In this document: piece by piece, positions 1-64,000 of the stretch | Numbering within the stretch: the first letter of the stretch is position 1 | How the letters are laid out: every line of letters begins with the position of its first letter | Source: Granulicella paludicola | Lineage (GTDB): Bacteria > Acidobacteriota > Terriglobia > Terriglobales > Acidobacteriaceae | Assembly: GCF_025685545.1 (NCBI RefSeq) | Contig: NZ_JAGSYC010000025.1 | Span: 806,001 to 870,000 of the forward strand | Length of the DNA: 64,000 bases | Direction: 5' to 3' | Notes under the pieces: generated by a model | What the model was told of the DNA's origin: nothing | The model's input: only the letters and a program-made list of their open reading frames with translations | The model's database searches: none | Translations under genes and position numbers: made by a program

Positions 1-987
1 ATCGCCTTTGGCCCGCACCTCCTCTGCCGTCAACGTTGCGGGCACCTGCCCGCGGCTGGTCTGCGCAGCGATCAAAGCGGCTACATAGGGCCGGACATCA
101 TAGCCTTTCAACCGCTTAAATCGTTCGAAGAACGCAGGCGTCCAAGGCAGGCCGGAGATGGAATAGTCCGGTTCATCGCCGCGAAAGCCAAGGATCGTCG
201 TGCCGAACGCCTCCGACATTGCGTCGTAGTATTGCTGATGGACGAACTGGAGGTATGCCTGCGTGGCAGCCGGATTTAGATAATCCTCCAGCGATTGCGA
301 CTGGTCCTTCTGGTGCGTCGGATTGGTGTCGCTCCTCGTCGGCGAGGTGCGAAAGACGTGCTCGACTACCAGCACTGTCCAGTCTTGCCCCGTCGGCGCG
401 GTCCAGTGAAGTTGGCCGTCGCCAGGGATAGTGACGGCTATCCGTTCTCCCGAAGAACTTTGTGCAACGACAGCCACCGTCTCCGCCTTGATCGGCACGG
501 TTAGCGTCTCGCCGCCATGCACTGGTAACCGCCTTTCGATCGACAGGGCCTGCATCCGCAGCGTAGGCTTCTCGCTTGAGAACCTGCCGCCTGCAAATCC
601 GCTAGGATAGCCGATATCGTCGACGATCCACACGCGCAGATCACGCTTCTTTGCTTCCTGCACAAATTGCTTGAAGAAGGCGAAATACTCCGGAGACAGG
701 TACGGCTGCACCATGCCACCGCCAGCCTGCACCGTGACCGCACGAAAACCAAGAGCCTTTATGACATCCAGGTCGCGCCGCGCGCTCTCGAGAGTCACCG
801 GTCCGTTGAGTCCATAATAAGGTTCTGGCCCATACTCCGAAGGGGGCGCGAGCCACGCCTTCGCCATCGCTGCAGCTGTGGGCATTTGCAGCTTTTGCCA
901 CGGCTGTTGCGCACTTATGGCCAGTGACTCTATCAGGTTCAAGGCACAGAATAGAATCGCGGCAGTGTTGCGAGCGTATGGCTTCAA
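1..987 (-). CDS. alpha-L-rhamnosidase-like (GH106-type) glycoside hydrolase, N-terminal part, cut by window edge
   Basis: A single open frame runs leftward off the window, giving the first 329 residues. I chose a TTG start at 987 because GGGAG lies 8 bases upstream and the product then begins with a clear signal peptide (KPYARN, then a hydrophobic run ending ISAQQ). An in-frame ATG at 1014 is the alternative. The segments WIVDDIGYPSGFAGG and LGFRGDEPDYS resemble the conserved blocks of GH106-type rhamnosidases and related large retaining or inverting hydrolases, where Asp/Glu in such a DEP motif sits near the active site. Likely role: secreted or periplasmic removal of rhamnose from pectin-type glycans. 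The CE15 esterase at 2361 supports a plant-polysaccharide context. Exact family uncertain because the rest of the protein is outside the window. Confidence 0.6.
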   Translation of the reverse strand, partial: MKPYARNTAAILFCALNLIESLAISAQQPWQKLQMPTAAAMAKAWLAPPSEYGPEPYYGLNGPVTLESARRDLDVIKALGFRAVTVQAGGGMVQPYLSPEYFAFFKQFVQEAKKRDLRVWIVDDIGYPSGFAGGRFSSEKPTLRMQALSIERRLPVHGGETLTVPIKAETVAVVAQSSSGERIAVTIPGDGQLHWTAPTGQDWTVLVVEHVFRTSPTRSDTNPTHQKDQSQSLEDYLNPAATQAYLQFVHQQYYDAMSEAFGTTILGFRGDEPDYSISGLPWTPAFFERFKRLKGYDVRPYVAALIAAQTSRGQVPATLTAEEVRAKGD

Positions 988-1342
988 TCGTAAATCTCCC
1001 AGAGTTTTATACATTGTCGAACCCGTAAGTGAGAAATACTTTCTCCATTGAAAACCAGAGATTTGCAGCAATGCTTCTGGCAGATTAAAAAACTTAAAAA
1101 CTTGATTCGCACCAAGTTCAAGAGTTGTTGTGCGACTGCCTGGCATCTGCGCAAATCTTGCCCAAACGAATCACATGACAGCAGCCAAACCCATCTTCAT
1201 TTCCCACAACGGGAAGTTTCAGAGGCTAGAAAAAACTTAGAAGGTTTTTACCAATCCTTCCTGCGATCTACCTCGTAAGCGAGACACAGATAGTTTGTTA
1301 TCCGCGAAGCGAGCAAAGAGTCGAGATTAACCTAACCTGGAG
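988..1342. other. intergenic region between divergent glycoside hydrolase and Crp-like genes
   Basis: This 355-base stretch is clearly more AT-rich than its surroundings and has no convincing coding frame. It must hold the promoters of the two divergent genes. I see no unambiguous -35/-10 pair and no clean Crp-type palindrome. The 76-residue frame at 1048-1278 has biased, non-coding-like composition and was not called. Confidence 0.5.
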
Positions 1343-2047
1343 ATGTGCCCTGTGAAATGGACTGATGCCTATCCCTTTACAGAGTCGGGCCAATATACGA
1401 ACGATGTCGAAGGATCGACCTTCCCCGCGTTTGCCCCCATTCTGTCCGATGCGTTCGAAAATCTGAAGGACTTACCTGAGCCCGTAGAGGTTCCCCCGGG
1501 GACACTAATGTTGGAGCAGGGAGAGATTTGTAAGACGGTTTGGCTGATTCGTGACGGGCTAGTTCGACTCAGTTACGTTAGCCCAGAGGGACGCGAGACG
1601 ACACTGGGCCTGCGCGCGGCGGGCTGGTTCGGCGGAGCGGCCTGCCTTGTGATGCACACCCCAAGCGTCTGCTCCGTGAAGGCTGTCACACCCTGCGTAG
1701 TCTCACGCATCAGCGCGCTGGATTTCAATCAGCGGCTTACGCAAAACGCCCGTCTGATGCGCTACTTCGTCTCTTCCCTCTGCCTCGAACTTATCGCGCA
1801 GACCTCCGCCCAGGTGCGCTTGATGAGCGATAGCGCCGAGCAGCGATTGGACAGCTTCATGCGCGAACGCAGTGTCAAACATCCGCAGATCAGAACCTTG
1901 GACGCCTTGCCTATGCTCAAACAGATGGAGCTCGCACAGCTGCTCAGCATCACGCCGGAGCATCTGAGCCGTCTCCTCCGCCGCTCTCACAAGAGCGCAG
2001 AGACCTGGCCGACTACGAAGCACAACGTCGATGGCAGGCTCAGCTAG
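1343..2047 (+). CDS. Crp/Fnr family transcriptional regulator with degenerate C-terminal wing
   Basis: Residues about 40-130 form a cyclic-nucleotide-binding-like beta roll (GTLMLEQGE, VWLIRDGLVRL, GLRAAGWFGG). A long dimerization helix follows, then a helix-turn-helix at about 195-214 (MELAQLLSITPEHLSRLLRR). No N-terminal FNR-type Fe-S cysteine cluster is present. The protein stops about 20 residues after the recognition helix with a sequence (SHKSAETWPTTK) that does not look like the usual winged-helix end, so the tail may be frameshifted or eroded. GGAG directly abuts the ATG at 1343, which suggests a GTG start at 1352. It is divergent from the glycoside hydrolase and may control it or the CE15 gene; that is inference. 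Ligand unknown. Confidence 0.8.
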   Translation: MCPVKWTDAYPFTESGQYTNDVEGSTFPAFAPILSDAFENLKDLPEPVEVPPGTLMLEQGEICKTVWLIRDGLVRLSYVSPEGRETTLGLRAAGWFGGAACLVMHTPSVCSVKAVTPCVVSRISALDFNQRLTQNARLMRYFVSSLCLELIAQTSAQVRLMSDSAEQRLDSFMRERSVKHPQIRTLDALPMLKQMELAQLLSITPEHLSRLLRRSHKSAETWPTTKHNVDGRLS

Positions 2048-2112
2048 CGTTTCATCCTTCCGATCGTTGTCATCCTCGAAGGAATTGTTACTCATATCCG
2101 TAGTCACTGCAG

Positions 2113-2158
2113 AAAAACGGGGCGATCTCAGCTGTTTCAGCCTGAGCTCGCCCCGTTC
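2113..2158 (-). terminator. Rho-independent terminator reading leftward
   Basis: On the minus strand ACGGGGCGA-CTCAG pairs with CTGAG-TCGCCCCGT around a short loop with one bulge, followed by five T residues. On the plus strand there is no T tract. It therefore terminates a leftward transcript, yet the only leftward frame upstream is the 2176-2286 remnant. Confidence 0.75.
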
Positions 2159-2175
2159 CTCTTGCTTCTTACAAT

Positions 2176-2286
2176 CTATCGTGCCGAAGCCACCACCGGC
2201 ATACTGATAAAGCTCTCCATCCGCGTCGCGTGCCAAGCTTTCTGGTCCGCCTTCACGTAGTCTGCTATACAGTAACCGATTTGATT
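2176..2286 (-). pseudogene. C-terminal remnant of an unidentified protein gene
   Basis: A leftward frame, stop-bounded upstream by TGA at 2287-2289 and ending in TAG at 2176-2178, encodes about 36 residues with protein-like composition (core ADYVKADQKAWHATRM, then ESFISMPVVASAR). There is no start codon with a ribosome binding site. A leftward terminator lies just downstream, as expected for the true 3' end of a gene. I read it as the surviving end of a gene deleted or replaced when the CE15 gene at 2361 took its present place. I cannot name the family. Confidence 0.4.
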
Positions 2287-2360
2287 TCACAGATAGGCTC
2301 TTGCGGCTGCGGAGCACGCGGTCGCGGTGCTAGCATGGACAGCGTTATCGGGGACTCTCC

Positions 2361-3728
2361 ATGTGTCTGCGTTCCGCTTTGTCTCTCGCACTTTTCGGCG
2401 TATCCGTCTTCGGTCTTCACGCCCAACAAACTGCTCCCGCAAAAGAGCCGCCCCCTGTCGTTGCAGGCATTCCACTCAACTACGACGAGGCTAAGGTCGG
2501 AATCTTCACGCTACCCGACGCAATGCGTCTCAATGATGGCAGGTTCGTAACCGACGCCAAAACTTGGACGCAGCGTCGCCGTCCTGAGATCATTCAGATC
2601 TTCGAAACGCAGCAGTTTGGTCGTGTCCCCACGGGAGCTCCGACTCACCTGACCGCTTCGAATTTTGAGATTACCGACAAGGGAACGCCTGCACTCCACG
2701 GTGCGGCAATCCGCAGGCAGATCACGATTCACCTCACCAGCGATAGCAACGGTCCAGCAATTCATTTGCTTGAGTACCTGCCCACGGCAGCGAAAAAGCC
2801 CGTGCCGCTGCTGCTCGCTATCAACTTTGGCGCGAACCAGAACGCTATAGATGACCCAGGCATTACGCCACAAATGGTTTGGGACCCAAAGACCCACACG
2901 AAAGCGCAGCAATTAGCGCAAAGCATCACCACCGACGAGCAAGGTAAGAAGGTAGAACGCCGCGCATTCGTTGTGGGCGTCGATGCTGCGGCCCTGCTTG
3001 CAGCCAACATTGGTGTCGCTACTTTCTATTATGGTGATGTCGTTCCCGACTATCCCGAAGGCTTCAATGACGGAATTCAGTCGCGTTATCTGAAGACTGG
3101 TCAGACCAAGCCGGCGCCCGACGAATGGGGAACCATAGCCGCATGGGCTTGGGGCATGAGTCGCGTTGAAGACTACCTCGAGACTGATCCCCGCGTAGAC
3201 GCCAGGCGCGTCGCCATCCAGGGGGTCTCACGGCTGGGCAAGACTGTCATGTGGGCAGGTGCGCACGATCAGCGCTTTGCCCTCGTCATTGCAAGCTGTT
3301 CAGGAGAAGGCGGCGCCGCCCTGAGCCACCGCAACTACGGCGAGACCATCGCGCACCTAACCGATCCCACACGCTACAGTTACCAGTTCGCCACCAACTG
3401 GTCAAAGTATGGCGGCTTTCCAGATATCGCTCCCATGGACGCGCACATGCTCATTGACCTCATCGCGCCACGCCCATTGCTGCTACAAACAGGGAACACC
3501 GATTACTGGTCCGATCCCAAGGGAGAATTCCTTGCAGAAGTAGCCGCAGCGCCGGTTTACAAGCTACTTGGTAAAGACCCGCTGGATACAGAAACGTGGC
3601 CCGCGGCAAAGCAGCCGATCCTGCACGATCTTGGCTACTACATGCACGATGGGGGCCACGGCATGGTCCCGTCGGACTGGGCCATCTACGTCGACTTCCT
3701 CAAACTGCACTTGCATCCTGAGCCGTAA
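2361..3728 (+). CDS. glucuronoyl esterase, carbohydrate esterase family 15
   Basis: 455 residues with a signal peptide (residues 1-21, cleavage after LHA). The alpha/beta-hydrolase nucleophile elbow GVSRLGK places the catalytic Ser at residue 290; this matches the CE15 signature G-x-S-R-x-G. Glu316 (SGEGGA) fits the catalytic acid and His433 (DGGHGM) the catalytic His. CE15 enzymes cleave the ester between 4-O-methyl-glucuronic acid of xylan and lignin alcohols. Secretion to periplasm or outside is expected. The gene appears to be transcribed alone, with a small secreted protein gene converging on it from the right. Adjacent rhamnosidase-like gene supports a plant cell-wall role. The family call is firm, the natural substrate is inferred. 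Confidence 0.9.
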   Translation: MCLRSALSLALFGVSVFGLHAQQTAPAKEPPPVVAGIPLNYDEAKVGIFTLPDAMRLNDGRFVTDAKTWTQRRRPEIIQIFETQQFGRVPTGAPTHLTASNFEITDKGTPALHGAAIRRQITIHLTSDSNGPAIHLLEYLPTAAKKPVPLLLAINFGANQNAIDDPGITPQMVWDPKTHTKAQQLAQSITTDEQGKKVERRAFVVGVDAAALLAANIGVATFYYGDVVPDYPEGFNDGIQSRYLKTGQTKPAPDEWGTIAAWAWGMSRVEDYLETDPRVDARRVAIQGVSRLGKTVMWAGAHDQRFALVIASCSGEGGAALSHRNYGETIAHLTDPTRYSYQFATNWSKYGGFPDIAPMDAHMLIDLIAPRPLLLQTGNTDYWSDPKGEFLAEVAAAPVYKLLGKDPLDTETWPAAKQPILHDLGYYMHDGGHGMVPSDWAIYVDFLKLHLHPEP

Positions 3729-3734
3729 CGAAAT

Positions 3735-4196
3735 CTAGCGGACGTATTCGAACGTTCCACAAAGGTTCGTAGCATTCGCCATTGCCTCGCCCGTCAGAAC
3801 TGGCATGGCCGTGCCTGAAAAGAACGCAACCTGCAGCTTTCTGCCAGTGACGAACGTCGCGGCATACTCCGCGTTCTCCGAGCCACAAATGTGGCTCTTG
3901 TGATTGAAAGTCTTAGCTGCGGGAATATCCAGCCGAAACAGGTTGCCGCGTCCGGTCGTGCCATCGGTCCCATCGAACAGGATGCTCACCTCTTCGGCCT
4001 TCAGATCGCGAATCTGAGCTAGCGTAAAGCCGGTGAAGTTGATGTACAGCTTAACGTCACTGAATGCGATATCACCGGTGATCTGCTTGGCCGTAGTATT
4101 TGACGCGCGCCATTGCCCGCCCTCCTGTGCCATACCAAGTGCACAGCAACCAAGCCAACCAGAGACGACGACCGACAGAACTCGTGAAAACTTCAT
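3735..4196 (-). CDS. secreted protein of unknown function
   Basis: 153 residues beginning with a signal peptide (MKFSRVLSVVVSGWLGCCAL, cleavage probably after GMA). The mature part is beta-rich with two cysteines (in ICGSEN and LCGTFE) that could form a disulfide. I recognise no domain. It is convergent with the CE15 gene (only 6 bases between stops) and divergent from miaB. Role unknown; exported small beta-proteins of this kind are frequent in Acidobacteria. Confidence 0.7.
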   Translation of the reverse strand: MKFSRVLSVVVSGWLGCCALGMAQEGGQWRASNTTAKQITGDIAFSDVKLYINFTGFTLAQIRDLKAEEVSILFDGTDGTTGRGNLFRLDIPAAKTFNHKSHICGSENAEYAATFVTGRKLQVAFFSGTAMPVLTGEAMANATNLCGTFEYVR

Positions 4197-4311
4197 CTTT
4201 CGAGCATGACACTCCAGCTTGTCAGGAGCAAGTCTCCCACCCCCGAAACCGCTACAATAGGATCAGGGAAGTAGGCACTACGCCGCATCAACACCCGCGA
4301 ATTCGAGAATC

Positions 4312-5688
4312 ATGAAAACCTTCTACATTGAAACCTTCGGCTGCCAGATGAACGCGCACGACTCTGAAAAAGTCGTCGGAACCCTCGTGCGCGAAGGCTA
4401 CCAGCAGGTACCGGACGAAGCTGACGCCGGCCTTATCCTCTACAACACCTGCTCCATCCGCGATAAAGCCGAGCAGAAGGTATTCCATCGCCTGAACGAA
4501 TACAAGAAGCTCCAGGGGGAAGGTAAGCGCTTCGCCGTGATCGGCTGCGTTGCCCAGCAGGAGGGGGAAAAGATCTTCGAGAAGGCACCCTACGTCTCCA
4601 TCGTGGCTGGCTCTTCGTCCTATCGCAACCTGCCGGAGATGCTCGCGCGCCTCGAAGCAGGAGAAAATCGAATTACCGGCCTCGATGACCGCCAGACCGA
4701 CGAGACCTTCGATACCGAATTCACCGCGCGTTCCAACCCACACCGCGGCTACATCACCATCATTGAAGGCTGCGACAAGTTCTGCGCCTACTGTGTCGTG
4801 CCCTACACGCGTGGCAAGGAGCGCAGCCGCACCTCGGCCTCCGTACTCGCCGAAGCCCAGCGCATCGCAGGCCAAGGCTACACCGAAATTCAGCTGCTCG
4901 GTCAAAACGTCAACAGCTACGTTGATCCCAGCGGGAGACGCTCCTTCGCCGAGCTACTCTCCGCAGTAGGTGAGGTGAACGGCATCCAACGCGTACGCTT
5001 CACCACCTCGCATCCGCGACAGTTCACGAAGGACATCGTCGACGCCATCGACGCGATGCCAGCGCTCTGCGACCACATCCATTTGCCCGTCCAGTCCGGC
5101 TCCACCAGCGTCCTGAAGGCTATGTCCCGCGAGTATTCTCGCGAGTGGTACCTGGAGCGGATCGGTTGGACTAAGGCTGCCAAGCGCGACATCTCGCTTA
5201 CGAGTGACATCATCGTCGGTTTCCCCGGCGAGACCGATCGCGACTTCGAAGACACCATCACGCTACTCGACGAGGTAGGCTACGACGCCATCTACGGCTT
5301 CAAGTACTCGCCGCGCCCCAACACCCCTGCTATTCACATGGTCGATTCGATCCCGGAAGAGGCGAAGGTCGAACGCCTTGCCATCCTTAACGCACGCCAG
5401 CGCGAGATCCAGCGCAGGAACTACGCGCGCCATCTCGATCAGACAATGACTGTAATGGTTGAACACGGAGCAAACTCTCGAGGCCAGATTACCGGTCGCA
5501 GCAGCCAGAATAAGACTGTCAACTTTAGCTGCGAGATCGTGCCGGTGATCGGTAGTTACGTTGACGTGCGCATCACGCAGGTCTTCCCAAGCTCACTTGT
5601 TGGCGAAGCCATTACGGCTCCCGCCGCTCCCTCGCCCGCACTACTGGCTCAACAGGCTCTCAATGCCCGCGTGCCGGTTCTCAGATAG
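4312..5688 (+). CDS. miaB: tRNA-2-methylthio-N6-dimethylallyladenosine synthase MiaB
   Basis: 458 residues, normal family length. N-terminal UPF0004 domain carries the auxiliary cluster cysteines Cys11, Cys47 and Cys79. The radical SAM motif GCDKFCAYC supplies Cys154, Cys158 and Cys161. A C-terminal TRAM domain (about 385-445) binds RNA. MiaB adds the methylthio group to i6A37 of tRNAs reading UNN codons, using two SAM and two 4Fe-4S clusters. The next gene starts 18 bases downstream on the same strand, so miaB, the DUF151 gene and the heptosyltransferase-like gene probably share a transcript. Confidence 0.95.
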   Translation: MKTFYIETFGCQMNAHDSEKVVGTLVREGYQQVPDEADAGLILYNTCSIRDKAEQKVFHRLNEYKKLQGEGKRFAVIGCVAQQEGEKIFEKAPYVSIVAGSSSYRNLPEMLARLEAGENRITGLDDRQTDETFDTEFTARSNPHRGYITIIEGCDKFCAYCVVPYTRGKERSRTSASVLAEAQRIAGQGYTEIQLLGQNVNSYVDPSGRRSFAELLSAVGEVNGIQRVRFTTSHPRQFTKDIVDAIDAMPALCDHIHLPVQSGSTSVLKAMSREYSREWYLERIGWTKAAKRDISLTSDIIVGFPGETDRDFEDTITLLDEVGYDAIYGFKYSPRPNTPAIHMVDSIPEEAKVERLAILNARQREIQRRNYARHLDQTMTVMVEHGANSRGQITGRSSQNKTVNFSCEIVPVIGSYVDVRITQVFPSSLVGEAITAPAAPSPALLAQQALNARVPVLR

Positions 5689-5706
5689 AAGCAGTACACT
5701 ACGTTT

Positions 5707-6240
5707 ATGCATTTGCCCGGCTTCAAACCCGAGACCGAAGAGAAGCTCGCCGAGCAGGAGGTTGAGGTACGCATCCGCGGCCTGATGATGGACCCCTCCA
5801 CTCGCCAGCCCATCGTTGTCCTCAACGACCTCACTGGCGAAGTAGTGCTACCGATCTGGGTCGGTCTCTTTGAAGCGAACGCCATCGCGCTCGAAATCGA
5901 AAAAGCCACGACACCTCGCCCCATGACGCATGATTTAATGCGTGCAGCCATCCACGGCCTCAATGCCCGTGTCACGCGCGTCGTCGTCGGCTCCTTACGC
6001 GAGGACACCTTTCACGCCACTATTTGGATGGACCAAGGCGGGGAACCCGTTGCCCTCGATGCACGCCCCTCCGACGCTATAGCGCTCGCCCTGCGCGCAG
6101 ACTGCCCCATCTTCGTGTCGCAACAGGTCTTTGACCACGCCCGCCGCGCCTCTTTAGGCACGAGCAACCTTAGCCCCGAAGATCTCCGTCGTTGGCTCGA
6201 AAGCCTCAACGACGATGAGATGGGTCGTTACAAAATGTAG
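5707..6240 (+). CDS. bifunctional nuclease family (DUF151) protein
   Basis: 177 residues matching the BFN/DUF151 family: VEVRIRGLMMDPSTRQPIVVL, LPIWVGLFEANAIALEIE and the Asp-rich RPSDAIALALR segment are typical. The best-known relatives are plant and Thermotoga proteins with reported nuclease activity; the role in most bacteria is not established. The C-terminal about 30 residues (LSPEDLRRWLESLNDDEMG) form the usual acidic helix. It lies 18 bases after miaB and 27 bases before the glycosyltransferase, suggesting cotranscription. Confidence 0.85.
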   Translation: MHLPGFKPETEEKLAEQEVEVRIRGLMMDPSTRQPIVVLNDLTGEVVLPIWVGLFEANAIALEIEKATTPRPMTHDLMRAAIHGLNARVTRVVVGSLREDTFHATIWMDQGGEPVALDARPSDAIALALRADCPIFVSQQVFDHARRASLGTSNLSPEDLRRWLESLNDDEMGRYKM

Positions 6241-6267
6241 TCTCAGTCCGTGTAGTCTCTTCTAAAG

Positions 6268-7395
6268 ATGCGCAACACGCTGCTACGTCTCTTCTTTCAA
6301 CTCATGCGCTACTCCCGACCTCGCGTCGGCGGCTCACCCCCTGTATTCCTCATTCTGCAATACCGGATTCCGCTCGGCTGCTGCGTTCATGGCACTCCCA
6401 TATACGCCGCCCTCAAGGCTGCGCACCCTGACTGCACAATTATCGTAGCCACACGAAGCTTGGGCTTCGCCCTCCTTCAGCACAACCCTCACGTAGACCA
6501 TTTGTTCGATACCCCCGATCCGGGAAGTTCCTTCCGCGATCTCCTGCTGCACGCCACACAGCTGCGCGATCGCCTTCAAACCCGCGGCCTTCGCCCCACG
6601 CGGATTCTGCAGGATGCTTCTAATCGTCGCGGCAAACTCGCACTGTTTGCCCTGCTGCTGCGTCTCGCCCCCACGCGAGGCTTCGCTCAGATCCCGCAAC
6701 TCTACGACGAGCCCATCCTTTACGACAAATCCATCAGCCTCATTGCCAACAACCTCCGGCTCGTCGGCGATGGAACGCCACACCATGAGCCCGCTGTCTA
6801 CTTCACAACCGAAGATCTCACCGTTGCGCAGTCTCTGCTACATGAGGTCAATGCGGAGGGCCAACAACTCACCGCTATCGTCGTCCAGGGCAGCGGTGCG
6901 CAACGCAATAATTGGCATGAAGAGCGCTTCGCAGCTCTCATCCGTCAGGTCGAAGCACTAGGACACAGGACGATCTTTCTCGGCACACTTGACGAAGCCC
7001 CGGCGATCAACCGTATTCGCGCTCTTTCGGTTTCCCGTGGAACTAGCTTGGCCGGGCGTACAAGCATCCCGCAGCTCGCAGCTTTGCTCTGCTCATGCGA
7101 CACACTGATTACCGTGGATACCGGTACGTTGCACGTGGGCCGGGCTGCAGGTGTACCTATGCTGGTGCTCGCACCTAGCTGGCAGCCTGCGATCGAATGG
7201 CTTCCGATCAACGACACCCGCGCTCTCGTTCTACGCGGCGAAGATCGCAATGACATTCCTTCGGACTATCAGCTTGATGAAATATCTACAGAGTCAGCTA
7301 TCAACGCCTTCGCACAGCTCACGAACACGCACCCACCTCTAGGCTCCGCTCGAGAGCAGCGCATTGCCCGCTTGCTCTCAAACACTCGCGCTTAG
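6268..7395 (+). CDS. glycosyltransferase family 9 (ADP-heptose:LPS heptosyltransferase-like)
   Basis: 375 residues with the two-lobed GT9 layout. The N-terminal lobe starts with FLILQYRIPLGCCVHGTPIY, the counterpart of the GDxVLxTP loop of WaaF/WaaC. The C-terminal lobe holds VVQGSGAQRNNWHEERFA and the nucleotide-sugar site region CDTLITVDTGTLHVGRAAGVP. Family members transfer heptose from ADP-heptose to lipid A-core oligosaccharide at the inner membrane. Donor specificity cannot be read from sequence. The stop overlaps the convergent aroA stop by 4 bases. Confidence 0.85.
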   Translation: MRNTLLRLFFQLMRYSRPRVGGSPPVFLILQYRIPLGCCVHGTPIYAALKAAHPDCTIIVATRSLGFALLQHNPHVDHLFDTPDPGSSFRDLLLHATQLRDRLQTRGLRPTRILQDASNRRGKLALFALLLRLAPTRGFAQIPQLYDEPILYDKSISLIANNLRLVGDGTPHHEPAVYFTTEDLTVAQSLLHEVNAEGQQLTAIVVQGSGAQRNNWHEERFAALIRQVEALGHRTIFLGTLDEAPAINRIRALSVSRGTSLAGRTSIPQLAALLCSCDTLITVDTGTLHVGRAAGVPMLVLAPSWQPAIEWLPINDTRALVLRGEDRNDIPSDYQLDEISTESAINAFAQLTNTHPPLGSAREQRIARLLSNTRA

Positions 7396-8702
7396 CGAAT
7401 CGCCAACTCATCCAGCCACGTATAAAACTCGGGGAACGAAACCGCGGCCGCCTCAGCGCCGTGAATCTCGGTCTCTCCTTGCGCCCGTAGCGCAGCAATC
7501 GAAAACGCCATGGTGATGCGGTGGTCCAGTCCGGAGTCCACGATGCCGCCACGCAGCGTCTGCCCGCCGGGAATATCCATGCCGTCCTCGTACTCTACGA
7601 CCTCGGCACCCATCGCTCGAAGGTTTTTCACCACCAGCGCGATGCGATCGCTCTCCTTCACACGTAGCTCCTTCGCATCGCGAATCTTCACGCCATTCTC
7701 AGTGTAAGGAGCAATCGCAGCGATCACCGGTAGCTCATCAATCAACTGCGCCGCCAGCGCACCGGAGATGTCCATCCCGCGCAACTGCGCGCTGCGCTGC
7801 ACCTGGATTGTGCCCACCATCTCACCATGGATCTCTTCGACATTCAGCACCTTGATCTTGCCGCCCATCCCCGTAATGACATCCAGCAGGGAAGCGCGCG
7901 TTGGGTTCATGCCCAGAGAATCCAGCACCAGATTGCTGTCTTCAAACAGCAGCGCGCCGCACAAAAAGAACGCCGCCGACGACATGTCGCCCGGCACGGT
8001 CATATCGATCGCACGCAGCTTTTGCCCGCCCTCGATCGACAGCCGATCGTCATGCCGCGTCAGCGTCGCTCCGAAGGCCCGTAGCGCGTGTTCGCTATGG
8101 TCACGAGTTCGAATCTTCTCTGCAATCGAAGTCACCCCCTTCGCTTGCAGTCCTGCAAAAAGCACCGCCGTCTTTACCTGCGCGCTCGCAATAGGAACCT
8201 CGAAGTGGATCGCCTTCAACTCAGTGCCGCGTACCGTAATGGGAGCATGACCCTCGGTCAGTTCGATCTGCGCACCCATCAACTCCAGAGGCTTGCGAAT
8301 CCGCTCCATCGGTCGCACCGTCAGCGACTCGTCACCCACAAAGCGGAAGTTACCCTCTTGCGCAGCAACCAACCCCGCTAACATGCGCATCGTCGAGCCA
8401 GAATTGCCGCAGTCCAGATCACCCTTTGGCTGAGCAAGAGCGCCGCCCGTGCCTGTCACCGAGAGCACGCTGCCCTCGGTGCTTACCTTTGCACCCATTG
8501 CCTCCATGCAAGCCAGCGAGCTATGCGGATCAGCACCGGTTGAAAAATTCGCGATACGCGAAGTGCCCTCTGCAAAGCCAGCCAGCATGGCATAACGATG
8601 AGAGATGGACTTGTCTCCGGGCAGCATAAGAGAGCCGCGGAAGCCGCGGGCGGGAGAAACAATCTGAGTCTTGGAGGTCGAAGCGTCGTGCGTAGAAGCC
8701 AT
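7392..8702 (-). CDS. aroA: 3-phosphoshikimate 1-carboxyvinyltransferase (EPSP synthase)
   Basis: 436 residues. Conserved blocks include PGDKSISHRYAMLAGFAEG (PEP and shikimate-3-phosphate binding), DCGNSGSTMRMLAGL, RDHSEHALRAFGA and RVKESDRIALV near the C terminus. The enzyme condenses shikimate-3-phosphate with PEP in aromatic amino acid synthesis, in the cytoplasm. It is transcribed leftward, with the udgX gene 53 bases upstream on the same strand, so it may be the last gene of that run or have its own promoter. Confidence 0.95.
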   Translation of the reverse strand: MASTHDASTSKTQIVSPARGFRGSLMLPGDKSISHRYAMLAGFAEGTSRIANFSTGADPHSSLACMEAMGAKVSTEGSVLSVTGTGGALAQPKGDLDCGNSGSTMRMLAGLVAAQEGNFRFVGDESLTVRPMERIRKPLELMGAQIELTEGHAPITVRGTELKAIHFEVPIASAQVKTAVLFAGLQAKGVTSIAEKIRTRDHSEHALRAFGATLTRHDDRLSIEGGQKLRAIDMTVPGDMSSAAFFLCGALLFEDSNLVLDSLGMNPTRASLLDVITGMGGKIKVLNVEEIHGEMVGTIQVQRSAQLRGMDISGALAAQLIDELPVIAAIAPYTENGVKIRDAKELRVKESDRIALVVKNLRAMGAEVVEYEDGMDIPGGQTLRGGIVDSGLDHRITMAFSIAALRAQGETEIHGAEAAAVSFPEFYTWLDELAIR

Positions 8703-8755
8703 ACCTATATCGTAAATGCAACGCCCTTGGAGCGCTTGTCCGGCGCTGTCCGCTC

Positions 8756-10168
8756 TTATTCACATTTCAAAACTTGCGCCCAGGCCGTGGCTAAATCCGC
8801 CTTCAAATAGGCATAAAGCTGCGCCCGGCCTTCTTCATCCGCGCCTCTCAGAACCGCCGACGGATGCACCGTTGCGTATACATGCCTCGCGTGTGTGCTC
8901 TCCTGAGGCTCTCCGCGTTGCTTCATCAAAGCAAAGGTGCCACCCAGCAGCGACTTCGCTGCCGACGCGCCGAGACACAGAATCACCGACGGCTTCACCG
9001 CGTCGATCTCCGCCAGCAGCCACGGTCTACACGCACTAATCTCGCTCATCTTGGGGTTCTGATGCAGCCGAAACTTCCCCCTCGATACAAACTTGAAGTG
9101 CTTCACCGCATTCGTCACATACACCTGTTCAGCATCGATGCCCAACTCCTCCATCGCCCGCCGCAGGATAGCTCCTGCCGGTCCAATAAAGGGCTCGCCC
9201 TGCAAGTCCTCCTGGTCGCCCGGCTGCTCCCCTACCAGCATGAGAGCGGCGTGGGCAGCTCCGGCACCCGGCACTACCTGCGTTGCATGTCGAAACAGAT
9301 CGCAGCCTTCGCAGCGCGGCAGAGCTTCTCGTAGGACGGTAAGTGTGTGCTCCTCTGGGACGAAAGGTGCTGCCGTCGGCTGCCGTGATTGTCGTATCAT
9401 CATCGACTGCACTCGGCTCTCGGCCTTCTGCATAAGGTTTGGCAGCTGCGTGAGTTCGGGTAGATTCTTCCAGTACCTCACCGGCATCTCAGCTCGCATT
9501 GCCTTTGGGTTCACTCGGGCAGGATTGAAGATCGCACCATAGTAACTGCGCCAGAGGCCTTCGAGTTCATCGGCCTGCGGCGCTGTCTCTCGTGGAACAC
9601 CTGGCCCAAAGATCAACTCCTTCGTCTCCGGCCGCCAACTCACGCACTCGTCGGGAGTCAGGATCGCCCACCGCATCACCGCAAATCGCTCCGCAAAAAA
9701 TGGCGCCGCCAAAGGAACGATCCGATGGTCTGGTTCATGCCAGGCGACAAACTGTTCGCCATCCTCGTCCACAATCCTGCGAAAGCGCACGAACGCGTGC
9801 ATCTTGTGCAGGTCTCGCCGCACCTGTTGCTCCAGCCTTCCAAACTCAGCGACATCCGCATCCAACTCCATGCGCAGCAACCGTCGTTCAGACTGCAAAC
9901 GCCACAGCACCCGATACAGAAGGTTCCATCTTCGCGCCTCCCTATGCGCCGCCACAGAGCGTGCGCGCTCGAGGAACTCCTTAGGCACATGAGGCCGCGC
10001 CACCATTGCCCCTTGTGGCTCGTCTTCAGCTTGCAGCGTAAGCAAGCCAGATACCGGCACCGTCGCATCTGCGAGATTGATCTCCTCCGGCCTGTATCCA
10101 TCCTTCAAAGCCTCCCGCGCCACCTCGCGCCACGCTTCAAACGTGGGGGCGACCTCTACGCGGCGCAC
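8756..10168 (-). CDS. udgX: DUF4130 - UdgX family uracil-DNA-binding/glycosylase fusion
   Basis: The longest frame starts at 10552 but overlaps the upstream gene heavily; GTG at 10168 follows that gene's stop by 2 bases and gives a clean 470-residue protein. Residues about 1-250 are the DUF4130 domain usually paired with a radical SAM repair protein. Residues about 280-470 are UdgX: GEQPGDQEDLQGEPFIGPAG, then the R-loop region VKHFKF...GKFRLHQNP with His369, then VHPSAVLR. His369 matches the His that UdgX uses to bind uracil-DNA covalently. Cys286, Cys289, Cys380 and Cys398 are candidate 4Fe-4S ligands. The usual KRRIH loop is KFRLH here. Cytoplasmic DNA repair role; partner is the preceding radical SAM gene. 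Confidence 0.9.
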   Translation of the reverse strand: MRRVEVAPTFEAWREVAREALKDGYRPEEINLADATVPVSGLLTLQAEDEPQGAMVARPHVPKEFLERARSVAAHREARRWNLLYRVLWRLQSERRLLRMELDADVAEFGRLEQQVRRDLHKMHAFVRFRRIVDEDGEQFVAWHEPDHRIVPLAAPFFAERFAVMRWAILTPDECVSWRPETKELIFGPGVPRETAPQADELEGLWRSYYGAIFNPARVNPKAMRAEMPVRYWKNLPELTQLPNLMQKAESRVQSMMIRQSRQPTAAPFVPEEHTLTVLREALPRCEGCDLFRHATQVVPGAGAAHAALMLVGEQPGDQEDLQGEPFIGPAGAILRRAMEELGIDAEQVYVTNAVKHFKFVSRGKFRLHQNPKMSEISACRPWLLAEIDAVKPSVILCLGASAAKSLLGGTFALMKQRGEPQESTHARHVYATVHPSAVLRGADEEGRAQLYAYLKADLATAWAQVLKCE

Positions 10169-10170
10169 AA

Positions 10171-11400
10171 TTAGACCTGCCCCGAAAGCGCACTTGAGGC
10201 TGCAAAGAGCTCCATCTGAGCCGTGGGCATCGCCCCTGCAGCTGGAGCCGTCGGGAGATGATCTGCCGCAACCACATAGCCCGCGACGCTCTTCACCCGC
10301 ACATGCAGCTTCCGCAGGTCTTCCATCGACATCCGGTGATACGTTCGTATGCGCAGAATCCTCTCGACATTGCGATGACCTATCCCCGGCACACGCAACA
10401 AAGCCTCTCTCGGCGCGGCGTTCACGTCGACAGGATAAAACTCCGGGTGGGCTTTGGCCCATGTCGTCTTCGGATCTTCGTCGAGCGACAACTGCGGCGC
10501 GCTCTCTGTCGTAATCTCCTCCGCGCTGAAGCCGTAGAAGCGCATCAACCAATCCGCTTGGTAGAGCCGGTGCTCTCTCATCAGCGGAGTTGCCTTCAAC
10601 GGCAACCGAGCATCCGCCTCCGGATAGGGGCTGAACCCCGTGTAATAGATTCGCCGCAGCTTATATCCGCCATACAAAGTGCTGGCGCGCAGAATGATCT
10701 GCCGGTCCGTCGTTTCCGTTGCGCCCACCACCATTTGCGTCGACTGTCCTGCAGGCGCGAACTTCGGCGCACTTCGAAGCGCCTTCCCCTCGTCCTCCGC
10801 AGCGTCTTTCTTCGCGCGAATCTGTCCCATCGTGCCTTCGATGACTACAGCCTTCTTCTCCGGTGCAAGCTGCACCAGATCGCTCTGGCTCGGTAGCTCG
10901 ATATTCACGCTCAGTCGATCAGCCCATCTTCCAGCCTCCTGCACCAGCCGCTCATCGCATCCCGCAATCGTCTTCAGATGTATGTATCCGCCAAAGTGAT
11001 GGACGCTCCGTAATGTCTTTGCAACCTCGATCAATTGTTCCATCGTGTAATCCGGAGACTGAATGATCCCTGAAGAGAGAAACAGCCCTTCGATGTAGTT
11101 CCGCTTGTAAAAATCAAGCGTCAGCCCCACGACTTCTTGCGGACTGAACCGCGCTCTGCGAATGTCACTCGACACCCGGTTTACGCAGAACACGCAGTCG
11201 TACGTGCAATAGTTTGTCAACAGTATCTTCAGCAGTGAAACGCATCGACCATCCGGCGTATAGCTATGGCATATCCCCATGCCGTCGGTGTGTCCTACGC
11301 CTTTGCTATTGCCGGCTCGCTTAGCTCCCGAGCTCGCGCAGGAAGCATCGTACTTCGCTGCGTCCGCTAGTATTTCGAGTTTGTTTTGCACACTCAGCAT
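10171..11400 (-). CDS. putative DNA modification/repair radical SAM protein linked to UdgX
   Basis: 409 residues from ATG at 11400, chosen because AGGGA lies 7 bases upstream and the family typically begins with a KLEILADAAKYDxSCxSSG block near residue 7. Radical SAM cysteines are Cys65, Cys69 and Cys72 (NYCTYDCVFC). A C-terminal helix-hairpin-helix (APREALLRVPGIGHRNVERI) suggests DNA contact. This is the family that occurs next to UdgX/DUF4130 across bacteria; its chemistry is unproven but lesion reversal similar to spore photoproduct lyase has been proposed. Two bases separate it from udgX, so they form a two-gene operon, isolated from hpt by a terminator. Confidence 0.9.
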   Translation of the reverse strand: MLSVQNKLEILADAAKYDASCASSGAKRAGNSKGVGHTDGMGICHSYTPDGRCVSLLKILLTNYCTYDCVFCVNRVSSDIRRARFSPQEVVGLTLDFYKRNYIEGLFLSSGIIQSPDYTMEQLIEVAKTLRSVHHFGGYIHLKTIAGCDERLVQEAGRWADRLSVNIELPSQSDLVQLAPEKKAVVIEGTMGQIRAKKDAAEDEGKALRSAPKFAPAGQSTQMVVGATETTDRQIILRASTLYGGYKLRRIYYTGFSPYPEADARLPLKATPLMREHRLYQADWLMRFYGFSAEEITTESAPQLSLDEDPKTTWAKAHPEFYPVDVNAAPREALLRVPGIGHRNVERILRIRTYHRMSMEDLRKLHVRVKSVAGYVVAADHLPTAPAAGAMPTAQMELFAASSALSGQV

Positions 11401-11511
11401 CGCCATATCCCTATTCAACGCCATCTCTGGGAGAGAACACAAGGCGAAAGTAATCCGCGCTTTCATGACGGAAAAACTGGCAGCAGCTATGTTCTTTGGC
11501 CATACGGTCGG

Positions 11512-11549
11512 ACACAAAAATGCGGCCACGACATCTCGCCGTGGCCGCT
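11512..11549 (-). terminator. Rho-independent terminator of hpt
   Basis: On the minus strand, 14 bases after the hpt stop, GCGGCCACG pairs perfectly with CGTGGCCGC across a 9-base loop, followed by ATTTTTG. It separates hpt from the downstream radical SAM/udgX operon. Confidence 0.85.
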
Positions 11550-11562
11550 CTTTCGCCTGCCG

Positions 11563-12132
11563 CTAGTGTCCCGGAACGGTCTCCGGGAAGATGCGGATAT
11601 CCGCCACACCACGGTAACGCTCGGCATAGTCCATGCCATAGCCAATCACAAAGCGGTTTGGAATCTGGAAGCAGGTGTAGTCCGATTCGATCGGCACGAG
11701 GCGCCGTTCCGGCTTGTCCAGGCAGGTCGCAATTTTCAGCGAAGCTGGCTTGTGCTGCAACATCAGTCCTCGCAAATAGCTCAGCGTCAGACCCGTATCA
11801 AGAATGTCCTCCACGAGGATCACGTGCTTGCCTTCGATTGGGTTGTCGATATCCTTGATGAGCTTCACCGCGCCCGATGACACGCGCGCGCGCCCATAAC
11901 TCGACACCGCAACAAAGTCGAATGTGTTATCTACCGAGATCGAACGCGCAAGGTCGGCGAGAAAGATTGCCGCGCCCTTCAGCACGCCGATCAGCACAAC
12001 CGTCTGTCCTGCGTAGTCTTCGGAGATCTGCTTGCCAATCGACTGCACACGTTCGGCAATCTGATCGACAGAGAACAGGACTTCCATGGAGAGGGGATCG
12101 ACGTAAGGGGGCAAAGAAGTAGCCATTGGCAC
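11563..12132 (-). CDS. hpt: hypoxanthine phosphoribosyltransferase
   Basis: 189 residues. The PRPP-binding signature VILVEDILDTGLTLSYL and the N-terminal GVLKGAAIFLADL block identify a purine salvage phosphoribosyltransferase making IMP (and GMP) from base plus PRPP. SSYGRARVSSG is the flexible catalytic loop. Start could be ATG 12132 or ATG 12126. It is divergent from lgt, whose start is 98 bases to the right, and ends at its own terminator. Confidence 0.92.
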   Translation of the reverse strand: MPMATSLPPYVDPLSMEVLFSVDQIAERVQSIGKQISEDYAGQTVVLIGVLKGAAIFLADLARSISVDNTFDFVAVSSYGRARVSSGAVKLIKDIDNPIEGKHVILVEDILDTGLTLSYLRGLMLQHKPASLKIATCLDKPERRLVPIESDYTCFQIPNRFVIGYGMDYAERYRGVADIRIFPETVPGH

Positions 12133-12230
12133 AGAGTAGCGCGAAACCCGCCTCCACCGCCATGAGGAAAACCTGTCCCAGCCCCTCGCAGTCCTTATCC
12201 AACGCCATAACCCCTATACTGAAAGACTGC

Positions 12231-13094
12231 ATGTACCCATATATCCATCTTGGCTCGTTCCACGTCGGCACCTTCGGCCTCTTACTCTGGCTGGCTGCCG
12301 TCTTCGCGACCGTCGTCATGTTCCGTAACTTCGAGCGCAACGGCGTTGACACCGACGCTCTGAACGTCGTCACCATGGTCGTCCTCGCCGGTATCGTCGG
12401 AGCTAAGCTCTGGCACGAACTCGAAAACCCCCGGGAACTCGCCATGGCCTGGCACCAGATCCTGCTCCCCGGCCTCAGCCAGCCCGGCCCCGTTCTGATC
12501 GGCTTCCTGCATTGGTTTGCGGCTGGATTCGCTTGGTACGGAGGCCTTGTCGCAGGCATCATCACGCTTTACTGGCAGGGCGCTATCGGTCGATTCAAAG
12601 GCCCTGCAGAAGGCGTTCCCGGCCCACGCCTCGGCGGAATTCGTATGCTAGACCTCGCAGCTCCGGCGGCTGCTCTCGGTTATGGCATTGGCCGCATCGG
12701 CTGCCTCACCTCCGGCGACGGAGACTACGGCATCAACACCACGCTCCCCTGGGGAGTTCACATGGCGAAGGACGCCCTCGTCCCTCCCACTCCGCCCGAC
12801 GCCCTCGTGCAGCCCACGCCACTCTACGAGCTTCTCTTCTCGCTCGTCGTCTTCTGGATTCTCTGGAAACTCGGCAGTAAGCACAAGCCTGTCGGCTGGC
12901 TCACCGGCCTCTATCTCATTCTTGCTGGCATCGGTCGCTTCCTCGTTGAGTTCGTCCGCGTCAATCCGCGCCTCTACTGGGGCATGTCGAACGCACAGGT
13001 AGCTGCTCTCGGCAGCATCATCCTCGGCGGCATTGTCATGCTATGGTCCGCAAGGGCCAACAAGCAGTGGCCACCTTACCTCCGCACCGAATAA
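12231..13094 (+). CDS. lgt: phosphatidylglycerol:prolipoprotein diacylglyceryl transferase (Lgt)
   Basis: 287 residues from ATG 12231; the longer frame from 12126 adds a tail overlapping hpt and is not expected. Multiple membrane segments, the FAWYGGLVAG block, GIGRIGCLTSGDGDYGI, PTPLYELL and GRFLVEFVRVNP match Lgt in order. The catalytic Arg of the GRxGN signature is kept but the Asn is Cys here, and the His of the HGG motif is Tyr; this variant occurs in several non-proteobacterial lineages. Lgt attaches diacylglycerol to the lipobox Cys at the inner membrane. lspA, the next enzyme in lipoprotein maturation, is at 19018, and a candidate substrate lipoprotein at 32939. Confidence 0.88.
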   Translation: MYPYIHLGSFHVGTFGLLLWLAAVFATVVMFRNFERNGVDTDALNVVTMVVLAGIVGAKLWHELENPRELAMAWHQILLPGLSQPGPVLIGFLHWFAAGFAWYGGLVAGIITLYWQGAIGRFKGPAEGVPGPRLGGIRMLDLAAPAAALGYGIGRIGCLTSGDGDYGINTTLPWGVHMAKDALVPPTPPDALVQPTPLYELLFSLVVFWILWKLGSKHKPVGWLTGLYLILAGIGRFLVEFVRVNPRLYWGMSNAQVAALGSIILGGIVMLWSARANKQWPPYLRTE

Positions 13095-13110
13095 CAATAC
13101 CCTCAAGTAT

Positions 13111-13145
13111 TGTCACCCTGAGCGCAGCGAAGGACCTGCTTCTGG
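13111..13145 (+). repeat. dispersed short repeat, TGTCACCCTGAGCG type
   Basis: TGTCACCCTGAGCGCAGCGA followed by AGGACCTGCTTCT matches 18384-18417 (29 of the first 34 bases or better) and, more distantly, 25885-25920 on the minus strand. It lies just past the lgt stop. Such elements are dispersed in many Acidobacteria genomes; mechanism of spread unknown. Confidence 0.7.
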
Positions 13146-13211
13146 AACCACCACCATCTGGGTTCCACATGCCCTGACTCTGGGAGATGGGGTTCGCGCC
13201 CCCAGTGTCTC

Positions 13212-13922
13212 CTACAACCGCCGCAAAAACGCCCTCGCCTGCTCCAGCTCAGGAAACAGCCTCTCCTCAGCCTGGAACGCCCGCGAATGCACACACCGTC
13301 GACCTGCCCGCACCGTCACCGGATGCTTCAGGTGCAGCATCTCGTGGTACAGCAGATATTCGATTGCATACCTCGGCGTCCCTGGCCTGTCGAACACGCG
13401 ACTCACCACGATCGTGTTGTGGGCAGCGTCGTAATGGCCAAGCATCCGCTTAGCCACATGCGCGCTCCACGTTAACGTAGGCCTTCCAAGCAAGCCAAAG
13501 AAGAAGCGCGTATTCACCGACTCGAACACCTCATCCAGATCGTAGAGATGTCCCTGCGGTGAGGTCAGCACCTTGCGCCCGCGGTCCTTTCGAATCCGTT
13601 CCGCCTGCCTCGACACCGCCTCCGACTGCGTATACCGCCGATACCGATCCGCAAATACCGGCTCAATCGGCTTCCGGTACAGCTTCGCCAGCAGGATGTG
13701 CGCAATCGCACGATGCACGCTCTCAGGCGCTGACTCCAGCAAATCGCTCAATCGCACGATCAACTGCCCATCACGCAAGCGGATTGTCGTATTCAAACTT
13801 GTGAAACGTCGAAACTTGATCTCAAGCGCAGGCATCGGAGCGCGCGGCCTCAGACCCCGGTACTCCTCTGCGAAGACCGTGTGTACTGACTCAGGAACGA
13901 TAGGAAGGGAAGTGCGCGCCAC
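13212..13922 (-). CDS. SprT-like / M48-type zinc metalloprotease-fold protein
   Basis: 236 residues. The zinc motif HEMLH (in YLLYHEMLHLKHPV) with a downstream HSRAFQAEE third-ligand region identifies a zincin of the SprT/WLM type. The N-terminal half is helical and basic, without signal peptide or membrane span, so it should be cytoplasmic. SprT-like proteins can act on DNA-bound proteins, but many bacterial members are uncharacterised. It lies 41 bases left of the PaiB-like gene on the same strand. Confidence 0.75.
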   Translation of the reverse strand: MARTSLPIVPESVHTVFAEEYRGLRPRAPMPALEIKFRRFTSLNTTIRLRDGQLIVRLSDLLESAPESVHRAIAHILLAKLYRKPIEPVFADRYRRYTQSEAVSRQAERIRKDRGRKVLTSPQGHLYDLDEVFESVNTRFFFGLLGRPTLTWSAHVAKRMLGHYDAAHNTIVVSRVFDRPGTPRYAIEYLLYHEMLHLKHPVTVRAGRRCVHSRAFQAEERLFPELEQARAFLRRL

Positions 13923-13963
13923 TCTTTAACGCTATCACCATGCAGCCTGCGGCTTTCCTCAGC

Positions 13964-14611
13964 CTACTCCGTAGCGAAGTCGGCGCGCTCTGCCACCAGC
14001 ACACTCATCGTATTGCTCTGATCGGTTCCCAGCACCGCCAGTCCCTCAATCACGCCACGTTTCTCTGGCTCGCGCTTGTTCTGGCTGACCTTCCACTTGC
14101 CCTCGAGCCGCCGAATCACGATCTCAAATCCAACGATCCCATTCACAAGCTGTCGCACATACTCCGCAGGAGCATCGCTTACCTTCCAGGGCATCGCACG
14201 TCCAGCCTCATTCGCATCCGTTAGCGATTCCAGGTGTGCCAGCAGCCACTCCGCATCCTGCACCACCTTCAGAGGCCCATAGGCATGGATCACAACATAG
14301 TTCCACGTCGGAACCTCCTTACCAGTTTCATGCTTGCTGGGGTACCAGGTGGGCGTAATGTAATATTCCGGCCCCGCAAAAATCGCCAGCGCATCCAACG
14401 AAGCATCAGCGTTCTTCCACTGCCCATTCGCTCGCGCTACATGCCCGCGCAGCACGCCGAACTCCAAATCACCCTTATGCAGCACCATCGGCAGATGCGT
14501 AGCGAACAGTTCGCCCGCGTTCAATGTCACAAGACTCGCCAGCGGATGGCTCCGCATCAGTTCATGCAGCACCGGCAGCCGCGTCTCTTCATTCGCCTTG
14601 GGAATGTACAT
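13964..14611 (-). CDS. PaiB-like FMN-binding split-barrel protein
   Basis: 215 residues starting MYIPKANEET, the hallmark of the PaiB family (also called FMN-binding negative transcriptional regulator). Blocks HPLASLVTL, LFATHLPMVL, GPEYYITPTWYPSK and VPTWNYVVIHAYG match the flavin-reductase-like split barrel. Bacillus PaiB affects protease and sporulation gene expression; most homologs are uncharacterised. The TPR gene lies 14 bases upstream, so it may be read from the ileS-lspA-uvrA-TPR transcript. Confidence 0.85.
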   Translation of the reverse strand: MYIPKANEETRLPVLHELMRSHPLASLVTLNAGELFATHLPMVLHKGDLEFGVLRGHVARANGQWKNADASLDALAIFAGPEYYITPTWYPSKHETGKEVPTWNYVVIHAYGPLKVVQDAEWLLAHLESLTDANEAGRAMPWKVSDAPAEYVRQLVNGIVGFEIVIRRLEGKWKVSQNKREPEKRGVIEGLAVLGTDQSNTMSVLVAERADFATE

Positions 14612-14625
14612 CCGGGCCTCCGCTA

Positions 14626-15963
14626 TTAGTGCTCATGCTCCAACGCTACAAGACGATGCTTCGCCTCGAACTCCTGGTCCGGAAACTTCCCGCCAGCCAC
14701 CGCCAGAAACGCCTTATAGCTCGCCCGCGCCTCCTTCACCTGATGCAGAGCATCATGAGAGATCGCCTCCAGAAACAGAGACGAAGGGGAATCCGGCAGC
14801 ACCGTCGACCGGGCCGCAAGCGCCATCAGACTCGTCTTCGGGTCCTTGTTCTTCGAAGCCGAGAACGCCAGATGCTCAGCCGTCTCTCCCCACGCATCGT
14901 CGTCGTCAAACTCCTTGCGCATAGCGAATGCCTTTGCCAGCACGGCCTGCGCCTGCGCATACTTCTCAAGACGCACCTCAGCCGAGCCCAGATCATCCAG
15001 CAACGCCGGATCATTCGGCGTCTTTGCGGCAAGCTCGAGGTACAGCTTCTCCGCACTCGCCTCGTCGTTCTGCGTCTCATACAGATGCGCCAGCACCTTG
15101 GTCATCTCGGCATTCGCCGCAAACTTGGCATCGCTCGCACGTAGCTCGACCATCATCGGAATCGCAGCGGAGGCCTTATTCTCTGCCGCATAGATTGGCA
15201 CAGCCTGCGCCACCAGTCGCGGATCGCCCGGATGCTCCTTCAACCCCTGCGTCACCACCGTATCTGCCTCATCCAGCTTCTTCTGCTGCGCCAGGGTATG
15301 CGCCAGCCCAGCCGTTGCCTCCGTATCTTCAGGAGTCAGTGTAAGTGCCCGCCGAAACGCCGTCTCAGCCAGCGCAGGCTCCCCCATCTGTTCACTCAAC
15401 TCAGCCCCGAGCAACACATCTGCAGGCGTCTCCGGTGTCAGCTTCAGCGCGGCAAACAGCGCATTTTGCGCTCCGATAGGATCTTCACCATCGTCTAAAC
15501 TAGCCAATGCTCGAAATGCTCGCCCACGCAGCTCCGCTGGTGCCATCTGTGTATTCGCAGCGGCCAGCAACTCATCCTTCGCCTTTTGACTTCTGCCCGC
15601 ACGAGCATCCAACAGGCCCAGAGCAACCTTCGGTTCCGCAAGGCTGTCGTCGGCCGCAATCGCAGCCGCGTATGCCTTCGCTGCAACCTCATCATGCTCG
15701 TTGTGGTCCGCCGCAAAGCCCAGGTCATATTGAACGCGAGCATCCTTCGGATGATTGCCTGCAAGGATTGTCAGCTTCGCCTCAGCCCCCGCAAAGTCCC
15801 CATGCTCCAGCAGCTTTTCTGCCTCTGCAATCTGCGCACTCGCCGCGTTTTCAGCCGAGTGGTCATCGACGCTATGCGTCCCCGGCGGCAGGTCCTGCGC
15901 AAACCCCACCACAGCGGCAAACATCACCACCCCTACCGCCGCTGTCAGTTTTACCGTTTTCAC
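14626..15963 (-). CDS. secreted tetratricopeptide-repeat protein
   Basis: 445 residues with a signal peptide (MKTVKLTAAVGVVMFAAVVG, cleavage near FAQ). The remainder is a chain of TPR helices, for example AEAKLTILAGNHPKDARVQY, AVLGL-type repeats near 100, ETAFRRALTLTPEDTEATAG and AKLYLELAAKTPNDPALLDD. TPR arrays mediate protein-protein contacts; periplasmic members often sit with outer-membrane assembly or transport. No catalytic domain seen. It starts 25 bases left of the uvrA stop on the same strand, at the end of the ileS-lspA-uvrA run. Confidence 0.8.
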   Translation of the reverse strand: MKTVKLTAAVGVVMFAAVVGFAQDLPPGTHSVDDHSAENAASAQIAEAEKLLEHGDFAGAEAKLTILAGNHPKDARVQYDLGFAADHNEHDEVAAKAYAAAIAADDSLAEPKVALGLLDARAGRSQKAKDELLAAANTQMAPAELRGRAFRALASLDDGEDPIGAQNALFAALKLTPETPADVLLGAELSEQMGEPALAETAFRRALTLTPEDTEATAGLAHTLAQQKKLDEADTVVTQGLKEHPGDPRLVAQAVPIYAAENKASAAIPMMVELRASDAKFAANAEMTKVLAHLYETQNDEASAEKLYLELAAKTPNDPALLDDLGSAEVRLEKYAQAQAVLAKAFAMRKEFDDDDAWGETAEHLAFSASKNKDPKTSLMALAARSTVLPDSPSSLFLEAISHDALHQVKEARASYKAFLAVAGGKFPDQEFEAKHRLVALEHEH

Positions 15964-15987
15964 TACGCACTACTCCTTACTATCTAC

Positions 15988-18900
15988 TCACTGCTTCAAC
16001 ACTGGCCCAAGCCAGTGTCCTGTGTAAGACTCCTTCACCTTCGCGACCTCTTCCGGAGTGCCCACAGCCACAACTTTGCCGCCACCCGAACCGCCCTCCG
16101 GCCCCATATCGATTACCCAGTCCGCGCACTTGATCACGTCAAGATTGTGTTCGATCACCAGCAGAGAGGCGCCGCCATCAATCAGCTTGTTGAATGCGGC
16201 CAGCAACGTCGCCACGTCCTCAAAGTGCAGGCCGGTCGTAGGCTCATCCAGGATGTACAGGACCCGATTCGTAGCCCTGCGAGCCTCCAGGCGAGCAGCG
16301 CTCATATCCGAACCTGAACGCACCGTCGCCAGATGCTGAGCCAGCTTTACGCGCTGGGCCTCACCTCCGCTTAACGTCGTGGCACTCTGTCCCAGCCGCA
16401 CATAACCCAGTCCAACCTCATCTAACACTGCCAGCTTGTCCACGATCTTTGCATGACCGGCAAAGTACACCAGCGCCTCGCGGACGGTCATGCCCAGCAC
16501 CTCGTGGATATTCTTGCCCTTGTACTTCACCTCAAGGATGGACGTTTTGTAACGCGTTCCGTTGCATTCTTCGCATGGCAGCTCTACATCAGCAAGGAAC
16601 TGCATCTCCACCGTCACCGTGCCGTCTCCTTCGCAAACATTGCAGCGGCCACCCGGAACGTTGAAGCTGAACGATCCAGCCGTTAGTGACTTGCGCCGAG
16701 AATCCGGCTGCGCCGCAAACAGCTCTCGAATCGCATCGAACGCTTTGATGTACGTCACAGGATTCGAGCGCGGTGTGCGTCCAATCGGCGACTGATCCAC
16801 CAGTACGACATCGGTCAGGTACTGCGTTCCCGAAAGCTCGCGATACAGCCCACTCGTCTCCTGCTGTCCACGTTCCGAACCCTCAGCTTGTCCAAGCGCC
16901 TGCATCAGCGCTCGATACAACACCTGGTGCACCATCGTCGACTTGCCCGAACCCGAAACACCCGTCACGCAGCAAAGCACACCGAGCGGAATCTCAACAT
17001 CGACACCACGCAGGTTATGAATACGCGCACCCTTCAATAACAGTTTCTCGCGCCCCAGTTCACGCCGCAGCTTGGGCACGGCAATCTTCGCGCGTCCGCT
17101 CAGGTACTTGCCCGTAATCGAGTTCTTATTTTTGCTAACCTCTTCCACCGTGCCAGCAGCCAGTAGCTGTCCACCCAACTCACCGGCACCCGGGCCCAGA
17201 TCGAGCAGATGATCCGCCGCCCGAATCACATCGGGATCATGCTCCACCACAAGGATCGTATTGCCCAGATCGCGCAACTCTTCCATGATAGTGATCAGCT
17301 TGGCTGTGTCACGCGTATGCAGCCCAATCGAGGGTTCATCTAGCACATACAACGCGCCCACAAGCCGCGATCCAAGACTCGTCGCCAGCTGAATCCGCTG
17401 CGACTCACCGCCGCTCAACGTCGAGCTCAAACGGTCTAGCGTCAGATATTCAAGCCCCACCTGTTCGAGGAAGTGAACCCGTTGACGCACCTCTTCCAGA
17501 ATCTTGCCCGCAATTTCCATCTGAGAAGTACTCAGCTTTAGCTCATCGAAGAATGCCTCTGCTTCCGTAATCGTCAGCGCGCACAGCTCGCAGATGTTTT
17601 TGCCCTCAAGCAGCACCGCGCGAGCCTCAGCTCGCAGCCGCTGTCCACGGCAATCCGGACACGTTGCATAGCCGCGATACTTCGACAGGAACACGCGCAC
17701 ATGCAGCTTGTACTTCTTCCGCTCCAGGTCCGCGAAGAATCCGCGGATCCCCATCCAGCTGCCGCGGCCTTCTTCAATAAAGATCCGCTGCGCATCGGTC
17801 AAGTCAAACCACGGAACATTTGTCGGCACGCCTTCGCTCTTCGCAGCGCGCTTCATCTCGCCATGCATCGCACGATACTTCGGCTTCGTCCACGGATCGA
17901 CCGCTCCATCATCAAGCGTCTTCGAGCGGTCCGGCACAATCAGGTTCGGATCGAAGTCAATCGTGTTCCCAAATCCCTGGCAGCGAGGGCAAGCCCCAAA
18001 CGGATTGTTGAAGCTGAACAGTCGAGGCTCCGGTTCGCGATACGCTCGATGACACGTCTCGCATTCGAACGCCGCTGAAAACCGCAGCGTTCTCGCCTCT
18101 CCCCCATCCTCACGTGGCACAGTGCGAAACACGATCTCGCCGCCTTCGCGATAGCCGGTCTCGATCGCGTCCACCAGTCGCGACCGCACCTCAGCACTCA
18201 ACGCCAGACGATCAGCCAGAATATAAATCGGCTTCGAAAAATCCAGCTCCAGCAGGCTCTCAGGCGTAGAGAACTCCACGATCTTTCCAGCACCTTCGCC
18301 TTCCGCCTGCCACAGCCGGTTATACCCACGCCTACGCAGCTCTCCGAGCCGCTCCTTCAAACTCTCGGTCAGACTATTGAAATTGTCATCCTGAGCGGAG
18401 CGAAGGACCTGTTTCTTACCTTTTGAGGCGATGATCTTCTTCGCCGGCTTTTTTGGAGCAGCCACGATCGCAGCTTCGCCCCCCTCAGCATCCATCGGCC
18501 CTTGCAGCGCTTCGAGCTTCACCTCAGTCCGCACAATCGGAAACAGCGCATACACCCGCTGCCCATCGAGCGCCGCCAGCACGCGCGTCACAATCTCATC
18601 GACCGAGTCGCGTCGTACTACGCCGCCGCAGTGCAGGCACGTCACCGTTCCGCACCGCGCAAACAACAGCCGCAGATAATCGAAGATCTCCGTAGCCGTG
18701 GCCACCGTCGATCTCGGATTTCGCGTCTGGTTCTTCTGCTTGATCGCGATCGCTGGCGCCAGCCCATCCATGAAGTCGACATCCGGCTTCTCGATGCGCT
18801 CAAGAAACTGCCGCGCATACGCCGACAGGCTCTCGACATACCGTCGCTGACCCTCGGCATACACCGTATCGAACGCGAGCGACGATTTGCCCGAACCCGA

Positions 18901-19014
18901 GACGCCGCTCACCACCGTCAGCGCATTGTGTGGAATCTCCACATCGATGCCCTTTAGGTTATGCGTCCGAGCCCCACGAATGATGATGCTGTCGTTCGCC
19001 GTCGCTACTGCCAT
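15988..19014 (-). CDS. uvrA: excinuclease ABC subunit UvrA
   Basis: 1008 residues, about 65 longer than E. coli UvrA. Two ABC ATPase modules: Walker [14 protein letters not shown] near residue 37 and [13 protein letters not shown] in the second half; signatures [12 protein letters not shown] and [12 protein letters not shown]; zinc modules CLHCGG, CETCHR...CPRCQG and CNVCEGDG...CEECNG. UvrA2 finds bulky lesions and loads UvrB in nucleotide excision repair. The extra length is partly an insert at about residues 175-215, in the UvrB-binding region side, where a dispersed repeat (18384-18417) is translated in frame as [11 protein letters not shown]. Start is 3 bases after the lspA stop, in the ileS-lspA-uvrA operon. 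Confidence 0.95.
18384..18417 (+). repeat. dispersed short repeat inserted in-frame inside uvrA
   Basis: TGTCATCCTGAGCGGAGCGA followed by AGGACCTGTTTCTT is nearly the same as 13111-13145. Here it lies inside uvrA on the opposite strand and is read as VLRSAQDD, without breaking the frame. Flanking Lys/Pro/Ala-rich residues suggest a tolerant surface loop. Confidence 0.75.
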
Positions 19015-19017
19015 GCT

Positions 19018-19503
19018 CTAGTGACTCCTCTGCGGCTTCAGCATCTCCAGCAGCAATAAACAAGCTCCCACCACAATCGCTGAGTCCGCAACATTGAAGT
19101 CCGGCCAGTGGTAGTGATAAATATGCACCTCGAGAAAATCCACGACGTAGTGCAGCTTGATGCGGTCGTACATGTTCCCGATCGCCCCACCCATAATCAA
19201 CGCCAGCGCAACCGACGTCGCCGAAAGCCTCGGCCCCATGCGCCAGATCATCACCAGCACCACAACCACCGCCAGCACTGAGAAACCGATGAGCGTGTTT
19301 CGCACCATCTCGGGATGCTTCGCACCCTCAAACATGCTGAAAGCCGCGCCGGAATTTAGCACATGCGTGATCCGAAACACCTTCGGCCAAACCGTGATCG
19401 CAGCACCCATCTTGATGTGCTGCACCACCCAGATCTTCGACAGACGATCTGCCACCACAACCAGCGCTGCAATCAGCAGCATCAACCAACGCTTATCCCG
19501 CAT
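19018..19503 (-). CDS. lspA: signal peptidase II (lipoprotein signal peptidase)
   Basis: 161 residues with four predicted membrane helices. The catalytic aspartates are visible in [14 protein letters not shown] and NVADSAI, and the family start pattern [11 protein letters not shown] is present. LspA is an aspartic protease of the inner membrane that removes the signal peptide after Lgt has lipidated the Cys. Its ATG overlaps the ileS stop by one base (TAATG), showing translational coupling; uvrA follows after 3 bases. The ileS-lspA pairing is widely conserved. Confidence 0.95.
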
Positions 19504-22409
19504 TACTTACCATCTCCCTGCGTCGGTGCAAAACCAATCGCTTCCAGCGCCTCGCTACAACGCGCACAAACCTCGGGCCAGCGATCATCGCTACCCACAT
19601 CCGGAACCACGCGCCAGCAACGGCCGCACTTCGAGCCGTCAGCAACACCGGCCTCAATGATGACAGTCTTCTGCTGCTTGCTTGCTCCGACCAGCTGCAC
19701 CGTCGCCTGCGACACATTAAAAAACTCCGCCAACGATGACTCATACTTGCGCAGCACGATCGCCTCATCGGAACCTTCCGTCGCAATCACTGTCACGCTC
19801 GCCTCGAGGCTCTTGCCGATCGTCTTCGCCGCGCGCATCGCTTCCAGCTCGAGCATCACTAACGACCGCACCTGCAACAACTGTTCCCACTCGCGCTCGA
19901 TCCCCGCAACGCTACCGGGAACAATCTCCATCACCGTCGGAAACAGCGCCACATGCACACTGCTAGCGCGGTCCGCCGTCTTCGGCAGATGCTGCCATAC
20001 TTCATCCGCGGTGAACGAAAGAATCGGCGCAATCAGCCGCGTCATCGCCTCCGCAATCCGCCACATGGCCGTCTGCGCGCTCCGCCGGCCCACGCTCTTC
20101 GGAGCCAGTGTGTACAGCCTGTCCTTCACCACATCCGCGTATAGCGCACTCAGATCGGTGTTCGTGAACTCGTTCAGCGCCTGATACGCGCGATGGAACT
20201 CGAACTCGTCGTACGCTTTGCGAATCGCCGCGTCCAGCTCCGCTGTGCGGGCCAGAATGTACTGATCCAACGGCTGCATCTCGCTCCACGCAACAGCGTC
20301 CGTCGCCGGATCGAAGCCGTCCAAATTCGACAGCAGGAATCGCAGCGTGTTGCGCAGCTTGCGATAGTTCTCACTCACGCGCTGCATCAGGTTTTCGCTC
20401 GCAGCGACATCCTCGCGGAAGTCGACGCTTGCAACCCACAACCGAATGATCTCGCCGCCCAGCCGGTTCGCCACATCCACAGGATCGACACCATTGCCCA
20501 GCGACTTCGAGAACGCGCGACCCTGCTCATCGAGCGTCCATCCGCTCGTCGCCACCATCCGGTAGGGCGCAGCGTCTTTCAGTCCTACAGCGCAAAGCAG
20601 CGACGAATGGAACCATCCGCGATGCTGATCGCCGCCCTCTGTGTAGAGATCGGCAGGGAAGCTCAACTCCGGTTCAACCTCGAGCACCGCGTGCCAACTC
20701 GCGCCGCTCTCGAACCATACGTCGAGAATGTCCATCTCCTTGCGGAACTCCGTGCCGCTGCAGTTCGGGCACTTCGTTCCTTTCGGCAGAAGGCTCTCCG
20801 CCGAGCGCGAGTACCACGCATCCGCTCCGTCCTTCGCGAATAACTTCACGACACTCTTGTTGATCGCGCCGTCGTTCAGCGGCTCATGACACTTCTCGCA
20901 GAGGAACACCGCGATTGGCACACCCCAGATGCGTTGACGGCTGATGCACCAGTCAGGCCGCGTCGCAATCATATTGCTGATCCGTTCTTCACCCCACGAA
21001 GGGTCCCAGGTCACGCGGCTGATCTCATCGAGCGCGCGCTCTCGGAAGGTCACATTCTTACCGTCCGCCTTCGGCGAAAGCACCGGCGTCTCCATGCCGA
21101 TAAACCACTGCTCCGTCGCCCGGAAGATCAGCGGCTTGTGGCAGCGCCAGCAGTGCGGATAGCTATGATGCAGATCAAACTCGCCCATCAGCGCGCCCTT
21201 TTCCTGCACCACCTGCTTGATGACGGAGTTCGCCTTCTGCACAAACAGCCCGTCGAACGGCTGCCCTTCGTAGTTCCGCAGCTTGCCCTGAGCATCCACG
21301 TTGCACGTTAGCGGAAGCTCGTACTTCACACCTGTCGCAAAGTCATCTGGACCGTGCGAAGGTGCCGTATGCACTGCGCCTGTACCTTGATCCGTCGTCA
21401 CATAATCGGCATTCACACCGAGGATCGAACGATCGAGGAATGGATGCTGAAAGGTGACGCGGTCCAGCTTCGCTCCCGCGAACTTTGCAATCTCTTTCGC
21501 ATTCTTCAGATCGCCCATCAGCGTGCATTTCTCGATCACTTGCGCGGCCAGCGCTTCGGCGACTACATACACATTCTGGCCGTCATCCAGCGCAACGTAA
21601 TCGACCTCAGGCCCGAACGCCACAGCCATGCTCGCCGGCAGCGTCCACGGAGTCGTCGTCCAGATGATCGTCCAGACCTCGCGGCCCTTCAGTTTCGGAT
21701 CGATCGCTGATGCATCGCTCGTCAGCTTGTAGCGCACGTACACGCTCGGCGAGGTGTGCATCTCGTACTCCACCTCGGCCTCGGCCAGCGCCGTGCGGTC
21801 GTGCGAGCACCAGTACACCGGCTTCAGTCCCTTGTAGACGAAGCCTTTCTCGTAGAACCCATAAAACGTCTCCAGGATCTTCGACTCATACTCGAAGTCC
21901 ATCGTCTGGTATGGCTTTTCCCAGCGACCCAGCACTCCCAAACGCTTGAACTGCGAGCGCTGCAGGTCGATGAACTTCGACGCGTACTCGCGGCAGGCCT
22001 GGCGAACCTCAACCGGATCCATCTCCAGCTTCTTGCCGCCCAGCTTCTCGTCTACTTTGATCTCGATCGGCAGCCCGTGGCAGTCCCAGCCCGGCACATA
22101 CGGAGCGTCAAACCCGGCCATCGTCTTCGTCTTCACCACGAAGTCCTTGATGCACTTGTTCAGCGCATGACCCAGGTGAATCGCTCCGTTGGCATACGGA
22201 GGGCCGTCGTGCAGGATGTACTTCGGCGCATCCTTGCGTGCCTCGCGAATCTGTTCATACAGCCCGGCCGCGTCCCACGCCGCCAGCCTCGCCGGCTCAT
22301 TCTGCGGAAGGTTCGCCTTCATGGCGAACTCAGTCTTCGGCAGGTTCAGGGTGCTCTTCAGGCCAGTTTTTTCGGCGCTCTTAACTTGTACCTTCGTCTC
22401 TTCCGACAT
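19503..22409 (-). CDS. ileS: isoleucyl-tRNA synthetase
   Basis: 968 residues, class Ia synthetase. The HIGH motif is in PPYANGAIHLGHALNK (near residue 77) and a CP1 editing domain follows (TTPWTLPASMAVAFGP, GTGAVHTAPSHGPDDF). The KMSKS loop reads AFSKSLGN rather than KMSKSLGN. The C-terminal zinc finger CGRCWR...CARC is present as in bacterial-type IleS. It charges tRNA-Ile in the cytoplasm and edits valine. First gene of the leftward ileS-lspA-uvrA-TPR run; no T-box leader is apparent upstream. Confidence 0.96.
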   Translation of the reverse strand: MSEETKVQVKSAEKTGLKSTLNLPKTEFAMKANLPQNEPARLAAWDAAGLYEQIREARKDAPKYILHDGPPYANGAIHLGHALNKCIKDFVVKTKTMAGFDAPYVPGWDCHGLPIEIKVDEKLGGKKLEMDPVEVRQACREYASKFIDLQRSQFKRLGVLGRWEKPYQTMDFEYESKILETFYGFYEKGFVYKGLKPVYWCSHDRTALAEAEVEYEMHTSPSVYVRYKLTSDASAIDPKLKGREVWTIIWTTTPWTLPASMAVAFGPEVDYVALDDGQNVYVVAEALAAQVIEKCTLMGDLKNAKEIAKFAGAKLDRVTFQHPFLDRSILGVNADYVTTDQGTGAVHTAPSHGPDDFATGVKYELPLTCNVDAQGKLRNYEGQPFDGLFVQKANSVIKQVVQEKGALMGEFDLHHSYPHCWRCHKPLIFRATEQWFIGMETPVLSPKADGKNVTFRERALDEISRVTWDPSWGEERISNMIATRPDWCISRQRIWGVPIAVFLCEKCHEPLNDGAINKSVVKLFAKDGADAWYSRSAESLLPKGTKCPNCSGTEFRKEMDILDVWFESGASWHAVLEVEPELSFPADLYTEGGDQHRGWFHSSLLCAVGLKDAAPYRMVATSGWTLDEQGRAFSKSLGNGVDPVDVANRLGGEIIRLWVASVDFREDVAASENLMQRVSENYRKLRNTLRFLLSNLDGFDPATDAVAWSEMQPLDQYILARTAELDAAIRKAYDEFEFHRAYQALNEFTNTDLSALYADVVKDRLYTLAPKSVGRRSAQTAMWRIAEAMTRLIAPILSFTADEVWQHLPKTADRASSVHVALFPTVMEIVPGSVAGIEREWEQLLQVRSLVMLELEAMRAAKTIGKSLEASVTVIATEGSDEAIVLRKYESSLAEFFNVSQATVQLVGASKQQKTVIIEAGVADGSKCGRCWRVVPDVGSDDRWPEVCARCSEALEAIGFAPTQGDGK

Positions 22410-22711
22410 CCAGGCTCCATCTCATCGTGCAGGTGCAGGCAGGCAGCCCCAGCGGCTTACCGCGCAAACCTTTATTGTAAATCGCTTAGGCTCTTCGTAC
22501 CGGATTGGTCCCCGGGTCTTCCACCCGAACCTCCGAAAGCTCCCCATCTTGACCTCACCAAAACTCGCAAAGAGACATCTTCCACACTCTTTGCGTCTAA
22601 CCTTGAGGAGCCAGCAGGCCTTCGCAGACAAATCCTGTTTCAATGTTTGTAGAATGTTGCAAGTGAATTCGCACCCTATAAGCTCTGCGCATCACCCTCG
22701 TACTCAATCCT
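22410..22711. other. intergenic region between divergent ileS and tonB-like gene
   Basis: 302 bases with no convincing frame. It must contain the promoters for ileS (leftward) and the tonB-like gene (rightward). I see no T-box, tRNA or long hairpin. Confidence 0.5.
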
Positions 22712-23656
22712 ATGGCTGAAAAAGATACGATCGGAACTATCAGAAACCCAGGCACCGGCTTGAGCATCAGCGGCGAGATCAAGGAAGAAGGCATCTTCGC
22801 CTCCCTTATCTCAAACGTTCGCGACGCCTTCTTCCCGGAGAAACTTCCGCCTCTCGTCCTTGAGTCGACTCCTATCGCTGTGCCCGACCGCATGGCAACG
22901 AAGATGAGTCCGCAATCCGTCGGCCTCTCCATCGGTTTTTATGCGCTGCTGATTCTTCTTATTGCGCTCCTGATTCGCAAGGGCGTTCAGATTGCGGCGC
23001 CCGCAAAGGTCAATGTCACCGTTCTGACCGCGCCTCCGCCGCCTCTTCCGCCAGCGAAGGATCAGATTGGCGGCGGCGGTGGTGCGCATGATCTTGCTCC
23101 CGTCACCAAGGGCGCTTTGCCAAAGCTAGACACAAAGCAGATTGTTCCTCCCAAAGCTCCTCCGACGATTCCGCCCAAGCTCGCTGTCGAGCCGACTGTT
23201 GTCGTTCAGCCTGACCTGAAGATGGCGACCAACAACATGCCAAATCTCGGGATGCCGAATGCTCCTTCTGCTGCGGTTGGCTCGCTTGGAACCGGCAGTG
23301 GCGGCGGAATCGGATCGGGAAATGGCAATGGGATCGGGCCAGGTTCGGGCGGAAATACTGGTGGCGGTGTTTATCACATCGGCGGCGGAGTTCGGCCTCC
23401 GAGCATTCTGTCGCAGGTCGATCCCGAGTTTTCGGAAGAGGCTCGCAAGGCCAAGTTCTCTGGAAACGTCGTGGTCGATCTGATCGTCGACGAGCAGGGA
23501 AATCCGTCGCATGTTCGTGTTGCGCGGGGAGTTGGAATGGGACTTGATGAGAAGGCTGTCGAAGCTGTTCGTCAGTACAAGTTCAAGCCTGCGACCAAGG
23601 ACGGAAAACCTGTGAAGGTTGAGCTTTCCATCGACGTAAACTTCCAGATCTTCTAA
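22712..23656 (+). CDS. energy transducer TonB family protein
   Basis: 314 residues. A cytoplasmic N-terminal segment of about 70 residues, longer than in classical TonB, precedes one membrane helix at about 71-88 (GLSIGFYALLILLIALLI). A Pro-rich periplasmic spacer follows (PPPPLPPAK, VPPKAPPTIPPK), then a Gly-rich linker (about 195-230) and the TonB C-terminal domain (PPSILSQVDPEFSEEARKAK to VNFQIF). It would carry ExbB/ExbD-derived energy to outer-membrane receptors. No exbB/exbD are in the window. It ends before a bidirectional terminator. Confidence 0.88.
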   Translation: MAEKDTIGTIRNPGTGLSISGEIKEEGIFASLISNVRDAFFPEKLPPLVLESTPIAVPDRMATKMSPQSVGLSIGFYALLILLIALLIRKGVQIAAPAKVNVTVLTAPPPPLPPAKDQIGGGGGAHDLAPVTKGALPKLDTKQIVPPKAPPTIPPKLAVEPTVVVQPDLKMATNNMPNLGMPNAPSAAVGSLGTGSGGGIGSGNGNGIGPGSGGNTGGGVYHIGGGVRPPSILSQVDPEFSEEARKAKFSGNVVVDLIVDEQGNPSHVRVARGVGMGLDEKAVEAVRQYKFKPATKDGKPVKVELSIDVNFQIF

Positions 23657-23752
23657 CGGGGTCGGGTACCCCCCCTCCCCCCATACTTAGTACTCAAAGC
23701 ATTCATTCAAGATGGGTTAGGTCGGATGCTGGATGACCCATTGGAACTTGAA

Positions 23753-23790
23753 GAAAAGGCCCGGATAAGCTCCGGGCCTTTTCTTCTTCT
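23753..23790 (+). terminator. bidirectional Rho-independent terminator
   Basis: AAGGCCCGGA pairs perfectly with TCCGGGCCTT across a 5-base loop, followed by TTCTTCTTCTTCT. The opposite strand also has a T-rich flank. It separates the convergent tonB-like and CYTH genes. The surrounding 23657-23900 gap also has a C-rich run (CCCCCCCTCCCCCC) near 23670 and no gene. Confidence 0.85.
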
Positions 23791-23900
23791 TCTGTACGTA
23801 GTTTATCAAGGCTGTCAATAGGGGTGGTTGTCAAGTCGCTCAACAGCTGTAGATATAGCTGACTCTTCATCTACTGATAGAGGTTTGTTGCTTTGCAGAG

Positions 23901-24485
23901 CTATCCAGCTACAGCGATGGCTACTTCATCGAAGGTGAGGTTTTCAGCTGGGCTGCGGGTCTCTTCCTTCCAGTTGGTAAAGAGCTTGCCATAACTGTCG
24001 GTGATGCAGTCGCTTTCGGCGATGCCGAGGCCGGCGAGCATCGAGTCGATCCAGGCGGGCTCGCCTTCGAGTTCGGCCCAAATGCCGATGGGGGTTTCAT
24101 CGAGGACGAGCTTGCCGCCATTGTGGGCGAGTTCTGTGCGGAACTTCTCGTATTTGAAGACCGGCAGGTAGCCGAGCTGGGCGAAGACCTCGGCCATAGC
24201 CTCGCAGTCCTGGACTTCACTTTCGGTTTCGATGCGGGTCTTGTAATGAACGTCGGTGTCGTTCATGTCGGCTTTGCGTTTGTGGGTGAGGGTGCAGATG
24301 CCGCCGTAGTTGCGAAGGCGGAGAATCTGCTTTTTCACGCGCAGCGCACGGTCGGTAGAGTCGTACAGAGTGTTGCTTTCGAACGTCCGCTCGGTCAGAA
24401 CCTCGAACCCAAGCGCTAGAGCGGAGGCGCGTAGTCTGCGCACATCCGCCACGGGAAACTTCAGCTCGATCTCCGCAGCCTGCAT
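23901..24485 (-). CDS. CYTH domain protein (class IV adenylate cyclase/triphosphatase fold)
   Basis: ATG at 24485 gives 194 residues beginning QAAEIELKFPV, the ExExK signature at the very N terminus that binds triphosphate and metal in CYTH proteins. The longer frame from 24614 adds a Pro/Arg-rich tail that is not family-like. Later blocks RVKKQILRLRNYGG, LTHKRKA and KYEKFRTEL supply the basic and acidic residues lining the tunnel. Members include CyaB adenylate cyclases, thiamine triphosphatases and inorganic triphosphatases; which reaction applies here cannot be told from sequence. Confidence 0.82.
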   Translation of the reverse strand: MQAAEIELKFPVADVRRLRASALALGFEVLTERTFESNTLYDSTDRALRVKKQILRLRNYGGICTLTHKRKADMNDTDVHYKTRIETESEVQDCEAMAEVFAQLGYLPVFKYEKFRTELAHNGGKLVLDETPIGIWAELEGEPAWIDSMLAGLGIAESDCITDSYGKLFTNWKEETRSPAENLTFDEVAIAVAG

Positions 24486-24741
24486 ACGGTGAAGTCTACG
24501 CCTGTCCTGGGGAGATCGCTGTGGAATGCCGGGAAATGGCTTGGGTTGTGAGATTTTGGGAAAAGGTCGTGGTTGTAAGGGGACGGGCTCGTGCTTCGCA
24601 TGTCGCTGTGGCAAGGGCTTGAACGCAGAGGAAGAACGCAGAAGTCGTGGCGCGGTTTCTGTTCAGCTTAGAGCTATGAGTGTATGAGCTAAGAGTTTGG
24701 AAGCGCTCTTGTTGCAGGCTTCGGCTAGGATGAACGGAGGT

Positions 24742-25743
24742 ATGAAACAAACGCTTCATTTGTCGGCGGAGAAGCCGGAACAGATCATTCAGGGGGCTGA
24801 GCTGCTTCGTTCGGGACGGTTGGTGGCGTTTGCTACCGAGACCGTCTACGGGTTGGGCGCGAATGCTCTTTCGACGGAGGCTGTTGCAGGGATATTTGAG
24901 GCGAAACAGCGGCCCTCGTGGGACCCGCTGATCGTTCACATCGCGAGTGTCGCGCAGCTGCGCCAGGTTGCGGTGGTCCCACCGCAGTTTGCGAATCGGC
25001 TGCTGGCGCTGGCTTCAGCTTTCTGGCCGGGGCCGCTGACGCTGTTGTTGCCACGCAGTGCGGCGATTCCGGATGCTGTAACGGCGGGGCGGGAGTTGGT
25101 GGGGGTGCGGATTCCTTCGCATCCGGCGGCGCTGGCTTTGTTGCGAGAGGCGAATCTGCCCATCGCCGCACCGAGCGCGAACCGCTTCGGGCATACGAGC
25201 CCGACGACGGCGGCACATGTGCTGGCCGATCTGGAGGGACGGATCGATGCGGTGCTGGACGCGGGACCGACCTCGGTGGGGGTTGAGTCTACGGTGCTCG
25301 ATCCGACGCAGACGCCGATGGTGCTGTACCGACCGGGGGCGGTGACGGCGGAGCAGCTGACGGCGGCGACTGGGGTTGAGGTAACGGTGTACGAGCCTGC
25401 GCGGGTGGTGGCGGCTCCTGAGTCATTGCCGTCGCCGGGAGTCGGGATTCGGCACTATGCGCCGCGGGCTACGCTGATGCTGGTGGAGCCTTGGGTGGAG
25501 GCGCCGGAGGTGGGTGCGAAGACTGGCGTGATGCTGCCGGAGGGATGGCAGGCGCCTGCCGGGGCAGACGTGTATCAGTGGGGACGGTGGGAGGATTTGG
25601 ATACGCTCGCTGCGCGGTTGTTTGCCGGGCTGCGGGAGTTGGATGATCGCGGAGTGGATGTGATTGTTTGTCCGCTGCCTGCGGCGGGCGGGGTGGGGGA
25701 TGCGCTGCGGGATAGGTTGCGGAAGGCCGCGATGGCGAAGTAG
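24742..25743 (+). CDS. L-threonylcarbamoyladenylate synthase (Sua5 type)
   Basis: About 333 residues from ATG 24742; ATG 24730 and TTG 24697 are alternatives and no ribosome site decides cleanly (GGAGG abuts the 24742 ATG). The YrdC/TsaC domain fills the first about 200 residues: GRLVAFATETVYGLGANA, KQRPSWDPLIVH, PAPSANRFGHTSPTTA. A C-terminal Sua5 domain (from GIRHYAPRATLML) makes it the long form. It converts threonine, bicarbonate and ATP to threonylcarbamoyl-AMP for t6A37 of ANN-reading tRNAs. Codon choice and GC are like the neighbours. Confidence 0.92.
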   Translation: MKQTLHLSAEKPEQIIQGAELLRSGRLVAFATETVYGLGANALSTEAVAGIFEAKQRPSWDPLIVHIASVAQLRQVAVVPPQFANRLLALASAFWPGPLTLLLPRSAAIPDAVTAGRELVGVRIPSHPAALALLREANLPIAAPSANRFGHTSPTTAAHVLADLEGRIDAVLDAGPTSVGVESTVLDPTQTPMVLYRPGAVTAEQLTAATGVEVTVYEPARVVAAPESLPSPGVGIRHYAPRATLMLVEPWVEAPEVGAKTGVMLPEGWQAPAGADVYQWGRWEDLDTLAARLFAGLRELDDRGVDVIVCPLPAAGGVGDALRDRLRKAAMAK

Positions 25744-25884
25744 CGTCGGGTGAAACGTCGCGCGGGGCGCGATGCCCACGTTCCACCCCAACGAACAAAG
25801 GACGTTCGCCGGGGGCCCCGGCTTAGCTGCGACGAAACTGCCGCGAAGATGGGGCACCCGGATTTGTGGGGGTCCTGGGACGAA

Positions 25885-26030
25885 ATGCAGATTCCTCCGC
25901 TGCGCTACGGAATGACAAAAAGGGGGATGCGCTTACGGAAGGACAAATAGGGGACGTGCTACGGAGTGAAAAAGAAGCGGGTGGTGCGCTATGGGCCGAT
26001 GGTGCGTTATGGACTGACAACAAGGGGTGG
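25885..26030. repeat. repeat element followed by degenerate tandem array
   Basis: The minus strand of 25885-25920 (TGTCATTCCGTAGCGCAGCG, then GAGGAATCTGCA) resembles the 13111 and 18384 repeats. Rightward, about five decayed copies of a unit near 25 bases follow, each like GGTGCGCTACGGAATGACAA with an A/G-rich spacer, up to the end of the hfq-like gene. No coding frame here is credible. The 25744-25884 part of this gap holds nothing else recognisable. Confidence 0.65.
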
Positions 26031-26035
26031 TGCGG

Positions 26036-26440
26036 CTACTTCATGATGTTGCCGGCGGGGTAGGCCTCGCTGGCCTTGAAGAGGTACTTGATGCCATTCT
26101 TGTAGATGAGTACGCGGTTGCGGCCGACGAGTAGCTTAATGGCACCCTTGTCGTACCACTGGATGATGCCGCGAAGCTCTTCGCCGTCGTCCATCACGAC
26201 GAGCATCTCGGTCTGCTGCTGCATCTGTTTCTGGAAGTAGAACGCCTCGGCGTGTGAGGCCTCCAGCGTGGAGTAGCCGTCGATGTTCGCGTGCGTCAGC
26301 GGATCTTCTACATGCACGGGATCGCGCTTGCGCTCGATCAGCGAAAGATGCGGGCGAATCAGCTTCCGCGTTCCGTTGAACGTGTTGTCTTCCTTGCGGC
26401 TGGCTGCTGTCTTCGTTGCCGGTCCCTTAGTCTCGATCAA
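26036..26440 (-). CDS. hfq: Hfq-like RNA chaperone with N-terminal extension
   Basis: TTG at 26440 was chosen because AGGGGG lies 6 bases upstream; this gives 134 residues. Residues about 68-125 are the Sm/Hfq fold: QKQMQQQTEMLVVMDDGEEL (Sm1) and RVLIYKNGIKYLFKAS (Sm2). The Sm2 motif is YKN where typical Hfq has YKH. About 65 residues precede the Sm fold (KLIRPHLSLIERKRDPVHVE), absent from enterobacterial Hfq. Hfq forms a hexameric ring pairing small RNAs with mRNAs. RNA binding here is inferred from fold only. Confidence 0.78.
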   Translation of the reverse strand: MIETKGPATKTAASRKEDNTFNGTRKLIRPHLSLIERKRDPVHVEDPLTHANIDGYSTLEASHAEAFYFQKQMQQQTEMLVVMDDGEELRGIIQWYDKGAIKLLVGRNRVLIYKNGIKYLFKASEAYPAGNIMK

Positions 26441-26686
26441 ATTTGTCCCCCTTGCTCTTTCCGTCGCTAGCGTTTCTACCGCATGTTGCGGGATGCGCGA
26501 ATGTACTGTGGCGGCCTGTATGGCACACACACCAGTACGATTGCGACCTACCTTGTGTTCCTGAATCTTCAGCTGTGTGATTTCTTTGCCTGAGTGTAGG
26601 ATGCAAAGACGCTCTGTGGCGTTTGATTTGTATGGTTAGACTGCCCAGCCGCCCGAAATGTCTCAAAATGGGCCGAGAGGGCAGGT

Positions 26687-27808
26687 CTATCGGCCTGCGC
26701 CTTCTAATTCTACAGCGAGCGCGTCCAAGCTCAAGGAGCGCAAGAGGTTGCGTCGGAGGCCGCTCTGAACGGCATCCATGGCGCGAACAGCGGATTCGAT
26801 CCAGTCAAAGCTGAAGGTATCGGCCATGCGCTGAAGGTCTGCGCGTTTATCGATATTGCGAATGCGGTCACCTGCGCCGGACTGGAGCAAAAGCATGTCT
26901 TCGAGGACGCTCGAAAAGGCGCGGAGGAGCGAGGTTGTTTTGACCTGGCCTTCGGCTCCGGCGCGATAACTTTCTGTCATCTTGAAGAGGGCAGAGTGGT
27001 CGCCGCCACGCTCGGCACCCTGCAGAATCGTGAGAGCATCGGCACGGGCGGCGGCGTACTCGGAGAGGTTGAAGCCGAGGGCGCGACCAAAGGCACCTTC
27101 GCTGAGACGGGCGGTGAGATCGCGCTCGCTACGGTTCATCTCGGGACGGCGCTTGGCGAGCATGGAGGAGATCTCTTCCATCGGCAGGGCTCCAAGGTGG
27201 GAGACGCCGCAGCGGGAGCGGATGGTGGGGAGAAGTTCGCCGAGGTTTTCAGCGAGCAGGATCATGTGGACGTAATTCGGGGGCTCCTCGAGAAGCTTGA
27301 GCAGCGAGTTGGCGGCTTCTTTCATGAAGGCGGCGGAGGTGAGGATGAAGACCTTGGCGGGGGCCTCGGTGGGCAGGTATTGCGCGCGCTGGATCATGGT
27401 GCGGATCTGGCCGAGCTTGATGAGGAGCTGCGGCGGGTCGGGCGGAATGACGAGGACGTCGGGGTGGGTCTGGACGAGGACGCGAGTGTCTTTTTTGTCG
27501 GTCTCGCGCATGTCCTCGCGGACGGTAACGGCTTCTTCGATGCGGGCATCGAGGTCGGCGGCTTCGGCGATGCGGGTGCAGTTGCGGCAGGTGCCGCAGA
27601 AGCTGGCGAGCTCACGACCTTCAGATGAAAGCTCGCGGGGCTGGAGCTGGCATTCGAGCGCCATGGTGAGCATGATGGCGAGGGTGTACTTGCCTGCGCC
27701 GCGGGGGCCGAGGAGGATCATGGAGCGCGGTAGACGGCCTGCGGCGATGGCGGCGCGCAGACCTTCGACCGTGTGGGAGTTTCCTACAAATTCTTCAAAG
27801 GTGACCAA
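26687..27808 (-). CDS. holB: DNA polymerase III, delta prime-like subunit
   Basis: 373 residues, AAA+ clamp-loader fold. Walker A variant GPRGAGKYTLA near residue 34; zinc-binding cysteines in CGTCRNC; IRTMIQRAQYLPTEAPAKVFI; sensor region SAAFMKEAANSLLKLLEEPP. This set matches HolB/DnaX-like clamp-loader subunits; only the delta-prime type starts FEEFVGNSHTVEGLRAAIAAGRLP without a long C-terminal tail. It helps load the sliding clamp at the replisome. hcp lies 18 bases upstream on the same strand. tmk, often beside holB, is close by at 29913. Confidence 0.88.
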   Translation of the reverse strand: MVTFEEFVGNSHTVEGLRAAIAAGRLPRSMILLGPRGAGKYTLAIMLTMALECQLQPRELSSEGRELASFCGTCRNCTRIAEAADLDARIEEAVTVREDMRETDKKDTRVLVQTHPDVLVIPPDPPQLLIKLGQIRTMIQRAQYLPTEAPAKVFILTSAAFMKEAANSLLKLLEEPPNYVHMILLAENLGELLPTIRSRCGVSHLGALPMEEISSMLAKRRPEMNRSERDLTARLSEGAFGRALGFNLSEYAAARADALTILQGAERGGDHSALFKMTESYRAGAEGQVKTTSLLRAFSSVLEDMLLLQSGAGDRIRNIDKRADLQRMADTFSFDWIESAVRAMDAVQSGLRRNLLRSLSLDALAVELEGAGR

Positions 27809-27826
27809 GCCAAAAAACCTCTTGTA

Positions 27827-28330
27827 CTAGGTTACCGGAGCTTCCCAGTCGTCGCCTGCGGTGATGCCGCCTTCGGTCCAGGTCCACTGAATTTTCTGGT
27901 AGGTGAAGGAGACCTCCTCCTGCAGAGGGAGCCGGACCTGGGAGGGGTCGACGTTGCTGGGCATCGACTCGTGGATGTCGGAGATGCTGGCGTTGGTGAG
28001 GGTGATCGTGTAGGTCTGTTGCTCCGCTGCGGCTGTGCCGGAGGCCGCGATCGCAGTGGTGAAGAACTGGAGCTGACAGCTGGTGAGGTTTTCTTTATTG
28101 ATGAGAGCCATCCAGAGCAGCGGGGAGCTTTTGTCGATCTGCTTCACGATGACGAAGGGCTTGTGCATGCGTTGGCCGGTGGGTAATCCCGACTGGGGGT
28201 CGCGCGGGCTGATGATTTCGTGGCTGTAGGAGTGGACGAGGATCGTGTTTTCGCGTCCCTTCTGCGTTACCGATCCGCTGATGTTTCCTTGCTTCTGGCC
28301 CTTGATGGTCATGTAGGCGTTCAGTGCCAT
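27827..28330 (-). CDS. hcp: Hcp family type VI secretion protein, orphan
   Basis: 167 residues: MALNAYMTIKGQKQGNISGS, HSYSHEIISPRDPQSG, GQRMHKPFVIVKQIDKSSPL and the C-terminal VSFTYQKIQWTW strand are classic Hcp1. Hcp hexamers stack into the T6SS inner tube and carry effectors. No other T6SS component is in the window, so it must act with a machine encoded elsewhere or serve another role. Ending with WTWTEGGITAGDDWEAPVT, no toxin domain is fused. The P450 gene is 79 bases upstream on the same strand. Confidence 0.9.
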   Translation of the reverse strand: MALNAYMTIKGQKQGNISGSVTQKGRENTILVHSYSHEIISPRDPQSGLPTGQRMHKPFVIVKQIDKSSPLLWMALINKENLTSCQLQFFTTAIAASGTAAAEQQTYTITLTNASISDIHESMPSNVDPSQVRLPLQEEVSFTYQKIQWTWTEGGITAGDDWEAPVT

Positions 28331-28409
28331 GGGGTTGCTCCTTGTGTGAGGAGTGTATAGGTGTCCCGGCGTGAGTGCCTGCGAAATATCAGGGTTTTAA
28401 CTATCGTCG

Positions 28410-29825
28410 TCAGACGCGATTGACCCGCATCATCATTGGGTGTTTCGGTCGCAGTGTGATCTTGGCCTGCGCGATGACGGGATAGGTCGGGACGAATCGG
28501 AGACGCCAGCGCTGGGCGATGGTGGCGAGCGAGAGGACGCCTTCCATCCAGGCGAAGGCTTCGCCGATGCACTGGCGGCCACCGCCGCCGAAGGGGAAGT
28601 AGACGAAGCGCGGGCGACCGGCTTTGGCTTCGGGGGTGTGGCGCTCGGGGCGGAAGGCGAGAGGGTCGGGCCAGAACTCTTCCGAGCGCTGGATGACGTA
28701 CTGGCTCATGAAGAAGTGGGCGTTGGGCGGGATGCGGAACTCGCCGAGGGTGACGGGTTTGGTGGACTGGCGACCCATGGCCCAGGCGGGCGGGTAGAGG
28801 CGCATGGATTCGGCGAAGACCATCTCGGTGTATTTGAGCTGGGGGTAGTCGGCGAGGGTGGCGGTGCGGGCGTCGTCGCCGGTGCCGAGGACAGCAGCGA
28901 CCTCGGCGTACATCTTGTCGGCAACGTCGGGGTTTTGGCTGAGGAGATACCAGGTCCAGGTGAGGGCGTTGGCGACGGTTTCGTATCCTGCGAGGAAGAT
29001 GGTGAGGACCTCGTCGCGTAGCTGCACATCGGTCATGCCGCTGCCGTCGCCTTCGTCGCGGGCGGCCATGAGGAGGGAGAGGAGGTCGGTGCGGGATTCG
29101 AGCTCTTCGCGGCCGAGCTTGCGGCGGCTGGCGATCATGGTGGCTACGACCTCGTCGAGGCGCCTGCGGGCGCGGCGGAACTGCACGACGCCGGGGATGG
29201 GGAGGTGCAGGACCTTTTCGATCATGGGGAAGGCGACGAGGAAGTTGTAGAGACCCATGATGGTGTTGACCTCGTCACGGACACTGAGAACGTCGGGGGT
29301 GACTTCGCTGTCGAAGAGGGTGCGGGCGACGATGTGCAGGCTGAGCTGCATCATCTCGTCGGCGATGTCGATCTCGGAGTCGGCGTGCCAGCTGTCGCGG
29401 GTGGTGGTGGCATTGGCGACGATCTGGCTGGCGTAGCCGGCGATGCGCTGACGATGGAAGGCGGGCGCTGCGATGCGGCGCTGGCGCATGTGGATGGGGT
29501 CGTCGGAGGTGATGAGACCTTCGCCGAGGAGGATCTTCATGCGCTTCAGGGTGCGTTCACGGACGAAGCTGCCTGCCTGATTGACGAGGATTTCGTGGAT
29601 GAACTCGGGGTCGTTGATGAAGACGATGGTGGTGCCGAGGAAGCGATAGTGCGCGATGCGGCCGAAGATCTTGTGCAGGTGCTCGAATAGCGGAATGGGT
29701 TCGCCGAAGCTGACCCATTTGCGGCGCGCGTAGAAGGGCAGCGCGCGCTTGAGGCCGGGGGGCAGACGCCACTCACCGTGGGTGCGGGCGGGGATGTAGT
29801 CGTAGTCGCGGTCAAAGTCTCTCAT
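28410..29825 (-). CDS. cytochrome P450
   Basis: 471 residues. I-helix AGYETVANALTWTWYLL (oxygen activation site, with ETV in place of the usual ETT), K-helix ExxR in FAESMRLYPPAW, and heme-ligand loop FGGGGRQCIGEAFA are all present. No N-terminal membrane anchor, so a soluble bacterial P450. Overall it resembles fatty-acid or terpene hydroxylating bacterial families of the CYP102/CYP110 style, but substrate is unknown. No ferredoxin or reductase gene is adjacent. It lies between hcp and tmk on the same strand, 79 bases from hcp and 87 from tmk. Confidence 0.92.
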   Translation of the reverse strand: MRDFDRDYDYIPARTHGEWRLPPGLKRALPFYARRKWVSFGEPIPLFEHLHKIFGRIAHYRFLGTTIVFINDPEFIHEILVNQAGSFVRERTLKRMKILLGEGLITSDDPIHMRQRRIAAPAFHRQRIAGYASQIVANATTTRDSWHADSEIDIADEMMQLSLHIVARTLFDSEVTPDVLSVRDEVNTIMGLYNFLVAFPMIEKVLHLPIPGVVQFRRARRRLDEVVATMIASRRKLGREELESRTDLLSLLMAARDEGDGSGMTDVQLRDEVLTIFLAGYETVANALTWTWYLLSQNPDVADKMYAEVAAVLGTGDDARTATLADYPQLKYTEMVFAESMRLYPPAWAMGRQSTKPVTLGEFRIPPNAHFFMSQYVIQRSEEFWPDPLAFRPERHTPEAKAGRPRFVYFPFGGGGRQCIGEAFAWMEGVLSLATIAQRWRLRFVPTYPVIAQAKITLRPKHPMMMRVNRV

Positions 29826-29839
29826 AGCGAGTCCGAGTT

Positions 29840-29905
29840 CCCTCAGGGGCTGAAGCCCCGATCCTCAAGGTTTAGGTGATGGCTGAGCTGAAGCCTAGCC
29901 CCTTC
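29840..29905. repeat. palindromic GGGGCTGAAGCCCC element
   Basis: GGGGCT-GA-AGCCCC at 29846-29859, followed by a second related motif GGCTGAGCTGAAGCCTAGCC near 29882. It lies between tmk and the P450 gene. Short palindromes of this sort are scattered in acidobacterial intergenic regions and could also act as transcript-end hairpins. Confidence 0.45.
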
Positions 29906-29912
29906 AAAACAT

Positions 29913-30575
29913 TTACCGCTCGAGGCGTTTATGGACTACATCCAGTATCCGCTCGGCGATGGACTCGATGCTGGCCTCTTCGGCGAAGACCTCTACGCGC
30001 TGTGGCTCGCGTCGAGCAATGGTCTCGTATTGTTCATGGACTCGACGGTAAAAGATTTCGCCTTCGCGCTCGAATCGGTTTTCGTCTGATCCGGTCTTGC
30101 GGATGTGGCGTTCGTTGCGGCGGCGCGCGCGGGCGAGTGACTTTTCGAGAGGCGGCAGGAGGAGCACGGTCAACTGCGGCTGGATGCCGTTGCAGACGGC
30201 CTGATGCAGCGCGAGGACGCGGTCGGCACCGAGTTCGCGGCCAGCGCCCTGATAGGCTTCGCTGGAGTCGGTGTAGCGATCGCAGAGGACGATGGAGCCT
30301 TCGTCGAGCGCGGGCAGGATGACCTGCTTGAGCGACTGCGCGCGGTCCGCGAACATCAGAGCGAGTTCGGCTTCGGGGGCGATGGCTCCGAGTTCGGCTT
30401 CGCTTTTGGAGTCGAGCAGGACGGAACGGATGCGGTCGCCGAGCGCCGTGCCTCCGGGTTGACGGAGAGTGACGACGCGGTGGCCGTCCGCTGCGAGTGA
30501 GGCTGCGAGGCGTTGCAGTTGCGTGGTCTTGCCTGAGCCGTCAAGGCCTTCGAAGGTGATGAATAGTCCGGACAC
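29913..30575 (-). CDS. tmk: thymidylate kinase
   Basis: 220 residues. P-loop FEGLDGSGKTTQL at residues about 8-20, the DRY motif in VLCDRYTDSSEAYQGAGR, and a LID-type region rich in Arg (ARRRNERHIRK). It phosphorylates dTMP to dTDP in the cytoplasm. The S9 peptidase gene ends 10 bases upstream on the same strand, so the two could be cotranscribed even though functions are unrelated. Confidence 0.94.
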   Translation of the reverse strand: MSGLFITFEGLDGSGKTTQLQRLAASLAADGHRVVTLRQPGGTALGDRIRSVLLDSKSEAELGAIAPEAELALMFADRAQSLKQVILPALDEGSIVLCDRYTDSSEAYQGAGRELGADRVLALHQAVCNGIQPQLTVLLLPPLEKSLARARRRNERHIRKTGSDENRFEREGEIFYRRVHEQYETIARREPQRVEVFAEEASIESIAERILDVVHKRLER

Positions 30576-30585
30576 AGCGTTGAGT

Positions 30586-32856
30586 TTACTGCACGGACTC
30601 AGCCTTGCAGGTTGGAGTGATGTCGTACTGCGGTTCGCAGGTGCCCATCAGGAAGCGGTCCATCCAGTTCATGATGTTGTCGAGGCGTTCGACGCGGTGC
30701 CAGGGTTCGCCGGAGCGGGAGAGTTCGTGGCTCTCACGCGGGAAGCGCACCATGACGGTGGGGATCTTCTTGTACTTCAGGGCGCGGAAGAACTCTTCGC
30801 CGCCTGCGCCGGTGGGAGTGCGGAAGTCCGCATCGCCGAGGATAAACATCATCGGTGTCTTGAGGTTGCCGACGAAGGTGATGGGGGAGTGAGCGCGGTA
30901 GAGCTCGATGTGCTCCCACGGCGGGCTGGTGGGATAGAAGGACTGATGGAAGCCTGCCATGTCGGCGATGTACCACCAGTTGGCCCAGTCGGTGATATCG
31001 CGCTGCGCGACGGCAGCTTTGAATCGATCGGTCTGCGTGACAACCCAGTCGGTGAGCAAGCCACCACCGGAGCCGCCGGTGACCCCGAGTTTTGTGGGAT
31101 CTGCGTAGCCGAGTTTGATGGTCTCGTCGACAGTGTCCATGAGGTCGTGAAAGTCGTCGCCGGGGTAGTTGTTGAGGATGATGTTGGCGAAGTTTTCGCC
31201 GTAGGTGGTGGAGCCGCGCGGGTTGGGATAGATGACGACGTAGCCTTTTGCGGCCATCCAGAGCATCTCGTGGTCGAAGACCCAGCCGTAGGCGGAGTGC
31301 GGGCCACCGTGGATGTTGAGGATGGTCGGCAGAGGCTTTGCGGGCTTACCGGTGATGCCTGGCGGCATCATGATGAAGGTGTCGATGGTTTCGCCCTTGA
31401 TGTCTTCGGCGTGATGCGTCGGCTTGACCTGGATATCGAGCGGCATCTGGAGATCGAGCTGCGAGAACAGCGCGTCGTTCACCTTCGTCAGCTGCGTCTG
31501 CTCTTTCGATCCGGCGTGAAGAGCGAAGAGATCGCCGATGAGGACGGGGTTGGAGATGAGGGCGATGATGGTCTTTGCGTCCGGGGTGGCATTGAAGCTG
31601 AGGACGGCCTGCTTCTGCTGGGTCAGTTCCGTTACTTTGCCGGAGGTTGTGTCTACGCTGACGAGCAGGGCGCTCCCGCGATAGCCAGCGAGATCGAGGA
31701 TGGATTTGCTGTCCGAGGTCCAGGCGAGGCCGCCACGACCGCCGCCGCGAGGAGCGGTGTTGTCGCCGCCTACGCCGCCGCCCATCTCATAGGACAGCCT
31801 GGCGGTAAGGTTGCGCGGCTCGCCTGCGATGAGGGCCATGTCGCCTGATCCCTTGAGGTCCATTACCCAGAGATCGTCCTGCTTGTGGGTCATCGGTTTA
31901 GGTTCAGGGCCGGAGGCGTGGAAGGCGAAGTGGTGACCGTCCGGAGAGATGGCGAGGCCGCGGGCGCTGAGCTTGAGCTCGTCCGAGAAGGAGACGACGG
32001 GTGTGTCCTTCGGATGCTCGGTGCCGGTGGTGACCTTGATGCCGTAGATAGCATTGTGGGGCTTCTCCTCGTAGATCGACTCATCCACGCGCGATTGCGT
32101 GTAGAAGATCCACTTGGAGTCGGGCGACCAGAGAGGGTCCTGCACGCCGAAGCGGCCGCTGGTGAGCTGCCACGCGGGGGCTTGCGTGCCATCGGCCTTG
32201 GGCAGATAGACGAGATAGAGCTGGGAGACGAAGGTGGGATCGAGATAACCTTCGCCGTTGGAGCGCCACGTGGCGCGGTCGATGATTTTGATATCGGAGA
32301 CGTGTGCGTCATCGCCGGTGAGGTGCGACTTCTTTGCGGCGTCGGCTTTAGCGGCGGCCTGATCCTGCGGGGTCGAGGAGGTGACGAGAATGGCCTGGCC
32401 GTCGGGAGACCACTGGGGCGAGCCTGCGCCTTTGGGGAGATCGGTGATCTTGAGGATCTTGCTGCCGGGCCTGGCTGCCATGAGGTAGAGCTGCGCGGGG
32501 CCGGGCTTGCCGTCGACGCTGCCAGAGCGGACGAAGGCGATGTGGGTGCCATCGGGCGACCAGCGAGGCGAGGAGTCTTTCGGGCCAGCGGTGAGCTTCT
32601 GGGGCGTCGCGCCGGGAACGGCGGTGTCGAGCAGATAGAGCGAGGTGTCGTAGCCGGAGCGATCTGCAGAGACGGTGGTCTGGACGAAGACGACGCGGGT
32701 GTCCTTGGGCGAGAGCTGCGTGTCGCCGATCCAGACGAAGTCGAAGAGGTCTTTGTCCGTGATGAGCCGCTTCGGCGCCTGCGCTTGCGTGGGCACGCTC
32801 AGGAGAGCGGGGAGAATGAACAGGGAAGCGGTAAGCAGACGGCGGACGACTCTCAT
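30586..32856 (-). CDS. secreted S9 family peptidase (prolyl oligopeptidase type)
   Basis: ATG 32856 is preferred over 32901 because GAGGG lies 4 bases upstream and a signal peptide begins there (RVVRRLLTASLFILPALL, cleavage near AQA). 756 residues: an N-terminal seven-blade-type beta propeller (repeats such as SPRWSPDGTHIAFVRSG, SPQWSPDGQAILVTSS) and a C-terminal alpha/beta hydrolase with the nucleophile in TGGSGGGLLTDW and His in RESHELSRSG. Likely periplasmic oligopeptide cleavage. A Gly/Arg-rich loop (GGGVGGDNTAPRGGGRGG) sits mid-propeller. Confidence 0.92.
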   Translation of the reverse strand: MRVVRRLLTASLFILPALLSVPTQAQAPKRLITDKDLFDFVWIGDTQLSPKDTRVVFVQTTVSADRSGYDTSLYLLDTAVPGATPQKLTAGPKDSSPRWSPDGTHIAFVRSGSVDGKPGPAQLYLMAARPGSKILKITDLPKGAGSPQWSPDGQAILVTSSTPQDQAAAKADAAKKSHLTGDDAHVSDIKIIDRATWRSNGEGYLDPTFVSQLYLVYLPKADGTQAPAWQLTSGRFGVQDPLWSPDSKWIFYTQSRVDESIYEEKPHNAIYGIKVTTGTEHPKDTPVVSFSDELKLSARGLAISPDGHHFAFHASGPEPKPMTHKQDDLWVMDLKGSGDMALIAGEPRNLTARLSYEMGGGVGGDNTAPRGGGRGGLAWTSDSKSILDLAGYRGSALLVSVDTTSGKVTELTQQKQAVLSFNATPDAKTIIALISNPVLIGDLFALHAGSKEQTQLTKVNDALFSQLDLQMPLDIQVKPTHHAEDIKGETIDTFIMMPPGITGKPAKPLPTILNIHGGPHSAYGWVFDHEMLWMAAKGYVVIYPNPRGSTTYGENFANIILNNYPGDDFHDLMDTVDETIKLGYADPTKLGVTGGSGGGLLTDWVVTQTDRFKAAVAQRDITDWANWWYIADMAGFHQSFYPTSPPWEHIELYRAHSPITFVGNLKTPMMFILGDADFRTPTGAGGEEFFRALKYKKIPTVMVRFPRESHELSRSGEPWHRVERLDNIMNWMDRFLMGTCEPQYDITPTCKAESVQ

Positions 32857-32938
32857 GGGACCCTCGCGGACGAAGCTGTAGATATGTCGAAACGATATCA
32901 TCCGGCGGGTCGCGTATTGAGTGGCGCGGGGTGGGTGG

Positions 32939-33295
32939 TTATGGCTTCAATCGAAGATCCCAATGCGCGGTATCGTCGCCGATGGTGACGACGAGTGGAC
33001 CTTCCTGACCTTCGCGGAGGGCGGGACCTTTGACGGTGTGCTCGTGCCGCGCGGCGTCGGTCCAGATGACCTTGGTGTCACCGTCGCCGAGGATCTTGAA
33101 GCGGTAGTGATAGGTCTCACCGGCGGCGAGGGTCTCTTTGCCGAAGCTGGCGCTGGGGTAGTCGACTTCGACGAGACTGATGGTCGAGGCGGTTGCGTTC
33201 TTCACGTCGGCTTCGACGTAGGCCGAGTGGCACCCACTGACACTGACCAGCACCATCGCGACACCGACACACCGCACCAAGCTCTTCAAGACCAT
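32939..33295 (-). CDS. small lipoprotein of unknown function
   Basis: 118 residues. Signal sequence with lipobox VSGC (Cys22), so a substrate for Lgt/LspA. The mature part is a small beta-rich domain (VEADVKNATASTISLVEVDY, HYRFKILGDGDTKVIWTD) that looks like an Ig-type or periplasmic adapter fold. No named domain recognised. It sits between the S9 peptidase and lpxD, same strand, 20 bases from lpxD, so probably expressed with lpxD. Confidence 0.75.
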   Translation of the reverse strand: MVLKSLVRCVGVAMVLVSVSGCHSAYVEADVKNATASTISLVEVDYPSASFGKETLAAGETYHYRFKILGDGDTKVIWTDAARHEHTVKGPALREGQEGPLVVTIGDDTAHWDLRLKP

Positions 33296-33315
33296 TTGTA
33301 AAGGGTATCAGTGTC

Positions 33316-34341
33316 TTACTTCGAACTGGGGTCCGTGTTGCTTCGCAGCTTGCGCACGAGATCGGGGAGGCGGCGGACTGCAGCGACCATGCGGAGCCAG
33401 TCGCGATTGTCCATGGCGGGATAGCCACTGACGACGGCGCCTGGGGCTACGTCGTTGGGGATGCCGGTTTGTGCGGTGGCGATGGCGCCGTCGCCGATGT
33501 TGAGGTGGCCGGCGACGCCGACCTGTCCGGCGAGGATGACGTTCTTGCCGATGTGGCTGGAGCCGGCGAGGCCGACCTGCGCACAGAGCAGGGTGTTTTC
33601 GCCGACGGTGGAACCGTGGCCAACTTGCACGAGGTTGTCGATCTTGGCGCCGATTTTGACGCGGGTTTCGCCGACGCTGGCGCGGTCGATGCAGGCGTTG
33701 GCCTGGACCTCGACGGCGTCTTCGAGGATGGCGGGACCAGCCTGCACGATCTTGACCCAGCGGCCATCGTTGCCTTTGGCGAAGCCAAAGCCGTCGGCAC
33801 CGATGATGGCGCCGTTCTGGAGGACGACGTCGTCGCCGAGGAGGCAGCCTTCGCGGACGACGGCGTGGGCGTGGGCGAGGAAGCGGGCGCCAGTCTGGAC
33901 GCCAGGGTAAAGGACGACGTGGGGAAGGAGTACGGCGTCATCGCCGAGGACGCAGCCGTCGCCAACGACAACATAAGCGCCGATGTGTGCGCGCTCACCG
34001 AGGGTGGCGGTGGGGGCAACGACAGCGGTGGGGTGAATACCCGGCGCGTACTTCAATGGGGGATGGAAGGCTTCGATGGCCCTGGACCAGGCGAGGTAAG
34101 GATTTTTGACGCGGAGGGTGGGGACGGAGACTTCGGCGAACTCGGGTTCGACGATGAGTGCCCCGGCGGAGGTGGTTTTGGCCATCGCTGCGTACTTCGG
34201 GTTCGCTACGAAGGTGATCTGCTGGGGGCCTGCGGTTTCGATTCCGGCGACGCCGGTAACTACGACTCCGCTGGCGTCTGTGCCTGCCACCAGTTCTGCG
34301 CCGATCCGTGCTGCCAACTCGCCTAACGTCATGCCCGCCAT
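33316..34341 (-). CDS. lpxD: UDP-3-O-(3-hydroxyacyl)glucosamine N-acyltransferase
   Basis: 341 residues. N-terminal uridine-binding domain (TLGELAARIGAELVAG), then a left-handed beta helix of hexapeptide repeats (PTATLGERAHIGAYVVVGDG, IDNLVQVGHGSTVGENTLL). The catalytic His is the one in VQVGHGS; GADGFGFAK is the acyl-pocket loop typical of LpxD. It adds the N-linked acyl chain in lipid A synthesis, evidence for an LPS-bearing outer membrane. No lpxA, lpxB or fabZ nearby; the unknown gene at 34353 is 11 bases upstream. Confidence 0.95.
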   Translation of the reverse strand: MAGMTLGELAARIGAELVAGTDASGVVVTGVAGIETAGPQQITFVANPKYAAMAKTTSAGALIVEPEFAEVSVPTLRVKNPYLAWSRAIEAFHPPLKYAPGIHPTAVVAPTATLGERAHIGAYVVVGDGCVLGDDAVLLPHVVLYPGVQTGARFLAHAHAVVREGCLLGDDVVLQNGAIIGADGFGFAKGNDGRWVKIVQAGPAILEDAVEVQANACIDRASVGETRVKIGAKIDNLVQVGHGSTVGENTLLCAQVGLAGSSHIGKNVILAGQVGVAGHLNIGDGAIATAQTGIPNDVAPGAVVSGYPAMDNRDWLRMVAAVRRLPDLVRKLRSNTDPSSK

Positions 34342-34352
34342 TTTATCCGGAA

Positions 34353-34877
34353 CTAGTCCTGCTGCTCGAACAGGCCTGCCTGGAGGGCGAGTGCTGCCTG
34401 CTTGGCGGTCTTCGCGGCGAGCGTTCTGGTGGGAGAGCTGACCCAGCCGACGACCTCGAAGGTGCGAATGGAACTTCTCGGTACAAAAAGCCGAAGGGTA
34501 TTGGAGTGGCGATCGGGCGGGGTGAGGAACAGGCCCGAGGTCTGGAGCAGGTCGTCGAGGAAAGAGAGGTCGAGATGAAGCAGGCCTTCGAGGGGCGGCA
34601 TTTCGTGGAACTCAAGGCGGACCCAGAGGCCCTCGCCTCGAGGGCGGATAGGGAAGCTTCGGCGACCGAGACGTTCCGGGTCTGCGTGGTCGTTCAGATT
34701 GAAATCCTTCACGTAAAAAATGGCGACTATCTCGCTGATGGGTAGATGTTTAGCACGCGCATCCACCTCGATAAGATCGACGTTTCCGTCGGCAAGAAAG
34801 TCACTCTGAGGTAGATAACCCCAGGCGAGAGCGCCTCCGTTCATTCTTACAACGACCTTCTTCTGTGCCGCCGCCAT
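34353..34877 (-). CDS. conserved hypothetical protein, possible DUF6982-type
   Basis: 174 residues. The first half reads like a small beta-barrel domain (KVVVRMNGGALAWGYLPQSD, LPISEIVAIFYVKDFN) that I associate with acidobacterial proteins of the DUF6982 kind; I am not sure of the name. The centre (WVRLEFHEMPPLEGLLHLDL) and the C terminus (helical, Ala-rich) show no catalytic motif. No signal peptide. 11 bases upstream of lpxD, same strand. Confidence 0.6.
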   Translation of the reverse strand: MAAAQKKVVVRMNGGALAWGYLPQSDFLADGNVDLIEVDARAKHLPISEIVAIFYVKDFNLNDHADPERLGRRSFPIRPRGEGLWVRLEFHEMPPLEGLLHLDLSFLDDLLQTSGLFLTPPDRHSNTLRLFVPRSSIRTFEVVGWVSSPTRTLAAKTAKQAALALQAGLFEQQD

Positions 34878-35101
34878 GGAGAAATCCCTTCAGAAACTTG
34901 ACCGGATTGTCGCACTGTCGGCCAGAACCGCAACGAAAATAGTGCAATCAGGTAGCCAAATGAGCATTGCTGATGTAAAATTGGGAGTTGTGGCGGGGTT
35001 TAGAAGACACCTAAGCCTCTGATTTTGAACGAATTAGCCTTTGCAAAGAATCGCCACAACGCACCGCAACGCCTTACACGTCCGGAGCCCCCTTACCCAA
35101 C

Positions 35102-36934
35102 ATGGCCGATTACATCTACCTGCTGCAGACTCGCCTGAACGCAGCTCAGCTCGCCTCCCTGGAACACGTCCGCACCGCCGCCCGCTCTCGCAGCATGACC
35201 GTTTTCCTGGTCGGAGGCGCCGTTCGAGACCTGACCACGGGCTCGCCGATCCGCGACCTCGACCTTGCCGTGCAGGGCAACGCGACCAAGCTGAAGAAGG
35301 ACCTGGAGAAAGCCGGTGGCACGCTTATCGGTGAAGACGATGCTGCCCAGAAGCTGTACTTCAACTTCCCCGGCGGCGTCCGGCTGGAAGTTGGCGCCAC
35401 GCTGACCGCGACGTATCCGAAGCCGGGCAAGCCGGTGTACAAACCTGCAAACATCCTCGAAGACCTGCGCCGCCGCGACTTTACAGCAAATGCCATGGCG
35501 ATCTCGTTGAATGAGGGATCTTATGGCCTGCTGATGGATCCTTTGAACGGCATCGCCGATCTCGAGAATCGCGAGCTGCGGCTGGTTTCGAACTACGGCT
35601 TTATCGAAGACCCGAGCCTGCTGATCCGGGCGACTCGTCTGGCTGCGCGTCTGGGCTGGCAGCTTGAAGAGAAGACCAAGCAGCGCTACGAGACGGCCAA
35701 GACTGAGGGTTATATCTCGGCGCTGAATCCGACGGCCAGCGGCTATGAGTTGGAAGAGATCTTCCATGAGGAAGATCCGATGCACGTGCTGCACAGCCTG
35801 GAGTCCGAAGGCTGGCTAAAGGTGCTGTTCCCGGCGTGGACATCGAAGCATGTAAACGAGGCGGAGCTGGAACGCCTCCGCGACACGGTGGGGCAGCTGG
35901 AGTTGCTCGGTTTGCATCCTGATTCCTCGCCTGCGCTGTTCCCACTGCTGACGGCAAAGCTCGGACCGAAGGATGTAACGGCTTTGAAGGCGGCGTTTGC
36001 GCGTCCCGGTTTTGTGACGCAGATCGAATCGCTCGATGCGGAGACGAAGACCTTCAGCACAATCTTTACGAGCAAGGCTGCGGCGGCTCCTTCGGATGCT
36101 TGGAAGCTGCTTTACTCTTACGCACCGGAGCCGATTCTGTGGCTGGCCCATACGGGCAAGGCCGCTGGTATTCAGAACAAGTTCAAGGCTTTCTTCACGG
36201 AATGGCCGCAGGCTCACACCAAGATTCCGTACCAGCTTATGCAGGAGATGCGTATTGTTCCCGAGCTGCCTGTTTATAAGGAGCTGATCGAGAAGCTGAC
36301 TTTTGCGATCATGGACGGGCTGCTGGATACTTCTGAGGCTGCGCGTGCATTCCTGGAGCCCTACTCTCCGCCCGCACCTCCGCCGCCGGTCAATCTGCGT
36401 CGGCGCGCCGTCAAGCGCGAGGCGAAGCCTTCGAAGCGCGCCAAGAAGGTAGCGAAGAAGAGTGAGGAGGAGGCGGTCGAAGGTGTGGAGCCGACAATCG
36501 AGGCCTCTGAAACGGTGAAGCCGGTGGCTGCGAAGGTGGTGCCGGTAAAGGCTGTGGCACCCGCTAAGGCTGACAAGCCGGCGGCCGTGAAGGCTCCGGT
36601 GAAGGTCGCTGCAAAGACGGCAACTAAGTCCGCTCCGAAACCTGCAGTCAAAGCTTCAGCACCTGCGAAGAAGGCTGTGGCTCCTGCTAAGCCCGCAGCA
36701 AAGAAGGCCGCGAAGTCCGCACCGAAGACGGTTGCGAAGAAGTCACCCGCGAAGCCTGCCGCCAAAAAGCCTACGCCGAAACCAGTCGCAAGGAAGGTGA
36801 GTCCGGCGAAGAAGGCAGCAAAGCCCGCGCCTAAGCCGGTTGCGAAGAAAGCGCCTGCCAAGGCGGCCGCAAAGAAGGCTGCACCGAAGCCAGTTGCGAA
36901 GAAGAAGCCTGCAGCAAAGAAGGCCCGGCGCTAA
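35102..36934 (+). CDS. tRNA nucleotidyltransferase / poly(A) polymerase family protein with histone H1-like tail
   Basis: 610 residues. The class II nucleotidyltransferase head spans about 1-200: LVGGAVRDL (37-45), the metal-binding DLDL (52-55), and RRRDFTANAM (123-132). Helical neck and body domains follow to about 420. From about 425 to the end, nearly 185 residues are an extremely basic Lys/Ala/Pro run with repeated PAKKA, KPAAKK and KPVAKK units, like bacterial histone H1-like or HU-tail sequences. That tail has no counterpart in standard CCA-adding enzymes. Function of the head: adding CCA or A to RNA ends. The stop codon lies in the loop of a terminator hairpin. Confidence 0.85.
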   Translation: MADYIYLLQTRLNAAQLASLEHVRTAARSRSMTVFLVGGAVRDLTTGSPIRDLDLAVQGNATKLKKDLEKAGGTLIGEDDAAQKLYFNFPGGVRLEVGATLTATYPKPGKPVYKPANILEDLRRRDFTANAMAISLNEGSYGLLMDPLNGIADLENRELRLVSNYGFIEDPSLLIRATRLAARLGWQLEEKTKQRYETAKTEGYISALNPTASGYELEEIFHEEDPMHVLHSLESEGWLKVLFPAWTSKHVNEAELERLRDTVGQLELLGLHPDSSPALFPLLTAKLGPKDVTALKAAFARPGFVTQIESLDAETKTFSTIFTSKAAAAPSDAWKLLYSYAPEPILWLAHTGKAAGIQNKFKAFFTEWPQAHTKIPYQLMQEMRIVPELPVYKELIEKLTFAIMDGLLDTSEAARAFLEPYSPPAPPPPVNLRRRAVKREAKPSKRAKKVAKKSEEEAVEGVEPTIEASETVKPVAAKVVPVKAVAPAKADKPAAVKAPVKVAAKTATKSAPKPAVKASAPAKKAVAPAKPAAKKAAKSAPKTVAKKSPAKPAAKKPTPKPVARKVSPAKKAAKPAPKPVAKKAPAKAAAKKAAPKPVAKKKPAAKKARR

Positions 36935-36949
36935 GCCGGGCCTTTCCTT
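36920..36949 (+). terminator. terminator hairpin containing the tRNA nucleotidyltransferase stop codon
   Basis: AAGGCCCGGC (36920-36929) pairs perfectly with GCCGGGCCTT (36935-36944) and the TAA stop at 36932-36934 is in the 5-base loop. TTCCTTG follows. The convergent regulator gene ends at 36968, so it can serve both strands. Confidence 0.8.
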
Positions 36950-36967
36950 GTCTCAGCTTCGAGTGAA

Positions 36968-38410
36968 CTAATCGCGTCCACGCTTCTTAACTTCAATGTT
37001 CAGGCGCTTGATCTTCTGGTTCAGTGTCGAAAGCGGCACACGGAAGAATTCGGCAGCCTCCGTCTGATTCCAATTGCAGCGCTCCAGCCGATCAGCGATG
37101 ATGCGGCGCTCTATGTCTTCGATGACGTCGAAGAGGGAGGCGTCGGGGCGCTGTTCCAACAGGTTGGTCGAGTAGGTGTTGCCGCGAATCTGCGTGGGCA
37201 GAAGCTCCGGCGTGATCTGCGGACCGTTGGCGAGGACGACGCCGCGCTCCATCGCGTTTTCAAGCTCCCGGACGTTACCGGGCCACTCGTAGTCCATCAT
37301 GACGCGCAGGGCCTCGCCAGAAAGCTCAAGCTGCGAGAAGCCGTTCTCCTCCGCGTAGTACTTGAGGTAGTGGTTGGCGAGCAGCGGGATGTCTTCCTTG
37401 CGGGTGCGCAGCGGCGGCAGATGAAGGCTGATGACGTTGAGGCGATAGAAGAGGTCCTCGCGAAAGCGGCCTTCTTTGACCGCCTGCTCAAGGTTCACAT
37501 TGGTCGCGGCGACGATGCGGACGTCGACCTGAATCTCGGAGGTGCCGCCGACGTGCATGAAGCGCTTATCCTGCAGGACGCGCAGGATTTTGGCCTGCAT
37601 GTCCATCTGCATGGTGCCGATTTCGTCCAGGAAGAGCGTGCCGCCATCAGCGACCTCAAAGAGGCCCTTCTTTGCGGCGACGGCGGAGGTGAAGGCACCG
37701 CGCTCGTGGCCGAAGAGTGTGGACTCGAGGAGCTCGCTTGGAACCGCGCCGGTGTTGACGGGGATGAAGGGCTTGTCTCTGCGCGTCGAATGCTGATGGA
37801 TGGCCTTTGCGATGAGTTCTTTGCCTGTTCCGCTTTCGCCCTGGATGAGTACGGTGGAGCGGCTGGGCGCGACCTGTGCAACGAGGTCGAAGAGCTTGAG
37901 CATGGGCTCGCTCTTGCCAACGATGTTTTCAAAGGAGACGCGCTGCTTGAGCGTGCGCTTAAGCAGCACGACCTCTTGCTCGGCTTTGTTCTTGCCGATC
38001 GCGGAGCGAATATCAGCGAGAAGCTTTTCGTTGTCCCACGGCTTTTGAACGAAGTTGGAAGCACCTGCGCGGATCGCGTCGACGACATTGCCGACGGTGC
38101 CGTAGGCGGTGATGAGGATGACCGGCATCTCGGGTACGAGGGTCTTGATGCGGGGTAGAAGATCGATGCCGCTTTCGCCCGGCAGAGCGAGGTCGAGCAG
38201 AAGAAGATCGTAGGTCTTGCGGGTGAGTTGATCGAGACCCTGGTTGCCATCCACGGCGAGATCGACGTGGAACCCTTCGAGTGTGAGCAGCGTCTCCAGA
38301 GAGTCGCGGATTCCGGCTTCATCGTCCACAATCAGAATTCGTTGACCGCGCTGCGAGCTACCACCGCCAGCGTCGACGCCCACCGGTTCCGTCATCAAAG
38401 CATTAGACAT
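36968..38410 (-). CDS. sigma-54-dependent response regulator, NtrC family
   Basis: 480 residues. Receiver domain 24-140 with phospho-acceptor Asp73 (LLLLDLALPGESG). AAA+ domain: Walker A GESGTGKE (191-198), sigma-54 contact loop GAFTSA (238-243; the usual motif is GAFTGA), Walker B TLFLDEIG. A Fis-type helix-turn-helix closes the protein (RCNWNQTEAAEFFRVPLSTLNQKIKRL). It should activate sigma-54 promoters after phosphorylation by the kinase encoded just upstream, whose stop overlaps its start by 8 bases. Confidence 0.93.
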   Translation of the reverse strand: MSNALMTEPVGVDAGGGSSQRGQRILIVDDEAGIRDSLETLLTLEGFHVDLAVDGNQGLDQLTRKTYDLLLLDLALPGESGIDLLPRIKTLVPEMPVILITAYGTVGNVVDAIRAGASNFVQKPWDNEKLLADIRSAIGKNKAEQEVVLLKRTLKQRVSFENIVGKSEPMLKLFDLVAQVAPSRSTVLIQGESGTGKELIAKAIHQHSTRRDKPFIPVNTGAVPSELLESTLFGHERGAFTSAVAAKKGLFEVADGGTLFLDEIGTMQMDMQAKILRVLQDKRFMHVGGTSEIQVDVRIVAATNVNLEQAVKEGRFREDLFYRLNVISLHLPPLRTRKEDIPLLANHYLKYYAEENGFSQLELSGEALRVMMDYEWPGNVRELENAMERGVVLANGPQITPELLPTQIRGNTYSTNLLEQRPDASLFDVIEDIERRIIADRLERCNWNQTEAAEFFRVPLSTLNQKIKRLNIEVKKRGRD

Positions 38411-41363
38411 GTACTACCTTTCCAACTTCACTCTTTTCGTTTAGACGCCCGGACCCCGCCGAAGATGCTCCTTCAGCTGCGGGGAACTCCAGCCTGAACG
38501 TTGTACCTACTCCTACGTTGCTGGATACCTCAATGGTTCCCGAATGTTCCTGAATAATTCCGTAGGTGACGGAGAGCCCGAGTCCAGTGCCCTTGCGATG
38601 ACCCTCTTGCGGATTGCTGCGCGTAGTGAAGAAGGGATCGTAGATTTTGCGGAGGACTTCCTGGCTCATGCCGACACCGTCGTCCTCGACGATGAGCGAC
38701 AGGCGTCCGTTGGCGCTTTCGGTGCGGATGCTGACGTGGCCGTCCTTCTTGTCCTGCAGCGCGTCCTTGGCATTGAGTACAAGGTTGACCAGGACCTGTT
38801 GGAGTTTGCCGCGATTGCCGAGCACTGCGGGGAGCGACTCGGCCAGGTCGGTGGTTACCGTGACGCTGGCGCTGCGCATCTGGTGTTCCAGCAGGAGCAC
38901 GGTGTCGCGCACCATGGCGTTGATGTCGACTCTGGAGAACTCGACGCTGCCCATACGTGAGAAGTTCAGTAGACCGCTGGCGATCTCGGAGGCGCGGAAG
39001 GTCTGCTGCGTGATTTTCTCGATGACCGGCAGGAGGCGCGCATGGGTGGCTTCGTCCGCGCGGAGCTGCTTGCCGAGCATCTGCGTGTAGCTGGAGATGA
39101 CGGCGAGCGGGGTGTTGACTTCGTGCGCTACGCCTGCGGCAAGCAGGCCGATCGAGGAGAGTTTCTCTGCCTGGGTAAGCTGCGTTTCCATGCTGATGCG
39201 GTCGGAGATGTCGTCGACGATGATGATGCGGCCGACAGTTTTGAAGTCGCGATTGAGCAGGGGAGCGACGGTGATGTTGGCGGTGCGTGCCTCGCCGGTG
39301 GGGGTCTGGAGGCGGAACTTGTAAAGGGTGCTGACGCCGGTCTCGCTGCGCAGACGATCGAACTCCTGGAGGAATTCGGGCGGGAGGACTTCCCGCATGG
39401 GACGGCGGAGCGCGTCGGCACGGGGGGTCGCGTACATAACCTCCATCTGCGCGTTCCAGCTTTCGATATGGTCGCCGAGGTCGACGGCGAAGACGCCGAT
39501 GTTGATGGATTCAACGATGTTTTCGTTGAAGTCGCGAAGACGTTCGAAGTCAGTGATCTTCTGCTCGAGCTTGCGGTAAAGCTGAGCGTTCTGGATGGCG
39601 ATGCCGATGTAGCCGGCGAGCGATTCGAGCAGCACCATGTCCTCGCTGGAGAGGAAGTCGCCGTCGCCGGTGCGTCCGAGGCCGAGGACAGCTAATGTGG
39701 TGCGACCGCTGCCCCCGTGGCGGGCAGCGCGACACGGGACATAGTAGTTGAGGTCGAGGGCTGCGGCGGTTTGCTTCTGTTCTTCGGGCAGACGGAGGAC
39801 GGCTTGCGGGGTCTCGAAGAAGAGATGACTGTTGCTGTCGCGGTGATCGAAGTCGAGGAAGCCGAGGTCGAGCTTGCTGCCCTCGGCCATCACCTGGGCA
39901 CTGAGGCCGTGAGCGGCGACCAGGGAGAAGGTCTCGCGACGGCCAGTGACATCTTCATCGGCGAGGAAGACGGCAACGCGCGTAACGAGCAGTGTTTCGG
40001 GGAGACGCTCGACGATGGAGGTGACGAGGGCGCGGAGGTCGGTTTGAGCATTCAACTCGCTGCCGAACTCGACGAGGGTCTCGCGGTAGTCGATCTCCTT
40101 TTGGTCGAAGAAGCGATCGACCCAGCCCTGAATCGTCCGCTTGAGGGGATCGAAGAGCAGGCCGGTGACGATGACCGCAGCGACGAGTCCCCAGGTGCCG
40201 AGGCCCTTCATGCGGGTGTGCACCATCTCGGCAAAGAGGGCGATGATGCCGAAGTAAAGGCCGACGAGAGCGCCGGTAGCGAGCGTGTAGGTGACGCCGC
40301 GCTTGAAGATCAGGTCGACGTCCATCAGGCGATAACGGACGATGGCCCAGCTGAAGGTCAATGGCAGAAGGATGAGCGAGAGAGAGGCGACCTTGGCGAG
40401 CGATTCCGGGGCGCTCCAGTTCAACACGAACGGGATGACGTAGAGCGCGGTGAAGGGAAGCACCGTCAATACAGTTCCGCGGGAGAGCCACTTGAGCTGT
40501 TGGCGCTGTAGAGGCTGCTCTTCGGCGCGATAACGCACCCAGAAGATGACGGCGGCGATGGTGTAGTAGGTGACGAGATAGACGTAGTCGATCTGGTCGA
40601 GGCGGTGCTTCAGGAGTTCGGTTGAGGACCAGTGGAAGATCCACATGGCGCGCAGGCCGACGAGGACGATGCCCGGGATGTAGACCAGGGAGTAGGCTGC
40701 GCGGCGGGCACGGCTGGAGCGGTCGACGGTGAAGCTCAGCGCAAAGTGGAGGAAGAGTGCCGGCTGCAGGGACATCGCGAGGATGTTTCCGGCGAGGATC
40801 GTGTCGTCCAGGCCGTCGAGGATGCCGGTGTACTGGAAGGCGTAGAGGATGAACGAAGTCAGACAGAAGACATAAAAATGGGTGGACTTGGGCGCGGTCC
40901 ACCGGCGAAGCAGCACGTAGAGCCCGATACAGAGGTAAACCAGCGCGATGAGGCGTAGCACCTGGTAATCTGTGCGATCGGTGGGGAGCAGAACAACAGC
41001 GGCGGGGATGGTGTGGACCGTCGCCTTGCCGTCGCGGACGATGGTGCGGCGCAGGGTGTAGGTGGCCGTACCGAAGATGCCGGTGTGCTCCATCTCGCGC
41101 TCGGCGCTGGCCAACCGAGGGGTCTGGATGTCGTTGATAGCAATGAGGACATCGCCGGTGCGGATACCTGCTTTTTCGGCGGGACTGTCGGGGGGGACCA
41201 TGTAAACCCGCAGACCGCCGTCGGCTTCGGTGAGGCGGGCTCCATCCGTGGGCTGGTTGTAGCCGCCTTCCTGAACGTAATTCGCAACGGCCAGACCTAC
41301 CGCGCCTAGTGTGAACACGGCGAGAATAAGGGCAAGTAGTCGGGTTTGCGATTCACTCTTCAC
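38403..41363 (-). CDS. PDZ / multi-TM / GAF / PAS sensor histidine kinase
   Basis: GTG at 41363 was chosen; upstream residues of the longer frame are not family-like. 986 residues. One TM helix (about 8-27), a PDZ-like domain (53-110, VPPDSPAEKAGIRTGDVLIAI), then about nine TM helices (135-405), GAF (about 430-595), PAS (about 610-720), HisKA with phospho-acceptor His747 (GVAHEVNTPLAVI), and HATPase (N865, DDGVGMS, KGTGLGLSVTYGI). It resembles PrsK-type kinases. A periplasmic PDZ before the membrane block may sense envelope peptides. Cognate regulator overlaps its stop by 8 bases. Confidence 0.92.
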   Translation of the reverse strand: MKSESQTRLLALILAVFTLGAVGLAVANYVQEGGYNQPTDGARLTEADGGLRVYMVPPDSPAEKAGIRTGDVLIAINDIQTPRLASAEREMEHTGIFGTATYTLRRTIVRDGKATVHTIPAAVVLLPTDRTDYQVLRLIALVYLCIGLYVLLRRWTAPKSTHFYVFCLTSFILYAFQYTGILDGLDDTILAGNILAMSLQPALFLHFALSFTVDRSSRARRAAYSLVYIPGIVLVGLRAMWIFHWSSTELLKHRLDQIDYVYLVTYYTIAAVIFWVRYRAEEQPLQRQQLKWLSRGTVLTVLPFTALYVIPFVLNWSAPESLAKVASLSLILLPLTFSWAIVRYRLMDVDLIFKRGVTYTLATGALVGLYFGIIALFAEMVHTRMKGLGTWGLVAAVIVTGLLFDPLKRTIQGWVDRFFDQKEIDYRETLVEFGSELNAQTDLRALVTSIVERLPETLLVTRVAVFLADEDVTGRRETFSLVAAHGLSAQVMAEGSKLDLGFLDFDHRDSNSHLFFETPQAVLRLPEEQKQTAAALDLNYYVPCRAARHGGSGRTTLAVLGLGRTGDGDFLSSEDMVLLESLAGYIGIAIQNAQLYRKLEQKITDFERLRDFNENIVESINIGVFAVDLGDHIESWNAQMEVMYATPRADALRRPMREVLPPEFLQEFDRLRSETGVSTLYKFRLQTPTGEARTANITVAPLLNRDFKTVGRIIIVDDISDRISMETQLTQAEKLSSIGLLAAGVAHEVNTPLAVISSYTQMLGKQLRADEATHARLLPVIEKITQQTFRASEIASGLLNFSRMGSVEFSRVDINAMVRDTVLLLEHQMRSASVTVTTDLAESLPAVLGNRGKLQQVLVNLVLNAKDALQDKKDGHVSIRTESANGRLSLIVEDDGVGMSQEVLRKIYDPFFTTRSNPQEGHRKGTGLGLSVTYGIIQEHSGTIEVSSNVGVGTTFRLEFPAAEGASSAGSGRLNEKSEVGKVVHV

Positions 41364-41669
41364 GGAGATCTCGCCTCGTCCAAGGGCTTTCTCTAATTGG
41401 TGATGCAAGTTACAGGCCAAACGGGTAAAACGCTTTGAACAGCCTATTGCTAGAGACTGCATTGCAGGGGAAGCGTGGAATGTTCATTTGCGATCCATAA
41501 AATCATAACCTGTTTCTATTTCAAGGATGTCCTGTATACGACAACATCAACCATTTGGTTCCAACAGGATAGCTTCCGAGCATTTCGCTTTGAGTTTCGA
41601 CGAAATTTACATACTATTAACAGAGGGCTTCAATCCCTAAAGACTTGTCCGAAAAGAGCTATCCGCGCC
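41364..41669. other. AT-rich upstream region of the alpha/beta hydrolase gene
   Basis: About 306 bases with AT content well above its neighbours and no credible frame of its own. It separates the divergent kinase (leftward) and hydrolase (rightward) genes. A sigma-70-like promoter candidate is listed separately. Confidence 0.5.
41590..41617 (+). promoter_or_regulatory. candidate sigma-70 promoter
   Basis: TTGAGT at 41590-41595 and TACTAT at 41612-41617 are 16 bases apart in an AT-rich stretch, upstream of the hydrolase start proposed at 41670. Confidence 0.35.
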
Positions 41670-42599
41670 GTGTCAGAACGCCGTTATTTGAATCTTGACG
41701 GCCTTCAACTCTCGTACCTCGAAACCGGGGCTGCGATGGAAGGGAGGCCAACACTGGTTTTGCTGCATGGCCTTATGGGTTCGGCGGCGACCTTCCTTCC
41801 GTTCATGAATGAGCTGGACTCGAATCTGCATGTGATCGCGCTTGATCTGCCGGGGGCGGGTCTGTCGGAACGTCGCGCCGATCTTGCGGCGGATCTGAAG
41901 TCGACTACTTTGTGTGTCGCCGGTGTGCTGGATGCGCTAGAGCTGAAGAAGCCGATTGTGCTGGGTCACTCGCATGGAGGGGCTATTGCGCTGCGGCTTG
42001 CGGCAAAGTATCCGGAGCGGCTGACTTCGATAGCGCTGCTTGCGCCCGCGCATCCGTTTTTCGACGAGGCGACTGAGGTGATTCGCTTCTACCTGTCGCT
42101 GCCGGGGCGGATTTTCGCGCACACGATGCCGTGGTTTCCTCAGTGGATTCAGATGATGGGGTTACGCCGCATGGCAGGGCCGCAAAGCTGGGATACCCCT
42201 GAGCGCCTTGCGCCGTATCGGGAAAATCTGCGTGTGCCGGGAACGATTGCTCACCTGCTGAAGCTGATTCGCACCTGGCATGACGATATGGCTTCGCTCG
42301 GTAAGCTGCTGCGGAAGCCGCTGTCGACGCCAACCCTGGTGTTGTGGGGAGCCTGCGATCGGGCTGTACCTGTCTACACGGCCACGGAGCTTTGCTCGCA
42401 TCTCCAGCAGTCTGAGCTGCATGTACTGCCTGGGGTGGGACATCGACCAGCCGAAGAAACTCCGGCGAAGGTCGCGGAGTTGATCCAGCAGATGGTGCTG
42501 GCCTACTCGGCGGAAGCCGCAGGTTATAGCCCGAACTCTTCGGCGATCCATAGCCGTATCGCACCGCTCATGACGTCCAACTTCGAAGTCGGCGATTGA
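41670..42599 (+). CDS. alpha/beta hydrolase
   Basis: 309 residues from GTG 41670; the 65 residues upstream of it in the same frame are AT-rich and not family-like. LLHGLMGSAATFLPF is the oxyanion-hole HG motif, GHSHGG the nucleophile elbow (Ser), and LPGVGHRPAEE carries the catalytic His. No signal peptide. Substrate unknown; closest overall look is to esterase/haloperoxidase/MhpC-like enzymes. Its last 76 bases overlap, tail to tail, the end of the next gene on the other strand. Confidence 0.82.
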   Translation: MSERRYLNLDGLQLSYLETGAAMEGRPTLVLLHGLMGSAATFLPFMNELDSNLHVIALDLPGAGLSERRADLAADLKSTTLCVAGVLDALELKKPIVLGHSHGGAIALRLAAKYPERLTSIALLAPAHPFFDEATEVIRFYLSLPGRIFAHTMPWFPQWIQMMGLRRMAGPQSWDTPERLAPYRENLRVPGTIAHLLKLIRTWHDDMASLGKLLRKPLSTPTLVLWGACDRAVPVYTATELCSHLQQSELHVLPGVGHRPAEETPAKVAELIQQMVLAYSAEAAGYSPNSSAIHSRIAPLMTSNFEVGD

Positions 42600-43207
42600 G
42601 CTGTTCCGGCAAAGAAGTGATCCGCTCCTTCAACCCAGACAATCTTGCGTGGCATCGGCGCTGAGACCAGAACACCTTCCAGCGTTCCCATGGGAGCGTA
42701 TTCATCACTGTCTCCGCAGATGAATAGCTTAGGCGTGCGTCCGCAGGCGGGGAGGAACTCGTAGGTGTAGTTCCGGCCTTCGGCCTGTACGGGGAGGCCG
42801 AGACCGACGAGACCTTTCACACTACTGTCACCGCAGCAGGCGCGGAGACCAATATTCGCGCCGAAGGAGAAGCCTGCGAAGAGGATGGGCAGACGATATT
42901 TTGCATCGAGCCAGTCGAGCGCGGCGTGGACATCGTCAATTTCACCGGGACCGCCATCGTGCGAGCCTTCGCTGAGGCCGACGCCACGAAAGTTGAAACG
43001 CAACACAGGCAGGCCGAAGCTGGAGAAGGCTTTGGCCGCGTGGTAGACGACCTTGTTGTGCATCGTGCCGCCGCCCAGGGGATGCGGATGGGCGATTAGA
43101 ACGGCGTATAGCGCGTCTTCGCGGCCGGTGTTCAGTATGCCTTCGAGTCGGCCCGCGGGACCTTGCAGATCGTCAACGGCCATCACCTTCGATTGGAACT
43201 CGCTCAT
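42524..43207 (-). CDS. alpha/beta hydrolase (COG2945-like)
   Basis: 227 residues. HPHPLGGGTMHNKVVYHAAK is diagnostic of the short alpha/beta hydrolases of the COG2945 type; LRFNFRGVGLSEG follows, the nucleophile elbow is GFSFGA and the His is in VEGADHFF. Cytoplasmic, no lid domain. Divergent from the M20 peptidase (64-base gap). Tail-to-tail overlap of 76 bases with the gene at 41670. Confidence 0.88.
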   Translation of the reverse strand: MSEFQSKVMAVDDLQGPAGRLEGILNTGREDALYAVLIAHPHPLGGGTMHNKVVYHAAKAFSSFGLPVLRFNFRGVGLSEGSHDGGPGEIDDVHAALDWLDAKYRLPILFAGFSFGANIGLRACCGDSSVKGLVGLGLPVQAEGRNYTYEFLPACGRTPKLFICGDSDEYAPMGTLEGVLVSAPMPRKIVWVEGADHFFAGTAQSPTSKLDVMSGAIRLWIAEEFGL

Positions 43208-43271
43208 ACCCTCAGTCTACTTTGCCAGCCTGTTCGATCTTCCACGGGTGTAGGTCGTTTATCCTTGGCGC

Positions 43272-44321
43272 ATGGTCGATCCTATTCAGCTCACACGTCA
43301 GCTCGTCGATATTGAATCGACCACGTATCACGAGGCACCCGCCGGCGAGTTTCTTGCAACGTACCTGGCCTCGCTCGGCTATCACGTCGAACGGCAGCCG
43401 GTGCAGCAGCCGGACCTTGCGCGCACTCCCGGTGCGGGAACCGGGCCGCGCTTCAATGTGTTTGCACTGCCACAGGAGATGGTAGACAAGGGCATAGTAC
43501 CCGATGTCGTGTTTTCGACGCACATGGATACGGTGCCACCGTTTCTTGGTGCCTGCCGCGAGGACGAGACGCATCTGTACGGTCGCGGCACGTGCGATGC
43601 CAAGGGTATTATCGCTGCCCAGATTGCGGCAGCCGAGAAGCTCCGCGTGACGGGCATGCCGATAGGATTGCTGTTTGTTGTGGGTGAGGAGCGGGACTCG
43701 GCTGGAGCCAAGGTGGCCAATGAGAATCCGCGTGGGTCGCGGTTTTTGATCAACGGGGAGCCGACGGATAATCGGCTCGCGCTGGCCAGCAAGGGTGCGC
43801 TGCGTGTGGAGCTTTTTGCTCACGGTCGGGCTGCACACTCTGCGTATCCAGAACTGGGAGAGTCGGCGATCGATAAGCTGCTGGAGGCGCTGCACGATAT
43901 CCAATCGCTGCCGCTGCCGGTCATCGAGGGCATTGGGGATTCGACGCTGAACGTGGGGTTGATCCACGGTGGCCGCGCTCCGAATGTGATTGCCGATAAG
44001 GCGGAGGCACACATTCTTGTGCGACTGGTAGGACCTGCCGAGGAGACGAAGGCCGCGATTGTGAAGGCTGCCGCTGGCCGCTGCGAGGTAGTGTTTTCGC
44101 TGGAGTTGCCGTTTGTCCGCATGCGCTCGTTTGAGGGCTTCGACACAATGGTGGCGAAGTTCACCACGGACATCCCCGCGTTGACTGCGTGGGGTGAGCC
44201 GTTCCTATTGGGACCAGGAAGCATCCACGTCGCGCACACGCCGGACGAGAAGATCAACAAGCAGGAACTTCTGGACTGCGTTGAGCTTTACGTGAAACTG
44301 GCAAAGGCGCTGACAGCCTAG
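43272..44321 (+). CDS. M20 family metallopeptidase (ArgE/DapE/CPG2-like)
   Basis: 349 residues. The zinc ligands are visible: STHMDTVPP (His, Asp), YGRGTCDAKGI (bridging Asp), VGEERDSAG (catalytic Glu, ligand Glu), and the C-terminal HVAHTPDEKI His. Family members remove acyl groups or cleave dipeptides; acetylornithine deacetylase is one option but the sequence does not decide. No signal peptide. No amino-acid biosynthesis genes adjacent. Confidence 0.85.
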   Translation: MVDPIQLTRQLVDIESTTYHEAPAGEFLATYLASLGYHVERQPVQQPDLARTPGAGTGPRFNVFALPQEMVDKGIVPDVVFSTHMDTVPPFLGACREDETHLYGRGTCDAKGIIAAQIAAAEKLRVTGMPIGLLFVVGEERDSAGAKVANENPRGSRFLINGEPTDNRLALASKGALRVELFAHGRAAHSAYPELGESAIDKLLEALHDIQSLPLPVIEGIGDSTLNVGLIHGGRAPNVIADKAEAHILVRLVGPAEETKAAIVKAAAGRCEVVFSLELPFVRMRSFEGFDTMVAKFTTDIPALTAWGEPFLLGPGSIHVAHTPDEKINKQELLDCVELYVKLAKALTA

Positions 44322-44353
44322 TCGAGAGGCGACATTTTGGTCATGTTGTGAGG

Positions 44354-44372
44354 AATGGGTGCAGCCCATTTT
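44354..44372 (+). terminator. weak terminator downstream of the M20 peptidase
   Basis: AATGGG pairs with CCCATT across a 5-base loop and runs into TTTT. It is 32 bases after the stop codon. The rest of 44373-44516 has nothing recognisable beyond upstream sequence of the next gene. Confidence 0.4.
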
Positions 44373-44516
44373 GGTGGCTGGGTGATTTTGCTGGCGGCCA
44401 GACTCACAATCTGACTGCTACACTCTCACCAGCGTCGACCAACCAGCGATGCTACTGATCTCAGCGCAGAAATCCTTCCGCCCCAACCCCGCTCAATGCG
44501 ACCATGGAGCAAGACG

Positions 44517-45158
44517 ATGCCCCGCCTGTCTACTATCTTCCTTACTTTTTTCTTTATTCTTGCTTTCGGCAGCGCGCTGATTCTGCGCCCGCTTATGTAT
44601 TACTTCGAACTGCCTGCGTCGAACACGCAGTTGAAGCACTTCGACACGCTGCTGGTGCTCGGCTATCCATGCAATACCGATGGGAGCTCAAGCCCGGAGC
44701 AGCGCGAGCGCGTGCTCGAGTCGGTACGGGAGTTCAAGAACGGAGTGGCGTCGCACATCATCATGTCGGGTGGCGCGGCCCACAATGCTTGCATAGAAGC
44801 GCATGCGATGAAAACTCTGGCTGTGGCCGTCGGTGTGCCTGCTGACGATGTGATCGAAGAGGGTACAGCGAAGGATACGCTGCAAAACGTCTACGACAGC
44901 TACAAGATCATGCAGTCGCAAGGCTGGAACTCGGCAGAGGTCATCAGCTCGCCGTCGCATCTGCGGCGCGCCGCGTTGATCCTGCAGCACTATCCCATCC
45001 TGTGGCGCACGCATGCTTCGGAGTGGCCGGGTGAGTACAGCTTTGCGCGCATCCTCGCTATCTACATTAGCGAGATCAAGCAGACTCGCCGGATTCATAC
45101 GCATGGCTTCCCGCCGAACGCGCCATTTCCGCAAGCTGCTGCGACCGCTTCAAACTAG
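44517..45158 (+). CDS. YdcF/SanA-like DUF218 membrane-anchored protein
   Basis: ATG 44517 with GGAG 7 bases upstream gives 213 residues. One N-terminal membrane helix (LSTIFLTFFFILAFGSALIL), then a DUF218 domain: TLLVLGYPCNTDGS, HIIMSGGAAHN, EGTAKDTLQNVYDSYKIMQ, VISSPSHLRRAALIL. Family members SanA and YdcF act in envelope barrier function or bind SAM; the reaction is unknown. The domain should face the periplasm. Confidence 0.82.
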   Translation: MPRLSTIFLTFFFILAFGSALILRPLMYYFELPASNTQLKHFDTLLVLGYPCNTDGSSSPEQRERVLESVREFKNGVASHIIMSGGAAHNACIEAHAMKTLAVAVGVPADDVIEEGTAKDTLQNVYDSYKIMQSQGWNSAEVISSPSHLRRAALILQHYPILWRTHASEWPGEYSFARILAIYISEIKQTRRIHTHGFPPNAPFPQAAATASN

Positions 45159-45162
45159 GCAA

Positions 45163-45213
45163 GCGCAAGAATGTGGAGCAGAAGCGAAGAGCTTCTGTTC
45201 CACTTCCTTGCGC
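45163..45213. terminator. long imperfect hairpin between convergent genes
   Basis: GCGCAAG, GTGGA and CAGAAGC on the left pair with GCTTCTG, CCAC and CTTGCGC on the right around GAAGA, over 51 bases. There is no T tract. It fills the gap between the convergent YdcF-like and SDR genes and probably blocks read-through or protects both 3' ends. Confidence 0.5.
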
Positions 45214-45219
45214 GGCTCT

Positions 45220-45975
45220 CTAGTGCATCGTGGCGAGCATGCCGAAGACCTGCTCGAAGTTGCCGTTTTTCTCACTCCAGCGAAGCGGTTCCACTCGCTT
45301 GACCAGGATCTCTCCTGAAGCTGGCGGGGCTGCCAGCAGAGACATGGTTTCGCTGATGTATTCCGCCAGCGGCATAGCGCGCGGATCGGAGGCCTGGGAT
45401 GCACCACCGAGCTCGGTCTGCACATAGGGCGGAGCCAGCTCGAGGACCTGCACGCTGGTTTCACGCAGCTGGTAGCGAAGACTCTGGCTGAAGGAGTGCA
45501 TTGCTGCCTTGGTTGCGCAATACGTCGGTGCACCTGCCAGCGGAGTGAAGGCGAGGCCTGAGGTCACCATTAAGACTGCGGATTCTTTCTGTTTCTTCAA
45601 CAGGGGCAGCAGCGCTGCCGTGAGGCGAATAGGGCCAAGGATGTTGGTGGTGATCTCGGCTTCGGCGGTGCTGACGTCTACGATATCTGCAGCAAAGTCT
45701 TCTGGTCGCATGATGCCAGCGTTATTCAGCAGCACGTTCAAGGCAGGGAAGTCGGCTGCGATCTTTTCGGCGAAGACCTTCACCGCGTTTGGCGAATCGA
45801 CGTCGGCGACTACGAACTTCATGCCGGGGTTTGCGGTCGCAGTGAACTCCAGGACCTCTTTGCGGCGACCTGCGATGATTACCTCATTGCCCAAATTGTG
45901 AAACGCCTCAGCGAGACCGCGGCCTATGCCGGAGCCGCCGCCAGTAATGAGAATTGTGTTGCCTGTCATCTTCAT
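45220..45975 (-). CDS. short-chain dehydrogenase/reductase, DltE-like
   Basis: 251 residues. Cofactor motif TGGGSGIGRG, NNAGIM, catalytic Ser in MVTSGLAF and YxxxK in YCATKAAMHSF. AGRRKEVLE after beta-2 suggests NADP(H) preference. Close to the DltE/YusZ style oxidoreductases. It is divergent from the HxlR-type regulator (gap about 92 bases) and is probably its target. Confidence 0.9.
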   Translation of the reverse strand: MKMTGNTILITGGGSGIGRGLAEAFHNLGNEVIIAGRRKEVLEFTATANPGMKFVVADVDSPNAVKVFAEKIAADFPALNVLLNNAGIMRPEDFAADIVDVSTAEAEITTNILGPIRLTAALLPLLKKQKESAVLMVTSGLAFTPLAGAPTYCATKAAMHSFSQSLRYQLRETSVQVLELAPPYVQTELGGASQASDPRAMPLAEYISETMSLLAAPPASGEILVKRVEPLRWSEKNGNFEQVFGMLATMH

Positions 45976-46020
45976 GGTGAATCTCCTCTGAAAACGAACA
46001 TAAGCCTATCGCTCTCTTTT

Positions 46021-46058
46021 GGGAAGTAGGCACCTTTTCGTTCTATACTTACCCAAAG
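46021..46058 (+). promoter_or_regulatory. probable HxlR operator/promoter region
   Basis: Between the divergent SDR and HxlR genes there are two AAGTA half-sites in opposite orientation: AAGTAGGCACC at 46024 on the plus strand and GGTAAGTATAGAA on the minus strand at 46041-46053. HxlR regulators commonly bind such spaced inverted sites between themselves and their target. Confidence 0.4.
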
Positions 46059-46067
46059 GTGAGCGAT

Positions 46068-46499
46068 ATGGCTTCGAAAAAGGCTTCAGCCAAACAAACA
46101 GCGAGTACAAAGCCGTCAAAGCCTGTGCATGAGCCCTACCCTGCGTCCAGTCCTGAGGTGGAGGTGCTCGTGCAGGAAGTGATTAGCCGCGTGGCCGATA
46201 CGTGGACGATGCTGGTGCTCGAAGCGTTGGTAGAGCATGGCCGCCTACGGTTTACGGAGCTGGGCAGGCATATCCCGGGGATCAGCCAGAAGATGCTGAC
46301 GAAGACGGTGCGACAGATGGAGTCCGATGGTCTGGTGGAGCGCACGGTCTATCCGGTGATTCCGCCGCGTGTAGAGTACGAGATCACAAACCTCGGGTAC
46401 ACGCTCAGTGAAGCGTTCTGCGGGGTCTGGATCTGGGCGGAGAAGAACCATAAGAAGGTAGAGGCTGCCCGCGCGGCGTTCAAAAGCCGGGTTGTTTAG
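46068..46499 (+). CDS. HxlR family winged-helix transcriptional regulator
   Basis: 143 residues from ATG 46068, with AGGTGAG 4 bases upstream; GTG 46059 is the alternative. A basic tail precedes the winged helix: DTWTMLVLEALVEHGRLRFTEL, PGISQKMLTKTVRQMESDGLVERTVYPVIPPRVEYEIT. The conserved HxlR N-terminal Cys is absent before the helix, so redox sensing by a single Cys is unlikely. Likely autoregulates and controls the divergent SDR gene. Confidence 0.9.
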   Translation: MASKKASAKQTASTKPSKPVHEPYPASSPEVEVLVQEVISRVADTWTMLVLEALVEHGRLRFTELGRHIPGISQKMLTKTVRQMESDGLVERTVYPVIPPRVEYEITNLGYTLSEAFCGVWIWAEKNHKKVEAARAAFKSRVV

Positions 46500-46507
46500 C
46501 TTTCCTT

Positions 46508-46551
46508 CAACAACAAACAGGTGAGGCTGTTGCCTCACCTGTTTGTTGTTG
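46508..46551. terminator. perfect 19-base-pair hairpin, bidirectional terminator
   Basis: CAACAACAAACAGGTGAGG pairs perfectly with CCTCACCTGTTTGTTGTTG across a 6-base loop. The upper half is A/T-rich on both strands, giving a partly T-rich 3' arm. It lies between the convergent HxlR and M28 peptidase genes. Confidence 0.8.
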
Positions 46552-46562
46552 CCACTGCAGAC

Positions 46563-48194
46563 CTACTTCGTTGTTGGTTCTGGTGTCGGAATCTTCGGCA
46601 GCATCTGCTTGCGGGTCGCGGCGTTGTACGCGAACCACGCTTCGATCATGGAGCCCTGCATGACGTCGTCCTTCTGCACGCGGTCGTATAAGTCCATGTT
46701 GGAGTGATGGGTGCGTGAGCCGTATTCCAAACCGTCCTGCATGAAGCCGATACCGTCGAGACCGATCCAGGAGAAGCTGGTCGAGTCCGTTCCGCCAGGA
46801 GCAGTGGTAGGCCGGAAGGTCGTGCCTCCGGTGACGGCGATCAGACCGGAGTCCTTGATGGTCGCGGGCGCGATCCATGAACTGAAGATCGCGGCGAGCT
46901 TGGGATCTCCCAAAGCTGAGACGCCGCGGAACTTGCCGGAGCCGGAGTCGTCGTTGAAGTAGACATCGAGCTTGGGATACTCGGGTGTCTGCTTCATAGT
47001 GTCGCGCGGAGCAAAGTGCGATTGCACGTAGGCAAGCGAGCCGTAGAGACCTTCTTCTTCGCCGCCCCAGAGAGCGACGCGGACGGTGCGGGCCATCGGC
47101 TTGTGCAGAGTGGCGAGGATGCGCACAGCTTCCATGGCGACAGAGGAGCCAGTGCCATTGTCGGTGGCGCCGGTGCCACCTTGCCAGCTGTCGAAGTGAC
47201 CGCCGACCATAACGACCTCGTCCGGCTTGGTTGTGCCGGGGATTTCGCCGATGACGTTGAAGCCCATCAGGTCGTCCTTCTGGTATTCGACCTGGATATC
47301 GAAGGTGAGCTTTGGAGTGTTGCCGTGCTGAATGAGGCGAACGATGCGGTTGTACTGCTCCGGGGTGATGGCGGCCATCGGCGGGCCTACTGGATCCGTG
47401 GGTTTCTCGGAGCCGCCGTAGGAGGCGAAGATGGTGCCGCCGTCGCCGTTGTAGCCGGGGGTGATGGCGACGAGTGCGCCTTCTTCCTTGAGGAAGGTGT
47501 TGACCTCGTTGCGATTGACCATGCCGATGGGAGCGGCTGTCGAAAGGGTGGTCGGCGTGTACTCGCCGGGCTTGGGTGCTGCAGGTGCGCCGGGGCGTCC
47601 TCCGGGACCTCCGAAACCACCGCCGTTGGCGCGGGCCGCGACCTCTTCATCGGTCAGGCGCTTTGCTTCGACTTCGGTATGCATCTTGAGCTCGCGAGGA
47701 TCGAAGATCAGGACGATCTTGCCTTTCAGTTTGCCCTTGTACTTCGCGAAATCTTCCTTGGAATGTAGCGGAGCCCAAACAGCGTCAGCGGTGACGGGGC
47801 CGTTGGTGCCGGGCGTCCATGCGAGAGGGAAGCCGATGAGAGGAGCGTAGGCAGGCGACTCGAGCGCGCCGTAATACTTCTTGATCTGCCAGCCGTAGCC
47901 GAAAGGGCCCCACTTTTCGAGGTGGACGTTTTTCAGGCCCCAGTCTTTCATCTGCTTCATCGCCCACTCGGCGGCGGCGCGATGGTTCCGGCTGTTGTTG
48001 ACGCGCGGGCCGTAGACCTCGGAAAGGTTATAGAGGGTCTCCATCACTTGGGAGTGGTCGTAGGCTTCAGTTTTGATCTGCGTGAGGGTGGCAAGATCGA
48101 CCTTGTCACCTGCCTGTTCCTGGGCGCGTGCGATTGGAAGGAGGAACAGGGCGACGGCAGCCACGGCGGCGTGCTTCAAGCGGAGCAGAGTCAT
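46563..48194 (-). CDS. secreted M28 family aminopeptidase/carboxypeptidase
   Basis: 543 residues with signal peptide (LLRLKHAAVAAVALFLLPIA, cleavage near ARA/AQE). A PA domain sits in the middle (about 120-280, LKGKIVLIFDPRELK). The M28 catalytic part has the zinc ligands in GGHFDSWQGGTGATDNGTGS and GGEEEGLYGS, with further ligands later (Asp in YFNDDSGSG, His in SRTHHSNMD). Likely periplasmic or extracellular amino-acid release from peptides. A Gly/Pro loop (GGGFGGPGGRPGAPAAP) interrupts the PA domain. Confidence 0.9.
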   Translation of the reverse strand: MTLLRLKHAAVAAVALFLLPIARAQEQAGDKVDLATLTQIKTEAYDHSQVMETLYNLSEVYGPRVNNSRNHRAAAEWAMKQMKDWGLKNVHLEKWGPFGYGWQIKKYYGALESPAYAPLIGFPLAWTPGTNGPVTADAVWAPLHSKEDFAKYKGKLKGKIVLIFDPRELKMHTEVEAKRLTDEEVAARANGGGFGGPGGRPGAPAAPKPGEYTPTTLSTAAPIGMVNRNEVNTFLKEEGALVAITPGYNGDGGTIFASYGGSEKPTDPVGPPMAAITPEQYNRIVRLIQHGNTPKLTFDIQVEYQKDDLMGFNVIGEIPGTTKPDEVVMVGGHFDSWQGGTGATDNGTGSSVAMEAVRILATLHKPMARTVRVALWGGEEEGLYGSLAYVQSHFAPRDTMKQTPEYPKLDVYFNDDSGSGKFRGVSALGDPKLAAIFSSWIAPATIKDSGLIAVTGGTTFRPTTAPGGTDSTSFSWIGLDGIGFMQDGLEYGSRTHHSNMDLYDRVQKDDVMQGSMIEAWFAYNAATRKQMLPKIPTPEPTTK

Positions 48195-48495
48195 GAAGAG
48201 TTCTCGCTTTCGAAAGTCAGTGATGCGGTAGGTCGCAGACGCGAGGCCAGCTTAGCCCGCGCGATAGCTCTTAGGTTTCGATGGATGGTGCGATGGCTCA
48301 AAACTATCGAATTCGCGAAGTCATTGCAATTCGGCGTCGGACGCGGGATGTTGAGCGTTAGCGGATGCTGACCTGGCGCGTTTGAAGAAAGCTGCTTTGC
48401 AAGTGCGTTTCTAGTGGAGAATACTTTTTGTTGACAATCGTATGACTTCAAGGTTAACGTAATAACGGGTACTCTAACCCAATGAGGAATATTCC
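48195..48495. other. intergenic region upstream of the secreted TonB-C-like gene
   Basis: 301 bases between divergent genes, no credible frame. AT-rich toward the right end, where a promoter candidate is listed. Confidence 0.5.
48431..48460 (+). promoter_or_regulatory. candidate sigma-70 promoter with consensus -35
   Basis: A perfect TTGACA at 48431-48436 is followed 18 bases later by TAACGT (48455-48460), a poor -10. GAGGA precedes the ATG at 48496 by 7 bases. Confidence 0.4.
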
Positions 48496-48951
48496 ATGAA
48501 GCGTACTATGTTGGCCATCCTTGCGCTTTCGCCCGTGCTTGCTGTTGCACAGTCGAAGGTGCCTGCTCAGCCCCAATCTACGCCAGTTCTTCAGTCCGCA
48601 AATGTTCAGCCTGAGTTTTCTGAGGCTGGCAAGCGCGTGGCTGCAGCGACTGCCTCCACCCGCACCACCGCTCGCGTTTCGACCGGAGTTGTTCCACCGG
48701 TTCTCGTACACGCAGCGCAGCTCACGCAGAGCTCCGTTCTTCCTGCGGGTTATATGCACAACCGTACGGTAGGTCTGTCGCTAACCGTTGGCAAAGACGG
48801 CAAGCCCACCGCTGTGAAGGTGGTAAAGTCCGCCGGCGATCTGACCGACTACCAGGTACTCAGCTCGATCAACGAGTACGTGTACAAGCCGGCCACGCTG
48901 AACGGTGAAGCGATTCCCATGGATGTAAACCTGAGCGTCACGGTAGAGTAA
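48496..48951 (+). CDS. secreted protein with TonB C-terminal-like domain
   Basis: 151 residues. Signal peptide (KRTMLAILALSPVLAVAQ) followed by a Gln/Pro/Ala linker, then about 80 residues with the TonB-C pattern (GYMHNRTVGLSLTVGKDGKP, VVKSAGDLTDYQVLSSINEY, YKPATLNGEAIPMDVNLSVT). There is no membrane anchor, so it would be a free periplasmic TonB-C domain. It has its own strong ribosome site and a terminator directly downstream, so a monocistronic and probably well expressed gene. Confidence 0.8.
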   Translation: MKRTMLAILALSPVLAVAQSKVPAQPQSTPVLQSANVQPEFSEAGKRVAAATASTRTTARVSTGVVPPVLVHAAQLTQSSVLPAGYMHNRTVGLSLTVGKDGKPTAVKVVKSAGDLTDYQVLSSINEYVYKPATLNGEAIPMDVNLSVTVE

Positions 48952-48964
48952 CCCGACGTTTTAT

Positions 48965-48998
48965 GAGGCAGCCCCGGTTTCCGGGGCTGCCTCTTTCT
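48965..48998 (+). terminator. Rho-independent terminator
   Basis: GAGGCAGCCCCGG pairs perfectly (13 bp) with CCGGGGCTGCCTC around TTT, followed by TTTCT. It ends the secreted TonB-C-like gene and may serve the convergent gene as well. Confidence 0.9.
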
Positions 48999-49005
48999 AT
49001 TTGGG

Positions 49006-49395
49006 CTAGCCTTCCCAGACGCCGAAGCTGAGGCCGGTATTATCTCGGGCGAGGACGCAACCTTCGTCCGGATTCGACCGGTCATAGCGCACTGTTATGG
49101 GAGTGCCTTCGTCTACAACTTTCTGCAGCCGGCGGATCTCACCTTCAGAGCCGGGAGCGCTACGGAGGTAGCCGCTAAAGTAGCCAGTGGCGAAACCCTC
49201 GGTCAGCGCGAAGTAGTAGGGGAACTCCAGCTGGCGGTCCTGCGCGAGCGTGCCCTCGGCAAGTTCGTCTTTATCTACGAGTGCGCCCTTTAGCAGCTTG
49301 GCGGTCGTCGTCGGCCATTGTGCGGCGGCGGCGAGCTTCTGGTCTCGCCTTCGTCGCCGCATCATCTTCGAGATGCTACCCAGAAGAAGAGTCAT
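49006..49395 (-). CDS. DUF3592-like hypothetical protein
   Basis: About 129 residues from ATG 49395 (ATG 49422 also possible). A short hydrophobic start, an Arg cluster (MMRRRRRDQK) and then a beta domain with the DUF3592-like pattern (AAQWPTTTAKLLKG, ITVRYDRSNPDEGCVL). No catalytic motif. Convergent with the TonB-C-like gene and divergent from dnaE. Confidence 0.55.
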   Translation of the reverse strand: MTLLLGSISKMMRRRRRDQKLAAAAQWPTTTAKLLKGALVDKDELAEGTLAQDRQLEFPYYFALTEGFATGYFSGYLRSAPGSEGEIRRLQKVVDEGTPITVRYDRSNPDEGCVLARDNTGLSFGVWEG

Positions 49396-49512
49396 AGCGT
49401 GGATTTTAGCGAGGAACCACAACGGTTGTCAGTAGGACCGATGGGCTTGAATAGCCGCCGGGAGCATTCTCGAACTCGATTTCCTCCGTGGACTCAGCAG
49501 TAAACTCATTCC

Positions 49513-52500
49513 ATGGCTGCTGAGTTTACCCATCTTCACCTCCACACGGATTATTCGCTTCTCGATGGAGCCTGCGATGTCGATAAACTCGCCGCTCACC
49601 TGACCAAGATCGGGCAGAAGTCAGCCGCGATCACGGACCACGGGAACATCTTCGGCGCTGTCCACTTCTTCGACGCGATGAAGAAGAAGAATCTGAAGCC
49701 GATCCTTGGCTGCGAGTTATACGTCTGCAAGGAAGAAGACCATCGGCGCGAGTTCGCCGATCCGCAGTCGAAGTACAATCATCTGCTCATTCTGGCCGAG
49801 AACGAGGCAGGCTACAAAAACCTTGTCCGGCTTACCTCTGAGGCGGCGCTCCACGGCTTTTACAAAAAGCCGCGTGTCTCGAAGAACTTCCTCGCCAAGC
49901 ATACAGAAGGTTTGATCGCGTTCTCTGGCTGCCTCGCGGGCGAGTTGCAGCAACACCTGATGGAAGGGAACTACGAGGCCGCGAAGAAGACCGCGGGCGA
50001 GTACGAGACGATGTTCGGTCGCGGCAACTATTTTCTCGAGACGCAGGACCACAAGCTCGCTCCGGACGCCGAGGTCGTGAAGGCGATGTTTCGGCTGGAG
50101 AAAGAACTCGACATTCCGCTGATCGCGACGAACGATTCGCATTACATTGAGGATCAGGACTCCCGTGCCCACGAAATTCTGCTTTGTGTTCAAACGGCCG
50201 CGAGCATGAATGATCCGAAGCGCTTCCGCTTCGACACGCAGGAGTTCTATATCAAGACGGCGGACGAGATGCATCGTCTCTTCGCCGAACGCCCCGAGGT
50301 CTGCACACGCACCATGGAGTTCCCGGAGCGTTGCAACCTTGAGATGAAGGCCGTCAAGAATCCGTTTCCGAAGTTCGACTGCCCGGATGGGATGGATCTG
50401 GACGAATACTTTGAGAAGGTCTGCCGCGAGGGTTGGGCGATGCGCCGCGATACGGCAGTGAAGCATCTGCAGGACACCGGCAAGATTCGTCGCACGATTG
50501 CGGAATACGAAGAGCGGCTGACCCGCGAGATCGACTGCATCAAGTCGATGAAGTTCCCTGGCTACTTCATGATAGTCTGGGACTTCATCCGTTACGCGAA
50601 GTCGGTCAACATTCCTGTAGGCCCGGGCCGTGGGTCGGCAGCTGGCTCGCTGGTAGCGTACGTGATGGAGATCACGGACATCGATCCATTGCAGAACGGG
50701 TTGCTCTTCGAACGTTTTCTCAATCCTGAGCGCGTCTCGATGCCTGATATCGATATCGACTTCGAGATGAACCGTCGCGGCGAGGTCATCGAATACGTCA
50801 AGCGGAAGTATGGCGTCGATCAGGTCGCGCAGATCATCACGTTCAACACGATGGCTGCAAAGGCGGCTATCAAGGACGTCGGGCGAGCGCTCGACATGCC
50901 TTATGGCGAGGTCGACCGCATCGCGAAGCTCATCCCTCCGACGATCGGCATCACGATTGACCAGGCGCTCAAGGATTCACCTCAGCTTGCAGCAGCGTAT
51001 GAGTCTGATCCGAAGATCAAAGAGGTCATCGACGCCGCGCTACGCCTGGAAGGCCTTGTACGTGGTGCTGGAGTTCATGCTGCGGGCGTTGTCATCGCGC
51101 CCCAGCCGTTGACCGAGCTTGTGCCGGTCACGCGCACGAAGGACGATGCCATCGTCACCAGCTATGACATGAAGGCCGTCGAAAAGATGGGCCTGCTGAA
51201 GATGGACTTTTTGGGCCTGACAACGTTGACCGTCATCGACGACTGTCTGAAGCTCATCAAGTCCAATCGTGGGGACCACGTAGATCTTGCGACTATCGCG
51301 CTCGATGACGAGGCGACTTACGAGCGTGTATTTCATCGCGCACTGACCAGCGGTGTCTTTCAGTTTGAATCCGGAGGCATGCGTGACGTGCTGCGCCGCT
51401 ATAAGCCCACCACTGTTGAGGACCTCACGGCTCTTAACGCGCTCTATCGTCCGGGTCCTATCCAGGGCGGCATGATCGATGACTTCATCGAGCGCAAGTG
51501 GGGAAGGCGCGCGGTTGAGTACACCTTCCCGGAGATCGAAGACATTCTTCGCGAGACGCTGGGCGTCATCGTCTACCAGGAGCAGGTCATGCAGATCAGC
51601 TCCGCGGTGGGCGGCTACTCGCTAGGAGGCGCCGATCTGCTGCGCCGCGCGATGGGTAAAAAGAACCCGGAGGAGATGGCGAAGCAGCGCACGACCTTCA
51701 TGGCTGGCGCTGCGGAGTTGAAGTTCAACAAGGAGAAGGCCGGGGCGCTGTTCGACCTGATGGAGCAGTTTGCGGGGTATGGCTTCAACAAGTCGCACTC
51801 GGCTGCGTATGCGCTGCTGGCGTATCACACGGCGTGGCTCAAGACGCACTATCCGGTGGAGTTCATGGCCGCACTGCTGACTTCGGAAACCTCGAAGCCT
51901 GAGAACGTGGTGAAGTACATTGGCGAGTGCCGCGAGCTGGGTATCGCCGTGGTTCCGCCGGATGTACAGCTCTCCGCCGCCAGCTTTACGCCTGCGGGTG
52001 ACAGCATTGTCTTCGGCATGGCGGCAATCAAGAATGTCGGCCACAATGCTATTGATTCGATCATCAGCGCGCGTGAGGCGTTGATTGGAGAGGGCAAGAA
52101 GGGGTTTGCGAACCTCTGGGAGTTCTGCGAGAAGGTTGACCTCCGCCTGATGAACAAGCGGGTGCTTGAGTCGCTGTGCAAGGCTGGCGCGCTCGATGCG
52201 TTTGGACCGCGTGGCCGCGTCTTCGCCGCATTGGACAAGGCGATGGAGCGTGCGCAGAAGTCACAGAAGGATGCAGCGGCGGGACAGCATGGGCTATTTG
52301 GCATGTTCGACGATCCCGGCCCTGCGAATAACTCTGCGAGCGAAGACGCTCTGCCGGCAGCTCCAGAGTGGGATGAGCATACACGCCTGCAGAATGAGAA
52401 AGATGTGCTTGGCTTCTTCGTCTCCGGGCATCCGATGGACAGGTACCGCGAGAAGCTGCGCAATCTGAAGGTCCTCGACACCGTGACGGCGTGTGAGATG

Positions 52501-53049
52501 AAGCCAGAGCCTGTCGTCTTCAATCGTGGCAAGGCCGAGCAGCAAACCGAGATCCAGATTGCGGGCGTGATCACAGGACTTAAGGTGGCGAAGTCGAAGC
52601 GCTCAGGTGAGATGTACGCCTCGGCGTGCCTGGAAGATACGGTAGGCAAGATCGATCTGATTGCATTTCCGGCGAGCTATCTGAAGCTCGCGGAGAAACT
52701 CAAGATCGAGGTGCCGGTGATCGTGCGCGGTTCGCTGCGCGGCGAAGAAGATTCAGCACCGAAGCTTGCTATCAGCGGCATCCAGGCGCTTGAAGACGTG
52801 AAGATTAAGCTGCCGGAGGCTTTGCGCATCAAGGTGCCCCTACATAGCCCGGATGCGGAGTTGCTGAGCAAGCTGCGAGCGATCTTTCAGGCATGTCCGG
52901 GTACTGGCAAGCTTATGTTGAGGCTCGAAGAGCCGAATCAGTTCGCTGCGGACCTGGAGACGCATGGGATGAATGTCTCAGCCGATATCGCGTTTATCGA
53001 ACAGGTGGAAGCACTCGTCGGCCGCGGTGCCGTGCAGGTGATTCAGTAG
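49513..53049 (+). CDS. dnaE: DNA polymerase III alpha subunit
   Basis: 1178 residues, full-length DnaE1. PHP domain at the start (FTHLHLHTDYSLLDGACDVD), palm with PGRGSAAGSLVAYV and the catalytic PDIDIDFE near residue 413, fingers (GVIVYQEQVMQI), tandem HhH and an OB fold with QTEIQIAGVITGLKV near 1015. It is the replicative polymerase. The cupin-like gene follows 16 bases later on the same strand. No dnaQ nearby. Confidence 0.97.
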   Translation: MAAEFTHLHLHTDYSLLDGACDVDKLAAHLTKIGQKSAAITDHGNIFGAVHFFDAMKKKNLKPILGCELYVCKEEDHRREFADPQSKYNHLLILAENEAGYKNLVRLTSEAALHGFYKKPRVSKNFLAKHTEGLIAFSGCLAGELQQHLMEGNYEAAKKTAGEYETMFGRGNYFLETQDHKLAPDAEVVKAMFRLEKELDIPLIATNDSHYIEDQDSRAHEILLCVQTAASMNDPKRFRFDTQEFYIKTADEMHRLFAERPEVCTRTMEFPERCNLEMKAVKNPFPKFDCPDGMDLDEYFEKVCREGWAMRRDTAVKHLQDTGKIRRTIAEYEERLTREIDCIKSMKFPGYFMIVWDFIRYAKSVNIPVGPGRGSAAGSLVAYVMEITDIDPLQNGLLFERFLNPERVSMPDIDIDFEMNRRGEVIEYVKRKYGVDQVAQIITFNTMAAKAAIKDVGRALDMPYGEVDRIAKLIPPTIGITIDQALKDSPQLAAAYESDPKIKEVIDAALRLEGLVRGAGVHAAGVVIAPQPLTELVPVTRTKDDAIVTSYDMKAVEKMGLLKMDFLGLTTLTVIDDCLKLIKSNRGDHVDLATIALDDEATYERVFHRALTSGVFQFESGGMRDVLRRYKPTTVEDLTALNALYRPGPIQGGMIDDFIERKWGRRAVEYTFPEIEDILRETLGVIVYQEQVMQISSAVGGYSLGGADLLRRAMGKKNPEEMAKQRTTFMAGAAELKFNKEKAGALFDLMEQFAGYGFNKSHSAAYALLAYHTAWLKTHYPVEFMAALLTSETSKPENVVKYIGECRELGIAVVPPDVQLSAASFTPAGDSIVFGMAAIKNVGHNAIDSIISAREALIGEGKKGFANLWEFCEKVDLRLMNKRVLESLCKAGALDAFGPRGRVFAALDKAMERAQKSQKDAAAGQHGLFGMFDDPGPANNSASEDALPAAPEWDEHTRLQNEKDVLGFFVSGHPMDRYREKLRNLKVLDTVTACEMKPEPVVFNRGKAEQQTEIQIAGVITGLKVAKSKRSGEMYASACLEDTVGKIDLIAFPASYLKLAEKLKIEVPVIVRGSLRGEEDSAPKLAISGIQALEDVKIKLPEALRIKVPLHSPDAELLSKLRAIFQACPGTGKLMLRLEEPNQFAADLETHGMNVSADIAFIEQVEALVGRGAVQVIQ

Positions 53050-53065
53050 CGAAAGTGAGGAATCG

Positions 53066-53755
53066 ATGGCGAAGCGGATGATCATTGCGTTGACTGCGAT
53101 GCTCGGCACGGCGGCGATGGCAGCGCAGTCCACACTACCGTTGCCGTCGAACTATAAGACGATCTTCGAGAACCCTGACCTGCTGGTTATGCGTGTCCAT
53201 TATGGGCCGCAGGAGTTCGTGCCGATGCATGATCACTCGGCGTTTACGACGGTGTATGTGTATTTGAATGATTCTGGTGTTGTGAGGATCGATCACGAAG
53301 CCGGGAGCGAGCCCTCTGTGAATAGGCCTCCGACACACACAGGCGCGTTCCGCATCAGCCCCGGCGTTGCGGAGCGGCATAGCGTGAAAAACCTCGACGA
53401 CAAGCCGTCAGATTTCCTGCGAGTAGAACTGAAGAGAATTCCGGCGGACGACATCAAAGATGCGATTCGTGGGCCTGTGCCCGCTGACCCTGAACCGGGT
53501 ACGAGTACCGAGTTCAGAGACTCGGCGCTACAGATCGAACGGGTTCTGTGCCCCCCGGATACGGGCTGCATCGCGGCGGAGAAGCCGGATCGGTCACTGC
53601 TAGTGGCGATCACCCCGGTGGATGCGATCGTTGCAGGCGGGGCGGTCCGCAGCCTGCAGGTTGGGGACGTCCTGTGGCTAGCGTCCAACGAGGCTGTATC
53701 CCTTTCGAAGGACGCACAGGTGCTCCGCATCTCACTTCTATTCGCGCGACGGTAG
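53066..53755 (+). CDS. secreted cupin-like protein
   Basis: 229 residues with signal peptide (KRMIIALTAMLGTAAMAAQ). The N-terminal cupin half has FVPMHDHSAFTTVYVYL and ISPGVAERHSVKN, where His residues could bind metal. The C-terminal half repeats a cupin-like pattern (CPPDTGC, AGGAVRSLQVGDVLWLAS) and may be a second barrel. GTGAGGA lies 5 bases upstream of ATG 53066. Function unknown. 16 bases after dnaE. Confidence 0.72.
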   Translation: MAKRMIIALTAMLGTAAMAAQSTLPLPSNYKTIFENPDLLVMRVHYGPQEFVPMHDHSAFTTVYVYLNDSGVVRIDHEAGSEPSVNRPPTHTGAFRISPGVAERHSVKNLDDKPSDFLRVELKRIPADDIKDAIRGPVPADPEPGTSTEFRDSALQIERVLCPPDTGCIAAEKPDRSLLVAITPVDAIVAGGAVRSLQVGDVLWLASNEAVSLSKDAQVLRISLLFARR

Positions 53756-53807
53756 CGAATTGCACTGCAGATTGACCAACTTTGCGACTTTTCGCGTCTA
53801 ACTCCGC

Positions 53808-54278
53808 ATGGATGGTTCAACGAACAACGCTCCCGTCGTGCCTTTTCGGATGGGAGCATCACAGGAGCAGCGTCACGCGTATACCTTGCTGCGTCTACTT
53901 ACCGGAATAAACTTCTTCGGGCATGGCTTCGCTCGCATCTTTACAGGCACGCACCTTTCCGGCTTTGCGCATGGCATGGTGAAGAGCATGGCAGACACGC
54001 CGCTGCCGCCGTCGCTATCCCTGGCGACGGGGTATGTCATCCCATGTGTTGAGTTGCTGATTGGCTTGCTGTTATTGCTTGGCGTGGCCACGCGGTATGC
54101 GTTGACACTCGCACTACTCTTGATGCTGGTGCTGATGTTTGGCGTCACGCTGAAGCAGGATTGGAACGTCGCCGGGCAGCAGCTGCTGTATGGGCTGGTG
54201 CTGGCTGCGCTGCTGTTCGGTCGCGACCGGTTCGATCTTTCGTGGCAGGCTGTGTTTAGTCGCTTCCGTCAGCAATAG
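53808..54278 (+). CDS. DoxX family membrane protein
   Basis: 156 residues with four membrane helices. The first has LLRLLTGINFFGHGFARIF, the DoxX start, then YVIPCVELLIGLLLLLGVATR and ALTLALLLMLVLMFGVTL. DoxX proteins are associated with quinone/thiosulfate oxidation and oxidative stress, but most are uncharacterised. Transcribed with the cupin-like gene (52-base gap) and before accA. Confidence 0.85.
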   Translation: MDGSTNNAPVVPFRMGASQEQRHAYTLLRLLTGINFFGHGFARIFTGTHLSGFAHGMVKSMADTPLPPSLSLATGYVIPCVELLIGLLLLLGVATRYALTLALLLMLVLMFGVTLKQDWNVAGQQLLYGLVLAALLFGRDRFDLSWQAVFSRFRQQ

Positions 54279-54314
54279 GCCTTGTGATCGCTTACAATCA
54301 TGGGGGTACTTCCG

Positions 54315-55184
54315 ATGGCAGAAAATACAGCACCGAAATCCGCTCCCTCCGTAGCACCTCCCGTCCCAGAGGCCTGGGTCAAAACCGAGTTAGCCCGGCA
54401 TCCGCAGCGCCCTTATCCGATGGATTACATCGAAGCCCTGTTCACCGACTTCAGCGAGATTCACGGCGACCGCCAGTTTGGCGATGATCCGGCGATGGCT
54501 GCGGGTATGGCTCGGTTCCATGGTCAGCCTGTGGCTGTCATCGGCAATCTTAAGGGTCGCAGCCTGAAGGAGCGTGTGGCGCGCAAGTTTGGTTCGCCCG
54601 ACCCTGAAGGCTATCGCAAAGCGCTCCGTGTGATGAAGTTCGCCGAGAAGTACGGCCATCCGATCTTCACCTTTATCGACCTGGCGGGAGCGAACCCGGG
54701 ACTTGGAGCAGAAGAGCGCGGGCAGGGTGAGGCGATTGCCCGCAACCTGCTGGAGATGTCCCGTCTGCGCGTGCCGACCATTGCGACTGTGACGGGCGAA
54801 GGTGGTTCCGGTGGGGCGCTCGCGCTTGCCGTTGCGGATCGCGTCCTGATGCTCGAGAACACCATTTATTCGGTGATCTCACCCGAAGGCTGTGCGTCGA
54901 TTATGTGGAAGGATGCGAGCAAGAAGCAGCAGGCCGCGGCTGCGCTTCGCTATACGGCGACCGATGTGAAGCGCCTCGGCTGTGTGGACGACGTGATCGA
55001 CGAGCCGCAGGGCGGAACACACAACGATCCTGCGCTGGCTTTTGAGATGGTGAATAAGAAGCTCACCCAGCATTTGGCCGCGCTGCAATCGCAGTCGATC
55101 GAGGATCTGCTGGCGGCGCGTTACGCCAAGTTCCGAAACATTGCGCAGTTTTATACCGTTGCAGGCGTCGCAGCCAGCGCGTAG
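54315..55184 (+). CDS. accA: acetyl-CoA carboxylase carboxyltransferase subunit alpha
   Basis: 289 residues from ATG 54315, which has GGGGG 8 bases upstream; ATG 54300 is less likely. IYGDR-type start IHGDRQFGDDPAMAAGMAR, GRSLKERVARKFGSPDPEGY, GEGGSGGALALAVADRVLML and ISPEGCASIMWKDASK are standard AccA. It carries carboxyl transfer from biotin to acetyl-CoA with AccD. accD, accB and accC are not in the window. Shorter than E. coli AccA mostly at the N terminus. Confidence 0.95.
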   Translation: MAENTAPKSAPSVAPPVPEAWVKTELARHPQRPYPMDYIEALFTDFSEIHGDRQFGDDPAMAAGMARFHGQPVAVIGNLKGRSLKERVARKFGSPDPEGYRKALRVMKFAEKYGHPIFTFIDLAGANPGLGAEERGQGEAIARNLLEMSRLRVPTIATVTGEGGSGGALALAVADRVLMLENTIYSVISPEGCASIMWKDASKKQQAAAALRYTATDVKRLGCVDDVIDEPQGGTHNDPALAFEMVNKKLTQHLAALQSQSIEDLLAARYAKFRNIAQFYTVAGVAASA

Positions 55185-55210
55185 CACCAAACGAACAGGA
55201 CAGACCTACG

Positions 55211-56269
55211 TTGCAGACCAGCTCCGCTCCTTCGCGACCGTTGAATATCAGCCTCTTCCTGCTGGCAGGGCTTTGGATTCTGGTGGCCAACAGGCTGGCT
55301 GACTCCGCAGCTAATGGCATCGGCGGGCATGTGCCTGTGTTGCTGCAGCCCTTGCTCGAACCGGTGTTCCTGCTCTTCTTGCTCTACCTTGGGCTGTCCG
55401 CAATTGCACGGATGGGCAACCGTGGTGGCGAAGCCCATCTTGTGGATGGCCTGCCGCAGCGCGTCAGCAGCAGGGAAGAGTGGCTGCGTGGGATCTCACT
55501 CGGCTGGCTGATTGCGCTAGTCGCAGTAGTGCCGATGATGCTGGTCGGTGCCCTTCATCCTGAGTTCTGGTTGGGACCCCGCAATTGGGCTCCGGCGATC
55601 CTTTCGGTTGTTGCTATTGCGATTGGCACTCTCGCCTCCGAGATCGCATTTCGCGGGTTTCTCTATAAGCGGCTCATCGCCGGTACCGGCGTAGTCGTGG
55701 CGACGATCGTGGTTTCGCTGATCTATGCGCTAGCCTCGATCATTCATCCCAATAGCAACTGGCTCAGCATGGCAGTGGCATTCTCTGCGAGCGTGTTGCT
55801 CTGCGTCGCGTTTCAGCGCACGAACGCTCTCTGGGTAAGCTGGGGAATTCACTTTGGCTGGGCTGCGACCACGGCTGTGCTTTTGGGTCTGCCAACGGCG
55901 GGTGATGCGAGTCTCTGTACGATCATTACGACGTCGGCTGAGGGTGCTAACTGGCTCACTGGCGGCCCGTATGGTCCTGATGGAGCATTCCTGACGCTGG
56001 CGATCCATCTGCTGGCGATTGTGCCGCTGTATTACTTCACCCGCGACTACGCGTGGCGCTACACGCATATGGAGATACTGCCCGGGGGCGTTCCGGTGGT
56101 GATTGCTCCCCCGGCGGCGCACACGGAGATGGAAGATGCTGCTGCGGCCAGGCCAGCGCCGCTGGTGCAGATCCTTTCGACAACCTCCTCAAGACCATCG
56201 ACCATGCCTGCGATCGAGGAGCACCTGCGTAAAGAGCAAGGTGCGCCGCTGGATGGCACGGAAGACTAG
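55211..56269 (+). CDS. CPBP family intramembrane glutamic endopeptidase
   Basis: 352 residues, starting TTG 55211. About eight membrane helices. The CPBP motifs are SEIAFRGFLYKRL (the usual EExxxR is SEIAFR here, keeping one Glu and Arg), ALASIIHPNS (His) and WVSWGIHFGWAATTAV (His). A soluble C-terminal tail of about 60 residues follows. Related proteins process prenylated or signalling proteins. It follows accA by 26 bases. Confidence 0.82.
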   Translation: MQTSSAPSRPLNISLFLLAGLWILVANRLADSAANGIGGHVPVLLQPLLEPVFLLFLLYLGLSAIARMGNRGGEAHLVDGLPQRVSSREEWLRGISLGWLIALVAVVPMMLVGALHPEFWLGPRNWAPAILSVVAIAIGTLASEIAFRGFLYKRLIAGTGVVVATIVVSLIYALASIIHPNSNWLSMAVAFSASVLLCVAFQRTNALWVSWGIHFGWAATTAVLLGLPTAGDASLCTIITTSAEGANWLTGGPYGPDGAFLTLAIHLLAIVPLYYFTRDYAWRYTHMEILPGGVPVVIAPPAAHTEMEDAAAARPAPLVQILSTTSSRPSTMPAIEEHLRKEQGAPLDGTED

Positions 56270-56476
56270 CAAGGCCGTGGAAATCCACGGTTTAATCATG
56301 TAGACTCGAAGACGAGCGTTTACCAAAGGTCTTCGCCTCGCAAGCTCCTCGTTTCGGCCCAGCCTACAAGCAGCCAAATAGACGACAGGATCGAGCAAGG
56401 ATGGCCCGCGTGGGTACGCGGAGGCCGCCTGCGAAGCCAGGCAAGCCAAATATCTGTTCTGTAGGGAGACACAAAG

Positions 56477-56656
56477 ATGGCAAAGATTGCCAAGACCGGC
56501 GACCGCAAGAAAGTTATGGACACACAGAAGAGCACCGATTGCCCCAAGTGCTCGAAGCCGACGCGCATCGTGAAGCGCGTCAAGGACCGTGAGCGCGGCA
56601 TTCCTGGCGGGGTTTATATCTCCTGCTCGGCATGCGAGTTCTTCGAAAAGCTCTAG
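56477..56656 (+). CDS. 59-residue zinc-ribbon protein
   Basis: ATG 56477 with GGGAG 9 bases upstream. The protein is basic with CPKC (Cys22, Cys25) and CSAC (Cys50, Cys53) 24 residues apart, a treble-clef or zinc-ribbon type arrangement (GGVYISCSACEFFEKL). No other domain. A strong UUCG hairpin follows the stop by 13 bases, so it is its own transcript or the end of one. RNA or protein binding is plausible. I do not recognise a named family. Confidence 0.75.
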   Translation: MAKIAKTGDRKKVMDTQKSTDCPKCSKPTRIVKRVKDRERGIPGGVYISCSACEFFEKL

Positions 56657-56664
56657 TTTTCCAG

Positions 56665-56877
56665 CTATTGCACGACAAAGGGCGCGACTTCGGTCGCGCC
56701 CTTTGTCGTGCGAAGGACAACCTTCACGGCATGGAGATAGTGAGATGAAATGTCGGTGACCCACAGGAACGTTTCGCAGGGGCAAAGCGTCTCACCATAA
56801 GTTCCGTTCTGGTCGATGTACCAATCAGGGTGCAGCCACTTGACGATCGTTATCTCGTGGGAGGAAACTCCCTGACG
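56665..56877 (-). other. possible gene end on minus strand, overlapping the zinc-ribbon terminator
   Basis: A leftward frame ends in TAG at 56665-56667. The last about 60 residues (from KWLHPDWYIDQNGTYGE to TEVAPFVVQ) have strongly protein-like composition and GC-rich third positions. Its final residues are encoded by the hairpin at 56670-56711. No start codon with ribosome site is near; the only ATG (57042) would make it antisense to the amidinotransferase start. Either a remnant or an unusual antisense gene. Confidence 0.3.
56670..56711. terminator. perfect 19-base-pair UUCG hairpin
   Basis: GCACGACAAAGGGCGCGAC pairs perfectly with GTCGCGCCCTTTGTCGTGC around TTCG. It lies 13 bases after the zinc-ribbon stop. 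UUCG tetraloops are exceptionally stable, and the stem ends in a partial T run (CCCTTTG). Confidence 0.85.
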
Positions 56878-56898
56878 GAACTTAGGAACTACTTCATC

Positions 56899-57798
56899 AT
56901 GGCTACAAGCACCATTGTCTCCACCTCCCCTGAAGTCTTCGCCTCCACGCCTCTCTTCACCCGCCCTACCTTTCTGATGTGTCCCCCCGAATGGTTCGGA
57001 GTTGAGTCTGTCCTGAATCCCTGGATGGCCGGCAATGTTCATCGAACCTCACGCGATCTGGCCTTTGCGCAGTGGAGGGGCTTGCATAACGTTCTCCGCT
57101 CCGTCGCTGACGTTCGTCTGCTGCATCCAGAACCTGGCTGTCCAGACATGGTTTTCCTGGGACACACCGCGCTGGTTCACCATGGGGTTGCGGCCGTCTC
57201 GAGCTTCTTCCACACGGAGCGTCGCGCGGAGAGCGCTTACCTGCGTCGCTGGCTTGTCAGCAGCGGCTTCCTTCTATGGGAGACGCCGCGTGAGACCGCC
57301 TTCGAAGGAGAAGGCGATCTTAGCTTCGACGACACGGGTAAGCGCCTCTGGGCGGCCCACGGCGTTCGCACCTGCAAGTCCGCGCATCGCCATGTGGCGG
57401 ATGCCTGGCACGTGCCGGTGCAGTCGCTGCACTTGATCGACCCGCGCTTCTACCATCTGGATACCTGCTTCACGCCGCTGCATGGCGGCTACCTGCTTTA
57501 TTACCCCGGGGCGTTCGATTCGGCGTCCCTCGCGGCGATTGAAGCGGCGTATCCCGCAGAGAAGCGGATTGCCGTCACCGAGGCAGACGCGACCCGCATG
57601 GCCTCCTGTGCTCTGAACCTCGGCCGGATGGTGTTTACCGGCGAGATCAGCAAGGACCTAGCTGCCCGGCTCTTCGACTGCGGTTTCGACGTCGTGCAGC
57701 TGGAGCTGAGTGAGTTCATCAACAGCGGTGGTGGCGCCAAGTCTCTGGCGCTTCGCCTGAGCGATCTGCCGGTGACTCACGGTGTCCTTCACCCCTAA
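56899..57798 (+). CDS. amidinotransferase-fold (dimethylargininase/arginine deiminase-related) protein with Ser at the catalytic Cys position
   Basis: 299 residues from ATG 56899; ATG 56830 and ATG 56977 (CPPEWFGVESVLNPW) are alternatives. The five-fold alpha/beta propeller family pattern is clear: FLMCPPEWFGVESVLNPWM, MVFLGHTALVHHG, FEGEGDLSF, SLHLIDPRFYHLDTCFTPL with catalytic His186, and the last motif NSGGGAKSLALRL. In this superfamily the latter normally reads GGxxxC, the Cys being the nucleophile; here it is Ser282. It may be a non-hydrolysing or altered-activity member. No arginine genes beside it. Confidence 0.82.
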   Translation: MATSTIVSTSPEVFASTPLFTRPTFLMCPPEWFGVESVLNPWMAGNVHRTSRDLAFAQWRGLHNVLRSVADVRLLHPEPGCPDMVFLGHTALVHHGVAAVSSFFHTERRAESAYLRRWLVSSGFLLWETPRETAFEGEGDLSFDDTGKRLWAAHGVRTCKSAHRHVADAWHVPVQSLHLIDPRFYHLDTCFTPLHGGYLLYYPGAFDSASLAAIEAAYPAEKRIAVTEADATRMASCALNLGRMVFTGEISKDLAARLFDCGFDVVQLELSEFINSGGGAKSLALRLSDLPVTHGVLHP

Positions 57799-57822
57799 AG
57801 CTCTTCAAGAGCCTAGCAGCAA

Positions 57823-57848
57823 AGCCCCAGCGGACTGCTGGGGTTTTG
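57823..57848 (+). terminator. Rho-independent terminator of the amidinotransferase-fold gene
   Basis: CCCCAGC pairs with GCTGGGG across GGACT, followed by TTTT. Confidence 0.8.
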
Positions 57849-57880
57849 TCTTGCGGCGAATGGCGCAATCGGGACAGAGA

Positions 57881-57916
57881 AAAGGCCCCGCATTCCACGA
57901 GGGAAGACAGGGCCTG
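57881..57916 (-). terminator. probable rlpA terminator
   Basis: On the minus strand AGGCCC pairs with GGGCCT across about 21 bases, followed by TTTTC. It is 57 bases after the rlpA stop. Confidence 0.45.
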
Positions 57917-57972
57917 ATGGCCTTAGCTAGAACAATGTTACTAGTTTTGGGGCCCTTTGGAGGGTGCCGCGG

Positions 57973-58566
57973 TTAGCGGTCCTCGACCATCGATACCAGG
58001 TTCAGGTTCGGCTCGAAGGCCGGAACCGGACTCAGGACCGTCGGATCATTGCTCATAGAGAGCTGCGCGACCAACTGCTGGGCCAGCGGCGTATCCTTCG
58101 GTGAGACCACCTCGATCTTGACCTTCGCCAATCCACTCATCGCCAGCTTCTTGCTGGCTGCATAGGAGAGATCGACGATCAGGCTTGGTGCCATCGGTCC
58201 ACGGTCGTTAACCCGAAGGAAAACATACTTCTTGTTAAAGAGGTTCGTCACGCGAACCCAGGAACCGAGAGGAATCGTCCGATGTGCACAGGTGAGAGCG
58301 TACATATCGAAGGTTTCCCCATTTGCTGTAGTTCGGCCATGGAAGCCTGGACCATACCAGGATGCCTTGCCGATCTGGAACCAGTGTCGCTTGGAAGCAG
58401 TGGTGGGATGTTTCTCCGCCTCTGCCAGAGGCCCTCGCTTAACTGTTGGACTTGCGACGCCGGAGGCTGACAATCCCAGGGTTAGAGCCAGAACGCTACT
58501 ATGCTTCAGAATCCGTCTGGTCTTACCCTGCAGCTCACCGACGACTTTCATCGTGGGATTACTCAT
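57973..58566 (-). CDS. rlpA: RlpA-type septal ring lytic transglycosylase, DPBB domain
   Basis: 197 residues from ATG 58566 (58551 also possible). A hydrophobic segment follows the N terminus (SSVLALTLGLSASGVAS) and could be a signal sequence. The double-psi beta-barrel is canonical: KASWYGPGFHGRTTANGETF, TCAHRTIPLGSWVRVTNL, VFLRVNDRGP, IVDLSYAASKKLAM. RlpA cleaves glycan strands lacking stem peptides at the septum. No SPOR domain and no lipobox are seen, so it is a short variant. Divergent from thiD. Confidence 0.87.
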   Translation of the reverse strand: MSNPTMKVVGELQGKTRRILKHSSVLALTLGLSASGVASPTVKRGPLAEAEKHPTTASKRHWFQIGKASWYGPGFHGRTTANGETFDMYALTCAHRTIPLGSWVRVTNLFNKKYVFLRVNDRGPMAPSLIVDLSYAASKKLAMSGLAKVKIEVVSPKDTPLAQQLVAQLSMSNDPTVLSPVPAFEPNLNLVSMVEDR

Positions 58567-58633
58567 ATGACTATTGTCCGGGTGGTGCAGACCTAAGTCA
58601 AACAAAGCAAAGGATTGACGCGCTGGAAAATGC

Positions 58634-58663
58634 TTGCATTGCTTTGTTGATCTGTGCTAGGTT
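58634..58663 (+). promoter_or_regulatory. candidate thiD promoter, extended -10
   Basis: TTGCAT at 58634-58639 and TAGGTT at 58658-58663 are 18 bases apart, with TGC before the -10 as in extended -10 promoters. It is 24 bases from the thiD GTG. No THI-box riboswitch is evident here. Confidence 0.4.
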
Positions 58664-58686
58664 TTTTACACACGAAAAGGTTTTAA

Positions 58687-59529
58687 GTGGAGCCCCAAAC
58701 CGCCGGTACTTTACCCGTTTCTCCCCCTATCGGATTGACCATCGCTGGCTACGACCCGTCTTCGGGCGCGGGGATCACTGCGGATTTACTGGTGTTTCAG
58801 GCGCATGGGATATTCGGGACTTCGGCGATTACCGCGCTGACAGTTCAGTCGACCGTAGGGGTGGGGGCGGTCCAAGTTCTCTCAAAAGAGCTGATTTCTG
58901 AAACCCTCGAAACACTGCATTTTGACCTTCCCGCCATGGGGATCAAGATAGGAATGCTCGGAGGAATTGAGGGCGTAGCTGCCGTCGCAAACTTCCTCGA
59001 GAACATGAGGACAGGTCACGTTACTAAGCCACACATTCCAATTGTGTTAGACCCTGTGATTCGATCCAGCTCCGGGGCTTCGCTTCTGGCGCCCGAGGCC
59101 CTCGAAGCGTTCAAGGAGAGCCTGCTGCCTCGGGTCGACTGGATCACCCCGAACTGGTCGGAACTGGCCCTGCTGGTCGCGCAGGAGGTGCAATCCATGA
59201 CCGAAGCAGAGATGGCAGCAGGGGCACTACAGCGGATGTATCCCTCTCTGAATCTGATAGTTACCGGTGGCGATCAGTCTCAACCGATCGACCTCTTTTA
59301 CAGCTCGAACGGGGAAGTTCACCACCTGCCGGGAGAGCACATCGAGACGCGCTCCACACACGGTACAGGGTGTGCTTTTTCCACAGCTTTTTTGTCAAAC
59401 TTAATTCTTCGAAAACCCGCTCTGGACGCAGCCCGCGCTGCAAAAACATATGTCGCTGAGGCTTTGCGTCGAGCGCCCGGTCTTGGTGGTGGGCGTGGTC
59501 CCATAAACCTTCTATGGCCGCTTCGGTAG
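58687..59529 (+). CDS. thiD: hydroxymethylpyrimidine/phosphomethylpyrimidine kinase
   Basis: 280 residues from GTG 58687 with AAAAGG 6 bases upstream. TIAGYDPSSGAGITADLLVF is the substrate-binding start of the ribokinase fold; PIVLDPVIRSSSG, DWITPNWSELALL and STHGTGCAFSTAFLSNL (anion hole and catalytic Asp replaced-region of GTGC) are the family blocks. It phosphorylates HMP then HMP-P in thiamine synthesis. thiS starts 10 bases after it. Confidence 0.94.
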   Translation: MEPQTAGTLPVSPPIGLTIAGYDPSSGAGITADLLVFQAHGIFGTSAITALTVQSTVGVGAVQVLSKELISETLETLHFDLPAMGIKIGMLGGIEGVAAVANFLENMRTGHVTKPHIPIVLDPVIRSSSGASLLAPEALEAFKESLLPRVDWITPNWSELALLVAQEVQSMTEAEMAAGALQRMYPSLNLIVTGGDQSQPIDLFYSSNGEVHHLPGEHIETRSTHGTGCAFSTAFLSNLILRKPALDAARAAKTYVAEALRRAPGLGGGRGPINLLWPLR

Positions 59530-59539
59530 ACTAGAGCTC

Positions 59540-59767
59540 ATGCAATCCGGACTCACACTACAGATCAACGGCAAAAGCCGCAGCTTTCCAGATCTTTCGG
59601 CACCGACGCCGCTTGCCGAGCTGCTTGCGAAACTGGAGTTGAAGGCCGATCGCATCGCGGTTGAGTTGAATGGCGATATTGCGCCCCGGACCCAATGGCC
59701 CGAATTGACAGTCGCGGAGGGTGACAAGATTGAAGTCGTCCACTTTGTGGGTGGCGGCATGGTTTAG
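59540..59767 (+). CDS. thiS: sulfur carrier protein ThiS
   Basis: 75 residues, ubiquitin-like beta-grasp: LTLQINGKSRSFPD, VELNGDIAPRTQW, DKIEVVHFVGGGMV. ThiS normally ends in Gly-Gly, whose C terminus is adenylated by ThiF and thiocarboxylated. Here two residues (Met-Val) follow the triple Gly, so trimming would be required. Its stop overlaps the convergent GT4 stop by 4 bases. thiG, thiF and thiC are not in the window. Confidence 0.85.
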   Translation: MQSGLTLQINGKSRSFPDLSAPTPLAELLAKLELKADRIAVELNGDIAPRTQWPELTVAEGDKIEVVHFVGGGMV

Positions 59768-60936
59768 CCTTTTCCGGTCAGTTCCTGAAGTAGCGAGGCC
59801 CAGCGGTCGCCGTAATCGCTCCAGCCACCAATCTGCGCGACCTTCGCTTTGGCTGCGCGTCGCATACGTGCCAGCAGATCGCGGTTTTCGACTAGCTGCT
59901 GAAGGCGATCTGCAAGGGCTTTGGGGTCTCGGATAGGAACGATATAGCCTTCGACTCCATCGGTATAGAGGTCGCTGCCTCCGGTATTCGTGGAACTGAT
60001 GATGGCGCAGCCACAGGCCATGGCCTCGGCCATCACCAACCCAAAGCCGTCTTCGATGGAGGGAAGTACCAGCACATCGCTCGCATGCATGAGGGCGATC
60101 AACTGGGGACGTGGTAGCGGGCCGAGGATCTCGACGTCGTCGGTTGGTAAGCGTCCCAGCACCTGCTTGATATCCGGGTCGATGTAGCCGGCCAGCCGCA
60201 GCTTCTTGCCAGGCACCTTCAATTGCGCGAACGCTTGCAGCAGGTAAGGCACCCCCTTGCGAAGGCTGACCGCTCCGGCGAAGACGATATGGAAGCCGTT
60301 CTTGGAGCTACGCTGTGGAGCGTCGGCTGGCATTCGAAGCTCGCGGAGTTCGGCGCCATAGGGGATGACGTGCAGCTTCCCGCGCGGCACGCCCATCTCC
60401 AGATACGACTGCAGCGCGAAGCTGGACGGCACGGTAACGGCGTCAGCGACCGCGTAGATCTCCTCTTCGCGCAGGGTATCGCGGATGTCGGAGACAGGTA
60501 AGTTGACTCCCCAGCGCCGATATTCGTCGCTGACGAGCTGCTCCTGGTAGCGCTGATGAGTTGAACCGCGATCGCAGATAAACTGGCCTCCGCGTTGCTG
60601 CACAATCTGCCCGGTCTTCAACGCGGCGCCGGCGATGGCGATCAGGGCGTCTGTGTCCTCGGGGATGCGGCGATAGGTCCAGTCGTCAAAGCGGAGCGCG
60701 TTCTGCACGCCTAGATCGTCCGAAAGCCGCCGGGGCAGCAGGCCGGTGCGATTCAGGATCGTCTCCGGCGTGTGTAGCCAGGGAAAGGTCTCGACCTTCT
60801 CGCGCACGATGCCTTCGCGCTTCAGCCGCGCCCACGGCCAGGTGGAGTAGATCTTCTGCAGATGGCCGCGCCGCTCCATCTCGCGCGCCAGCGCAAAGTG
60901 ATGGAACACTCCAAAGACAGCCTGCGTGATCTTCAC
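59764..60936 (-). CDS. glycosyltransferase family 4
   Basis: 390 residues. GT-B fold: FHHFALAREMERRGHLQKIY start, GVPRGKLHVIPYGAEL, IVFAGAVSLRKGVPYLLQAF, VLVLPSIEDGFGLVMAEAMACGCAIISS (the EGFGL motif with the retaining Glu). It uses a nucleotide sugar for glycan or exopolysaccharide synthesis; acceptor unknown. Divergent from the GMC-AKR fusion with about 74 bases between, an arrangement suggesting a common polysaccharide or glycolipid pathway. Confidence 0.9.
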   Translation of the reverse strand: MKITQAVFGVFHHFALAREMERRGHLQKIYSTWPWARLKREGIVREKVETFPWLHTPETILNRTGLLPRRLSDDLGVQNALRFDDWTYRRIPEDTDALIAIAGAALKTGQIVQQRGGQFICDRGSTHQRYQEQLVSDEYRRWGVNLPVSDIRDTLREEEIYAVADAVTVPSSFALQSYLEMGVPRGKLHVIPYGAELRELRMPADAPQRSSKNGFHIVFAGAVSLRKGVPYLLQAFAQLKVPGKKLRLAGYIDPDIKQVLGRLPTDDVEILGPLPRPQLIALMHASDVLVLPSIEDGFGLVMAEAMACGCAIISSTNTGGSDLYTDGVEGYIVPIRDPKALADRLQQLVENRDLLARMRRAAKAKVAQIGGWSDYGDRWASLLQELTGKG

Positions 60937-61010
60937 TTGTGCATGGTAACAAGCTGGCCTGTGCCTACCGTCACTTAGAGGTTGCGGCGGCGTATGTCAA
61001 AATCGTTCCT

Positions 61011-63614
61011 ATGCTTCAGGACTTTGAGCGTATCGAGAGCCCTGTACCGGGTTTGCCGGGACAGGGAAGGGCCAATGTGTGCATCATCGGCGCGGGTGCC
61101 GCAGGGATTCTGCTGGCGACGCAGCTTGCGGAACAAGGGTTGAGCGTGCTTCTACTTGAAGCGGGTGGGCTTGATCTGGAGGCACGATCCCAGGAGCTTT
61201 ACCGAACGGAACTGGCAGGGCATAGCTACATAGGGACGACGCGGGGGCGCTTCCGCACGTTAGGGGGCAGCACAACGCAGTGGGGTGGACAGCTGCTGGA
61301 ACTGGAAGACTTCGACTTCGAGCCGCGCAAGCATTTGAAGGGCAGCGGCTGGCCGATCAGGAAGTCCGATCTCACCCCTTACTATGAGCGCGCCCTGCAG
61401 TTCGCGGGCCTGCGACGGGTGGAGCGGGAAGATCATCGCGTGTGGGCCGGGTTAGGGCTTTCGATCTGCGATCTAGGGCCAGAGTTTCATATGGAGTACT
61501 CGCGCTGGTGTCCGGAGCGCGATTTTTCTGTGCTGCGACGGTCGGAGCTGCGAGATTCTCGCGCACTGCAAGGGCTCTATCACGCGAACGCTGTGGGATT
61601 CGTACTGAACGATACGCAAAGCGCAGTTGTGGGTGTACGGGTTCGCGGCTACGAAGGCACTGAGGTCGTCCTGACTGCGGACCGCTACGCGATGGCGTTG
61701 GGCGGGATCGAGACAAACCGTCTGCTACTGCAACCGGTCGATGGAGGTGAGGCACCATGGCAGAGGAATGGCCTGCTGGGGCAGCACTTTCAGGATCACA
61801 TCTCATTGAACGGCATTCCAATTAGAGAAGTGTCGACGCAGCCCGTAGCGCGCTACTTTGGCCATGTGAGTCTGGATAACTTTCGTTATCACAACAAGAT
61901 TCGGCTAAGTCTTCAAGAACAGGTGAAGGCTCGCTCGCTGAATGTAGCGGGAACGATCGGACCGTGGCGAAAGGATGATCCCGAACGTGACGCGGCGATG
62001 GTGATGCTACGCGAGATTGTCCGCAAGGGAAGACGGCCGAGCGTGGCCGAGTGGGCGAAGGCTGCACGGTACTTTCCGGGGATCGGATGGGAGGCTATTG
62101 AACAGCGCCTGCTCGGCGACCGACCGGATGGCGGACCAGGGTGGAAGCGATTGATGCTGTCCGTTCATTCAGAGCAGTCACCGCGATCCGCCAGCGCCAT
62201 CACGCTCACGGAGGAGCGCGACGCGCTGGGAATGTTACGGGCGAAGGTGGACTGGCAGATCTCCGAACTGGAGCTGCTGACACTCCGGACGTATGTGAAG
62301 CGGGCGATGACCGTCTTTGCAGCTCGGCGTTTCGCAAAGGTGGCGCCTCCGAAGGGCTTCTTCGAGGACGACGAACTGGTTCGCTCCATGTGTTCGGACA
62401 GCTACCACCACATGGGCGGCACGCGCATGTCGAGTGATCCGCGATTGGGAATCGTCGATGTCAACCTGAAGGTGCATGGAGTAGAGAATCTATACGTCTG
62501 TTCGAGCTCGGTATTTCCGACGGGCGGCTTTTCAAACCCGACGCTGACGATCCTCGCGCTGGCGACGAGGCTGGGCGACCATCTTCGGGCGAAAGCAGTG
62601 GGTGAGGGAGTCTGGCTGCCACAGCCGCTTGAACGGCGCGAGCCGATGCGCCGCGTGGAGATTCCGGTTGCTGGTCTGGTTAAGTCTGCAAAGCCATCGC
62701 CGCAGCTGGGCTTCGGCTGCTCGTACCTCCTGGGCCCCGGGGCAGACCGGTCAACTTCGTTACGATTGCTGGCTGCGGCCTACGATGCGGGCATCCGGCA
62801 CTTCGATACGGCCAGGCTCTATGGTCAGGGCGAATGCGAGCGGCTGCTGGGTGAGTTTTTGCGCGAGCATCCCGAAGCGACGGTAACGACCAAGTTTGGC
62901 ATCGAGCCACCGAATTTGGCGCAGCGAGCGATGACCGCAGCCGGACGACGTGTGAGTGCGCTCGCGGGTGCAGCAAGGCTGCTACGCGGCTCAGGCATGG
63001 TAAAGTTCAATTCCGCCAACGCGCGAGCATCGCTGGAGCGTAGCCTGCGCGCGCTGGGCAGGGAACGGATCGAACTGTTTCTTTTGCACGAGCCCGAGCG
63101 GCTGGAGCTGGTACACGACGATCTGCTGCGGTTTCTAGACGACGCGCGGACAGCAGGGAAGATTGGAGGCTTCGGCATCGGTGGCGAGGCCGCGCGCGTG
63201 GCTGAGCTGCATGGCACACGCCGGGCGTACGCTCCAGTGCTGCAATTCGAACATTCGATCTTCAGCCCGGAGCTGTCGCTACCGGATGCGAGGCGGATAC
63301 ATTATCGGACGTTCGTTCGACCGGCAGCGACGCTACTCCAGCGACTTAAGACAGAACCGCAACTTGCATGGTGGTGGTCAGAGATGGTGGGTGCGGACCT
63401 GCAGGAGCCTTCTGTGGTGTCGCGGCTGCTGTTGCGAGCGAGCTTGGACCAACACCCCGGCACGATGACATTGTTTTCGACGACCCACGAACATCACATC
63501 TACGAAAACGTAACTGTAGCTGAAGACAGCAATCTCGCCGAGGCCGCCGGGCGACTGGCTAAGCTCATTCGGGAAAATGACTTGGGCATCGGGGCAGCTT
63601 TACATGGAGGGTAG
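61011..63614 (+). CDS. GMC-type FAD oxidoreductase fused to aldo/keto reductase
   Basis: 867 residues from ATG 61011; ATG 60939 is upstream but not family-like. Residues 1-545: FAD-binding GMC fold, CIIGAGAAGILLATQLAEQG (GxGxxG 27-32), GGSTTQWGGQ, catalytic His pair 466-467 in YHHMGGTRMS, and FPTGGFSNPTLTILALATRL. Residues about 562-867: aldo/keto reductase, GYGCSYLLG-type start, tetrad Asp, Tyr in FDTARLYGQGE, Lys in TTKFG, His in FLLHEPERLE. GMC enzymes oxidise alcohols or sugars; the AKR could reduce the product. I know of no common protein with this domain order. GT4 is divergent next to it. Confidence 0.85.
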   Translation: MLQDFERIESPVPGLPGQGRANVCIIGAGAAGILLATQLAEQGLSVLLLEAGGLDLEARSQELYRTELAGHSYIGTTRGRFRTLGGSTTQWGGQLLELEDFDFEPRKHLKGSGWPIRKSDLTPYYERALQFAGLRRVEREDHRVWAGLGLSICDLGPEFHMEYSRWCPERDFSVLRRSELRDSRALQGLYHANAVGFVLNDTQSAVVGVRVRGYEGTEVVLTADRYAMALGGIETNRLLLQPVDGGEAPWQRNGLLGQHFQDHISLNGIPIREVSTQPVARYFGHVSLDNFRYHNKIRLSLQEQVKARSLNVAGTIGPWRKDDPERDAAMVMLREIVRKGRRPSVAEWAKAARYFPGIGWEAIEQRLLGDRPDGGPGWKRLMLSVHSEQSPRSASAITLTEERDALGMLRAKVDWQISELELLTLRTYVKRAMTVFAARRFAKVAPPKGFFEDDELVRSMCSDSYHHMGGTRMSSDPRLGIVDVNLKVHGVENLYVCSSSVFPTGGFSNPTLTILALATRLGDHLRAKAVGEGVWLPQPLERREPMRRVEIPVAGLVKSAKPSPQLGFGCSYLLGPGADRSTSLRLLAAAYDAGIRHFDTARLYGQGECERLLGEFLREHPEATVTTKFGIEPPNLAQRAMTAAGRRVSALAGAARLLRGSGMVKFNSANARASLERSLRALGRERIELFLLHEPERLELVHDDLLRFLDDARTAGKIGGFGIGGEAARVAELHGTRRAYAPVLQFEHSIFSPELSLPDARRIHYRTFVRPAATLLQRLKTEPQLAWWWSEMVGADLQEPSVVSRLLLRASLDQHPGTMTLFSTTHEHHIYENVTVAEDSNLAEAAGRLAKLIRENDLGIGAALHGG

Positions 63615-63882
63615 AGCGAGAGAACATTGATGCTCAGCAGCTACACAATCTTCACTGTACAGAATATGTGTTATCGGACGTAGTTGAAGTGCTGCTGTGT
63701 CCATACTTTCTAATCTTGCCTGTGTGTAACCACTGACCGGGATATCAGACCTGCGCCTCTTTCTGTTGGCTCGAGCGCCCGTCGTTATTGCTGAAACTAC
63801 TCATCTTACGTCGTAAAAGGTCCTGCGGATGACGGCTTGGAAGGCTTGTAGTAAGATCAAGAAGTTGCATCCGTACCTGAGC
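63615..63882. other. intergenic region upstream of tRNA-Ser
   Basis: 268 bases with AT-rich patches. The minus-strand frame at 63745-63975 is a translation of the tRNA. No terminator for the GMC-AKR gene is obvious. Confidence 0.5.
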
Positions 63883-63970
63883 GGAGAGATGGCCGAGTGG
63901 CTGAAGGCGCACGCTTGGAAAGCGTGTATACCGCAAGGTATCCAGGGTTCGAATCCCTGTCTCTCCGCCA
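63883..63970 (+). tRNA. tRNA-Ser (anticodon GGA), CCA encoded
   Basis: Acceptor GGAGAGA pairs with TCTCTCC, discriminator G, CCA encoded at 63968-63970. D-arm GGCCGAGTGGCTGAAGGC, anticodon stem CACGC/GCGTG with loop TTGGAAA (GGA), long variable arm typical of serine tRNA (TATACCGCAAGGTATC), T-arm CAGGGTTCGAATCCCTG. 88 bases. It reads UCC and UCU. Confidence 0.97.
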
Positions 63971-64000
63971 TACACCCTCCCGCAACTTCCCCCCGAGTTA

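Follow-up and report, generated by a model that had tools for sequence, protein, structure and literature searches.

A GMC oxidoreductase fused to an aldo/keto reductase in Granulicella paludicola: a candidate two-step oxidoreductase of sugars

The window analysed here is a stretch of 64,000 nucleotides from the soil acidobacterium Granulicella paludicola (assembly GCF_025685545.1, contig NZ_JAGSYC010000025.1, positions 806,001 to 870,000 of the forward strand). It bears a gene in which one protein has been made from two redox enzymes that are neighbouring genes in many relatives—a GMC flavoprotein and an aldo/keto reductase (AKR). An earlier note, made from the letters alone, had described a single frame of 867 residues with a GMC half and an AKR half, and both the open reading frame and Pfam bear this out (Table 1). 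A longer product of 891 residues would result from an alternative GTG start at 60939. However, the open frames of the two full-length relatives (genomes G007 and G015) start just three codons 5' of the equivalent ATG, and the ATG at 61011 is hence favoured. Apart from the two family matches, Pfam reports short stretches of dinucleotide-binding families at residues 21–54.

Table 1 Features of the fusion gene and its neighbour, in positions of the window.
Feature	Position	Strand	Remarks
GMC-AKR fusion gene	61011..63614	+	867 aa plus stop; full-length relatives G007 (72%) and G015 (71%)
GMC flavoprotein half, residues 1-530	61011..62600	+	Pfam GMC_oxred_C; predicted FAD motif G27-A-G29-A-A-G32
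Codon of H466, invariant GMC His	62406..62408	+	aligns with the His of glucose and fructose dehydrogenase
Codon of N509, partner in the GMC catalytic pair	62535..62537	+	N in 94/99 rows
Linker, residues 531-562	62601..62696	+	34-38% identity, low model confidence; holds Met546 (62646-62648)
Aldo/keto reductase half, residues 563-867	62697..63611	+	Pfam Aldo_ket_red; eight core strands predicted in order
Codon of D599, AKR tetrad	62805..62807	+	45/45 rows
Codon of Y604, AKR tetrad	62820..62822	+	45/45 rows
Codon of K628, AKR tetrad	62892..62894	+	45/45 rows
Codon of H693, AKR tetrad	63087..63089	+	45/45 rows
Divergent GT4 glycosyltransferase gene	59764..60936	-	Pfam Glycos_transf_1, E 1.2e-31; functional link uncertain

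The GMC half is recognised by Pfam GMC_oxred_C at residues 391–518 (E 2.7e-27, above the cut-off). GMC_oxred_N gives no match at E 1e-3 in the fusion, and in the relatives L042 and L060 it stays slightly below the cut-off. The GxGxxG motif pointed out in the earlier note (G27/G29/G32) is present in all 99 aligned GMC rows, whereas the tandem catalytic His proposed there holds for one residue only: H466 is found in 99/99 rows and H467 in 75, and the conserved catalytic pair is H466/N509. A model of residues 1–534 reaches a mean pLDDT of 92.6, and its best fold match is fructose dehydrogenase (8jej_A, Z 40.3, rmsd 3.5, 431 aligned residues), followed by choline oxidase (Z 35.4) and glucose dehydrogenase (35.2), with C-glucosyl/C-glycoside oxidases and pyranose 2-oxidase at Z of about 33–35. 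Profile, dinucleotide motif, catalytic pair and predicted fold place this half within the GMC family, the catalytic set appears intact by alignment, and FAD binding is predicted. As far as the model can tell, most of its nearest folds belong to sugar oxidoreductases; since choline oxidase ranks second among the enzymes matched, fold likeness does not fix the substrate. With the sugar-oxidising GMC enzymes—the large subunit of Gluconobacter fructose dehydrogenase, the FAD glucose dehydrogenase of Burkholderia, and pyranose/C-glycoside oxidases—the fusion shares the fold (Z 33–40), the FAD motif and the His/Asn pair. It differs from them by an identity of 15–23% in structural alignments and by the AKR half, which only the fusion carries. 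Inspection by eye recognised no small or cytochrome subunit among the neighbours of the fusion.

For the AKR half, the match to Pfam Aldo_ket_red (E 5.3e-23, 82 bits against a cut-off of 24) covers residues 566–750 and only positions 2–166 of the 291 of the profile. The fusion has in common with the AKR superfamily the tetrad D599/Y604/K628/H693, which is identical across all aligned AKR sequences, and the order of a (β/α)8 barrel, whose eight strands alternate with helices at residues 565–822 of the whole-protein model. A complete AKR with its tetrad, as claimed before, is thus supported as to tetrad and predicted strands, but the C-terminal half departs from the Pfam model. This departure is shared by the three fusions and by the three scanned split AKRs of the same clade (L031, L038 and L050), whereas L033—the one scanned AKR of the convergent kind described below—matches the whole profile. 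Hence, the coenzyme site is not assured. Putative positions of an NAD(P)H site are Q745 (45/45 rows), S823 (41/45) and N833 (41/45), and segment 763–766 mostly reads I-H-H/Y-R across the alignment, which we take to differ from the usual coenzyme-site motif. A second departure from the superfamily concerns position 825, where the three fusions bear T or S and 33/45 rows bear K or R. In AKRs, the residue at the equivalent position may bind the 2'-phosphate of the coenzyme; as a guess from the alignment, T or S might alter the coenzyme preference, perhaps favouring NADH in the fusion. The best-scoring AKR sequences of solved structure are 1ynp (named only as an oxidoreductase), perakine reductase and L-galactose dehydrogenase, with DepB scoring lower. 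An entry titled 'DON 3-epimerase chain D' (9wk1) is also found among the matches of this half to solved sequences; a publication on it did not turn up in the open-licence PMC literature, and the reading given below makes no use of it.

The linker is the least constrained part of the protein: comparing the window's fusion with the other two, its identity is 34–38%, as opposed to 70–73% for the domains. Modelling of the region around residues 545–562, which the earlier note had suggested, yields pLDDT values below 50 throughout residues 539–562. The whole-protein model has a pTM of 0.57, so the relative placing of the two halves is not readable from it, and fold searches with this model return GMC proteins only, among the matches listed. 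Met546 is conserved in all three fusions and lies near the point where the aligned separate AKRs begin; to judge from the alignment, it may be what is left of the start codon of a formerly independent AKR gene.

How common the fusion is was followed in three overlapping genome sets: 61 genomes, a draw of 300 from the family and a draw of 297 from the phylum. Full-length fusions without a stop occur in the window's own genome (G000), G007 and G015 among the 61 genomes, or 3 of 28 within the genus, where some genomes are incomplete. In the family draw, the uninterrupted fusion occurs in G000 and G007, G015 not being among the matches listed, and in the phylum draw in G000 only. The fusion is hence conserved but rare. 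Near-full-length single-frame matches in G135, G145, G204 and G253 contain one or two stops between the halves, which therefore are separate genes there; partial matches crossing the junction in G067, G137, G281, G113 and G279 contain stops as well. A further candidate, an open frame of 923 aa in G012, was rejected because of stops between the genes. Among plasmids, 325 records matched, and a query coverage of at least 80% was reached in two, both of Cupriavidus metallidurans.

Could the fusion be an artefact of sequencing or assembly? We found nothing in favour of this, and consider its probability negligible. One uninterrupted frame, 71–72% identical, is present in three separate genomes, and the codon positions that differ among the fusions' domains are mostly third positions (61–64% of third, 14–27% of first and second positions). 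A stop or frameshift at 62640–62700, raised in the earlier note as a sign against the fusion, is absent from the frames of the window, G007 and G015. Comparing the domains of the window's fusion with the other two gives a dN of 0.20–0.25 and a dS of 2.3–3.5 or not computable. Both halves are thus under purifying selection, with a freer linker, and the artefact was rejected.

Far more often, the two enzymes stand side by side as separate genes. A scan of a species collection was evaluated for the best 80 of 392 relatives, kept as loci with flanks of up to 8 kb—many contigs end sooner—and with gene calls and starts from our own scripts. The GMC tree, calculated without L061 and L041, which duplicate L030 and L028, and without L046, whose frame is broken, defines a clade of 28 loci around the window's GMC half, with L041 and L061 placed via their copies and L046 by similarity only; the AKR tree and counts leave out the weak matches L108 and L112. 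In 24 of the 27 assessable clade loci (best 80 of 392), an AKR lies beside the GMC gene: fused in L041 (which is G015), 1.65 kb off across another gene in L064, and adjacent in the others. The gene in between at L064 is an ORF of 519 aa (L064:9592-11151) in a locus otherwise made of CgeB-GT, GMC and AKR, and in L046, a lichen MAG, one in-frame stop breaks the GMC frame beside the AKR frame (L046:8004-9542). Clade members without an AKR are L042, L060 and L089, the contig of L054 ending too soon for a call; G018 carries the AKR without the GMC. The two are therefore not inseparable. Among the 52 loci outside the clade (again of the best 80 of 392), an AKR lies within 2 kb in three—L079, L105 and, weakly, L108—while L112 has one weak AKR match 4.5 kb away, and several of these contigs are short. 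By chance, about 1% of loci would be expected to have an AKR neighbour within 2 kb, as roughly estimated from the 11 AKR genes in the 4.96 Mb of the window's genome; since the loci are related, no p-value is given for the adjacency.

The two halves also diverge together. For 34 paired loci, drawn from the scan, from further genomes and from the CH34 plasmid, distances among the GMC halves correlate with those among the AKR halves (r 0.84, Spearman 0.80), a value as high being reached in 0 of 2000 permutations. The AKR tree repeats several groups of the GMC tree (L043 with L044, L038 with L045, L055 with L165, and the fusions with L050); L169, L066 and L051 are placed differently in the two trees, in which many forks are weak. 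Of the 31 separate pairs among these loci, 30 are codirectional, and 23 of these have a gap of at most 100 bases by script-called starts. Cupriavidus metallidurans CH34 (NC_007974, 1691846-1694432) exemplifies such a pair, with both halves in the same order as in the fusion and 40% identical to it, but as two ORFs. Other arrangements are convergent (G016, G025 and G010:C4, corresponding to L033, L034 and L035, and L169) or AKR-first (Methylocystis, Caballeronia, L079 and L105), and these loci belong to other GMC clades except for L169. By these sequence comparisons, the two halves are evolutionarily paired and belong together, and to this extent adjacency and co-variation support the earlier note. 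This weighs against the fusion being an accident of co-expression in which the halves serve unrelated substrates: such an accident would leave the pairing in several phyla and several gene orders, as well as the correlated divergence, unaccounted for. We regard it as rather improbable, even though the linker is poorly conserved and of low model confidence, and though the biochemical link between the halves is a proposal from sequence.

Within the genus, four genomes (G002, G010, G012 and G022) carry the two genes as a split pair, whose identity to the fusion is about 42%. Descent of the fusion from this pair was rejected: a constraint to one clade gives a p-AU of 0.0002, albeit with long branches present, and the fusion lineage is therefore a separate one. 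The earlier note had proposed that separate genes in close relatives would mark a recent fusion artefact. Separate genes are indeed there, but three species share the fusion, and their lineage is not that of the split pairs. In both trees, the fusions join the Phenylobacterium pair L050, and for the GMC half also L060, with supports of 90–95; however, long branches (L050, L060, L065 and L066) make the sister group unsure. Judging by these trees, the fusion lineage may possibly have been imported.

A link to glycans had been suggested from the divergent GT4 gene at 74 bases. The gap is confirmed (60937–61010), and GT4 adjoins the fusion in G000, G007 and G015. Yet this neighbour is a weak indication of a cell-surface glycan pathway: a GT4 match (E up to 1e-50) is present in 17 of the 28 same-genus genomes, and in 11 of 12 genomes without the fusion thiD and ThiS lie near it—the same surroundings. 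These 12 are from 14 genomes without the fusion, G013 and G019 being left out; in 0/12 is a GMC or AKR found near GT4 within the fetched 11 kb. As proof of a joint pathway, GT4 was hence rejected. A second site is informative here. Ten genomes of the genus were examined, and all have a cluster of a PRC/MgtE_N/CBS gene, a glycosyltransferase that we take to be CgeB-like (Pfam gives Glyco_trans_1_2) and an Nramp gene, as identified by Pfam for the G002 copies and by phmmer in the other genomes. Between glycosyltransferase and Nramp, four of the ten carry the GMC-AKR pair, G018 an AKR alone, and five neither, among the latter all three fusion genomes. The G018 locus (G018:C2, L036:8703-10744), with CgeB-like glycosyltransferase and AKR, without GMC, before Nramp, has the look of a partial cassette. 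In the genus, the redox pair thus has a glycosyltransferase as neighbour at two sites, CgeB and GT4, and since each glycosyltransferase occurs without it in some genomes, the pair has been added or lost.

In the clade at large, the scan (best 80 of 392) shows a CgeB-like glycosyltransferase next to 15 of 23 separate pairs (at L055 partly, at a contig end), the assignment resting on Pfam for one homologue; the queries did not find it at L043, L044, L045, L046, L048, L050, L065 and L066. Two of these loci have other glycosyltransferases: at Rhizobacter L066, the pair is preceded by GT2 and GT4 genes and followed by a methyltransferase, and at Phenylobacterium L050, a GH16 gene precedes it and a GT2 gene follows. 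The GMC gene of L042, which has no AKR partner, is clustered with glycosyltransferases and a bacterial sugar transferase. For the pair of C. metallidurans, no glycosyltransferase was recognised by eye among the neighbours. In the other GMC clade, Caballeronia has an annotated glycosyltransferase, AKR and GMC in line, and the annotation shows no glycosyltransferase near the pair of Methylocystis. The glycan link is therefore better supported by the split pairs beside other glycosyltransferases than by GT4, though not at every locus. A gene for a GH31 glycoside hydrolase just beyond the right end of the window (G000:C19, L025:15435-17813) separates the fusion from a HAD-like gene; the hydrolase gene has no match in the fetched stretch of G007.

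Taken with the intact catalytic sets, the pairing and co-variation of the halves and the fold of the GMC half, these neighbourhoods lead us to favour, tentatively and short of an even chance, a two-step oxidoreductase on a single chain. By means of H466/N509, the GMC half would convert one sugar hydroxyl, possibly within a glycoconjugate, into a keto or aldehyde group, and its FADH2 would be reoxidised by O2 or another acceptor. The AKR half would then use one NAD(P)H to reduce the carbonyl. If, as seems most likely, this happens at the same carbon and from the other face, the substrate would be epimerised, presumably in the cytosol. The redox-neutral conversion envisaged in the earlier note would hold for the substrate only, since the electrons of FADH2 do not refill NAD(P)H; for the cell, the reaction is not redox-neutral, with FADH2 passing to an acceptor and NAD(P)H being spent.

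Pairing and co-variation are equally expected if the halves catalyse two steps of one pathway at different positions, with the GMC oxidising one group, the AKR reducing another carbonyl, and no epimer being formed; the fusion would then merely secure an equal dose and the closeness of two enzymes. Convergent and AKR-first arrangements speak for this possibility as well, which we consider somewhat doubtful: a pair without other constant redox enzymes would fit a closed couple slightly better. Alternatively, the AKR might serve for clean-up or control by converting a reactive keto product back into the alcohol from which it came; the GMC genes without an AKR at L042, L060 and L089 indicate that a pathway can end with the oxidised product. 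However, a futile cycle is unlikely to have been fixed as a fusion under the purifying selection seen above, and this role is quite improbable.

An epimerisation by oxidation and re-reduction at one centre would have precedents. In mycobacteria, DprE1/DprE2 invert one sugar centre by flavin oxidation followed by NAD(P)H reduction; DprE1 is of the FAD_binding_4/ALO kind, DprE2 is an SDR, and the two are separate proteins. Unlike DprE1, the fusion has neither FAD_binding_4 nor ALO among its Pfam matches. DepA and DepB show that epimerisation is possible with an alcohol dehydrogenase and an AKR: in the passages of PMC6056672 and PMC9427786 drawn upon here, DepA oxidises C3 of deoxynivalenol and the AKR DepB re-reduces it to the other epimer. 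As far as these passages go, the proposal resembles this system in that a first enzyme makes a ketone, which an AKR then reduces to the other epimer; it differs in that DepA is a PQQ enzyme, that DepA and DepB are separate proteins and that their substrate is a mycotoxin, whereas the first half of the fusion is a GMC flavoprotein. Both halves of the fusion belong to known families; a description of their fusion, domain order or pairing was not found among the papers listed by searches of the open-licence PMC literature, as judged by titles and the openings of abstracts.

If the favoured two-step reading is true, it names a widespread two-enzyme unit hitherto without an assignment, provides a single protein ready for testing tandem action on one sugar centre, and predicts unusual sugar epimers in the glycans of these Acidobacteriota; if the halves are independent, a rare fusion of two ordinary enzymes is left. 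The more far-reaching idea—a single-chain epimerase of glycans or lipid-linked sugars using flavin and NAD(P)H, as a further independent solution to oxidation and re-reduction, with GMC-AKR as a portable glycan-editing module—is speculative and on balance unlikely. At the clade locus of Bradyrhizobium diazoefficiens SZCCT0138 (L060:5006-12304), two GMC genes are accompanied by genes for an epimerase-family protein, for a UDP-galactopyranose mutase (GLF) and for a FAD_binding_4/ALO oxidase that presumably resembles DprE1, which makes a furanose-type sugar cluster possible.
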